NCBI GenBank assembly: GCA_024643555.1 | Contig: JAHEMQ010000003.1 | Coordinates: forward strand, 1-42,854 | Direction: 5' to 3' | Length of the DNA stretch: 42,854 nt | From: Crocinitomicaceae bacterium | Lineage (GTDB): Bacteria > Bacteroidota > Bacteroidia > Flavobacteriales_D > Crocinitomicaceae | Part shown: positions 1 to 42,854 of the stretch, piece after piece | Position numbering within the stretch: position 1 is the first letter of the stretch | How the letters are laid out: each line of letters begins with the position of its first letter | Program-made: the position numbers and the translations under genes | The notes under the pieces: generated by a model | The model's input: the letters and a program-made list of their open reading frames with translations, nothing else | What the model was told of the DNA's origin: nothing | Database searches by the model: none

Positions 1-105
1 CTTGAATTTTCCAGAGTAAGCAGCATGTACACACAAGGATGGGAGCGTAATCCCGATGGTTCGGGAGACGCCGATTTTAGAAACCCCGATCATTCGTCAG
101 AATAG
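1..105 (+). CDS. C-terminal end of an unidentified protein (partial)
   Basis: An open frame enters from the left edge in frame 1 and ends at a TAG at 103-105, giving 34 residues that close with the sequence RNPDHSSE. I do not recognise the family. The frame is too short to prove coding on its own. It is supported by the strong plus-strand terminator that overlaps its last codons, whose hairpin loop contains the stop codon. The start and most of the gene lie outside the window. Confidence 0.35.
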   Translation, partial: LEFSRVSSMYTQGWERNPDGSGDADFRNPDHSSE

Positions 106-118
106 TCGGGGTTTTTTT
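81..118 (+). terminator. Rho-independent terminator of the leftmost gene
   Basis: A 9-bp stem (AAACCCCGA at 81-89 with TCGGGGTTT at 106-114) is followed by a run of seven T on the plus strand (112-118). The loop (90-105) holds the TAG stop of the partial frame. The T run lies on the plus side only, so it serves plus-strand transcription. Confidence 0.85.
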
Positions 119-437
119 ATGCCTTGAATTTAAGAAACCAACAACGGGTCATTCGATAGGTATGCAATCCTCTTCATTCGGGATAATAGTAAATGAAATA
201 AAGTTTAAAAATATAGAATCTACCATACTGGTAATACCATCAATCGGAAGCTAGGCTATTTATAAATTACAATTTCATGTAACATTCAAACTAATTGCGA
301 TTCATTCATACAAAATCTGCTATTCAAGAATCGCCTATTTGATGTCGTCCCTAACTTTTTTATAAAATACTTATGTGGTTCTTTACTGCGGTGAATGTTG
401 ATGGAAAGTGAATACATTAGTTCCAAATAATATCCAT
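119..437. other. Gene-poor AT-rich intergenic stretch
   Basis: No convincing open frame on either strand and no tRNA-like fold. Small symmetric elements are present: a 7-bp inverted repeat GCGATTC (297-303) / GAATCGC (328-334) and TACCA-TAC-TGGTA near 222-234. Neither is followed by a T run. The stretch sits between two genes converging with a terminator each, so nothing requires it to be functional. Confidence 0.5.
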
Positions 438-460
438 AAAAAAACCACTCGAAAGTGGTT
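438..460 (-). terminator. Terminator of the dnaA-phosphatase-methyltransferase unit
   Basis: On the minus strand the hairpin AACCACT-TTCG-AGTGGTT (443-460) has a stable UUCG tetraloop and runs into five T (438-442 read on the minus strand). It begins 7 nt after the stop codon of the methyltransferase gene, so it closes the three-gene minus-strand unit. Confidence 0.85.
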
Positions 461-467
461 GGGAATG

Positions 468-1184
468 TTATTGCATTGTACCAATAAGGAAAATCGCTGG
501 AATTTTTCCAATGTCGTATGCGTTTTCACGCCAATCTTTGATCGACATCGTTTTGATTAATTCAGTTTGAAGTGTAACATTCGATGCAATACATAATTGT
601 GTATTATCTCCTAAATCATTTAACATGTCCTCTAAAACATGCATATTTCGAAATGGAGTATCCATGAAAACATGAGTTCGACCATGACGCTTTGTATCCA
701 TTTCGAAGTCCTTCAATTTTTTAATTCGCTCTTTTCGTTCCCTAGGTAAATAACCATGAAAAGCAAATTCTTGTCCTGAAAAACCACTTGCCATTAAGGA
801 AAGAAGAATCGAAGATGGTCCTACCAATGGAACAATTTTTATTTTCTGCGTATGTGCCAAAGCAACTAGTTCTGCTCCGGGATCAGCAACACCAGGACAC
901 CCAGCTTCTGAAATAATACCAATGTTTTCTCCTTTGATAAGTACCATTAGGATTTTCATGAGGTCAGATTCCTTGGAGTGTTTATTAATAATAAAAAAAT
1001 GTGAGTCGTCAATGGGGAAACTTCGATCCATTTTACGCAATAGTCTGCGTGCAGATTTGATTTCCTCCACGGCGAAATACCTCAATTGCGTTGTTATTTG
1101 CTGCACTTCCACAGGTAGAATGTCATTCACGGATTCCCCACCTAATGTATTGGGTATTAAATAGATATTACCTAATTGTGCCAT
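468..1184 (-). CDS. SAM-dependent methyltransferase, tetrapyrrole methylase family (RsmI-like paralogue)
   Basis: A 238-residue cytoplasmic protein of the tetrapyrrole (corrin/porphyrin) methylase superfamily. The glycine/proline-rich SAM-binding motif SEAGCPGVADPG (residues about 91-102) matches the position of SDAGTPG in RsmI, and LVGPSSILLSLMASGF follows as in RsmI. It is shorter than true RsmI (about 280 residues) and belongs to the RsmI-like group common in Bacteroidota, so an rRNA 2'-O-methylation role is possible but not shown. Its ATG overlaps the end of the phosphatase gene by 17 nt, implying co-transcription with it and dnaA. A terminator follows directly. Confidence 0.85.
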   Translation of the reverse strand: MAQLGNIYLIPNTLGGESVNDILPVEVQQITTQLRYFAVEEIKSARRLLRKMDRSFPIDDSHFFIINKHSKESDLMKILMVLIKGENIGIISEAGCPGVADPGAELVALAHTQKIKIVPLVGPSSILLSLMASGFSGQEFAFHGYLPRERKERIKKLKDFEMDTKRHGRTHVFMDTPFRNMHVLEDMLNDLGDNTQLCIASNVTLQTELIKTMSIKDWRENAYDIGKIPAIFLIGTMQ

Positions 1185-1641
1185 TTTTTATTTTGGTTAA
1201 TACCACATCGGTGGCTTTGTCAAGCAAATCATATACCGATTGAAAATCGGCAAGTGTTCCATAATATGGATCAGGTACACCTTGATTTTCTGCCGGATAT
1301 AATTCATTTAAAAATAGTTTAACTTTTTTCTTATTCTCCTCTGTATTACTCAACTTCAAAATATTTTTGTAATTCTCGCTATCCATGGCGTAGATTACAT
1401 CAAAGTTGTCAAAATCAGATGTTGTAAATTGACGAGCTTTTAAGTCGTCAATGGGTGTTTGGTTATTTTTAGCAGTTAAACACATGCGTTCATCTGGCTT
1501 ACTTCCCGAATGATAGTTTGCAGTCCCTGCGGAATCAACGAAAACATCTAGTTTATTTTCCTTGACTTTGCGACGCAGTAATCCATCGGCCATTGGTGAC
1601 CTGCAGATATTTCCTAAACATACCATGAGTATGCGCGTCAT
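1168..1641 (-). CDS. Low-molecular-weight protein-tyrosine phosphatase
   Basis: A 157-residue cytoplasmic phosphatase. The N-terminal active-site loop CLGNICRSPMADG (residues 8-20) is the C-X5-R-S signature of the family, with Cys8 as nucleophile and Arg14 binding phosphate. The general acid lies in VPDPYYG near residue 122 (the conserved DPY). The length fits the family. It starts 24 nt after dnaA and overlaps the downstream methyltransferase by 17 nt. The substrate is unknown; relatives act on tyrosine kinases of polysaccharide export, but no such kinase is nearby. Confidence 0.93.
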   Translation of the reverse strand: MTRILMVCLGNICRSPMADGLLRRKVKENKLDVFVDSAGTANYHSGSKPDERMCLTAKNNQTPIDDLKARQFTTSDFDNFDVIYAMDSENYKNILKLSNTEENKKKVKLFLNELYPAENQGVPDPYYGTLADFQSVYDLLDKATDVVLTKIKNGTIR

Positions 1642-1665
1642 GAAAATAGTTTGAAAAGTAAAATT

Positions 1666-3108
1666 CTATTGAATGGTCAATTTTTTCTCCAATTCTTCGA
1701 GGTAGTGACGGAACTGTTTGTCTGTTTCAGATAAGTTCACAACTGTTCTACATGCGTGCAATACGGTTGCGTGATCTTTTCCACCACAATGTGCTCCGAT
1801 ATTCGCCAAAGATGATTTGGTCATTTTCTTAGAAAAATACATTGAAATTTGACGTGCTTGAACAACTTCTCGCTTACGTGTTTTTGATTTCAACATTTCA
1901 ATTGGCAAGTCGAAATAATCACATACAACTTTTTGGATATATTCAATCGAAACTTCTCTAGCTGTACTACGAACGAACTTGTCTACCATTTGTTTGGCGA
2001 GATCAAGGGTAATCGCTTTTTTGTTGAGGGAAGCTTGTGCAAGCAAAGTATTCAGTGCCCCCTCAATTTCACGTACATTAGTATTGATCGAATATGCTAA
2101 GTACTCAACAACCTCACGAGGAAGCTCAATACCACTTCCGTACATTTTCTTTTCTAAAATTGCGATGCGTGTCTCTAAATCCGGGGTCCCTAAATCAGCT
2201 GATAATCCCCATTTGAAACGAGACAATAATCGTTGTTCCATTCCTTGCATCTCCACCGGCGCTTTGTCTGATGTTAAGACAATCTGCTTGCCATTTTGAT
2301 GTAAGTGGTTAAATATAGAGAAGAATACATCTTGGGTACGTTCTTTACCAGCAAAAAATTGTACATCGTCTATAATCAAAACGTCGATCATTTGATAGAA
2401 ATGAACAAAGTCGTTTGTTGTTTGATTCTTGATCGCGTCAATAAACTGATGAGCAAACTTTTCAGACTGAACGTATAAAACAGTTTTATTCGGATAATTT
2501 TCTTTGATCGCAATACCTATGGCATGCGCTAGATGTGTTTTTCCTAATCCAACTCCACCATACAATAAAAGGGGGTTGAAGGCCGTTCCTCCTGGTTTAT
2601 TCGAAACTGCATACCCAGACGCACGAGCCAAACGATTACATTCTCCTTCTACAAAATTGTCAAACGTGAAATTTGGAATCAAATTGGATTCAATGTTCAC
2701 TTTTTTCAATCCTGGAATAATAAATGGATTGCGGATCTGTTTTTCATTAACGTTAATCGGAAGATTAACAGGCGTGTTTTTTAAATTACTGGTATTGTTG
2801 GCTGGAATCTTTACTGTGTATGGATTGGATGACCTCGAATTGTTTTCCATAACAATACTATACTCCAAGCTCCCTTCTGCGCCAAGTTCTTTTTTTACAA
2901 CTTTGCGAAGCAATACAATGTAATGTTGTTCGAGCCATTCGTAGAAGAAATGCGAAGGTACTTGAATCGTCAAAACACTATTCTCTAGTTTAATAGGAAT
3001 GATGGGTTCGAACCAAGTTTTAAATGCTTGAAGTGAAATATTATCTTTAATAACTTTCAAACAGGCATCCCATGCCGCTTCGTGACTTATACTCATAGTT
3101 TTTAACAT
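1666..3108 (-). CDS. dnaA: Chromosomal replication initiator DnaA
   Basis: DnaA binds oriC and opens it for helicase loading. Domain I begins AWDACLKVIKDNIS; the AAA+ core has Walker A GGVGLGKTHLAHAIG and Walker B VLIIDDVQFF; the C-terminal DNA-binding domain carries the DnaA signature GGKDHATVLHACRTV. With the ATG at 3106-3108 the protein has 480 residues, normal for Bacteroidota. The frame opens further upstream with a TTG at 3130-3132 (488 residues), and another ATG lies at 3094-3096. I prefer 3108, with no strong Shine-Dalgarno to decide. It heads a three-gene unit with the phosphatase and methyltransferase. dnaN, recF and gyrB are not adjacent. Confidence 0.96.
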   Translation of the reverse strand: MLKTMSISHEAAWDACLKVIKDNISLQAFKTWFEPIIPIKLENSVLTIQVPSHFFYEWLEQHYIVLLRKVVKKELGAEGSLEYSIVMENNSRSSNPYTVKIPANNTSNLKNTPVNLPINVNEKQIRNPFIIPGLKKVNIESNLIPNFTFDNFVEGECNRLARASGYAVSNKPGGTAFNPLLLYGGVGLGKTHLAHAIGIAIKENYPNKTVLYVQSEKFAHQFIDAIKNQTTNDFVHFYQMIDVLIIDDVQFFAGKERTQDVFFSIFNHLHQNGKQIVLTSDKAPVEMQGMEQRLLSRFKWGLSADLGTPDLETRIAILEKKMYGSGIELPREVVEYLAYSINTNVREIEGALNTLLAQASLNKKAITLDLAKQMVDKFVRSTAREVSIEYIQKVVCDYFDLPIEMLKSKTRKREVVQARQISMYFSKKMTKSSLANIGAHCGGKDHATVLHACRTVVNLSETDKQFRHYLEELEKKLTIQ

Positions 3109-3289
3109 AATCTTATTTACACCTGCTTTCAATTTAAGCGTGATTGCTGAAATTGTTTCTTGAAATAAAGAGATGACAAATATTTACATAAAAAAGTTAA
3201 AAAAAAAATCAAATGCCTCTTGATTATTTAATTTATTTTACATGTAAGAAGATATTTTCGATAAACTGAAAATATGCTTGAGTGCTTAA

Positions 3290-3320
3290 CAAATTTACAA
3301 TTCTTTCTCGCTTTTTACAA
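3290..3320 (-). promoter_or_regulatory. Candidate Bacteroidota-type promoter for dnaA
   Basis: On the minus strand TTG (3320-3318), a 20-nt spacer and TAAATTTG (3297-3290) match the -33/-7 pattern of Bacteroidota housekeeping promoters (TTG-N17-23-TAnnTTTG). Transcription would start near 3285, leaving a leader of roughly 175 nt before the chosen dnaA ATG, which is long for this window. Confidence 0.6.
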
Positions 3321-3349
3321 TAGTTTCAGGCGAATTTTTAATTTCGTGA

Positions 3350-3772
3350 ATGGACATAGAAAAAATGAGCAAACATACGTTTTCAACAAAAATTAGAGTT
3401 CGTTATAGTGAAACAGACAAAATGGGTTTCTGTTATTACGGAAATTACGCCACGTATTTTGAAGTGGCAAGGGTTGAAGCACTTCGCGATCTTGGAATTG
3501 TTTATAAAAAATTGGAGGAAAATGGAATTTTATTACCAGTTACAGAGTTGAATATTCGTTATAAACGTGCTGCAAAATATGATGATCTATTGGAAATCAA
3601 AACAGTAATTACTAAAACGGAGGGAACACGGATATCATTTTCGTATGAAACGTGGGGTGAAGATGGGACTTTGTTAAATGAAGCAGATACCACACTTGTA
3701 TTTGTTGATGCAAATTCCATGAAACCAATTCCTATACCTACCTTTATTCAAAATGCCATACCTCATGAATAG
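3350..3772 (+). CDS. Acyl-CoA thioesterase, 4-hydroxybenzoyl-CoA thioesterase/YbgC-like hotdog fold
   Basis: A 140-residue single hotdog-domain protein. The signature RYSETDKMGFCYYGNYATYFEVAR begins near residue 18; Asp22 (ETD) is at the place of the catalytic Asp of this family, and the Tyr/Asn residues near 29-32 line the active site. It likely hydrolyses an acyl-CoA, but the substrate cannot be told from sequence. Two ATG codons are possible (3350 and 3365). The next gene overlaps its end by 20 nt, suggesting a bicistronic mRNA. It diverges from dnaA. Confidence 0.85.
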   Translation: MDIEKMSKHTFSTKIRVRYSETDKMGFCYYGNYATYFEVARVEALRDLGIVYKKLEENGILLPVTELNIRYKRAAKYDDLLEIKTVITKTEGTRISFSYETWGEDGTLLNEADTTLVFVDANSMKPIPIPTFIQNAIPHE

Positions 3773-4724
3773 CGCACATCATTCTTTTGTTTTCGAAGCT
3801 TGGACCGAAAAACATATCCAATCTTCCTTTCAGTCTCGGGAGGGTGAAGTTCGCATAGGGAATTACCTTTCACTTCAAGAATCGAATCAAGCGAAATATG
3901 TAATTATTGGAATTCGGGAATGTTGTGGTCCCTTAGCGAACAATGGACGAAAAGGAGCTGAATTCGCCTTTCCGGCATTCACAAAATCGTTTTTGAATAC
4001 ACAAGTACACGATGCTTATCCATCTTCGGATGTACGAATTTTAGGGGAAATCATTGAAGTAACGGGAGCGGATGAGAATTTAAATAAACATAAAAAAGTG
4101 TCAGAGCTCGATGCGTTTTTGGAGCAAATACTCATTGAAAATGTCAAGCCAGGACAAATTCCAATCGTTGTTGGAGGGGGGCATAACAATGCCTTGGCTT
4201 TGATTCGTTGGTCTTCCAAAAATAAAAAGACAGCCGTAATCAATTTGGATGCACATGCTGATCTACGTTCAACAGAAGTTCGGCACAGTGGAAATTCTTT
4301 TTCGACGGCCTTGAAAGAAGGAACTTTATTTCATTATTCTGTCTTGGGATTACATGAAGCATATAACAATGGATTCATAAGGTCTCAATTGTCGAATGAC
4401 CAAATTTTTCATTCATTTTACGAAACTTACCTCATGGGTGAGCGCTTATTATCAGACGACTTAAGGAATGTGTTACGTCATTTCCATTCAGATACAACAG
4501 TTGGACTTGAAATTGACATGGATTCGATCGCCTATATGCCAAGTAGTGCCTTGTCTCCTAGCGGGTGGTCACTGGATCAAGTAAGAACCTTTGTTCGTCA
4601 ATTTACACATGCAGCCAAACAGATTGCCTATTTAAATTTAACTGAATCTGCACCACAAACCGATCAGGAATCCTTGCTTGTTGGAAAAGCATTGAGTTAC
4701 CTTGTACGTGATTTTACCGCATAA
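3753..4724 (+). CDS. Formimidoylglutamase-like protein (arginase/ureohydrolase family)
   Basis: A 323-residue binuclear-manganese hydrolase. Metal-ligand motifs are intact: GGGHNN with His144, NLDAHAD with Asp166, His168 and Asp170, and EIDMDSI further on. GGGHNN rather than GGDHS, and MPSSALSPSGW after the last motif, resemble Bacteroidota formimidoylglutamases (HutG), which release formamide and glutamate in histidine breakdown. No hutH, hutU or hutI is nearby, so the pathway assignment is by homology only. The ATG at 3753 overlaps the thioesterase gene by 20 nt; an ATG at 3765 is equally possible. It converges on a lipoprotein gene with a gap of only 4 nt. Confidence 0.8.
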   Translation: MPYLMNSAHHSFVFEAWTEKHIQSSFQSREGEVRIGNYLSLQESNQAKYVIIGIRECCGPLANNGRKGAEFAFPAFTKSFLNTQVHDAYPSSDVRILGEIIEVTGADENLNKHKKVSELDAFLEQILIENVKPGQIPIVVGGGHNNALALIRWSSKNKKTAVINLDAHADLRSTEVRHSGNSFSTALKEGTLFHYSVLGLHEAYNNGFIRSQLSNDQIFHSFYETYLMGERLLSDDLRNVLRHFHSDTTVGLEIDMDSIAYMPSSALSPSGWSLDQVRTFVRQFTHAAKQIAYLNLTESAPQTDQESLLVGKALSYLVRDFTA

Positions 4725-4728
4725 GGAT

Positions 4729-5091
4729 TTACTTGTCTTTTTTTCGTTTTTCTTTCATGATTTGAACTTCGGAAAGACTGACAATTGCATCCGTTTGACA
4801 TCCTTCCGGACTCATTGCTCTACTTACAGCGTAATTGAATCGCAAGGAAAGTCCACTTTTCTGATATTTCTTATCTAGATTCACTGGATAGATTGTCTGA
4901 TATTCTTGTATGGTAGATTTGCTAAAAGCACCTGTGATTTCAATGTAAAATGGACATCCAGCTTCATTCAGGTGAACAACTCCTTTATAGGAGCCAACCG
5001 AATTGAATTCGCTTGCTTTCATGTGGCATGGACTAGTTTGACAAGAAACCCCAATCAGAAAAAAAAAGGAGTAGACGAAGAGTGCTTTCAT
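4729..5091 (-). CDS. Small lipoprotein of unknown function
   Basis: A 120-residue protein with a hydrophobic N-terminal signal (ALFVYSFFFLIGVSC) ending in a lipobox-like GVSC, so Cys17 should be lipidated and the protein placed on the periplasmic side of a membrane. The mature part has further cysteines (Cys22, Cys46 and Cys98 by my count) that could form disulfides, and a lysine/arginine-rich tail. I recognise no domain. It is a single gene converging on the formimidoylglutamase gene with only 4 nt between them. Confidence 0.75.
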   Translation of the reverse strand: MKALFVYSFFFLIGVSCQTSPCHMKASEFNSVGSYKGVVHLNEAGCPFYIEITGAFSKSTIQEYQTIYPVNLDKKYQKSGLSLRFNYAVSRAMSPEGCQTDAIVSLSEVQIMKEKRKKDK

Positions 5092-5114
5092 ATCACGCAG
5101 TTTTCACCAAAGGT

Positions 5115-5144
5115 AAAAAAAAGAGGCTCATGAAGAGCCTCTTT
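5115..5144 (-). terminator. Hairpin with T run on the minus strand (intrinsic terminator)
   Basis: A perfect 10-bp stem AAAGAGGCTC (5120-5129) / GAGCCTCTTT (5135-5144) with a 5-nt loop. On the minus strand it is followed by eight T; on the plus strand by only TTT then A, so it is strong in the minus direction. No minus-strand gene lies upstream of it nearby. It may stop antisense transcription entering the lipoprotein gene, or end a short unrecognised transcript. Confidence 0.7.
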
Positions 5145-5279
5145 AAAATCAACCTGTAGCAAAGTTAATTCGTATAATGACTAGCTATAACGTGGCTTTC
5201 AGGATTTGGTTTCAAAAAAATTAACATTTGTACTTTAATAAACAAATGACTGGTGACATTTTCAGACGATTCCTCAGGA

Positions 5280-5287
5280 TATATTTG
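5280..5287 (+). promoter_or_regulatory. Candidate -7 element just before the SirB1-like gene
   Basis: TATATTTG fits TAnnTTTG and lies 7 nt before the ATG at 5295. No good TTG/TTTG is found about 19 nt upstream, so the promoter is weaker than consensus. It favours 5295 over the earlier ATG at 5253, because the element would otherwise lie inside the gene. Confidence 0.4.
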
Positions 5288-5294
5288 CTTCAGT

Positions 5295-6170
5295 ATGAAT
5301 GAACATTCGTCTATCCAAGCCCTTGTGCAACTGATCGATGACCCTGATGAGTCGGTTTTTGAACATGTTCGTGACCAATTATTGAAAATTGGCTCGGAAG
5401 CGATTCCTTACCTCGAGAATTCATGGGAATCGGATTACTACGGATTGTTGTTTCAAAATCGAATTGAACAATTGATTCACGACATTCAATTTGATCATGT
5501 CAGAGGAAACTTGCAAACGTGGGTAAACTCAGCGGAAAAGGACTTGCTCCAAGGAGCAATTATCGTAGCGAAATACCAGTACCCGGGACTAGATGAAGAG
5601 AAAATTCAAGAATTGATTCAAGTCATACGACGTGACATCTGGCTTGAATTGAATGATCATCAAACAGCATTCGAGCAGGTGAAAATTTTCAACCGAATTT
5701 TCTTTGGTATTCATCATTTTCGTGGGGACAATAAAAGTTTCCATTCTCCGGTTAACTCCTACATTAATACTGTATTAGAAAGCAAAAAAGGAAATCCATT
5801 AAGTCTCTGCCTTATTTACAGCATCATTGCCCAATCGTTGGATTTGCCAATTTACGGAGTGAATTTACCAAATCATTTTGTACTGGCATATATGGATGCC
5901 AAGCATTCAAGTTTTGCCATCAATCAACAAAATGAATACGGTGTTTTGTTCTATATCAACGCCTTTTCAAAAGGTAGTATTTTTGATACGAATGAAATAA
6001 AGGAATTCCTAAATGGGTTGAATTTAGCACATAACAGAGAGTACTTTGAACCTTGCTCAAATACTTCCGTGATCAAGCGCATGTTGACGAATTTAATTTC
6101 CGCCTTTCAACAGGTTGGAAATGCAGAAAAGGTTTCAGAGTTGAAAATATTACGCGATTTAGTGTCGTAA
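5295..6170 (+). CDS. Transglutaminase-like SirB1/DUF1338-type family protein
   Basis: A 291-residue cytoplasmic protein. The N-terminal third has HEAT-like helices (LIDDPDESVFEHVRDQLLKIG). The core motif KKGNPLSLCLIYSIIAQSLD, followed by YGVNLPNHFVLAY, is the SirB1-type Transglut_core2 pattern, where the His of NHF lines up with the catalytic His. Biochemical activity of this family is not established. I start at 5295 because the longer frame (ATG at 5253) adds 14 residues with no family likeness and would include a promoter-like element. The downstream pepT gene has its own candidate -7 box. Confidence 0.8.
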   Translation: MNEHSSIQALVQLIDDPDESVFEHVRDQLLKIGSEAIPYLENSWESDYYGLLFQNRIEQLIHDIQFDHVRGNLQTWVNSAEKDLLQGAIIVAKYQYPGLDEEKIQELIQVIRRDIWLELNDHQTAFEQVKIFNRIFFGIHHFRGDNKSFHSPVNSYINTVLESKKGNPLSLCLIYSIIAQSLDLPIYGVNLPNHFVLAYMDAKHSSFAINQQNEYGVLFYINAFSKGSIFDTNEIKEFLNGLNLAHNREYFEPCSNTSVIKRMLTNLISAFQQVGNAEKVSELKILRDLVS

Positions 6171-6197
6171 GTCCACCCTACATTTCTTGATTCTTGC

Positions 6198-6205
6198 TAT
6201 TTTTG
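6198..6205 (+). promoter_or_regulatory. Candidate -7 element of the pepT-holA-rsmE unit
   Basis: TATTTTTG matches TAnnTTTG and ends 13 nt before the pepT ATG at 6219. A clear TTTG at the usual distance upstream is missing, so this is a candidate only. Confidence 0.4.
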
Positions 6206-6218
6206 AATAAAACATTTT

Positions 6219-7463
6219 ATGTCCTATTCTTATTCCGTTGAAGAACGATTTTTGCGTTATGTTCAGGTCGATACAACTGCCGACCCTAATTCAACGAGTT
6301 TCCCATCGAGCGCGAAACAAAAAGACTTAAGTTCAATGTTGGTTTCTGAATTGAAATCCATAGGGGTTTCAGATGCGGAAATGGATGAATGGGGTTATGT
6401 TTTTGCAACCATTCCTTCCAATTCAGATCGTTCAGATCTTCCAACAATTTGTTTTTGTTCTCACATGGATACAGCTCCAGATTGCAGTGGAACAAACGTG
6501 AAACCTTTGGTTCATCGATCTTATGACGGCACACCCATTGTCTTGCCAGATGACGAGTCTCAAGTGATTACGACTGAAAAACATCCATATTTACGCTCAA
6601 AAATCGGGGACGATTTAATCACCGCAAGTGGATTAACCTTGCTTGGGGCGGACGACAAAGCTGGAGTAGCAATCATCATGGACTTTGCGCAATACATCGT
6701 GCAACATCCTCAGATCAAACACGGACCTATTCGAATCCTGTTTACTCCGGATGAAGAAGTCGGACGCGGTGTCGAACATTTAGACATGGAACGATTAAAT
6801 GCAGATTATGGCTATACCCTCGATGGTGGTCCACTTGGTGACATCGAAGATGAAACGTTTTCCGCTGATGCTGTAAAAATGACTTTTCACGGAGTCAGCG
6901 CCCATCCAGGTTACGCTAAAAATAAATTAATTCATTCCATGAAAGTGGCAGCTGAATTCATTGAAAGCCTCCCAAAAGATTCTTGGTCTCCGGAAACTAC
7001 CTCTGGAAGAGAAGGTTTTGTTCATCCCGTGGCGATTAAAGGCGGACTTGAGTCAACTACAGTACAATTTATTATCCGTGATCATGACACAAGTAAATTG
7101 ATGGAATACGAAACACGATTGAAATCCATGGCGGAAAAAGTGGTGAAAAAACATCCTGGAGCTCAGTTCGATTTCGAAGTGTTTGAACAATATCGAAACA
7201 TGAAGGAAATACTTCAAGACCTCCCCTTTGTGACGGATTATGCAGTAGAAGCCATGAAACGTGCAGGAATTGAGCCGAAAAGAGCAATTATTCGGGGTGG
7301 GACAGATGGATCTCGCTTATCATTTATGGGCTTACCTTGTCCAAATATATTTACCGGGGAAATGGCCATACATTCTCGCTATGAATATGTGAGTATTCAA
7401 GACATGCAAAAAGCAGTGGATACGCTTGTTGAATTGGTTCAAATCTGGGAAAAACATCAGTAA
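6219..7463 (+). CDS. pepT: Peptidase T (tripeptide aminopeptidase)
   Basis: A 414-residue cytoplasmic M20B zinc peptidase that removes the N-terminal residue of tripeptides. Zinc-binding and catalytic motifs appear in the expected order: SHMDTAPD, GADDKAGVA, TPDEEVGRG, TLDGGPLG, and near the C terminus IFTGEMAIHSRYEYVS, including the last metal His. RGGTDGSRLSFMGLP is diagnostic of PepT. The length matches E. coli PepT (408). Its TAA shares one base with the holA ATG (TAATG), suggesting coupled translation. Confidence 0.96.
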   Translation: MSYSYSVEERFLRYVQVDTTADPNSTSFPSSAKQKDLSSMLVSELKSIGVSDAEMDEWGYVFATIPSNSDRSDLPTICFCSHMDTAPDCSGTNVKPLVHRSYDGTPIVLPDDESQVITTEKHPYLRSKIGDDLITASGLTLLGADDKAGVAIIMDFAQYIVQHPQIKHGPIRILFTPDEEVGRGVEHLDMERLNADYGYTLDGGPLGDIEDETFSADAVKMTFHGVSAHPGYAKNKLIHSMKVAAEFIESLPKDSWSPETTSGREGFVHPVAIKGGLESTTVQFIIRDHDTSKLMEYETRLKSMAEKVVKKHPGAQFDFEVFEQYRNMKEILQDLPFVTDYAVEAMKRAGIEPKRAIIRGGTDGSRLSFMGLPCPNIFTGEMAIHSRYEYVSIQDMQKAVDTLVELVQIWEKHQ

Positions 7464-8461
7464 TGGATTACAAACTGTTGTTAAAAGACATTCGTAATAA
7501 GAAGTTCGAAAAAATGTATTTCTTGCACGGCGAGGAAGCCTATTTTATTGACTTGCTTTGTGATGAAATCATGAAACACGCCTTGGAAGAGCATGAACGT
7601 GATTTTAACCAAACCATTTTATACGGAAAGGATGCCGAACTTTTATCCTTAATCAGCGAATTAAAAGCCTATCCGATGATGTCCGAACGACGCTTGGTCG
7701 TATTAAAGGAAGCACAGGATTTTCGCAACATTGATGGACTTGTGTCTTATGCAGATCAACCGTTGGACTCCACTATTTTCGTCATATGTCATAAGTACAA
7801 AGCCTTTGACGCACGAAAAAAAGTATTGAAGTCTTTTGCTAAAAATGGCTTGGTATATAAATCGGATAAGGTTCGAGAATACCAACTATCTGATTGGATT
7901 CAGCAATATGTGAAATCAACAGGATTTGGCATTAACTCGAAAGCAAGTATGCTACTTGCTGAGTTTTTAGGGACTGATTTGGGTAGAATTGTCAAGGAAT
8001 TGGAAAAACTGGCCATTTTATTACCCGTTGGAACAACGATCGATGAAACGCATATTGAATTGAACATCGGAATTTCAAAAGACTACAATGTCTTTGAATT
8101 TGTGAATGCAGTTTCCGCACGAAATACAGAAAAAGCATTTAAAATCATCCAATATTTCGAATACAATCCAAAAGCAGCGGACTTAACGGTCATCATTTCC
8201 AACTTATTTAAACTCTTTTCCCAACTCATGCGCATCCATTTCTTGCTGAATAAATCACGGGAAGCAGTGGCACAAGCCATTGGTGTTCATCCATTTGTGG
8301 CGGGAGAATTATTACAAGCTAGAAATCAATACGATCCGCGAAAAATCGCAGCGTGTATCGAGTTACTTCACCGCTTCGATTTGAAATCTAAAGGTGTTGG
8401 AAATGCCAGTATGTCTCAAGCCGAATTATTGAAAGAACTGACTTATCAAATCCTCCATTAA
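7463..8461 (+). CDS. holA: DNA polymerase III subunit delta
   Basis: A 332-residue clamp-loader subunit that opens the beta clamp. The N terminus has the family pattern FEKMYFLHGEEAYFIDLLCDEI, then MMSERRLVVLKEAQDF, and the helical collar part includes LGTDLGRIVKELEKLAI and AELLKELTYQIL at the end, as in HolA proteins. It overlaps pepT and rsmE by one base on either side (TAATG junctions), so the three form one operon. Confidence 0.92.
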   Translation: MDYKLLLKDIRNKKFEKMYFLHGEEAYFIDLLCDEIMKHALEEHERDFNQTILYGKDAELLSLISELKAYPMMSERRLVVLKEAQDFRNIDGLVSYADQPLDSTIFVICHKYKAFDARKKVLKSFAKNGLVYKSDKVREYQLSDWIQQYVKSTGFGINSKASMLLAEFLGTDLGRIVKELEKLAILLPVGTTIDETHIELNIGISKDYNVFEFVNAVSARNTEKAFKIIQYFEYNPKAADLTVIISNLFKLFSQLMRIHFLLNKSREAVAQAIGVHPFVAGELLQARNQYDPRKIAACIELLHRFDLKSKGVGNASMSQAELLKELTYQILH

Positions 8462-9144
8462 TGCACTTATTTTACGCTCCAGAGATTTCAGTTGACTCCC
8501 TCGATTATGTGTTGACAGAGGAAGAATCTAAGCACTGTATTCGGGTATTACGCATGAAACAAGGCGATGAAATCACCTTGTTAAACGGACGTGGGCTCGC
8601 TTCTGTTGCAGTGATTATAGAAGATCATCCGAAGCGATGCAAGTTGGAAATTACTTCGTTCATACAACATGAGCGTTCTGAGAAGGAGCTACACATTGCA
8701 ATAGCCCCAACAAAAAACATGGATCGCATGGAGTGGTTCTTGGAAAAAGCAACGGAAATTGGCCTAAGTAAATTGACTTTTTTGAAATGTGATCACAATG
8801 AACGCGGGCAAATGAAATTAGATCGTTTGGAAAAAATTGCCATTTCAGCAATGAAACAATCAAAACGTTATTTCCTCCCTGAGTTGGTGGAATTCATTCC
8901 ATTTGCTGATTTTGTTAAGAATCATCCGAATGGATACATTGGACATTGCTATGAATCTCAGAAAAAACCATTAACTGAGCTAACAAATAGACAAGTATTT
9001 CTCATTGGTCCTGAAGGAGATTTTTCGGAAGTAGAAGTCAAACTAGCACTGGAACAAGGATATCAAGCAGTCAGCCTTAGTGATTTCCGATTGCGCACTG
9101 AAACAGCGGCACTTATGGCCGTGATGAAACTTAGCTTAATCTAA
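8461..9144 (+). CDS. rsmE: 16S rRNA (uracil1498-N3)-methyltransferase
   Basis: A 227-residue SPOUT-class methyltransferase for m3U1498 of 16S rRNA. The N-terminal PUA-like part contains KHCIRVLRMKQGDEITLLNG. The C-terminal knot has the SAM-binding signatures LIGPEGDFSEVE and LSDFRLRTETAALMA, typical of RsmE (GPEGGF...LRTETA). The ATG shares a base with the holA stop. The stop shares four bases (CTAA) with the end of folA on the other strand. Confidence 0.95.
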   Translation: MHLFYAPEISVDSLDYVLTEEESKHCIRVLRMKQGDEITLLNGRGLASVAVIIEDHPKRCKLEITSFIQHERSEKELHIAIAPTKNMDRMEWFLEKATEIGLSKLTFLKCDHNERGQMKLDRLEKIAISAMKQSKRYFLPELVEFIPFADFVKNHPNGYIGHCYESQKKPLTELTNRQVFLIGPEGDFSEVEVKLALEQGYQAVSLSDFRLRTETAALMAVMKLSLI

Positions 9145-9650
9145 GCTTTCTTAGTGTATTTGTTTACGGTGAAAGCGGCTTCGTGACGCTCATCTTTTTC
9201 ACTTTCAAAAAGAACTTGATGGTCCCACATTTCTTCTTTAAATTCTGGAAAAAATGTCTCTGCTTCGTAAGTTTGATGCACGTTGGTGATATACATTTCA
9301 CTCACAACTGCCTCGTCTAATGCCATTCGGTAAATTTCTCCACCACCAATGATAAACACGGTTCGTTCATCTTCATTTTTAAAATGTTCCAAACAGTCCT
9401 GAAGTGAATGAAAAACCATGCAATTTGGAGCTTGGAAAGTTGTGTTTCTTGTTAAGACAACATTTAGTCTGTTCGCTAATGGCCTGTATTTTTCAGGAAT
9501 GCTATCATAGTTTTTGCGGCCCATGACAACAATTTGACCTTGCGTGGTTTCTTTAAAAAATTGCATGTCCTTCGGCAAATGCCACATGAGGTCATTGTTT
9601 TTTCCGATGCCTCTTTGTGCATCCATGGCGACAATCAGAGAGACTTTCAT
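9141..9650 (-). CDS. folA: Dihydrofolate reductase
   Basis: A 169-residue enzyme reducing dihydrofolate to tetrahydrofolate with NADPH. It shows IVAMDAQRGIGKNNDLMWHLPKDM (active-site Asp in the LPKDM helix, W in the Met20 loop), VVMGRKNYDSIP for NADPH and FIIGGGEIYRMAL for cofactor binding, all in family order. The start ATG overlaps the thyA stop by one base. Coupling to thyA is functionally sensible because ThyA produces the dihydrofolate that FolA recycles. It converges on rsmE with a 4-nt overlap. Confidence 0.96.
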   Translation of the reverse strand: MKVSLIVAMDAQRGIGKNNDLMWHLPKDMQFFKETTQGQIVVMGRKNYDSIPEKYRPLANRLNVVLTRNTTFQAPNCMVFHSLQDCLEHFKNEDERTVFIIGGGEIYRMALDEAVVSEMYITNVHQTYEAETFFPEFKEEMWDHQVLFESEKDERHEAAFTVNKYTKKA

Positions 9651-10444
9651 TAGATGGCAACAGCTGCTTTAATATGTGGATGCGGATCGTAATTGCACAA
9701 TTCAAAATCTTCAAACTTAAAGTCGAATAAATTTTGAATCTCAGGATTTATTTTCATCGTAGGTAAAGGACGAAAATCTCTGGACAATTGCAACTGTGCT
9801 TGTTCGATGTGATTCGAATACAAATGCGCATCCCCCAAGGTATGTACAAAATCACCAACCTTTAATCCACACACTTGTGCCATCATCATGGTAAGCAAGG
9901 CATAGGAGGCAATGTTAAAAGGAACACCTAAAAATGTATCTGCACTGCGTTGGTATAGTTGGCAACTTAGTTTGCCTTCCGCGACATAAAATTGAAAGAA
10001 TGCATGACATGGAGGCAAGGCCATTTTATCAATTTCTCCAACATTCCACGCTGAAACAATGATTCTACGTGAATCTGGATTGTTTTTAATTTGTTCAATG
10101 ACCTGTGTAATTTGATCAATGTGTCTTCCATCGGCAGCGGGCCAACTTCTCCATTGAGAACCGTAAACTGGACCTAAATTCCCGTTTACATCTGCCCATT
10201 CATCCCAAATGGACACGTTGTTTTCAGTAAGGTACTGAATGTTTGTATCCCCTTTCAAAAACCAAAGCAACTCATGAATGATGGAGCGTAAATGTAATTT
10301 TTTCGTGGTGAGACATGGAAATCCCTCCTGCAAATTAAAGCGCATTTGATACCCGAATACGGAAATTGTTCCCGTACCTGTGCGGTCCTCTTTTTTGACT
10401 CCGTGATCAAGAATGTGCTGCAGTAAATCGTGGTATTGTTTCAT
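9650..10444 (-). CDS. thyA: Thymidylate synthase
   Basis: A 264-residue enzyme, the same length as E. coli ThyA, methylating dUMP to dTMP with methylenetetrahydrofolate. Catalytic Cys146 lies in [13 protein letters not shown]; the phosphate-binding Arg pair is in [27 protein letters not shown] follows; the C terminus HIKAAVAI matches the family's usual HPAIKAPVAV-type tail. It is the first gene of a thyA-folA pair. The 116-nt region upstream, shared with a divergent secreted-protein gene, contains a palindrome and a hairpin. Confidence 0.97.
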
Positions 10445-10456
10445 GTGCTGTGAAGA

Positions 10457-10490
10457 TTAGCGCTAAAATAGCCAAAATTTTACTTTTGGC
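10457..10490. promoter_or_regulatory. Palindrome and hairpin between thyA and a divergent gene
   Basis: TTAGCGCTAA (10457-10466) is a perfect 10-bp palindrome. Five bases further on, GCCAAAA (10471-10477) and TTTTGGC (10484-10490) form a 7-bp inverted repeat with a 6-nt loop. They lie 13-46 nt before the thyA ATG, where an operator or leader structure could act. No known binding-site consensus is recognised. Confidence 0.35.
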
Positions 10491-10560
10491 GATGAATGAA
10501 GTTGGATTTCATCTGTGTTTTATTCGGAAGCAGTTCTGTCTAAATTGTGTATTTTCGTGT

Positions 10561-10959
10561 ATGAAATCGTTGTTAATTCTACTCTTTTTAAGTGCATTTC
10601 CCACACACATGGACGCACAATCGCTGCGCGTGAAACGTAAATATTACAAAACCTATGAAGGAGAAATGCCCACATACAATGTGCTTCTAGGTACTGAAAT
10701 CGTTGAAATCCCTACTTGTAAAATAGCGCTCAGTTTAACAAAAGACAGTGTTTTCTTTCAGCTCGGACAGCTCAAGTTCAACAACTCTTTTCAATTAGAA
10801 AAAACGGGAATTCCGGACGAAATATGTATCATAGTCCTTCGAGAAAATTCAGATATTCCCGAACGTTTTATTTTGAATACGAAAGAGAAATCAATCCTTC
10901 GTAAGGGCATTTCTCCTCAGCCAGATGTGATGTTGACGAAGGTTAAAAAATCAAGATAG
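10561..10959 (+). CDS. Small secreted protein of unknown function
   Basis: With the ATG at 10561 the product has 132 residues and a clean signal peptide (KSLLILLFLSAFPTHMDA, likely cleaved after MDA). The open frame continues upstream to 10450, but that extension would put 37 residues before the signal peptide and cross the thyA operator region, so I reject it. A TATTTTCG element, one base off the -7 consensus, ends 3 nt before this ATG. The mature part is beta-rich with no domain I recognise. The end overlaps the sensor kinase gene by 9 nt, convergent. Confidence 0.7.
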   Translation: MKSLLILLFLSAFPTHMDAQSLRVKRKYYKTYEGEMPTYNVLLGTEIVEIPTCKIALSLTKDSVFFQLGQLKFNNSFQLEKTGIPDEICIIVLRENSDIPERFILNTKEKSILRKGISPQPDVMLTKVKKSR

Positions 10960-12294
10960 AGGCAAGGTTAGCATAAAGGTTGTGCCTTTGCCGGGTGTGC
11001 TCTTCACTTCAATTTTCCCATGATGTGCTTCGATGATGAGCTTGACGTAATACAATCCGAGGCCAAAGCCTTTAACGTCGTGAACATTTCCGGTTGGTAC
11101 GCGGTAAAATTTATCAAAAATCATTTTTAAATTTTCTTTTTTGATACCAATGCCATTATCTGCCACCTCCAGTACGAGTCCTGATTTATCGTTTTTCGTC
11201 AAAATCTGAATATTGGCTTTACCATCACAGTACTTAATGGCATTATCGAGTAAATTGTAGATAACGTTCGTGAAGTGAACTGGATCTGCTTGGATTTCAA
11301 AATGTTCAGCATCGCAGTGCAATTCAATTATTCCACCGATGTCGGTCTGATTGAACTCAAAGTTTTCTTTGACTTCTGCTAATAATTCGTGCACATTAAA
11401 CAACTCCTTGTCTAAAATTACCTTGTCTTTGTCAAGCTTTGCGACATTTAAAACGCGCTCCACTTGATTTTCAAGTCGTTTATTTTCTTTAAAAATAATG
11501 CTCGCGTATTTTCTGATTTTGTCTTGATTTTCTTCGTTCAAATTGATTCGCATCAGCATTTCACTTGATAAACTGATGGTTGAAATAGGTGTTTTTAATT
11601 CATGTGTCATATTGTTTATGAAGTCAGTTTTAACCTCAGAAAGTCTTTTTTGACGAATGATAATACCTAGGCTAAATGCAAAAAAGACGATGACAAAGAG
11701 AATGATGATAACCAAGTAAACCCAAGGAGAAACAAAAGGAGCAGCTTCAATTGTTTTGGGTTTTACATTCGGAAAATAGACCGTGAAATAATGTCCATCC
11801 TTTGTTAAATTGAGTGATTCCGGTGTAAGTCCTGGTAGACCATGTTTGGTGTCGGCATAAAGTGAATCCTTCGTAAATTTTATCAAGTTCCCTAATACAA
11901 TGGAATCGGTAAAACAGTCGTAAATTCCATACACAAAATCTTGATGAATGTTCTGGTGATACAATTCCTTTTTGAGTAAAGTCTCTAAATAAAAGGGCTG
12001 CAATTCATCTGAAAAGTCAACAGTAAAATGATTGCTTTTAATTTGTTTAATGGCACCGTATAAATCGGTGTGATCCGGATGATTTGTCGAAATTTGTTCT
12101 AATACCTCACGTAAGGCACTATGTGCTTGTTGGGAAAATTCGCGCAAATTCAATGAATCTTCTTTCTCTTGAATGGCAATATTTTTAGCCTGCATTTCAA
12201 CGGTACTTCGCATCCAAACAAATTGCACGAGCAAAATGCTAAAAATGGAAACGAGTCCTAATATGACTACAGAATTAACGGTCCAGCGATTCAT
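10951..12294 (-). CDS. Sensor histidine kinase (no adjacent response regulator)
   Basis: A 447-residue inner-membrane kinase. TM1 is at about residues 8-28, a periplasmic sensor of about 160 residues follows, TM2 is at about 190-213, then the kinase core: H box FINNMTHELKTPIST with His231, N box NLLDNAIKYC, G1 VADNGIGI, F box IFDKFYRV and G2 GFGLGLYYVKLI. No HAMP domain is evident between TM2 and the H box. The layout resembles RprX-type kinases of Bacteroidota. No response regulator is encoded anywhere in the window, so its partner lies elsewhere. It has its own promoter, almost touching the ATG. Confidence 0.92.
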   Translation of the reverse strand: MNRWTVNSVVILGLVSIFSILLVQFVWMRSTVEMQAKNIAIQEKEDSLNLREFSQQAHSALREVLEQISTNHPDHTDLYGAIKQIKSNHFTVDFSDELQPFYLETLLKKELYHQNIHQDFVYGIYDCFTDSIVLGNLIKFTKDSLYADTKHGLPGLTPESLNLTKDGHYFTVYFPNVKPKTIEAAPFVSPWVYLVIIILFVIVFFAFSLGIIIRQKRLSEVKTDFINNMTHELKTPISTISLSSEMLMRINLNEENQDKIRKYASIIFKENKRLENQVERVLNVAKLDKDKVILDKELFNVHELLAEVKENFEFNQTDIGGIIELHCDAEHFEIQADPVHFTNVIYNLLDNAIKYCDGKANIQILTKNDKSGLVLEVADNGIGIKKENLKMIFDKFYRVPTGNVHDVKGFGLGLYYVKLIIEAHHGKIEVKSTPGKGTTFMLTLPLS

Positions 12295-12299
12295 CTGAA

Positions 12300-12329
12300 C
12301 AAAGTTACTTTTTTCAAACGTAAATCAAA
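12300..12329 (-). promoter_or_regulatory. Bacteroidota-type promoter of the sensor kinase gene
   Basis: On the minus strand TTTG (12329-12326), an 18-nt spacer and TAACTTTG (12307-12300) fit the consensus. Only five bases (TTCAG) separate the -7 box from the ATG at 12294, so the transcript should have almost no leader. Confidence 0.6.
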
Positions 12330-12335
12330 AGGCTA

Positions 12336-13346
12336 TTAAAATCCTTGAACACCGTTAACGGTGGTATATTTCAATACATTTTTCTTTTCTGGGTGAATGC
12401 GTGCAAAAGCGGATTGAACTGCCAAGGTTCCTTCATGGAATCCACAAAGGATCAGTTTCAACTTGTTCTCGTATGTGTTCACGTCACCAATCGCATAGAT
12501 ACCCGGAATATTTGTCGAATAATCCAAGGTGTTGACTTTGATGGCATTTTTTTCGATTTCCAATCCCCAATCTGCTATCGGGCCCAAACTCGGTTTCAAT
12601 CCGAATAAAGGTATAAAGTGATCGGCATCGATGATTATTTCACCATCGTTTTGATGTGTCACGTGAACTTTTTCCAATTTTTCTGTTCCGGAAAGTCCGG
12701 TTACTTCTGCTTCGGTAATTAAATTGATTTCTCCTGTCCCTGCCATGTCAATCACTTTCTGAACGGAATCTAAATGTCCACGGAACGAACTGCTTCGATG
12801 CACTAAGTACACTTTTTTAGCAATTTTACGTTCCGTTAAATAGATTGACCAATCCAACGCAGAATCACCACCTCCTGCAATAACACAAATTTTATCTTGA
12901 TAAATACTTGGGTCTTTGATGATGTATTCCACCCCTTTATCTTCAAATTGTGGAAGTGCCTCAATGGGTGGTTTTCTCGGTTCAAAAACCCCGAGGCCAC
13001 CTGCAATCATAACAATTGGAGCGATATGCTTCGTTCCTTTACTAGTGGTGACTATGAATTTTTCGTCTTCCGTTTTTTCAATCGAAACAGCTGCTTCTCC
13101 TAGGGTAAATCCCGGTTTGAAAGGGGCTGCTTGTTCCATTAAATTATCGATTAATTCTCCTGCCAAGACAGACGGGAACCCAGGGATATCGTAAATGGGT
13201 TTTTTAGGATAAATCTCTGAACATTGTCCCCCTGCTTGCGGAAGTGAATCAATTAAATGACATCGCAACTTTAGAAGTCCGGCCTCAAACACAGTAAAAA
13301 GTCCAACCGGACCAGCGCCAATGATAATAATATCTGTTTCGATCAT
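12336..13346 (-). CDS. Ferredoxin/flavodoxin--NADP+ reductase, thioredoxin-reductase-like type
   Basis: A 336-residue FAD enzyme of the YumC-type FNR group. The FAD motif IIIIGAGPVGLFTVFEAG (residues about 6-23) and the NADPH motif VIAGGGDSALDWSIYL are both present. PQAGGQCSEIYPKKPIYDIPG is typical, while the redox CxxC of true thioredoxin reductases is absent, which separates the two. The start is set at 13346: a longer frame reaches 13394, but those 16 residues are hydrophobic noise and contain the gene's -7 element. It can move electrons between NADPH and ferredoxin or flavodoxin. Confidence 0.9.
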   Translation of the reverse strand: MIETDIIIIGAGPVGLFTVFEAGLLKLRCHLIDSLPQAGGQCSEIYPKKPIYDIPGFPSVLAGELIDNLMEQAAPFKPGFTLGEAAVSIEKTEDEKFIVTTSKGTKHIAPIVMIAGGLGVFEPRKPPIEALPQFEDKGVEYIIKDPSIYQDKICVIAGGGDSALDWSIYLTERKIAKKVYLVHRSSSFRGHLDSVQKVIDMAGTGEINLITEAEVTGLSGTEKLEKVHVTHQNDGEIIIDADHFIPLFGLKPSLGPIADWGLEIEKNAIKVNTLDYSTNIPGIYAIGDVNTYENKLKLILCGFHEGTLAVQSAFARIHPEKKNVLKYTTVNGVQGF

Positions 13347-13366
13347 GCTTATGAAAAAATTCGTTG

Positions 13367-13398
13367 CAAAATTAATGATTAAAAGGAGTAACATCCAA
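13367..13398 (-). promoter_or_regulatory. Promoter of the ferredoxin-NADP reductase gene
   Basis: On the minus strand TTG (13398-13396), 21 nt and TAATTTTG (13374-13367) fit TTG-N-TAnnTTTG. The -7 box ends 20 nt before the ATG at 13346 and lies within the rejected longer reading of this gene, which supports the shorter start. Confidence 0.55.
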
Positions 13399-13414
13399 TA
13401 AACTGAATTGTTTA

Positions 13415-14398
13415 TTAATGTGCTGGATGAATGGGCTTGTTCCCAAGGATCTCTTCAATTTGCTCCATGATCTCAGTGCTCAATTTTTCTTTTGCTTCCA
13501 TCGATTTCAAGTTTTCTGTCAACTGATATTCTTTGCTAGCACCGAGAATCACGGTACTGACATTTGGATTTTTCAAACACCAAGCGAGACTTAAAACGGG
13601 AAGGCTTAAGTCAATTGAAGCAGCTAAATCGTTCAATTTTTTTACAACAGATATGCGTTCGGCGGTAAGGTTTTTTTCTTTTAACCAATCCAAGCCATCC
13701 ATTCCAAGTCTGGTGTCAGTAGGAAAAGCATCATTGTATTTACCACTCAAAATCCCACTTGCTAAAGGCGACCAAATAGTTGTTCCAAGTCCAACGGTTT
13801 TATAGATTTGAGAAAATTCGACTTCTACTTTATGGCGAGTAAACATATTGTATTCTGGCTGCTCCACGATTGGTCCAATTAAATGGTTTTGTTTCGCGAA
13901 CATATGTGCTTCCATGATTTCTTGTGCGCTCCATTCTGAAGTCCCCCAATACAAGATTTTACCCTGCATGATTAATTGGTGCATGGACCAAACCGTTTCT
14001 TCGATGGGCGTTTGTTTATCCGGACGATGGCATAAAAACAGGTCCACATAATCCAGTTGAAAACGTTTCAAGGCTTGTTCACATGCTTCAAAAATGTGTT
14101 TGCGACTGAGCCCTTTTTGAGTGGGCAATTGTCCACCAGCGCCAAAAAACACTTTACTACTGACAATGTAACTGTCGCGCGACCAATTTTTCTTTTTCAA
14201 GATGGCCCCCATCACTTCTTCACTTTTTCCATGTGCGTAAACTTCCGCGTTGTCAAAAAAGTTGATCCCATTGTCATAAGCAATGTCCATTAATCTTTCA
14301 GCGACATCATCGCCAATTTGTTTTCCAAAAGTCAACCATGACCCTAATGATAGTCGGCTAATTTGTAGACCAGACTTTCCTAAATTAGTATATTCCAT
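13415..14398 (-). CDS. Aldo/keto reductase
   Basis: A 327-residue NADPH-dependent oxidoreductase. The catalytic tetrad is complete: Asp49 and Tyr54 in FFDNAEVYAHGKSE, Lys82 in VSSKVFFG and His124 in DLFLCHRPD. The C-terminal STVILGASKEYQLTENL is the cofactor-phosphate segment. Its N-terminal sequence is close to the Kv-beta/YghZ subgroup, which reduces aldehydes such as methylglyoxal; the actual substrate is unknown. It starts 3 nt after the EamA transporter gene, so it is the last member of a closely spaced minus-strand unit. Confidence 0.93.
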   Translation of the reverse strand: MEYTNLGKSGLQISRLSLGSWLTFGKQIGDDVAERLMDIAYDNGINFFDNAEVYAHGKSEEVMGAILKKKNWSRDSYIVSSKVFFGAGGQLPTQKGLSRKHIFEACEQALKRFQLDYVDLFLCHRPDKQTPIEETVWSMHQLIMQGKILYWGTSEWSAQEIMEAHMFAKQNHLIGPIVEQPEYNMFTRHKVEVEFSQIYKTVGLGTTIWSPLASGILSGKYNDAFPTDTRLGMDGLDWLKEKNLTAERISVVKKLNDLAASIDLSLPVLSLAWCLKNPNVSTVILGASKEYQLTENLKSMEAKEKLSTEIMEQIEEILGNKPIHPAH

Positions 14399-14401
14399 TT
14401 G

Positions 14402-15292
14402 CTAAGATTGTAGTTTTTTATTTAACCAATTTTTATAAATGCCATTGGCAATGACGACTAAGATGATAACCATTGAACCGATGTAAAAGTTCAAATTAAG
14501 TAACTTGTGTTCCTTTAAAATAAATATTGCAAGGATAATGGTATATACCGGCTCTAAGTTGATGCTTAGAGAAACGGTAAATGCACCCAGTTTTTTGACG
14601 ATTTCAATGGTCATTAAAAAGGCAAAAGATGTGCAAATAACTCCAAGAAATAATAGCCAAAGTCCATCGGAAATCGTCATTTTTAACATAGGAACAGTTA
14701 GTTTACCTGTGGACAATAATACAATACTGATGAAAATGATTCCAGTGATGAGTTCGTAAAGAGTGATGTGCGCAGATTCGACATCCTGCGCAATTCGCCC
14801 ATTAAAAACGGAAAAGAATGCTGCCATCAAGGCAGAAAATAGACCGAAATACAAGGCGTTTCTTTCTTGTGCGCTAAAATCGCTTGCCACGAAGTAAATG
14901 CCAAAAATGACACATATACCGAATAGAAATTCAAGCCATGAGAATTTTCGCTTCATCACTAAAGGTTCGAGCCAAGTGACGTGCAAAGTGGTTGTTGATA
15001 AACACAATATCCCCAACGAAGCCGTTGAAAGTTGAATGCTGTAATAAAAACTCATCCAATGACCGGCGACCATTATCCCTACAAGAATCACTTTCCATGC
15101 ATGCTTTTTTGGAAAGGAGAATGATTTACCTTTCCAAAGGAAATAGAGCGCTAAGAAAGTTGCAGCTATGATGACTCGATACCAAACAATGATAATCGCA
15201 TCCAAGTGTATCAATTTGCCAAGAATCCCTGTGAATCCCCACATCAAAATTATCAGATGCAACCAAAGATGGTAGCGGTATTTTTGAACCAA
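14402..15292 (-). CDS. DMT-superfamily (EamA) transporter
   Basis: A 296-residue integral membrane protein with about ten hydrophobic segments in two EamA repeats (for example ILMWGFTGILGKL at the start and an equivalent segment mid-protein after LYELITGIIFISIVLL). The family exports or imports small metabolites and amino acids; the substrate cannot be predicted. It begins 2 nt after the DUF2911 gene and ends 3 nt before the aldo/keto reductase gene, so it is in the middle of an operon. Confidence 0.9.
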   Translation of the reverse strand: MVQKYRYHLWLHLIILMWGFTGILGKLIHLDAIIIVWYRVIIAATFLALYFLWKGKSFSFPKKHAWKVILVGIMVAGHWMSFYYSIQLSTASLGILCLSTTTLHVTWLEPLVMKRKFSWLEFLFGICVIFGIYFVASDFSAQERNALYFGLFSALMAAFFSVFNGRIAQDVESAHITLYELITGIIFISIVLLSTGKLTVPMLKMTISDGLWLLFLGVICTSFAFLMTIEIVKKLGAFTVSLSINLEPVYTIILAIFILKEHKLLNLNFYIGSMVIILVVIANGIYKNWLNKKLQS

Positions 15293-15294
15293 GG

Positions 15295-16146
15295 TTATTT
15301 CTTTTTACTCCATTCTTCAATGGATTGTTGATTCATTTTTACATAATTTTTATCGCCATCTTTTTCGGCTTCCATCATCGAATTTTTAGCAGTCTCCATG
15401 GCTCCTTTGTAATCTCCATTTGCAGCTTTTAATTGTGCGAGTAAACGGGTCATCCAATAGGCGCTTGGACCTTTTTCAGCTACTGCTTTTTCCGCCCAAC
15501 TCAAGGCTTGTTTCATGTCAAGTTGTTCAGCAAAATAATAACTAGCCGCTTTATAATAATCGTCTGCAGAAATGCTTTTTGAACTCATTGTTTTCTTGAT
15601 GCTTGCCATTACTTTTTCTTTCGTATTTAAAGTAAAAGGCAATGATGCAGCGTAGTTTTCCCAAGAAAATTTAATTTCGCCACTATTTGCACTAATATTT
15701 TCAATACCAATTAGTAAATTTTCTTGAATAATTGGGTATTTCTCTACGACTGCTTTTCCCCTAAAACTAATTTTTGAATCATCCCATTTCTCTGGTAAGC
15801 CCCAGTTCGTGGTATCATTATAGAAAATGATTTCCCAAGCTCCTTCGAATGGACGTGCATACAACGCATATGCACCAGCTTTCAACGTGTCGCTATTAAA
15901 AATGAGCACATCTGAGGTTCTTAAAATGGTATTTTCGTTTGCACCTAGCCTCCACATTTCACCATAGGGAATTAATCCACCGAAAATGGTTCTGTCTTTT
16001 ACAGCTGGGCGAGAATAGGTAATGGAAATTTCGGTTAATCCAACAGTTTGTTGGACCTTACTTTTTGGACTCGCTTTTGGTGTTTGCAATTGTCCTTGTG
16101 CAAACATGGATAGGCATAATAAACTGCTAAAGGTTACTTTTTTCAT
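15295..16146 (-). CDS. DUF2911 domain protein with TPR-like tail
   Basis: A 283-residue secreted protein. After a signal peptide (about 18 residues, ending AQG) comes the DUF2911 region: VQQTVGLTEISITYSRPAVKDRTIFGGLIPYGEMWRLGANE is the family's hallmark stretch (residues about 31-71). The C-terminal third has helices with TPR character (ADDYYKAASYYFAEQLDMKQALSWAEKAV). The function of DUF2911 is not known. The gene starts 18 nt after the Ig-like lipoprotein gene. Confidence 0.9.
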   Translation of the reverse strand: MKKVTFSSLLCLSMFAQGQLQTPKASPKSKVQQTVGLTEISITYSRPAVKDRTIFGGLIPYGEMWRLGANENTILRTSDVLIFNSDTLKAGAYALYARPFEGAWEIIFYNDTTNWGLPEKWDDSKISFRGKAVVEKYPIIQENLLIGIENISANSGEIKFSWENYAASLPFTLNTKEKVMASIKKTMSSKSISADDYYKAASYYFAEQLDMKQALSWAEKAVAEKGPSAYWMTRLLAQLKAANGDYKGAMETAKNSMMEAEKDGDKNYVKMNQQSIEEWSKKK

Positions 16147-16164
16147 TTTTTTACGATTAAGGTT

Positions 16165-17697
16165 TCATTTTTTATTTTTATTCGACACATCAAAAGTGCT
16201 TTCAATTTCCCAATTTACTCGAATTTTAACAGGTTCTTTGAATAACAAAACTTCCTCTGCTAATGTTTTTAATTCAGGTAAAATTGGGTCCCATTTCCCG
16301 TTTTTGTTCTGGTCTAAAATGATTTTAAACGTGTATTCGCCAGGCAATAAGTTCAGAAGACTTATTTGATTTGTCTCATGAAAAGCGAAAGTTCGAATCA
16401 CCTTTTCTTTCAGAAGAACTTGAATGATTCCGGCAGAAATGGAGTCGGTTAATTGAATTGTTAAATCCCCGAAGTCTCGATCTTGCTTCCAATCAATTTC
16501 TTTTAGAAATTTAGTGGAAGCATTTTGTGTCTTTCCAAGTATTGCACCTTCCGCAATCGATAATTCATATTTTTTGGCGTATTTCTTTGGTCGAATTTCG
16601 AATTCATTCGCAAGGTAATCCACATCAAATGAGACTTCACTATTGTCTTCCAGATTCCGCAATTTCATTTTACTAGTATCGAGCCATTGTATGAAATCGG
16701 AACAAGATAAGTGAAAGCAATCTTGCAGCCCTTCTTTTTCTATCCATTGAACCGCGATTTTAGCTCCTTGCTGCTTTGGTGTATTTCGAAGAAGAAGCGT
16801 GTCATCTGCGATGATTAGTTCCAAATCAATATCCTTCAGCTCGCCTATTGAAATCAATAAACTATCTTCTCCTTTTCCAATTAATTGATTAATGTCACGT
16901 GTTTGCCTGTTCAATTGAATATTAGTTCGGTCTAGATTTTTCGGAACATGAACGCCAATGATTCCAGGTGGAATCAATCGTGCGTTTTGTACTTTGTCCC
17001 CTTCAGTAGGAATTGAAATAGGGAGTAGTAGCGTATCTGTTTTATCAGAACCAAGGGTAAGAGCATCCCAATAGTAACCTTGACTTTCTGAAGCTTGTAT
17101 GTGTAAATCTTGATTTTTGTCCGTGAATGCTTTGATGAAATAATTCCCTGGACGCAAGGCTTCAAAGTGGGCCATTCCATTTGTCTGACTTTGTGTAAAA
17201 TAACGCGGAGTCTCATCAGTGATATTTGGGTAAAGTCCAACAGTTACTTTCGGCATCCACTCTTTTGAGAAGGCGTCAAAAACGCGAATATTTAATGAAA
17301 GTGAATCGATTACTTTACCTGTGGAAAAAGTAAATTTCATCAAGGAATCATTCCCTTCAGTAACATCTTTTACGGCACCATTTAAGTAAAGGGTGTAAGT
17401 AGTATTGGGAACTAGTTCATTTTCAAATGCAATAGATAAGGTCTTTTTAGACAGGGAACTACTGAATTTTGCATCCGCAGGAACTAAAACAATTTGCTCG
17501 CCGGGTTTATTTAACTCAATATACTCGTCGAAAGTGATCTGTATGTCCTTTTCTAGAAAATTGAGCTGTTTGTCCTTTAGGTTGGAATGTACAATTCTTG
17601 GTGCAACCTCGTCCTTTGGTCCGCCAGAAATACTTCCAATTTGTCCACAAGAAAAAAGGAAGAAAAGGAAACCAATTAATGCAAGGAAACGAGCCAT
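16165..17697 (-). CDS. Ig-like domain lipoprotein
   Basis: A 510-residue surface or periplasmic lipoprotein: the signal ends in LFSC with Cys17 the lipidated residue. SISGGPKDEVAPRIV followed by a domain with ITFDEYIELNKPGEQIVLVP and LVPNTTYTLYLNGAVKD is the Big_5/SbsA Ig-like pattern common in Bacteroidota. Further beta domains follow, including a carboxypeptidase-regulatory-like segment (LRPGNYFIKAFTDKNQD). A TTG two codons upstream extends the frame to 17703, but the ATG at 17695-17697 gives the proper signal. It overlaps the methionine sulfoxide reductase gene by 22 nt. Confidence 0.88.
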   Translation of the reverse strand: MARFLALIGFLFFLFSCGQIGSISGGPKDEVAPRIVHSNLKDKQLNFLEKDIQITFDEYIELNKPGEQIVLVPADAKFSSSLSKKTLSIAFENELVPNTTYTLYLNGAVKDVTEGNDSLMKFTFSTGKVIDSLSLNIRVFDAFSKEWMPKVTVGLYPNITDETPRYFTQSQTNGMAHFEALRPGNYFIKAFTDKNQDLHIQASESQGYYWDALTLGSDKTDTLLLPISIPTEGDKVQNARLIPPGIIGVHVPKNLDRTNIQLNRQTRDINQLIGKGEDSLLISIGELKDIDLELIIADDTLLLRNTPKQQGAKIAVQWIEKEGLQDCFHLSCSDFIQWLDTSKMKLRNLEDNSEVSFDVDYLANEFEIRPKKYAKKYELSIAEGAILGKTQNASTKFLKEIDWKQDRDFGDLTIQLTDSISAGIIQVLLKEKVIRTFAFHETNQISLLNLLPGEYTFKIILDQNKNGKWDPILPELKTLAEEVLLFKEPVKIRVNWEIESTFDVSNKNKK

Positions 17698-18155
17698 GTA
17701 CAAAGTTGGGTTAAAAATTCGACATCCTCTTCATCAAAGTCATCCAGTTTGTTGCTGTCGATGTCTAAAACACCAAGAACGTGTTCTCCTTTTATCAATG
17801 GAATGACCACTTCACTTTTTGATAAATCACTGCAGGCAATGTGTCCGGAAAATTTTTCAACGTCCGGAACTAACATCGATTTTTTTTGTGCCCAAGCGGT
17901 ACCGCATACACCTTTTCCCAAAGAAATTCTTGTACATGCAACTGGTCCTTGAAAGGGCCCTAACACTAGTTGATTTTGTTCCACCATATAAAAACCTACC
18001 CAAAAAAAATCAAAAGCTTGTTTTAATGCGGCCGAGGTATTTGCCAAGTTGGCAATGAAGGAGCTTTCGTGTTCCGTCAATGCTTTGATTTGAGGCAATA
18101 GCGAAGTGTATTTCTCTTTTTTAGTTTGACCAGAAATGATGAATTGCTCCGACAT
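17676..18155 (-). CDS. msrC: Free methionine-(R)-sulfoxide reductase (GAF domain)
   Basis: A 159-residue cytoplasmic GAF-domain enzyme that reduces free methionine-R-sulfoxide. Three cysteines lie at residues 74, 84 and 108 (VACTRI, GVCGTAW, HIACSD). Their spacing of 10 and 24 equals that of Cys84, Cys94 and Cys118 in E. coli fRMsr, so the catalytic set is complete. SEVVIPLI and VLGVLDIDSNK continue the family pattern. One small difference is CSD in place of the usual CDS after the last cysteine. It is the first gene of a five-gene minus-strand unit. Confidence 0.92.
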   Translation of the reverse strand: MSEQFIISGQTKKEKYTSLLPQIKALTEHESSFIANLANTSAALKQAFDFFWVGFYMVEQNQLVLGPFQGPVACTRISLGKGVCGTAWAQKKSMLVPDVEKFSGHIACSDLSKSEVVIPLIKGEHVLGVLDIDSNKLDDFDEEDVEFLTQLCTWLVSLH

Positions 18156-18236
18156 ATATCAATTTTAGCAAAAATCACGTTTTTACTTCGATTAATCAAG
18201 AATTTTAACGTATATTCAATTTTAAATTTATTCTGT

Positions 18237-18962
18237 ATGCTTGAACGTATTCAATTTGAAAAGGTCTTGTTTTTAGACATCGAAACGGTGCCGCAAATTT
18301 ACCAATACCAGGATTTAGACGAAAAGGGACAAGAACTTTTTTATTCGAAAAACCGTTTTCAAGTTTCTCCTGAGAAGAACATTGAAATGATCTACAATGA
18401 AAAGGGTGGAATTCTTGCGGAATTTGGAAAAATTGTCTGTATTTCGGTGGGAATGGTGCGTGATTCGAATACGGGAAAAACCATTCGTTTGAAATCATTT
18501 GCTCATGAGGACGAAGAAACCTTATTGAAGCAGTTTAAAAAATTGTTGGAAGATCATTACAACACAAGTTACCATGTGATTTGTGGACATAATTCGAAAG
18601 AATTTGACATCCCGTACATCTGTCGGCGCATGTTGATTAATGGAATTTCGCTCCCATCCATTTTAAATATAGCCGGCAAAAAACCATGGGAGGTCAATCA
18701 TTTAGACACCTTGGAATTATGGAAATTCGGAGATTATAAAGCATTTACATCCCTTGCATTGTTATGCCATGTCTTTCATATCCCAACACCAAAGGACGAT
18801 ATTTCAGGTGCAGATGTCGCACGCGTCTATTACGAAGAAGATGCCTTAGACCGTATTCGAATTTATTGTGAAAAAGATGTCGTTGCCTTGATACAATTGT
18901 TATTGAAAATGAGGGGCGACAGTCTCGTTGAAGAAGCCAATATCAGTTCTGCAAATGATTAG
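18237..18962 (+). CDS. 3'-5' exonuclease, DEDDy family (PolB-like)
   Basis: A 241-residue RNase H-fold nuclease. Exo I is FLDIETVPQ (Asp14, Glu16), Exo II is CGHNSKEFDIPYICRR and Exo III is YCEKDVVAL, the DEDDy arrangement. There is no polymerase domain, so it is a stand-alone exonuclease of the predicted PolB-like group. I choose the ATG at 18237 because an upstream extension to 18126 runs antisense into the neighbouring gene and has no family likeness. A ruvC gene follows 72 nt later. Confidence 0.9.
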   Translation: MLERIQFEKVLFLDIETVPQIYQYQDLDEKGQELFYSKNRFQVSPEKNIEMIYNEKGGILAEFGKIVCISVGMVRDSNTGKTIRLKSFAHEDEETLLKQFKKLLEDHYNTSYHVICGHNSKEFDIPYICRRMLINGISLPSILNIAGKKPWEVNHLDTLELWKFGDYKAFTSLALLCHVFHIPTPKDDISGADVARVYYEEDALDRIRIYCEKDVVALIQLLLKMRGDSLVEEANISSAND

Positions 18963-19034
18963 TGGAGCTTTCCTTGCAACTCGGATGCATTCATTGATAA
19001 ACATTGCTTAGCTTTAAGACCGAATTGACAACAG

Positions 19035-19595
19035 ATGACAGAAGACAAGATCATTCTTGGAATTGACCCCGGAACTACTGTAATGGGGTATGGACTGATT
19101 CACGTAAAAAAGAATCAACTACAGATGTTGAACTTTGGCGTGATTCAATTAAGTAAGTTGGAAAATCACCCCGATCGATTGAAGCGAATTTTAGATCGAT
19201 TGAATGGACTCATTGAAGAATACAAGCCAGATGAAATGGCCATTGAAGCACCATTTTTTGGAAAAAATGTGCAGTCCATGCTGAAACTTGGTAGGGCACA
19301 AGGAGTTGCCATCGCAGCGTGCTTAAATCACAATATCCCCTTCGAAGAATACACCCCAAGACGCATCAAACAATCCATCACAGGGAGTGGCGCCGCATCG
19401 AAAGAACAGGTCGCGGCCATGTTACAGAAAATGTTGAATTTTCAAGACATGCCGAAATACCTCGATGCCACTGATGGACTGGCTGCGGCTGTTTGTCACC
19501 ACTTCTCTAAAGGAATTGGAGAACACAACAAAGTAAAAGGAGACTCATGGACAGCATTTGTAAGTCAAAACCCGAAAAGACTTAAATCGAAATAA
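19035..19595 (+). CDS. ruvC: Holliday junction resolvase RuvC
   Basis: A 186-residue endonuclease that cuts Holliday junctions. Catalytic acids are visible: Asp11 in GIDPGTTVMGYG, Glu71 in AIEAPFFGKN, and Asp144/Asp147 in DATDGLAAAVCH, matching Asp7, Glu66, Asp138 and Asp141 of E. coli. RIKQSITGSGAASKEQV is the conserved basic stretch. ruvA and ruvB are not nearby, as is usual outside proteobacteria. The DUF1801 gene follows after 3 nt. Confidence 0.96.
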   Translation: MTEDKIILGIDPGTTVMGYGLIHVKKNQLQMLNFGVIQLSKLENHPDRLKRILDRLNGLIEEYKPDEMAIEAPFFGKNVQSMLKLGRAQGVAIAACLNHNIPFEEYTPRRIKQSITGSGAASKEQVAAMLQKMLNFQDMPKYLDATDGLAAAVCHHFSKGIGEHNKVKGDSWTAFVSQNPKRLKSK

Positions 19596-19598
19596 GGA

Positions 19599-20210
19599 AT
19601 GAATACGGATCCTCGCGTTGATGCGTTTATCGAAAAATCGGCCGAATTTGCAAAGCCTATTTTAATGGAACTGCGATCGCTTATCCATGAAGCACATCCG
19701 GAGATTCAAGAAACATGGAAATGGAGCTTTCCAAATTTTACCTATCGAGGTAAAATTATTTGTTCAATGAGTGCGTTTAAACAGCATTGTTCTTTTGGAT
19801 TTTGGTTGGCTGCTCAACTGCCGGATCCTCATCAAATATTAGAAAAAGTGGGAAAAACGTCCATGGGAAGTTTGGGTAAAATCACGCATGTTTCGCAATT
19901 GCCTGATCGAGTGGTACTGATCGAATACATTCGAACAGCCATTGAGTTATCCACGAAAGTTGTGAATTCACCTCAGAAAAGAACAGCAAGTGAAAAATGG
20001 GAAAAATCCAGTTTGGATTTTCCAGAACTTTTTGCAGATTCACCAAAACAAGCTATTTCTTTCGATGCCATGAGTGTTTCGAAACGCAAAGAGTACATGG
20101 CTTGGATAGAAGAGGCAAAAACAGAGCAAACTAAAATGAAACGCATACAAACAATGATGCAGAATCTCCTAGAGAATAAATCCTTGCATTGGAAATACAA
20201 TAAAAAATAA
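19599..20210 (+). CDS. DUF1801/YdeI-family protein
   Basis: A 203-residue protein with an N-terminal DUF1801 (YdhG-like) domain, seen in LRSLIHEAHPEIQETWKWSFPNFTYRGKIICSM, and a C-terminal YdeI-type helix pair (RKEYMAWIEEAKTEQTKMKRIQTMMQNL). No catalytic residues are known for either. The gene sits 3 nt after ruvC and its TAA shares one base with the rnhA ATG, so the three are probably co-transcribed. Confidence 0.85.
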   Translation: MNTDPRVDAFIEKSAEFAKPILMELRSLIHEAHPEIQETWKWSFPNFTYRGKIICSMSAFKQHCSFGFWLAAQLPDPHQILEKVGKTSMGSLGKITHVSQLPDRVVLIEYIRTAIELSTKVVNSPQKRTASEKWEKSSLDFPELFADSPKQAISFDAMSVSKRKEYMAWIEEAKTEQTKMKRIQTMMQNLLENKSLHWKYNKK

Positions 20211-20671
20211 TGTCTGAAATTAAAGTGTTTACAGATGGTTCTTCTCGAGGAAATCCAGGTCCTGGTGGCTATGGTGCCATCTTGATTTTTGGTAACCAGC
20301 GCAAAGAATTATCGGAAGGATTCCGTAAAACAACCAATAACCGAATGGAACTGATGGCTGTGTGTGCAGCGCTTGAAAAGATCAACGCGACAAAATATCC
20401 TGTGACTGTATATTCAGACTCGAAATATGTCATCGATTCCATTACCAAAGGTTGGGTTTTTGGATGGGTCAAAAAAAATTTTAAAGACAAGAAAAACAAA
20501 GATCTTTGGCTAAGGTATTTAGAATCCCACAGTCGTTTCAACATCAAATTTGTTTGGGTGAAAGGCCATGCTGGACACCCAGAAAATGAGCGCTGTGATG
20601 AATTAGCGGTTCAAGCTGCCTTACAAGGACCACATTCCGTTGATGCGGTTTTTGAAAGTGAAGAGCGTTAA
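20210..20671 (+). CDS. rnhA: Ribonuclease HI
   Basis: A 153-residue enzyme that degrades RNA in RNA-DNA hybrids. The acidic active site is complete: Asp9 in [15 protein letters not shown], Glu47 in NNRMELMAV, Asp70 in VYSDSKYVI and Asp130 in ERCDELA, with the flexible-loop His in KGHAGHPEN. The length is close to E. coli RNase HI (155). The stop codon shares TTAA with the end of the convergent metH gene. Confidence 0.97.
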
Positions 20672-23319
20672 ATCAGAACCGAAGAATACCATCGTGCGAT
20701 CGCATCGTAAGATTCATTTTTACGCTTCGCCATGTCATACACCTGCTCCTCTGTAATTTTCCCTATTCCAAAATACCCCGCGTCTGGATGTGCGAAAAAC
20801 CATCCACTGACAGAAGATGCCGGTGTCATCGCAAGACTTTCGGTCAATTCGACTCCAATTTGTTCAGTGGCATCCAATAAGTTAAAAATGGTATGTTTTT
20901 CTAGGTGATCTGGACAAGCAGGATATCCCGGTGCCGGTCGAATTCCTCGGTATTTTTCTTGAATTAGTTCCTCGTTACTAAAAGACTTTGGTGCTTCATA
21001 GCCCCAATATTCTTCGCGAACTATCTGATGTAGGTATTCCGCCAATGCTTCCGCCAATCGATCCGCTAGTGCTTTCACCAGAATGGAATTATAATCATCG
21101 TGTTCTGCTTCAAAGCGAGTGACGTGTTCATCTAATCCAATTCCTGTTGTAACGACAAATGCCCCAATGTAATCTTGAATTCCTGATTCTTTGGGTGCGA
21201 TGTAGTCTGAAAGTGCCATATTGGCTTGCCCACTTGCTTTTTTTGTTTGTTGTCGCAAGGTACCTTGAACAAACATCTTTGATTCTTTCCAAATTTCGAT
21301 GTCGTCACCTACGCTATTGGCAGGAAACAAACCAAAAATTGCCTTGGCTTTCACCCATGATTCTGAAACCATCGTTTGAAGCATCGATGTTGCGTCTTGA
21401 TACAGTTTCGTCGCTTCGCTTCCAACTACCTCATCACTTAATATTGCTGGAAATTTTCCGTGCAATTCCCATGTTTGAAAGAAGGGGGTCCAGTCGATAA
21501 AAGCAACTAGTTTAGACAGCGGCACATCTAAAGAATGAATGCCTATTTTTTTAGGTGTCGCAATCGTTTCAGGATCAAAGTCTAGGACCAATTTGTTTGC
21601 ACGCGCATCCGTTAAACTGAGTAATTCTTTAGCGGCGCGGTGTTTTTCATGGTGTGTCCTAACACGGTTATATTCCTCTTTTAATGTGGAAATGAAAGCA
21701 TCTTTCTTTGGCCCAAGAAGACTTTCCACGACGGTTACAGAACGTGAGGCATCCAATACATGTACCGCCTGACCATGCGTATAAAACGGATCAATCTTGA
21801 CTGCCGTGTGAACTTTCGATGTCGTTGCGCCTCCAATTAGCAATGGAATCGTTAATCCTGCGCGTTCCATCTCTTTGGCCAAATGAACCATTTCATCTAA
21901 ACTAGGCGTAATTAAGCCACTTAATCCAATGACATCAACCTTTTCTTCAATGGCTGATTGAATGATTTTCTCAGCAGGAACCATGACACCTAAATCCACT
22001 ACCTCATAGTTATTACATGCGAGAACCACACCAACAATATTTTTTCCAATATCGTGTACATCCCCCTTTACGGTTGCCATCAAGATTTTTCCTGCAAATG
22101 AACTTTTACCATCTTTTTCGGCTTCGATATACGGAAGAAGATAGGCTACGGCTTTTTTCATCACACGCGCCGATTTCACAACCTGAGGCAAGAACATTTT
22201 GCCACTTCCGAATAAATCTCCAACAGTATTCATTCCATCCATCAGTGGGCCTTCAATGACCTCAATCGGACGAGCGTATAAATGGCGGCATTCCTCTACG
22301 TCTTCATCGATGAACTCAACAATTCCTTTGACTAAAGCATAAGAAAGCCTTTCTTTTACATCTGCCTCTCGCCAACTCAAATCTATTTCTTTCTTCTTCC
22401 CGTCGCCTTTAACGGTCTCTGCTAACTCCAATAGTCTTTCTGTTGCATCGGGACGACGATTCAGCAAAACATCCTCAACGTAGGTCAATAAGGTCGGATC
22501 AATGTCGCTATACACTTCCAGCATGCTCGGATTGACGATTCCCATGTCCATACCATTGGAAATGGCATGAAAAAGAAAGGCTGAATGCATTGCTTCCCTG
22601 ACTTTATTGTTGCCGCGGAAGGAAAAAGAAACGTTAGAAACGCCACCACTGACATGTGCGCCAGGCAGATTTTCGCGTATCCATTTCGTTGCTCGAAAGA
22701 AGTCTAAGGCATTGTTTTGATGCTCTTCCATTCCGGTCGCAACCGGAAAAATATTGGGATCGAAAATGATGTCCTCACATGGAAATCCGACTGTTTTAGT
22801 GAGAATAACATAAGATCGTTGACAAATTTCAATGCGTCTTTCATAACTATCAGCTTGACCATTTTCATCAAAAGCCATCACGATGACAGCTGCCCCATAG
22901 CGCTTGATCTTTTTCGCCTGTTCCACAAAAATTGCTTCTCCTTCCTTGAGTGAAATCGAGTTTACAACACCTTTTCCTTGAATACACTTTAATCCTGCTT
23001 CAATGATTTCCCATTTAGAAGAATCAATCATAATTGGAACACGAGCGATATCTGGTTCTGCTGCGATGAGGTTCAGGAAACGAATCATGGCTTCCTTTCC
23101 ATCAATCATGCCTTCATCCATATTGATGTCAATGATTTGGGCTCCACCTTCCACTTGTTCCCGAGCTACAGCAAGTGCGGCATCAAAATCTCCTTCTTGA
23201 ATCATGCGGAGAAAGACACGTGATCCTGTCACGTTTGTACGTTCTCCAATATTGATAAAGTTGCTTTCAGGACTGACAATCAACGGTTCTAATCCAGCTA
23301 ATTTTAACGAATGTATCAT
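20668..23319 (-). CDS. metH: Methionine synthase, cobalamin- and folate-binding polypeptide (C-terminal part of MetH)
   Basis: An 883-residue protein carrying MetH modules 2-4. The methyltetrahydrofolate domain opens with [13 protein letters not shown]; the helical cap follows; the B12 domain has [11 protein letters not shown] with His422 as cobalt ligand; the activation domain has [15 protein letters not shown] for S-adenosylmethionine binding. The homocysteine-binding module is missing here and is encoded by the gene just upstream, whose stop overlaps this start by 4 nt (ATGA). Together they make a split enzyme, as in many Bacteroidota. Expression should be controlled by the SAM-I riboswitch ahead of the pair. 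Confidence 0.96.
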
Positions 23320-24329
23320 GTTAGTTTGTATGAAATGGATGTAGCGGGTTTTAATGGACGCGGACGATATTCTTTCGCGATTTCAGAAATTGCACGGATG
23401 TGATCAGGGGTTGTTCCACAGCATCCGCCGACAATGTTGACCAATCCTTCCTCCAAATAGCTGCGTATTTGCTGCGCCATCATTTGAGGACTCTCGTCAT
23501 ATTGTCCAAATTCGTTGGGAAGTCCAGCATTGGGATGTGCACTGACGGCGAAGCTTGATTTCTCATTTAGGATTTGTAAATAAGGACGCATCATGGATGC
23601 ACCTAATGCACAGTTTAATCCTATTGAAAGCAAGGGCATGTGGGAAAGAGAAATTAAAAAGGCCTCAGTAGTCTGTCCGGTTAGTGTTCGTCCACTTTGA
23701 TCCGTGATCGTTCCAGATACCATGATCGGCAGTTTCGTTCCCCGCTCATCAAACACTTCATCAATGGCAAAAAGTGCCGCCTTGGCATTTAGGGTGTCGA
23801 ATACTGTTTCCACTAATAAAATGTCAACTCCACCGTCCATGAGTGCTTGTACTTGCTGTTTGTAGGCAAGAACCAAGTCATCGAAATGAACCGCCCGAAA
23901 ACCTGGATCATTGACATCTGGAGAAATGGATGCCGTTCGATTTGTTGGACCGATAGACCCGGCTACGAATCTAGTTCGATCGGTGAATTCAGCACAAACC
24001 TCCTTGGCGATTTTTGCACTTTCAAAGTTGATGCGGTATACGGCTTCTTCTAATCCATAATCTGCTTGGGCAATGGTGGTTCCGGAAAAGGTATTTGTTT
24101 CGATGATATCTGCACCTGCTTGTAAATATTGTCGGTGAATGTCTTTGATAATTTCGGGACGAGTAATGGACAACAAATCATTGTTTCCTTTCAAGGATTT
24201 GTCATGGCTCTCAAATGCTCCCTCACGGAAGTCAAATTCTTCCAAATGGTGTCGTTGGATCATGGTTCCCATGGCCCCGTCAAGAACTAAAATACGTGTG
24301 GCTAATGCTGTTTCTAATGCGTTTTTCAT
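23316..24329 (-). CDS. metH: Methionine synthase, homocysteine-binding polypeptide (N-terminal part of MetH)
   Basis: A 337-residue zinc-dependent homocysteine S-methyltransferase module. It opens with [24 protein letters not shown]-like sequence; zinc ligands are Cys240 in LNCALGA and Cys303/Cys304 in [10 protein letters not shown]. It ends where the methyltetrahydrofolate module of one-chain MetH would begin, and the next gene overlaps by 4 nt. A SAM-I riboswitch lies 46 nt upstream. The enzyme pair makes methionine from homocysteine using B12. Confidence 0.95.
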
Positions 24330-24375
24330 AGATTTGAAATACCAAAGAAATGTGTCGGAAACAGTATCGTTTCAA

Positions 24376-24475
24376 CTTATCTTTTTCCTAAAAAAGGAAT
24401 CGGATTTGGCACCTTTTCCTCGAAGGCAGGTTGCCAAGGTTTCGTAGGGCCTGTCCCTCCACCTTTCTTTATAAG
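24376..24475 (-). ncRNA. SAM-I (S-box) riboswitch upstream of split metH
   Basis: Read on the minus strand, P1 is CTTAT (24475-24471) paired with ATAAG (24380-24376). GTGGAGGGACAGGCCCTACG is the SAM-I P2 core with kink-turn and GGCCC loop; it is followed by GAAACC, GGCAACC, a P3 hairpin, AAGGTGCCAAATCC and a P4 hairpin (TTCCT/AGGAA), in consensus order. It senses S-adenosylmethionine. Between it and the metH ATG (24329) I find only weak pairings (GAAAC/GTTTC and TTGAAA/TTTCAA) and no T run, so control of translation initiation seems likelier than a terminator. Confidence 0.95.
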
Positions 24476-24497
24476 TTTATTTAAATGAACGTGACTG

Positions 24498-24505
24498 CAA
24501 ATTTA
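24498..24505 (-). promoter_or_regulatory. Candidate -7 element for the riboswitch-metH transcript
   Basis: TAAATTTG on the minus strand matches TAnnTTTG exactly and lies 22 nt before the riboswitch P1 stem, where the transcript should begin. The upstream -33 element is poor. It is only 34 bp from the divergent dgkA start codon, so the two promoters must be close together. Confidence 0.55.
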
Positions 24506-24539
24506 CGTCAATTTTATTTTTATTGCTAATTTCAAACGG

Positions 24540-24908
24540 ATGAAACACACAAACTTTTTTTCGGCATTGAAAGTTGCCGTGATTGGGATACTTGGACTCT
24601 TTTCTGAAAGTCGCAATGCGCGCATTCAACTCGTCATTTTCTCACTGGTTATAGTCGCTGGGATGATGATGGAATTGAATCGCTTCGAATGGCTTTGGCT
24701 ATTCATTTCAAGTGCGATTGTATTGGCACTAGAGGCCGTAAACACAAGTATTGAATTATTGGCGGACGCTTACACGCTCGAATTCCATCCGAAAATTAAA
24801 CAAGTGAAGGACATCGCAGCAGGTGCGGTTTTAATCGCTAGTCTGTTCGCATTCATCATAGGCGTCATTATCTTCTTCCCACATTTAAGCGCAATGATTC
24901 CATTGTAA
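24540..24908 (+). CDS. dgkA: Diacylglycerol/undecaprenol kinase family protein
   Basis: A 122-residue integral membrane kinase with about three hydrophobic helices. SESRNARIQL near the N terminus and LEAVNTSIELLADAYTLEFHPKIKQVKDIAAGAVLIAS are the DgkA family signature with the conserved Glu residues for Mg-ATP binding. In bacteria outside proteobacteria this type often phosphorylates undecaprenol, recycling the cell-wall lipid carrier; which substrate applies here is unknown. The last 24 nt overlap the end of dprA on the other strand. Confidence 0.92.
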   Translation: MKHTNFFSALKVAVIGILGLFSESRNARIQLVIFSLVIVAGMMMELNRFEWLWLFISSAIVLALEAVNTSIELLADAYTLEFHPKIKQVKDIAAGAVLIASLFAFIIGVIIFFPHLSAMIPL

Positions 24909-25988
24909 AGTATAGCGATTCCCTGAGTTTGAAAGTACAAGGTTTTTCATTTCCAATTGAAACAAAAGCACATTGATTTGAGAAGTGCTCAATCCTGATT
25001 TCATAGCAATAACATCAATATGGGCCTCCTGTAATTCAACTATGATTTGATACACTTTCAATTCATTTTCTTCCAGTTCAGGAAATAATTCCAATTGTTT
25101 TTTTGGCGTTTCGAAATCCCAATTCATGAAGTTCAGAAAATCTTGTCCATTTTGGATGAGGTGAGCCTTCTGTTTTTGGATTAACCAATTACAACCTTCT
25201 GACTGTTCCTGCTGTACGTTTCCAGGAAAAGCAAACACATCTCGATTGTAATCGTTTCCTAATTCAGCGGTAATAATAGACCCCCCTTTCTTCTTGCTTT
25301 CCACAACAACAATGGCATCTGAAAGTCCAGCAATGATGCGATTTCTCATGGGGAAATTCATTCGATCTGGCTTTGTTCCAATGAGAAATTCACTAATCCA
25401 TCCGCCATTTTCTAACATCAACTGTGCGGTTCTTCGGTGTGCATAAGGATATATGCGGTCTAAACTGTGTCCGAAAACCCCCAAGTTAAAAATACCCTTA
25501 TCGATGCATGTTTGATGCACATGAATGTCCACGCCATAAGCTAATCCACTGATAATCGTTAACTCTTTCGATTGAATGGTCGACAAGAGCTCTTCCACGA
25601 GCAGTTTTCCGTAGGATGTTTGATTGCGCGTTCCAACGATGGAAACAGTTTTTGCAGGATTGCTATTTTCCACTCCTTTTGTGAAAATCACAATGGGTGC
25701 ATCAGGACATTGACGAAGCCTTCGTGGATAATCTGCATCCATGAAAAAGTGACTTTTTATGTGATGCTTTTCGTTGAAAAGGATTTGTTTTTCTGCCAAT
25801 TGCAAGGCCGCATCTCGGTTCATTTCAGTTAAACGCTGCCTCGGAATCCCTGTCTGTAAATGAAGTTCTTTAATAGAAAGAGTAAAAAGGTCAGAAATGG
25901 AAGACAACTTCCCAAGGAGTTGTGAGGCCCTTGATGGACCGATACCTTTAAGTTGACTTAGAGCGATTTTGTATTGTTCGTACGGCAT
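24885..25988 (-). CDS. dprA: DNA-processing protein DprA
   Basis: A 367-residue protein that loads RecA on incoming single-stranded DNA during transformation. A helix-hairpin-helix-like start (KGIGPSRASQLLGKL) is followed by the Rossmann-type DNA_processg_A domain: SIVGTRNQTSYGK, IISGLAYGVDIHVHQTCI, FGHSLDRIYPYAHR, RNRIIAGLSDAIVVVES and GSIITAELGNDYNRDVFAFPGN. A winged-helix tail (EAHIDVIAMKSGLSTSQINVLLFQLEMK) closes it. No competence genes are nearby. It is monocistronic and diverges from a TonB receptor gene. Confidence 0.95.
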   Translation of the reverse strand: MPYEQYKIALSQLKGIGPSRASQLLGKLSSISDLFTLSIKELHLQTGIPRQRLTEMNRDAALQLAEKQILFNEKHHIKSHFFMDADYPRRLRQCPDAPIVIFTKGVENSNPAKTVSIVGTRNQTSYGKLLVEELLSTIQSKELTIISGLAYGVDIHVHQTCIDKGIFNLGVFGHSLDRIYPYAHRRTAQLMLENGGWISEFLIGTKPDRMNFPMRNRIIAGLSDAIVVVESKKKGGSIITAELGNDYNRDVFAFPGNVQQEQSEGCNWLIQKQKAHLIQNGQDFLNFMNWDFETPKKQLELFPELEENELKVYQIIVELQEAHIDVIAMKSGLSTSQINVLLFQLEMKNLVLSNSGNRYTLQWNHCA

Positions 25989-26002
25989 AAAAATGAAAAA
26001 AA

Positions 26003-26037
26003 TGATTAGTTTCGTTACATTAAGTTAACTAAAATCA
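26003..26037. promoter_or_regulatory. Imperfect dyad between dprA and a TonB receptor gene
   Basis: TGATTAGTT (26003-26011) faces AACTAAAATCA (26027-26037); apart from a two-base insertion the arms are complementary, with 15 nt between the TTAGTT/AACTAA cores. It sits in the 63-bp gap between two divergent starts and could be an operator or hairpin. It does not match the Fur consensus. Confidence 0.25.
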
Positions 26038-26051
26038 TCAGGCTTTTCAGC

Positions 26052-28358
26052 ATGAAAAAATACTTTTTCTTATTTTTTTGCGTGCTTCAATCAAATATGT
26101 TTGCGCAATTATCTGGTGTCGTTTTTGGAAGAGAATCAAATAGTGTATTACCGCATGTCTCGGTGAAATCGTCTGAAAACGAAAAGGTGGTGACGAATGC
26201 CTATGGGACCTTTATCATTCCCGTAAAAAAAATACCTGTCACACTATATTTTCAAAAAAATGGGTATGAATTAGATTCTATTCGAATCGTGAAATCGGAG
26301 TATGTATCTATGTCACTTTCCATGCAATCCCAAGATGCAAAAACAGTAGTTGTTACTTCTGGAAAAAGAAATCAAAATATTGAAGAAATTCCGATTTCCA
26401 TTGAAATATTAAAACCGGCATTAATCGCTAACAAAGGATTCACCAACCTCGAACAAGCGGTTAATCAAAGCCCAGGTGTATTTACCATGGACGGACAAGT
26501 CAGCATCCGTGGCGGAGGTGGGTACGCGTACGGAGCAGGTAGCCGTGTTATGTTGCTTTGGAACGGAGTACCAATGCTCTCACCAGATGTCGGAGATGTC
26601 AAATGGAACGCCGTTCCCATGGAACAAGCATCTCAAATTGAAATTTTGAAAGGAGCATCTTCCGTCCTATATGGAAGTGGTGCATTAAATGGCATCATTG
26701 CACTAACGGAAAAGGAACCAACTCCAGAGGGACAGCTTAAAGTGAAATACCAATCTGGATTCTATGGAAATCCAAAAAGGAGCTCTATGAAATGGTGGGA
26801 TCGGACGCCAACAACTCACTTGCTAGATGTTTATTACGGTAAGGCAAATGGAAGATGGGGTTGGTCACTAGGGATCAATGGACTTTTGGATGAAGGTTAC
26901 CGGGAAGGCAATGATGAAAAAAGAGCACGTGTCAATGGGTCATTTTACTATTTTCCTAAAAAATTTCCCAAAATGAAAATGGGTGTGAGTTATCAATACC
27001 AATGGCAAGACAAGGGGATTTTTATTCTTTGGAAAAATGATTCCATGGGATACCAAGCCTTGGAAAATACATTAAGTCGTCAACGTGCCATTCGTTTAAA
27101 TGTAGACCCATACTTAAAGTTTATCGATAAACACGACAATAAACACTATTTAAGAACTCGCTATTACCTCGTTACAACTGGGAATTCGGACAAGGTTTAC
27201 GATGCCTCTTTTGCTGAAATGTACTACGCTGACTATAACCTTCAGAAAAAAATCGGTAATACGAATTTAATTACCGGATTCATGAATATGACGAATAAAG
27301 TAACGAGTTATGTTTTCGATAATCACGTGAGTAATAACCTCGCCTTTTACGAGCAAATAGAGTCCAAGTTTAAAAAATTAGACATCACTGCAGGACTTCG
27401 ATTGGAGTACTGTAAATTGGATCAAGCCAAACCGGAAACACAGCTGGTCGTGTTCAATAAGTTCACCTCACCGGTGTATCCAATCGTTCGAGTGGGTGCA
27501 CATTACGCGTTAAACAAAGCCACTCATTTTCGTGCATCTTTTGGACAAGGGATTCGCTTTCCCTCTGTTGCTGAGCGCTATGTTTCCGCTTCTGTGGGAA
27601 GTGTTCGAATTTTTAGAAATCCTGATTTGAGAGCTGAAACAGGGTGGAACTCAGAAATTGGTTGGAAACAACTACTTAAAATTGGAAAATGGATGGGGAT
27701 GTTCGATGTGTCAGCCTTCGTTAACCAATACAGTAACATGACCGAATTCTCTTTTGGGGTCTACAAACCAGACACCATGGCATTTTTACAAACAAGCAAC
27801 CCGAATGCAATTAATTACCTCTATAACTGGGTCGGATTCCAAGCACAAAATGCGGAAAAAGCAAGAATTTCTGGTGTGGAATTATCTTTTAATAGTTCCG
27901 GTAAAATTGGTAATGTTGAATTGGTTTCACTGATTGGATATACGTATATGAATCCTGTAAGTTTAAATAATAATCCAATTTACCGCGCTTCTTTTTCCGA
28001 TACAACGACCAATATGTTAAAATATCGTTTCAATCATTTGGCGAAGGCGGATATTCAAGCCACTTACAAAAAATGGAGTATCGGTGGATCAATGCGCTAC
28101 AATAGCTACATGAAAAACATCGACCGTGCGTTTGAAGTGGGGGTTCTAGGGACAGAATTGCTTGTGGGAATGCAGCATTACCGAGAACAGTTTCACAAAG
28201 GAATTTTTGTGTTTGATGCCCGTTGTAGTTATGAGCTGAAACCCGGTGTGAAGCTGAATTTGATTGCAAATAACTTTTTGAATGCCGAATACGCGTCGCG
28301 GCCAGGAGACATTCAAGCCCCGCGAAATTTCATGCTGCAATTACAATACGACCTATAA
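26052..28358 (+). CDS. TonB-dependent receptor (first of a tandem pair)
   Basis: A 768-residue outer-membrane transporter. It has a signal peptide (about 19 residues, ending MFA), a CarboxypepD_reg-like domain (LSGVVFGRESNSVLPHVSV onward) and a plug domain with EEIPISIEILKP, FTMDGQVSIRGGGGYAYG and ILKGASSVLYGSGALNG, then a 22-strand-type barrel rich in aromatic and basic residues. It ends in DL rather than the aromatic residue usual for outer-membrane barrels. No SusD partner is present, so it is not a Sus-type glycan system; the ligand (metal, cofactor, other) is unknown. The next gene is a clear paralogue. Confidence 0.93.
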   Translation: MKKYFFLFFCVLQSNMFAQLSGVVFGRESNSVLPHVSVKSSENEKVVTNAYGTFIIPVKKIPVTLYFQKNGYELDSIRIVKSEYVSMSLSMQSQDAKTVVVTSGKRNQNIEEIPISIEILKPALIANKGFTNLEQAVNQSPGVFTMDGQVSIRGGGGYAYGAGSRVMLLWNGVPMLSPDVGDVKWNAVPMEQASQIEILKGASSVLYGSGALNGIIALTEKEPTPEGQLKVKYQSGFYGNPKRSSMKWWDRTPTTHLLDVYYGKANGRWGWSLGINGLLDEGYREGNDEKRARVNGSFYYFPKKFPKMKMGVSYQYQWQDKGIFILWKNDSMGYQALENTLSRQRAIRLNVDPYLKFIDKHDNKHYLRTRYYLVTTGNSDKVYDASFAEMYYADYNLQKKIGNTNLITGFMNMTNKVTSYVFDNHVSNNLAFYEQIESKFKKLDITAGLRLEYCKLDQAKPETQLVVFNKFTSPVYPIVRVGAHYALNKATHFRASFGQGIRFPSVAERYVSASVGSVRIFRNPDLRAETGWNSEIGWKQLLKIGKWMGMFDVSAFVNQYSNMTEFSFGVYKPDTMAFLQTSNPNAINYLYNWVGFQAQNAEKARISGVELSFNSSGKIGNVELVSLIGYTYMNPVSLNNNPIYRASFSDTTTNMLKYRFNHLAKADIQATYKKWSIGGSMRYNSYMKNIDRAFEVGVLGTELLVGMQHYREQFHKGIFVFDARCSYELKPGVKLNLIANNFLNAEYASRPGDIQAPRNFMLQLQYDL

Positions 28359-28423
28359 ATTTGGCTTAGATAGACGAAATTGTCCTGTTAATTCGTTATT
28401 TTCACATCCTACTACAACCATTT

Positions 28424-30808
28424 ATGCATAAATCTTACCTCATTCTACTTTGCTTGTTGTGCGCATCATTTGCTCAAGCCCAGGTTTCCGGAACGGTACT
28501 AAGTGCCGAAGATCAACAAGTACTGCCTAACGCAAAAATAAGCGCTTCGGACGGTGAAAAAACCATGACGGATTATGAAGGGAAATTTATCCTGAATCCA
28601 ACGAAGTATCCAATTAAGATTGTAGTGTCTATGATTCAATATTCCTTGGATACAGTCATTGTAAATCAAGCCGGACCTATCTCTATTAGCTTAAAACCAA
28701 AGACCAAGGACGAGGCTACTGTTGTGGTTAGCGCAGGAAAACGCAAACAAGCGATTGAAGAAATTCCGGTTTCCATGGAAATTATTAAACCGCAATTAAT
28801 AGACAATAAAGGGATTACGGACTTGGAACAAGCCGTGGATCAAACCCCTGGAGTTTTTACGATGGATGGACAAGTGAGCATTCGAGGAGGCTCCGGATTT
28901 GCTTACGGAACTGGAAGTCGTGTGTTGCTTTTGTGGAATGGAATGCCACTTCTTTCAGGTTATGCTGGAGATACACAGTGGAATGCTATTCCAATGGAAC
29001 AAGCTTCACAAATCGAAGTCATGAAAGGAGCTTCATCAGTACTTTATGGCAGTGGTGCTTTAAATGGAGTCATTGCTTTGGCGGAAAAAGAACCCAAATC
29101 CAAACCTGAAACAAAAATTAAAATTCAAAATGGCATTTATGGTGATCCGGCAAGAGCGAGTTTGAAATGGTGGAACAAATCTCCGATGTTTCAGCAAGTA
29201 GAAGCATATCATTCTCAAATGAACCGCTACATGGGATATACCATTTCTACCACCTTATTTAAAAATGATGGCTACCGTCAAGGTGAAATCGAAAATCGGG
29301 CACGTGTCAGTGGAACCATTTATTTTCGCCCGAAAACAGCGACACGTTTAAAAGCAGGAATTGGCTACAATTATCAAATGCAAAAAACAGGTAGTTTTTT
29401 AATTTGGCAGAGTGATTCGTTGGGCTACATTCCAAGTGGCGGGGCAGACACAAGCAATGCGGCTTCTACCTTAACCTATAACTTCGGACAACGTTTGTTT
29501 GTGGATCCTTATGTGAAATTTATAGATAAAAAGAACAATTTACACCATTTGAAAACACGTGTTTATTATGCACACAACACAAACATCAATAATCCGAGTC
29601 AAAGCAATGGTGCAGTGATCTATTTTTCAGATTACTCCATACAAAAGCAATTTAAAAATGGAGGAACATTGACCTCCGGAGCTTCCAATATTTACAATGT
29701 CGTAAAATCCAATCTTTTTGGAGACCACAACTCAGAAAACCTTGCATTATACTCGCAATTAGAGCTGCATCGTGGAAAATGGGATTTTAGCGCAGGAGCT
29801 CGGCTGGAATATTTTCAAATGGATGGAAAAAGCGGGGACACCGACTTTATGCTATCCGAAAAGAAAAACATCAAAATTCCGTTCTATCCCATTCTTCGCA
29901 CGGGTGTTCATTACCAAGCAGCGAAATTCACCCATTTACGCGCTTCATTTGGACAAGGAATTCGATACCCTTCTGTTGCAGAACGCTATACGCAAACATC
30001 AGTAGGTGCCTTGAACATTTTTCCGAATCCATATTTGACACCAGAAATTGGTTGGGCTGGTGAAATCGGCATCAAGCAGGGCGTAAAAATTGGTTCTTGG
30101 AAGGGATTTATTGATGTGGCTGCTTTCGTTAATCAGTACAGTAACATGATGGAATTCTCCTTTGTGTATTTTAATCCGATTTCTCAAAAACCGCTGAATC
30201 CGATAAACCCGAGTCCGGAGGATATTACGTTCTTGACCAGTGGAAATTACAACGTGAGCGATTGGGTGGGATTCCAAGCGCAAAACGTCGAAAAAGCACG
30301 CATTTCTGGTTTGGATTTCTCATTTAATTCCATGGGTAAATTGGGAAATGTGGAATTGATTTCTTTGTTGGGATATACCTACATGAATCCAATCAGTTTA
30401 AATAGCAATACGCTGTATACGGCGACATATTCTGATACAACAACGAATATGCTGAAGTATCGTTTCAAGCACTTGGCTAAAGCTGATGTTGAAGCCAACT
30501 ATCAGCAATGGAGTTTTGGTGTTTCTTCCCGATATAATAGTTTTATGCGAAACATTGACCGTGTGTTCGAATCTGATCTTGATCCTGCAGTGAATAGTGA
30601 AGTGTATATTCTGCCGGGATTAAAGGCATACCGTCAAACCCATAATAAAGGAAATCTCGTTTTCGATGCACGCATTGGATATAAAATCACTGAAAACTAC
30701 CGTGTTAGTTTCATCATAAACAATCTATTTAACGCAGAGTATTCAAGTCGTCCGGGGGACATTCAACCTCCACGTAACTTTATAGCACAACTCCAAATGA
30801 AATTTTAA
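28424..30808 (+). CDS. TonB-dependent receptor (second of a tandem pair)
   Basis: A 794-residue outer-membrane receptor, similar along its full length to the preceding gene. Shared blocks include FTMDGQVSIRGG, LYGSGALNG, RASFGQGIR, the FVNQYSNM stretch and the C-terminal SRPGDIQ-PRNF. It has a signal peptide (ending AQA), a CarboxypepD_reg domain, plug and barrel, and ends in Phe as expected. The stop codon shares a base with the kdsB ATG (TAATG), coupling receptor and lipopolysaccharide-sugar synthesis genes. The ligand is unknown and no SusD is nearby. Confidence 0.93.
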   Translation: MHKSYLILLCLLCASFAQAQVSGTVLSAEDQQVLPNAKISASDGEKTMTDYEGKFILNPTKYPIKIVVSMIQYSLDTVIVNQAGPISISLKPKTKDEATVVVSAGKRKQAIEEIPVSMEIIKPQLIDNKGITDLEQAVDQTPGVFTMDGQVSIRGGSGFAYGTGSRVLLLWNGMPLLSGYAGDTQWNAIPMEQASQIEVMKGASSVLYGSGALNGVIALAEKEPKSKPETKIKIQNGIYGDPARASLKWWNKSPMFQQVEAYHSQMNRYMGYTISTTLFKNDGYRQGEIENRARVSGTIYFRPKTATRLKAGIGYNYQMQKTGSFLIWQSDSLGYIPSGGADTSNAASTLTYNFGQRLFVDPYVKFIDKKNNLHHLKTRVYYAHNTNINNPSQSNGAVIYFSDYSIQKQFKNGGTLTSGASNIYNVVKSNLFGDHNSENLALYSQLELHRGKWDFSAGARLEYFQMDGKSGDTDFMLSEKKNIKIPFYPILRTGVHYQAAKFTHLRASFGQGIRYPSVAERYTQTSVGALNIFPNPYLTPEIGWAGEIGIKQGVKIGSWKGFIDVAAFVNQYSNMMEFSFVYFNPISQKPLNPINPSPEDITFLTSGNYNVSDWVGFQAQNVEKARISGLDFSFNSMGKLGNVELISLLGYTYMNPISLNSNTLYTATYSDTTTNMLKYRFKHLAKADVEANYQQWSFGVSSRYNSFMRNIDRVFESDLDPAVNSEVYILPGLKAYRQTHNKGNLVFDARIGYKITENYRVSFIINNLFNAEYSSRPGDIQPPRNFIAQLQMKF

Positions 30809-31539
30809 TGAAAGTTCTCGGCATCATTCCGGCTAGATTCGCTTCCTCCCGTTTCCCAGGAAAACCACTTGTTGATTTAAAGGGGAAAAGCATGATTCAA
30901 CGTGTCTATGAAGGTGCAATGAAATCAAAAGCAATGTCGAAAGTGATTGTGGCAACTGACGATCAGCGCATTGTGGATGAGGTATTACGGTTTGGTGGAA
31001 ATGTGTGTTTAACGGATGCAGCACACCAAAGTGGGACGGATCGCTGTGCAGAAGTAGCACGGTTAAATCCAGGATTTGATGTGGTCATCAACATCCAAGG
31101 AGATGAGCCTTTGGTTGATCCAAATCAACTTGACCAGTTGTTGTCCGCTTTCGAAAATCCAACTGTGCAACTGGCCACTTTGGGTATTCCAACCATGGAT
31201 GAATCAGATCTATCGAATCCAAATCGCATTAAAATAATCTTGGATAAGGATCAAAATGCACTCTATTTTAGCCGGAGCTGTGTACCGAACACCTACCATT
31301 TTAAAGGAGAACACCTTACGTTTTATCCATTCATGCGTCACATAGGATTGTACGCGTATCGTGTTGATACACTTATTGAAATCAGTCAATTGACACCAAC
31401 GGAATTGGAAAAAATGGAATCGTTAGAACAGCTTCGCTGGCTATATTATGGCTACAAAATCAAAATTGTTAAGACGCACATCGAAACTCCAAACATTGAT
31501 GTTCCTGAAGATGTGGAGAAAGTACTGCAGTTTTTGTAA
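30808..31539 (+). CDS. kdsB: 3-deoxy-manno-octulosonate cytidylyltransferase
   Basis: A 243-residue cytoplasmic enzyme that activates Kdo as CMP-Kdo for lipid A-core synthesis. It opens with IIPARFASSRFPGKPL, the nucleotide-binding signature, and has VIVATDDQRIVDEV, INIQGDEPLVDP, YFSRSCVP, HIGLYAYR and the ending NIDVPEDVEKV, all in family order. The length is normal (E. coli 248). It follows the TonB receptor with a 1-nt overlap. Its last codons contain the -33 element of the next gene. Confidence 0.96.
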   Translation: MKVLGIIPARFASSRFPGKPLVDLKGKSMIQRVYEGAMKSKAMSKVIVATDDQRIVDEVLRFGGNVCLTDAAHQSGTDRCAEVARLNPGFDVVINIQGDEPLVDPNQLDQLLSAFENPTVQLATLGIPTMDESDLSNPNRIKIILDKDQNALYFSRSCVPNTYHFKGEHLTFYPFMRHIGLYAYRVDTLIEISQLTPTELEKMESLEQLRWLYYGYKIKIVKTHIETPNIDVPEDVEKVLQFL

Positions 31540-31563
31540 TTCCATCTTTCTTTTGTAAATTTG
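31533..31563 (+). promoter_or_regulatory. Near-perfect Bacteroidota promoter of the HU/SPOR gene
   Basis: TTTG (31533-31536), 19 nt, and TAAATTTG (31556-31563) match the consensus at every fixed base. Only four bases (GTAA) separate it from the ATG at 31568, so transcription should start at or next to the start codon. The -33 box lies in the last two kdsB codons. Confidence 0.75.
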
Positions 31564-31567
31564 GTAA

Positions 31568-32602
31568 ATGATCTCATTTGAAGAAATTATTTGTCAGCTC
31601 ATTCTGCGTCACAATTGTGTTATTGTGCCGCATTTTGGTGGATTTGTAGCGAAAACAATTTCAGCACAAATAGATTTCGAAAAAGGCCAACTACAGGCGC
31701 CATACAAACAATTGTTGTTTAATCGAAACTTGATGAACGATGATGGGTTAGTGTTGGCGGAATATGCGCGTGTCAATGGATTTTATTACCAAGAAAGCGC
31801 TGAAAAGTTACTGGCATTTGTTGGCACATTAAATCAAGATTTGGCAGAAGGAAAACAAGTTTCCATTCCAAAATTAGGTGTGTTCAATAAAGATTCTGAT
31901 GGAGTCATTCGTTTTGAACAAGACCGTCATTTCAACTTTTTGTTAAGTTCCTATGGACTTTCGGGTCTGACATTTATTCCGAACGAAGTGGTGGAAGAAA
32001 CACCGATTGTTCAAATGAATCCAAGTGAACTGGCGCAAGAAACAATAAAAAGCTCAAGTAAATTGTGGAAATATGCAGCAGCTGCATGTTTATTGCCTTT
32101 CGCTTTCTATTCCTTTTGGATTCCGATGAAAACAGATGTTCTTCAATCGGGTCTAATTTCCTATACAGACTTTAATCCGTTAAGGGGAAAGCAAGTTGTT
32201 CACTACGCTGAAAAAAACGTAAGTGTCCTAGATAAAGCCTATGAGGAGGCGGCCCCAATCGGAACACAATTATCCACCACGGAACCTGGTGAAGTCGGAC
32301 TTTATCAGTACGACGAAACAACTGTGTTTGCCGTTGAAATACCAAAACAAGAGAAACGACAAGAAGCTCAACCGATAGCCACAAAAGCTGCTTTTGAATA
32401 CGTGGTTGGTTGTTTTTCTGATGAGCGAAATGCGACGAATTTTGTTCAGAAATTACAAGGTCTCGGTTTTCAAGCACACATCTTACCTGGCGGAACATTA
32501 ATCCGTGTCAGCGCAGGTTCAGCTAACACTACATCTGAAATTCAAGCAATCCAATCCAATGTAAGTTCCAAAGGAATCGAAGGATGGATTTGTAAATTAT
32601 AA
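31568..32602 (+). CDS. HU-CCDC81-like / transmembrane / SPOR domain protein
   Basis: A 344-residue membrane protein. Residues about 1-135 resemble the HU-CCDC81 domains known in Bacteroidota (NCVIVPHFGGFVAK, YKQLLFNRNLMNDDGLVLAEYARV, GKQVSIPKLGVF). One transmembrane helix follows at about 168-186 (LWKYAAAACLLPFAFYSFW), then a linker of about 80 residues and a C-terminal SPOR domain (FEYVVGCFSDERNATNFVQKL onward). SPOR domains bind denuded peptidoglycan at division sites, so the HU-like part should face the cytoplasm. The gene has its own promoter and is followed 8 nt later by a secreted peptidase gene. Confidence 0.85.
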   Translation: MISFEEIICQLILRHNCVIVPHFGGFVAKTISAQIDFEKGQLQAPYKQLLFNRNLMNDDGLVLAEYARVNGFYYQESAEKLLAFVGTLNQDLAEGKQVSIPKLGVFNKDSDGVIRFEQDRHFNFLLSSYGLSGLTFIPNEVVEETPIVQMNPSELAQETIKSSSKLWKYAAAACLLPFAFYSFWIPMKTDVLQSGLISYTDFNPLRGKQVVHYAEKNVSVLDKAYEEAAPIGTQLSTTEPGEVGLYQYDETTVFAVEIPKQEKRQEAQPIATKAAFEYVVGCFSDERNATNFVQKLQGLGFQAHILPGGTLIRVSAGSANTTSEIQAIQSNVSSKGIEGWICKL

Positions 32603-32610
32603 TTCAATTC

Positions 32611-33804
32611 ATGAAAAAATCAATTCAATTTTTGTTGCCAATATTTTTTGGCGCAAGCATTTCATTGGCGCAAGTAACCAATGCAGAGGGAAGTAAATAC
32701 AAATTTGAAAAAGTGGTCCAATTGGATGCAACACCTGTTCAAAGTCAAGGTAAAACAGGGACGTGTTGGTCCTTTTCAGGGATGTCGTTTTTCGAATCGG
32801 AATTGATGCGTTTGGGAGTGGGTAAAAATATCGTGCTCTCAGAAATGTACACGGTACGTAAGGCGTATGAAATGAAAGCCGAAAAGTACATTCGCATGGA
32901 TGGAAAAACGAATTTTGGCGAAGGTGGAGCGTTTCACGACATTCCATTGGTCATTCGAAAATACGGAGTTGTGCCTTTTGAAAACTATACAGGATTAGAA
33001 AAAACTGAAACGTACAATCATGCTGACATGTTCAATGAATTGAACAAAATCATGCAAGAGATCATGGCAAAATTGGGGAGTCCGGAAGGAATTTCTGATT
33101 CGTGGAAAAAGGAATACAACAAAGTGCTCGATCAATACATCGGAAAAGATGTCAAAGAGTTCGAATTCGAAGGGAAAAAGTATACTCCAAAATCCTTCGC
33201 CGAACATTTGAAGTTGAACATGGATGACTATGTTTCCTTAACTTCTTTTACAAACCACGACCTTTATAAAAAATGCATGTTGGAAATTCCGGACAACTGG
33301 GCTTGGGGAGAAAGTTACAACGTGACCATGGATGACCTTGTTCAAGTAACCATAGAAGCCTTGAAAAATGGCTATACGGTTGCCTGGGGAGCAGATGTTT
33401 CTGAGAAAGGATTTAGTTTCCGAAACGGAATTGCAATTGTACCAGCCGACCCTAAAAGTGTTGAAGTTGTAGGAAAAGATGATAAAAACTTCAATAATGC
33501 CGGCGCTGAACGTAAATCAAATGCTTTTACGGAGCCAACAAAAGAATTGAAAATCACACAGGAACTTCGCCAAGAAGCGTATGACAATAAAACAACCACA
33601 GATGACCATGGCATGCACATTGTTGGGTTATTTACGGATCAAAATGGTGTGAATTATTTCTTAGTGAAAAATTCATGGGGGACCTCAAACTATCCCAAAG
33701 GATATTTGTACGTTTCTGAAAACTATTTTAAATACAAGACAATCAATATTTACTTGCACAAGGATGGAATTTCGAAAGAAATTCGTTCCAAATTGAATCT
33801 ATAA
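32611..33804 (+). CDS. Secreted C1 family peptidase (bleomycin-hydrolase/PepC-like)
   Basis: A 397-residue cysteine peptidase. A signal peptide (about 20 residues, ending SLA) is followed by VQSQGKTGTCWSFSG with catalytic Cys52 and the oxyanion Gln just before it. The other active-site residues are His336 in DDHGMHIVG and Asn354 in VKNSWG. The long insert between Cys and His and overall pattern fit the C1B (bleomycin hydrolase) branch. Those enzymes are usually cytosolic aminopeptidases, whereas this one should be exported. It lies 8 nt after the HU/SPOR gene. Confidence 0.88.
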   Translation: MKKSIQFLLPIFFGASISLAQVTNAEGSKYKFEKVVQLDATPVQSQGKTGTCWSFSGMSFFESELMRLGVGKNIVLSEMYTVRKAYEMKAEKYIRMDGKTNFGEGGAFHDIPLVIRKYGVVPFENYTGLEKTETYNHADMFNELNKIMQEIMAKLGSPEGISDSWKKEYNKVLDQYIGKDVKEFEFEGKKYTPKSFAEHLKLNMDDYVSLTSFTNHDLYKKCMLEIPDNWAWGESYNVTMDDLVQVTIEALKNGYTVAWGADVSEKGFSFRNGIAIVPADPKSVEVVGKDDKNFNNAGAERKSNAFTEPTKELKITQELRQEAYDNKTTTDDHGMHIVGLFTDQNGVNYFLVKNSWGTSNYPKGYLYVSENYFKYKTINIYLHKDGISKEIRSKLNL

Positions 33805-33856
33805 GAAAGGTTGGCAAGAAATTTGTGAAATCGGAATGTTCTTAATTTGACGCCTT

Positions 33857-34690
33857 ATGAAAAAAATCGTTCTATTTAGTTTAGGAGTTTCACTTGTGCT
33901 AAGTGCTTGTGGAAAATTCCGTTATGACAAAGATCAATCGGCTGAAGTCAATCAAAAAGTTGAGTCGGCATTTGATGAAATGACCAATATTTCCGACCAA
34001 GCAATTACCGGAAACATGGTGTATTATAAAAATGGTGGAGTGATTGTCACACATCCAGGCGATAAACCGGTGCAATTGAAAACGGCTTGTAATGTCATTA
34101 TCACCATTGACACTGTCGGTTCTGTAAAAACGGTGACCGTCGATTACGGATCAAGTAATTGCGATTGCAACGATGGAAAGACAAGACGTGGGAAAATTGT
34201 GACCACCTTCTCAGGATTTTATCATGCGCAAGGAACAATCATCACCCATACACCTGTTGATTATTACGTGAATGACATCAAAATTGAAGGAACGAAAACG
34301 GTAGAAAACATGGGATTGAATGCCTCCGGACAACCGTATTTCAATGTGCAAATCAATGGGGTTGCAACATTGACCACAGGTGAAACAATGACCTATACTT
34401 CGACACGTGTACGTACATGGACGAATGGATTTAACACCTTATTGAATCGTTTTGATGATGAATATGACATCACGGGTACAGCAACTGGTGTTTTTTCATC
34501 AGGCGGTGGTTATACAGCAACTTGCTCTACAAGTCCTGTTCATGTGAAAGTAGGATGTGGATTCCCTGTGAGTGGAACAATTGAAATTACGCCTCAAAAT
34601 CACCCTGTCCGAGTGTTGGATTATGGAACGGGAACTTGTGATGCAACTTTTACGGTAACTGTAAACGGACACACCTTTACATTTAACTAG
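33857..34690 (+). CDS. Lipoprotein of unknown function
   Basis: A 277-residue protein whose signal ends in VLSAC, so Cys18 should be lipidated. The mature part is Thr/Val/Gly-rich and predicted all-beta, with cysteine clusters (SSNCDCNDGKTRRGK, TCSTSPVHVKVGCG, GTCDATF) that could form disulfides. I recognise no family. It is separated from the C1 peptidase by 52 nt, with a promoter-like TTAATTTG one base off consensus just upstream, and is followed by a strong terminator. Confidence 0.8.
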   Translation: MKKIVLFSLGVSLVLSACGKFRYDKDQSAEVNQKVESAFDEMTNISDQAITGNMVYYKNGGVIVTHPGDKPVQLKTACNVIITIDTVGSVKTVTVDYGSSNCDCNDGKTRRGKIVTTFSGFYHAQGTIITHTPVDYYVNDIKIEGTKTVENMGLNASGQPYFNVQINGVATLTTGETMTYTSTRVRTWTNGFNTLLNRFDDEYDITGTATGVFSSGGGYTATCSTSPVHVKVGCGFPVSGTIEITPQNHPVRVLDYGTGTCDATFTVTVNGHTFTFN

Positions 34691-34713
34691 ATAACGTATT
34701 GATATTCAAAGGG

Positions 34714-34757
34714 AAAAGTGTTCAAAGTGTCATTTGAACACTTTTTCTTTTTTATTG
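34714..34757 (+). terminator. Terminator after the lipoprotein gene
   Basis: A perfect 12-bp stem AAAGTGTTCAAA (34715-34726) / TTTGAACACTTT (34733-34744) with a 6-nt loop runs into TTCTTTTTT. It lies 24 nt after the lipoprotein stop and just upstream of the gap promoter, separating the two units. Confidence 0.88.
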
Positions 34758-34788
34758 TTCTATTTTTCGTGTCTGTTGTGTAAATTTG
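34755..34788 (+). promoter_or_regulatory. Candidate promoter of gap
   Basis: TTG (34755-34757), 23 nt and TAAATTTG (34781-34788). The -7 box is exact; the spacing is at the long end of the accepted range. The ATG of gap follows 22 nt later. No other candidate is better. Confidence 0.55.
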
Positions 34789-34810
34789 TAAGGATAAAAT
34801 ACCTCAAAAG

Positions 34811-35800
34811 ATGAAAAAAGTCGGTGTAAATGGATTTGGTAGAATTGGACGTTGTTTCACACGCATTGCATTATTAGATCCTCAAGTTGATGTCGCTTTA
34901 GTGAACGACCTCGCGGATATCAAAACACTTGCCCATTTGTTGAAGTACGATTCCGTTCATGGCGTTTTTTCTTTGACTTTTGAAATAAAAGAGAATGAAC
35001 TTCATTTCGCTAACGGTAAGAAAATCGTTTTTATCAGTGAACGAAATCCAGAGATGATCCCATGGTCACACTATGGCGTGGAAACCGTATTGGAATCTAC
35101 AGGTTTGTTTTTAACCCGAGAAGCCGCTTCTAAACATTTGGTAGGTGGTGCAAAAAAGGTGCTCATTTCTGCACCAGCGAACGACGAGGATATTCCTTCC
35201 GTCGTAATGGGGGTCAATGATGATTCTGTTGATTTTTGTGATGCAATTATTTCGAATGCATCATGCACGACCAACAATGCAGCTCCAATGGTGAAGGTAT
35301 TAAAATCACTCATGGATATCGAAGTCGCGTACATTTCCACGGTACATAGTTATACTTCTGACCAACGCTTACACGATTCCCCACACAAAGATTTACGTCG
35401 TGCGCGCGCTGCAGCAAATAGCATCATTCCAACGTCAACAGGTGCCGCAAAAGCAATTACGCGTATTTTCCCAGATTTGAAAGGTAAAATCACGGGTGGA
35501 AGTTTCCGTGTTCCGGTTGCCGATGGATCTGTCACAGAATTAACCCTCGTTACAAAATCAAATGTGACGGTAGAACAGATCAACGCTGCTATGAAAAAAG
35601 CGAGTGAAACGGACATGAAAGGAATTCTCGGATACACGGAAGATCCCATCGTATCTTGCGACATTATTAGTAGTTCGTATAGCTGTCTTTTCGATGCCGA
35701 ATTGACCACCGTCTTCAACGGACTTGTCAAAGTGGTTGGTTGGTACGACAATGAAGCAGGTTATTCGAATCGCCTCGTGGATGTTATAAAAGCGAATTAA
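34811..35800 (+). CDS. gap: Glyceraldehyde-3-phosphate dehydrogenase, type I
   Basis: A 329-residue glycolytic/gluconeogenic enzyme. The NAD-binding start VNGFGRIGRCFTR, the active-site SNASCTTNNAAP (catalytic Cys with the usual TTN), the His in STVHSYTSDQ and the end WYDNEAGYSNRLVD are all intact. Around the cofactor-selectivity segment it reads DSPHKDLRRARAAA: the Pro of NAD-type enzymes is kept, but Ser replaces the preceding Leu, so the cofactor cannot be called with certainty. It converges on pgk with a shared TTAA, whereas these genes are co-directional in many other bacteria. Confidence 0.97.
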   Translation: MKKVGVNGFGRIGRCFTRIALLDPQVDVALVNDLADIKTLAHLLKYDSVHGVFSLTFEIKENELHFANGKKIVFISERNPEMIPWSHYGVETVLESTGLFLTREAASKHLVGGAKKVLISAPANDEDIPSVVMGVNDDSVDFCDAIISNASCTTNNAAPMVKVLKSLMDIEVAYISTVHSYTSDQRLHDSPHKDLRRARAAANSIIPTSTGAAKAITRIFPDLKGKITGGSFRVPVADGSVTELTLVTKSNVTVEQINAAMKKASETDMKGILGYTEDPIVSCDIISSSYSCLFDAELTTVFNGLVKVVGWYDNEAGYSNRLVDVIKAN

Positions 35801-36990
35801 TCTTCTATGGCTTGAATGCCTGGAAGTATTTTTCCTTCAAAATATTCAAGTAAAGCACCTCCTCCTGTACTCACGTAGCTTACTTTGTCGCTCATGCCAA
35901 ATTTTTGAACGGCTGCTGCACTGTCACCGCCTCCAATTAAACTAAAAGCTCCATTTTTTGTGGCTTCTGCAACAGCTGTGGCAATGGATTTTGTCCCATT
36001 TTCAAATGCTTCCATTTCGAAAACGCCCATGGGGCCGTTCCAAAGAATCGTTTTACTTGACAATAAAACGTTACGGAAAGAAGCGACGGCTTCAACACCA
36101 ATGTCTAAGCCCATCCATCCGTCTGGAATTTGATTACTAGGCGCCACCTTTGAATCGGCATCTGCTGCAAAACGATCGGCAATGGTGGAATCTTGCGGTA
36201 AATGAATTTGAACACCTTTCGAAGCAGCTTTTGCTAATATTTCACGACAAGTTTCTAAACGCTCATCTTCGCATAAGGATTGACCAATTTGTCCCCCTTG
36301 TGCCTTGTAAAAGGTATAAGACATTCCTCCACCAATGATAATGTGGTCAGCAATGTTTAATAAATTCTCCACGATTAATACTTTATCCGAAACTTTTGCT
36401 CCACCAACAATTGCCGTAAATGGACGCTCAGCGTGGTTCAATACTTTTCGTGCACTCTCAAGTTCGGATTTCATTAAGAATCCAACCATCTTGTCATTTG
36501 GGAAAAATTGGGCAATTTGCGTCGTGCTGGCATGTGCGCGGTGTGCCGCACCAAAGGCATCATTTACATAACAATCTCCTAATCCAGCGAGTTTTTCGGC
36601 AAAAGCCACATCTCCTTTTGTTTCCTCGGAGTAAAATCGAACATTTTCCAAAAGAAGTACCTCACCGCTTTGAAGATGTGCACTTTGATCGATGGCATCT
36701 GAACCGATACAATCCGCTGCAAATTTCACGGGTTTCCCAATGTTTTGTTCTACTGTTTTTAGGATGTGTTTCAACGAAAACTTTTCCTCAGGACCTTCTT
36801 TTGGTCGGCCAAAATGGGAAATTAAAATCACACTTCCTCCACTGTTCAATATGTGTTGAATCGTTGGCAAGGCAGCGCGAATTCGTTTGTCATCTGTTAC
36901 GGCCATCGTTTCTTTATCGAGTGGCACATTGAAATCTACGCGGACCAACGCACGCTTTCCTTGGAAGTTATATGTGTCGATTGAATTCAT
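35797..36990 (-). CDS. pgk: Phosphoglycerate kinase
   Basis: A 397-residue cytoplasmic kinase that makes ATP from 1,3-bisphosphoglycerate. The N-terminal substrate domain has ALVRVDFNVPLD and ISHFGRPKEG; the hinge and nucleotide domain have VGFLMKSELES, AIVGGAKVSDK, LWNGPMGVFEMEAF and the C-terminal SLIGGGDSAAAVQKFG followed by STGGGALLEYFEGK, all canonical. It is a single gene, tail-to-tail with gap, sharing four bases at the stop codons. Confidence 0.97.
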   Translation of the reverse strand: MNSIDTYNFQGKRALVRVDFNVPLDKETMAVTDDKRIRAALPTIQHILNSGGSVILISHFGRPKEGPEEKFSLKHILKTVEQNIGKPVKFAADCIGSDAIDQSAHLQSGEVLLLENVRFYSEETKGDVAFAEKLAGLGDCYVNDAFGAAHRAHASTTQIAQFFPNDKMVGFLMKSELESARKVLNHAERPFTAIVGGAKVSDKVLIVENLLNIADHIIIGGGMSYTFYKAQGGQIGQSLCEDERLETCREILAKAASKGVQIHLPQDSTIADRFAADADSKVAPSNQIPDGWMGLDIGVEAVASFRNVLLSSKTILWNGPMGVFEMEAFENGTKSIATAVAEATKNGAFSLIGGGDSAAAVQKFGMSDKVSYVSTGGGALLEYFEGKILPGIQAIED

Positions 36991-37001
36991 CTTTTTTTCT
37001 G

Positions 37002-37009
37002 CAAAAATA
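37002..37009 (-). promoter_or_regulatory. Candidate -7 element of pgk
   Basis: TATTTTTG on the minus strand matches TAnnTTTG and ends 11 nt before the pgk ATG. A clear TTTG about 19 nt upstream is not seen, so it is a moderate candidate. Confidence 0.45.
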
Positions 37010-37097
37010 ACGAAAGCGAAGATCTTGCGTTTGTTTTCCTTGTAACATTCTCGGTAAATTCAATTATTTTCTGCAGATTTGTCTAAAATATCTTCCT

Positions 37098-39779
37098 ATG
37101 TTAAAATATGCTTACTTCGTTTCGACATTTTTGTTGATTACGGCTTGTCATCAAACCAAAGAATCTGTTCAGGTTGAAGAAGTCTGGGAAGCCCCAACTG
37201 AACAAATTGAAGGGATTCCAGAAGATATCAGCGACATCGCATTCGACGAAGTTATGATGGAGGAAGAAAATCCGTATGTTAGAGGTATTTATAATTCTTC
37301 AAGAACCTTATTGACAGATATCGTTCATACACGTTTAGAGGTGAGTTTCGATTGGGAGCATGCGCGTTTAAACGGGAAAGAAATCCTAACGGCGAAACAA
37401 CATTTTCATCCTTCCGATAGTTTGATTTTGGACGCAAAAGGGATGGACATCCTTTCTGTTGAAATGAACAACAAAAAGTTAGCTTATACCTATAAGGACT
37501 CATTGCATTTGCGCATCCAATTGGACCGTAAATATACAAGAGATGAGAAATTCAATGTAACGATTCAATATGTCGCAAAGCCGGATGAGCGTAAAGTAGG
37601 CGGAAGCGCAGCGATTACTTCGGACAAAGGACTTTACTTTATTAATCCGAAAGGAGAAGATAAGACCAAAATGCCGCAAATTTGGACACAAGGTGAAACG
37701 GAAGCAAACAGTGTTTGGTTTCCAACGGTTGATGCTCCAAACGCGAAGTCAACGGAAGAAATCTTTATCACCGTACAAGATAAATACATGACACTTTCCA
37801 ATGGAAAGTTGATTTCATCCAAGAAAAATGCAGATGGTACTCGAACGGATTATTGGAAACAAGATTTGCCTCATGCACCGTACTTGTTCATGATGGCAGT
37901 GGGTGAATTTAAAACAGTCAAAGATACCTACACGCGCAAAGATGGCTCTAAAATGGAGGTAAATTACATTGTTGAACCAGACTACGAAAAAAATGCAAAA
38001 GCGATTTTTGGAGAAACTCCTGAAATGATTCGATTTTTCTCAGAACGCTTGGGCGTAGAGTATGCTTGGGATAAGTATTCGCAAATTGTGGTGAGAGATT
38101 ATGTTTCTGGCGCCATGGAAAATACGGGAGCTGTTGTTTTTGGTGACTATGTTTACAAAACGGACCGCGAATTACTAGATGGAAATGATCAGTCGACCAT
38201 TGCACACGAATTATTTCACCATTGGTTTGGAGATTTGGTTACCTGTGAATCTTGGTCAAATCTACCCTTGAATGAATCCTTTGCGAATTACTCGCAATAC
38301 CTTTGGGATGAGCATCGTTATGGATTGGATGAAGCTGATTACCAAGCAGAAAATGAAGCAGATGGGTATTTTAACTCTGCCGAAAATGGGGGTTACTACA
38401 ATCTAATTCGTTTCGATTACAATGACAAAGAAGACATGTTCGATGGGCACTCCTACAACAAAGGTGGACGCATTCTACACATGTTGCGAAATTATCTGGG
38501 TGATGAGGCATTCTTTAAAGGATTAAATGTGTATTTGACTTCGAATAAATTCAAAACAGCAGAAGTACACAACCTACGTATGGCTTTCGAAGAAGTTTCT
38601 GGAGAGGATTTAAACTGGTTCTTCGATCAGTGGTTTTTAAACAATGGTCATCCAGTAATTGAGGTGAAACAGAGTGTGAACAAAGAAACGAACATACTTA
38701 CCTTGAGTGTGAAACAATTACAAGATGTCAATGACTTCCCGATTTACAAACTTCCAGTGGATGTTGCGATTTGGGATGGAGCCGGTAAAACGAGCAAACG
38801 CATTGTCGTGGACTCCTTGGAACAACAATACCAATTTCAATTAACAGGCACCCTTCAAAATGTTTTGTTTGACGAAGCTCAAATGCTGCTTGGAAAAATT
38901 TATGAGGACAAGCCGACAGATCAATTTATCTTCCAATACTATCAAAATCCGCGTTGGAAAGCACGCAATACGGCCTTAAAACGTGTAGCGAATTTACCGT
39001 CCGAAAAAGCAAAGAAATTGGTAAAAGATGCATTGAAAGATCCGTTCTGGAATATTCGTGTATCTGCACTTGCTTCCATTGAAAAAATGTCCAAAGAGGA
39101 TGCGGTGACTTATTTACCTCAAATGAAGGATTTAGCGATGAATGATCCAAAATCAGATGTGCGTTCGGCGGCTATCGGTCTAATGAATTTATTAGAAGGT
39201 GATGAAGCAAAAGCATTTTACAAATCGTTCTTTGAGAAGGAAAAGTCTTACAATGCAATCGCTGCTGGACTTGGATCGTACATTAAAGTCGATGAAAAAG
39301 ATGCCTTGACCATTGCTCGTAGCATGAAAAATGAACCGGCAAAACCATTGAAAGTAACCGTTGCAGAGGTGATCGCGCAAATTGGTGATTCTTCTGATTA
39401 CGATTATTTGGATCAATTGATCTACCACAGCGATTTAAAAGGGTACGATGAGTTGAGAACAATGATTTCATATGCGGTATTCATTATGCGCATGAACATT
39501 GACTTACAAGAGAAATCTCATGCCGTGTACATTCATTACAATGAAGTTGGAGCTGGCATCACCAAATACTGGGTGAAACAAGCCATTCAATTCAACTTGC
39601 AGAATTACATGGAAATGGTGAATTCCTTAGATATGGAAATTGCTGAACTAGAGGAAGGTAAATCTTTCGCTAAAGCAGACGAGAAAAAACGACTCAAACA
39701 ACGATACGAAGACTTGATTCAAAACTTAATGCCATTAGGTCAGGAAGAAGAATCCCCTGTTGACGTTGAAGGGAATTAA
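37098..39779 (+). CDS. M1 family aminopeptidase lipoprotein with HEAT-repeat tail
   Basis: An 893-residue zinc aminopeptidase. The signal ends in LLITAC with Cys17 lipidated, so it is anchored to a membrane outside the cytoplasm. The N-terminal beta domain is followed by GAMENTG (residues 338-344), which binds the substrate amino terminus, and the zinc site HELFHH with His370, Glu371, His374 and distal Glu393 (HEXXH-X18-E). From about residue 620 helical HEAT-like repeats appear (ARNTALKRVANLPSEKAKKLVKDALKDPFWNIRVSALASIEKM). It is a single gene converging on the SDR gene with 4 shared bases. Confidence 0.93.
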   Translation: MLKYAYFVSTFLLITACHQTKESVQVEEVWEAPTEQIEGIPEDISDIAFDEVMMEEENPYVRGIYNSSRTLLTDIVHTRLEVSFDWEHARLNGKEILTAKQHFHPSDSLILDAKGMDILSVEMNNKKLAYTYKDSLHLRIQLDRKYTRDEKFNVTIQYVAKPDERKVGGSAAITSDKGLYFINPKGEDKTKMPQIWTQGETEANSVWFPTVDAPNAKSTEEIFITVQDKYMTLSNGKLISSKKNADGTRTDYWKQDLPHAPYLFMMAVGEFKTVKDTYTRKDGSKMEVNYIVEPDYEKNAKAIFGETPEMIRFFSERLGVEYAWDKYSQIVVRDYVSGAMENTGAVVFGDYVYKTDRELLDGNDQSTIAHELFHHWFGDLVTCESWSNLPLNESFANYSQYLWDEHRYGLDEADYQAENEADGYFNSAENGGYYNLIRFDYNDKEDMFDGHSYNKGGRILHMLRNYLGDEAFFKGLNVYLTSNKFKTAEVHNLRMAFEEVSGEDLNWFFDQWFLNNGHPVIEVKQSVNKETNILTLSVKQLQDVNDFPIYKLPVDVAIWDGAGKTSKRIVVDSLEQQYQFQLTGTLQNVLFDEAQMLLGKIYEDKPTDQFIFQYYQNPRWKARNTALKRVANLPSEKAKKLVKDALKDPFWNIRVSALASIEKMSKEDAVTYLPQMKDLAMNDPKSDVRSAAIGLMNLLEGDEAKAFYKSFFEKEKSYNAIAAGLGSYIKVDEKDALTIARSMKNEPAKPLKVTVAEVIAQIGDSSDYDYLDQLIYHSDLKGYDELRTMISYAVFIMRMNIDLQEKSHAVYIHYNEVGAGITKYWVKQAIQFNLQNYMEMVNSLDMEIAELEEGKSFAKADEKKRLKQRYEDLIQNLMPLGQEEESPVDVEGN

Positions 39780-40537
39780 GATTCTTTGTGTAGGATACTA
39801 GCGCTTGCTTGAGCAGTAGGCATGATGGTGATGTCACTGATGTTCACGTGTGCAGGACGCGTCACCGCGAATAATACGCTATCTGCAATGTCCTGAGCTT
39901 GCAATGGCTCGTATCCCTCATAAACGGAAGCGGCAGTATCTTGATCACCTTTGAAACGAACCAGTGAAAACTCTGTCTCCGCTGCGCCAGGAGCGATATT
40001 TGTTACCTTAATCCCATATGATACTAAGTCGATACGCATGGAACGAGAAAGGGCATCCACGGCATGTTTGCTGGCACAATACACATTTCCACCGGCGTAT
40101 ACTTCCTTACCAGCGATACTCGCAATGTTGACGATGTGTCCGTGCGTTTGTTTTTTCAAATACGGAACAACTGCCTTCGTAACATATAAAAGTCCTTTGA
40201 TATTGGTGTCAATCATGCGATTCCAGTCGTCGGAAATTCCTTGGTCGATTGGACCCCTGCCAACAGCTAGTCCAGCATTATTTACAAGAATTTCAATGCG
40301 GTCTTTTACATTTTCTGGAAGAGAAGTGATGGCAGCAATGACCGCTTGTTCCTCACGGACATCAACAGTGATGAGTTCAATGTGGATTGGTAGATGACTT
40401 AGTTTTTCTTTCAGCGATTCTAATCGTTCGGTGCGACGTGCCGCGAGGATTAATGAGTATCCTTCGTTTGCCAAACTGTGTGCGATCGCTTCTCCAAAAC
40501 CCGAGCTTGCTCCTGTAATTAATGCATATCCTTTCAT
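39776..40537 (-). CDS. SDR family oxidoreductase (YdfG-like)
   Basis: A 253-residue classical short-chain dehydrogenase. NADP-binding TGASSGFGEAIA with Arg residues after the second strand (AARRTERL) suggests NADP preference; NNAGLA follows; the catalytic set is Ser140, Tyr153 and Lys157 (NVYCASK). The overall pattern is close to YdfG, which oxidises 3-hydroxy acids and serine and reduces malonic semialdehyde; the true substrate is unknown. It diverges from htpG across a 129-bp region with repeated half-sites. Confidence 0.92.
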   Translation of the reverse strand: MKGYALITGASSGFGEAIAHSLANEGYSLILAARRTERLESLKEKLSHLPIHIELITVDVREEQAVIAAITSLPENVKDRIEILVNNAGLAVGRGPIDQGISDDWNRMIDTNIKGLLYVTKAVVPYLKKQTHGHIVNIASIAGKEVYAGGNVYCASKHAVDALSRSMRIDLVSYGIKVTNIAPGAAETEFSLVRFKGDQDTAASVYEGYEPLQAQDIADSVLFAVTRPAHVNISDITIMPTAQASASILHKES

Positions 40538-40542
40538 GCTAC

Positions 40543-40643
40543 AAAAGTGACAAAATAATTCTAAAGAGGCGTAATTTCTGACGAAAGCGAAGGAAATCTT
40601 GTCAAAATGTCACTTTTTACTCCATGGCATATTCCTTGACAAG
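40543..40643. promoter_or_regulatory. Cluster of TGACA/TGTCA half-sites between an SDR gene and htpG
   Basis: Four pentamers occur within 100 bp: TGACA at 40548-40552, TGTCA at 40600-40604, TGTCA at 40608-40612 and TGACA at 40637-40641. They form two perfect inverted repeats: AAAAGTGACA (40543-40552) / TGTCACTTTT (40608-40617) and CTTGTCAA (40598-40605) / TTGACAAG (40636-40643). The second pair lies 23 nt before the htpG ATG. It does not resemble CIRCE. It may be an operator for htpG, the SDR gene or both. Confidence 0.45.
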
Positions 40644-40666
40644 AAAAGGGAAATAAATTAATCATC

Positions 40667-42556
40667 ATGAAAACAGGACAAATACACGTACAAACAGAAA
40701 ACATTTTCCCGATTATTAAAAAATTCTTGTATTCCGACCACGAAATCTTTCTTCGTGAATTGGTTTCGAATGCGGTAGATGCTTCTCAAAAACTTCACGT
40801 ACTTGCAAAGAGTGGCGAGTTCAAAGGGGAATTGGGTGATTTGAAAGTTGAAGTGATCCTCAATAAAGAAGAGAAGACCCTTACCATTCGCGACCGAGGA
40901 ATTGGAATGACCGCGGATGAAATTGATAAATACATCAATCAAATAGCTTTCTCTGGAGCAGAGGAATTCGTTCAACAGTACAAAGGGAAAGAAGGAGCAG
41001 AACAAATCATCGGACACTTTGGACTCGGATTCTACTCAGCATTTATGGTAGCAGAACGCGTACAAATTAAAACCTTGTCACGTCACGAAGGCTCCCAAGC
41101 AGTGCAATGGGAAAGCAATGGCTCTCCAGAATATACCATTACGGAAATCGAAAAAGATGACCGTGGTACAGACATCATTTTGTACATCAATGAAGAGTCC
41201 ATTGAGTTCTTGGAAAAAGGACGCATCGATGGGATCTTAACGAAATACTGTAAGTTTTTACCCATTCCGGTTTTCTTTGGAACAAAAACAGAATACGTGG
41301 ATTCTCCTGAAGGAGAAAAAGATGAGGATGGAAAAGTAAAACGGGTGGCGATTGATGTCCCTTATCAAGTGAATAATGTCGCACCAGCTTGGACCAAAGC
41401 GCCAGTGGATTTAACAAATGAAGATTACAATGCGTTTTACCGAGAATTGTATCCTGCAACGTTTGATGAGCCCTTGTTTCACATTCACTTAAATGTTGAT
41501 TATCCATTTAATCTAACTGGAATCCTTTACTTTCCGAAAATCAAAGAAAACGTTGAAGTTCAACGAAATAAGATTAATCTTTACTGCAATCAAGTATTCA
41601 TTACGGATAGTGTGGCTGAAATTGTTCCAGAATTTTTAACCCTGCTTCATGGGGTAATTGATTCTCCGGATATTCCTTTAAATGTTTCTAGATCATATCT
41701 TCAAAGTGATGGAAACGTCAAGAAAATATCGGCGCACATCACGAAAAAAGTAGCGGACAAGTTAGCTGAAATGTTTAAAAAGGACCGTAAAGATTTTGAA
41801 TCCAAATGGGATGATCTTCAGATTTTTGTTCAATATGGCATGCTCTCGGAGGAAAAATTCGCAGACAAAGCAAAAGAGTTCAACTTGGTCAAAAATACAG
41901 CGAATGAGTATTTCACCATCGAAGAATACCAAGAGAAAATTAAGGCACTTCAAACGGACAAAGACAATAAAGTAGTCATTCTCTACACGAACAATCCAGA
42001 AGAGCAATTCTCCTTTGTGAAAAAAGCGAAAGACCGTGGATACGATGTTCTTCACCTAGACGGACCGCTCGCTTCACACTGGATTTCAAAAATGGAACAA
42101 AGCCTTGAAAACGTAAGTTTTGTCAGAGTGGACGCTGATTCATTGGATAAACTCATCAAAAAAACCGACGAGATTCCGTCGAAATTATCCAAAGAGGACG
42201 AAGAGAAATTAAAACCTGTATTTGAGTCCAATGTAACCAAAGAGAAATTCACGGTGCAATTCGAGAGCATGAGTGAAAGTGAAGCTCCAATTATCATTAC
42301 ACAGCCGGAGTTTATCCGCAGAATGATGGAACAACAACGATTAGGTGGCGGTGGATTCTATGGTGCCTTTCCAGAAATGTACAACATGACCGTGAATGCC
42401 AATCACCCAATTATTGGATCGCTTTTACAAAAAAGTGACGTTGAACAAGCCTCAACAACCAAACAATTAATTGACCTAGCCATGTTGGCACAAGGAATGT
42501 TAAAAGGAGAGGCCTTGGATCAATTCATCCAACGAAACATCGAACATATTGCTTAA
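40667..42556 (+). CDS. htpG: Molecular chaperone HtpG (Hsp90)
   Basis: A 629-residue ATP-dependent chaperone. The GHKL ATPase domain has FLRELVSNAVDASQKL, IRDRGIGMTADEIDKYI and GHFGLGFYSAFMVA; the middle domain has VQRNKINLYCNQVFITDS and PLNVSRSYLQSDGNVKKI; the C-terminal domain carries the dimerisation helices. There is no eukaryotic MEEVD tail. The length fits Bacteroidota HtpG. It is probably monocistronic, since a partial gene begins 37 nt downstream with its own weak start. Upstream repeats may mediate stress control. Confidence 0.96.
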   Translation: MKTGQIHVQTENIFPIIKKFLYSDHEIFLRELVSNAVDASQKLHVLAKSGEFKGELGDLKVEVILNKEEKTLTIRDRGIGMTADEIDKYINQIAFSGAEEFVQQYKGKEGAEQIIGHFGLGFYSAFMVAERVQIKTLSRHEGSQAVQWESNGSPEYTITEIEKDDRGTDIILYINEESIEFLEKGRIDGILTKYCKFLPIPVFFGTKTEYVDSPEGEKDEDGKVKRVAIDVPYQVNNVAPAWTKAPVDLTNEDYNAFYRELYPATFDEPLFHIHLNVDYPFNLTGILYFPKIKENVEVQRNKINLYCNQVFITDSVAEIVPEFLTLLHGVIDSPDIPLNVSRSYLQSDGNVKKISAHITKKVADKLAEMFKKDRKDFESKWDDLQIFVQYGMLSEEKFADKAKEFNLVKNTANEYFTIEEYQEKIKALQTDKDNKVVILYTNNPEEQFSFVKKAKDRGYDVLHLDGPLASHWISKMEQSLENVSFVRVDADSLDKLIKKTDEIPSKLSKEDEEKLKPVFESNVTKEKFTVQFESMSESEAPIIITQPEFIRRMMEQQRLGGGGFYGAFPEMYNMTVNANHPIIGSLLQKSDVEQASTTKQLIDLAMLAQGMLKGEALDQFIQRNIEHIA

Positions 42557-42593
42557 ATAAGTAGTTTTGGAAAGAAATTAGAAAGCGGAGATT

Positions 42594-42854
42594 TTGTACA
42601 AGTGGATTTTTGGCGTCGGGGCCTTCATGATTACCCGAAAACTCGGGTTAGGGATTTTAGGATTCATCATTGGTTCACTCGTGGACCAAATGAGTTCCTC
42701 CAATGCAAAAGGATCAAGTAAATCGTCGAACGGACAAGATCCATTTGAGTTTTACCGCAGACAATCTTCGCTTTACGATGTTCCAACGATGTTAATGGCG
42801 CTTTCTGCCGTGGTGATGAAAGCAGATGGTAAAGTCCTGAAAGTGGAGTTGGAT
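42594..42854 (+). CDS. TerB/DjlA N-terminal-like protein (partial, cut by window end)
   Basis: The first 87 residues of a gene running off the right edge. The start is a TTG at 42594-42596, with GGAG 3 nt before it; translated, it gives KWIFGVGAFMITRKLGLGIL, then GFIIGSLVDQ. This glycine-rich hydrophobic start followed by a low-complexity Ser/Asn linker and MLMALSAVVMKADGKVLKVE is the pattern of TerB-domain proteins (tellurite-resistance TerB and DjlA N terminus). An in-frame ATG at 42627 is an alternative start. An in-frame TAG near 42576-42578 limits any further extension. Confidence 0.75.
   Translation, partial: MYKWIFGVGAFMITRKLGLGILGFIIGSLVDQMSSSNAKGSSKSSNGQDPFEFYRRQSSLYDVPTMLMALSAVVMKADGKVLKVELD

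Follow-up and report, generated by a model that had tools for sequence, protein, structure and literature searches.

The window, a stretch of 42,854 nucleotides, belongs to a Crocinitomicaceae bacterium whose assembly comprises 2.19 Mb in 118 contigs and is 86% complete. Towards its end, htpG and a gene encoding an SDR-family dehydrogenase are divergent and separated by 129 bp (40538-40666). This region and its two flanking genes show the following features, in window positions:

39776-40537, minus strand: gene encoding an SDR-family dehydrogenase of 253 amino acids, divergent from htpG (Pfam adh_short, 6.4e-53)
40543-40552 and 40608-40617: arms AAAAGTGACA and TGTCACTTTT of a 10-bp inverted repeat, paired at 10 of 10 positions
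40550-40557, minus strand: possible promoter box of the SDR gene, TATTTTGT, which fits TAnnTTGY (SM5 of PMC9723704) and overlaps the left TGACA arm
40597-40605 and 40636-40644: arms TCTTGTCAA and TTGACAAGA of a second inverted repeat, paired at 9 of 9 positions, the left arm overlapping the putative operator and the right arm containing the TTGAC of the -12 element
40601-40611, plus strand: putative activator operator, a dyad GACA-N3-TGTC, here GTCAAAATGTC with one mismatch
40625-40640, plus strand: sigma-54 -24/-12 element TGGCATATTCCTTGAC (GG-N10-G), with TGGYA-N8-G in 80 of 80 htpG regions
40651, plus strand: predicted htpG transcription start, 13 nt past the -13 G by sigma-54 geometry, with a leader of about 16 nt
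40667-42556, plus strand: htpG, encoding Hsp90 of 629 amino acids (Pfam HSP90, 9.4e-48)

The earlier note on this DNA described two perfect interlocking inverted repeats, of 10 and 8 bp, as the unit of control. Both are present, and the second one is of 9 bp. In dinucleotide shuffles of the 129-bp gap, a perfect inverted repeat of at least 10 bp appears in seven of 1000 and two distinct inverted repeats of at least 9 bp in none of 1000; such a pair is unusual for a gap of this length. The window and the nine closest loci with the same SDR neighbour show the pentamer positions conserved in all ten, the 10-bp repeat intact in two, and the second repeat at 8 bp or more in two and at 5 bp in the other eight. 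Since pairing survives in only two of the ten nearest loci for each repeat, the nested pairs are not the selected unit and were rejected as such; they pair by chance, and involve the dyad, the -12 element and a lone TGTCA nearer the SDR gene. The right-hand TTGACA of the earlier note is the -12 promoter element itself, and the control element is real and conserved, having been misparsed. The sequence TGACANNNTGTCA, searched in the own genome, gives a single site, which adjoins an integrase-like ORF (named by reading its sequence) and no chaperone gene.

The upstream region of htpG was compared in the window and 79 relatives, leaving out one locus (L080) with too little upstream sequence, and its profile (n = 80) is GaCA-N3-TGTCA-N12-TGGCA(C/T)A-N4-TTGAC. 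All 80 regions show the GG-N10-G geometry, and the two T before the -12 G are invariant in all of them, though the search did not demand them; most start codons lie 36-50 nt from TGG. The -12 dinucleotide is GA in 61 regions, the window among them, GT in 13 and GC in six. The strict sigma-54 consensus has GC at this position, which is absent from the window and present at grpE of the same genome. This strict form is not decisive, because the published regulon of Flavobacterium psychrophilum includes htpG (PMC9723704). The gene rpoN was found in 30 of 30 genomes searched, and the same element is located at groESL, dnaK, grpE, lon, clpB and htpG, the lon element in relatives only. By the geometry of this element, transcription of htpG would start at 40651.

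Upstream of the -24 box, the 80 htpG regions also share the dyad. In the window, outer TGTCA copies are at 40600-40604 and 40608-40612, 13 nt separate the dyad from the -24/-12 element, and the dyad centre lies at about -45 relative to the predicted start. All 80 regions have a dyad with at most one mismatch whose distance to the -24 box is 12-14 nt; the TGTCA 11-13 nt upstream of this box is exact in 74 of them and deviates at one position in the other six. The second base of the left half-site is A in most regions and T in the clade of the window, which is why a direct TGTCA-AAA-TGTCA had been seen there. The N3 spacer is specific: among 178 promoters, 57 exact copies have it, versus none to three for each spacer of 0-2 and 4-10. 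Paired half-sites that look like the target of a stress-gene regulator, as suggested before, are conserved in the relatives and their nested pairing is not; conservation upstream of htpG extends to the dyad and the promoter (80/80) and not to the long repeats (2/10).

The element was also searched blindly in 30 genomes, with the pattern GACANNNTGTC-N13-TGGYA-N6-TTG at up to two mismatches and the reversed pattern as control. This search gave 151 matches versus 52 in the control; the 19 genomes of the genus show 102 versus 24, and the own genome six versus two. The six precede htpG, groES and grpE, placed by coordinates, and genes encoding a thioredoxin, LemA and a rhomboid protease, identified by translation and Pfam; the relatives add lon and hsp20. 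In the phylum (296 genomes, at most one mismatch), matches are present in 57 of the 73 genomes of the class, whose members contain 107 matches versus 13 controls, and in 25 of the 223 genomes outside it, the loci kept being chiefly grpE, htpG, dnaK and clpB. Genes for chaperones, proteases, rhomboid proteins or thioredoxins follow 24 of the 30 loci kept from the 30-genome search and 23 of the 30 kept from the 296-genome search; the remaining loci of both precede other genes, lie at contig ends or are likely chance. Gene contexts of blind matches were read from translated N-termini and ten proteins were checked with Pfam, which did not confirm the presumed hsp20 at one locus (L339). A looser pattern, TGTCA-N10-16-TGGYA-N5-7-TTG, shows seven matches in the own genome, with htpG as the sole chaperone gene. 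The recurrence at other stress genes on which the earlier note had staked its regulator is thus found at groES, dnaK, grpE, clpB and hsp20. HSP20 was not found in the own genome, as in 11 of the 30 genomes, and full-length ClpB is absent from the own assembly (G000), which contains one Clp ATPase below the ClpB cut-off; at 86% completeness, the absence of ClpB may be an assembly gap. At LemA genes (L285, L289), the operator is accompanied by TGGAA replacing TGGYA in the -24 box.

Dyad spacing was analysed in promoters whose -24/-12 box scores 5/6, others being left out: 80 of 80 for htpG, 30 of 30 for dnaK, 21 of 27 for grpE, 21 of 30 for groES, 16 of 23 for clpB and 10 of 12 for hsp20. Within the 140 nt preceding the -24 box, dyads with at most one mismatch were counted in 176 distinct promoters of these six gene families. 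Their spacings are 12-14, 23-24, 33-36, 43-46, 52-56, 63-67, 74-77, 82-86 and 96 nt, with two dyads at 21 and none between these clusters; the distances to the -24 box follow the rule 13 + 10.5n, which corresponds to one helix face. The reversed pattern shows nine scattered matches in the same 176 promoters. For the 90 dyads beyond 16 nt, R is 0.83 at 10.5 bp. To reduce the effect of relatedness, the count was repeated in one genome from each of 11 other families, with 44 dyads in 45 promoters; R is 0.87 at 10.5 bp, a value reached by none of 20000 random placements, 0.68 at 10 and 0.60 at 11. For unique gene-spacing pairs it is 0.83 (n 49), though homologous promoters are not fully independent even in these sets. 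The dnaK dyad sits one turn further out than that of htpG, and nine of 30 dnaK regions show no dyad at up to two mismatches (spacings 11-15 and 21-25). The upstream dyad is therefore recurrent, distance-tolerant and in helical phase, as an enhancer would be. A separate arrangement, TGTC-N9-GACA, is located further upstream of dnaK (e.g. L146, L150, L151); over the 178 promoters, exact copies number 19 with N9 and nine with N10, some of them being the groES hairpin.

On the other side of the gap, the earlier note had the chaperone and the dehydrogenase controlled together, and this part is not supported. On the SDR strand, no GG-N10-G lies in the stretch from the dyad to the SDR start; both copies on this strand are beyond the dyad, towards htpG. 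The SDR neighbour was seen in the closest clade alone, and the htpG element is present in all 80 regions. The fixed spacing of the dyad is to the htpG promoter. Co-control was rejected because of the missing GG-N10-G towards the SDR gene and the restricted neighbourhood, and by this evidence the dehydrogenase is outside the regulon. With low confidence, TATTTTGT is a possible SDR promoter, and the left TGACA may be the TTGTCA part of this TAnnTTGY-like box.

As to the protein that may bind the dyad, the own genome encodes two proteins with strong matches to the sigma-54-activation domain (PF00158), and only one shows an HTH, the other being a receiver-AAA+ protein. This candidate is of 414 amino acids and contains an AAA+ domain and a Fis-type HTH, without a receiver. 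Its gene is found in the order miaB, candidate, LptE-like lipoprotein, tetratricopeptide-like protein, secG, groES and groEL (names of neighbours other than groES being read from sequence). The candidate gene shares the strand of groES and stops about 1.9 kb short of it. Across the 30 genomes, 24 have the candidate on the strand of groES and less than 5 kb away from it. Candidate and groES are on separate contigs in two genomes (G001, G029), groES was not found in two (G012, G018), and the two genes are far apart in G020. In G025, only a receiver-type protein without an HTH and not the candidate was found, yet operators are present; its groES contig stops before the place of the candidate, so an assembly gap is possible. 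In G011, which is 99% complete, the candidate is the sole enhancer-binding protein found. The C-terminal sequence ISERTLYRKI(K/R)E is common to all 22 proteins extracted, from seven families, a comparison that left out the linked proteins of G026 and G028; a constant C-terminal helix is as expected if the operator were ancient.

Two further observations concern these proteins and the groES region. A receiver-AAA+ sigma-54 activator without a DNA-binding domain (L119:1252-2418) adjoins a pcm-like gene and is kept across families. The own secG-groES gap (L287:4800-4975) contains, after secG, a TGTCAG...CTGACA hairpin with a T-run, which encloses a TGTCA-GTA-TGTCA repeat before groES; terminator and operator at groES seem to use the same bases in most genomes compared.

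Taken together, we consider it probable, at roughly 0.75, that 40601-40640 is the htpG promoter-operator of a Bacteroidia sigma-54 protein-quality-control regulon, the groESL-linked protein being its likeliest binder. RNA polymerase with sigma-54 (RpoN) would occupy TGGCA-N6-TTGA(C) as a closed complex, and an AAA+ enhancer-binding protein would sit as a dimer on GACA-N3-TGTC, 13 nt upstream at htpG; under proteotoxic stress, the ATPase of this activator would open the complex. This role would most likely fall to the receiver-less PspF-like protein encoded upstream of secG-groES-groEL. The computation itself covers the conservation of promoter and operator, their recurrence, the phasing, the linkage of the candidate gene and the domains of its product; from these we infer binding of the candidate to the operator, an activating role of the site at htpG, and unfolded protein as the signal. 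Against this reading, A follows TTG in most htpG regions (61/80) in place of the consensus C, and textbook enhancers lie further from the promoter than the htpG dyad. The genomes G025 and G020, the nine dnaK regions without a dyad and the three possible activators of F. psychrophilum also count against it. A wider model, which we hold at a little under even odds, is that the Bacteroidia run their heat-shock response through sigma-54 and a single sensor-less activator encoded with groESL, which would act from GACA-N3-TGTC operators strictly on one face over up to eight turns and would be inhibited by the very chaperones that it induces, in a titration loop like PspA-PspF or DnaK-sigma-32.

The strongest competitor, clearly less probable, keeps the sigma-54 promoter and assigns the dyad to a different protein, whether a co-activator, an enhancer-binding protein other than the candidate or a repressor overlapping the closed complex. 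Repressors and class II activators are also positioned at about -45, where the htpG dyad is fixed; operators are present in G025, where the candidate was not detected, and some genomes encode a third enhancer-binding protein. However, in-phase sites up to 96 nt away are odd for a steric repressor, and the own genome, at 86% completeness, shows one enhancer-binding protein bearing an HTH. That the dyad serves a repressor, as CIRCE, HspR and CtsR operators do, is very improbable, even though inverted repeats at chaperone promoters, as here, are typical of such operators. The CIRCE consensus is TTAGCACTC-N9-GAGTGCTAA, and this arrangement was not found; among 202 chaperone upstream regions, the best matches have 5/18 mismatches for CIRCE and 3/14 for HspR, and CtsR reaches 2/14 in three regions, none at htpG. 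On these poor matches the three were rejected, in agreement with the remark that the repeats are not CIRCE. Even less credit is due to the idea that TTGACA at 40636 is the -35 of a sigma-70 type promoter: a consensus scan gives TTGACA-18-AATCAT (10/12), but this is one site versus 0.8 in shuffles, its -10 would touch the htpG start codon, conservation is limited to TTGAC, whose spacing to TGG is that of a -12 element, and flavobacterial sigma-A uses TAnnTTTG (PMC9723704). It is equally improbable that the repeats are due to chance or form a transcribed hairpin with no function in regulation, and an RNA element was rejected: the repeats are not conserved as pairs and the arms can pair in RNA with a z of -1.85 (9 of 200 shuffles as stable), but the element is in all 80 htpG regions and recurs genome-wide, the operator is upstream of the predicted start and so outside the htpG transcript, and Rfam gave no match.

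The promoter-operator reading can be set beside known systems. CIRCE/HrcA, HspR, CtsR and sigma-32 are common controls of chaperone genes, and they have other operators and another sigma class than the htpG element. PspF of enterobacteria is like the candidate in having the AAA+ domain first, a Fis-type HTH and no receiver; the candidate AAA+ domain matches PspF at 8e-62, its nearest solved AAA+ domains are of the NtrC family (1e-72), and the candidate differs by a long linker and its groESL neighbourhood. It is PspF-like in layout only, and PspF orthology is not implied. For F. psychrophilum sigma-54 (SM4), the text available describes mapped -24/-12 starts at htpG, groESL, dnaK, grpE-dnaJ, lon, clpB, a thioredoxin-family gene and one for a rhomboid protease (PMC9723704). 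The promoter class at htpG is that of the window, so this part is already known biology. As far as that text goes, the sigma-54 link is published there, three candidate activators are noted with none singled out, leaving the activator of the Bacteroidota chaperones unnamed, and, unlike here, no activator site or phasing is given. Predictions of sigma-54 regulons by phylum (2025) show chaperone orthologues, including HSP90, that are in Bacteroidota enriched downstream of the predicted promoters, with promoter matrices only and no operator or activator in the portion available (PMC12316311), and the accessible part of Francke 2011 contains no statement on Bacteroidota chaperones (PMC3162934). 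The operator, the helical phasing and the candidate activator, which these texts as available do not mention, are new here and are put forward as proposals. With an operator of 11 bp, a rule for its phase and a single candidate gene, the question becomes testable and a regulon finder is at hand for genomes of the class.
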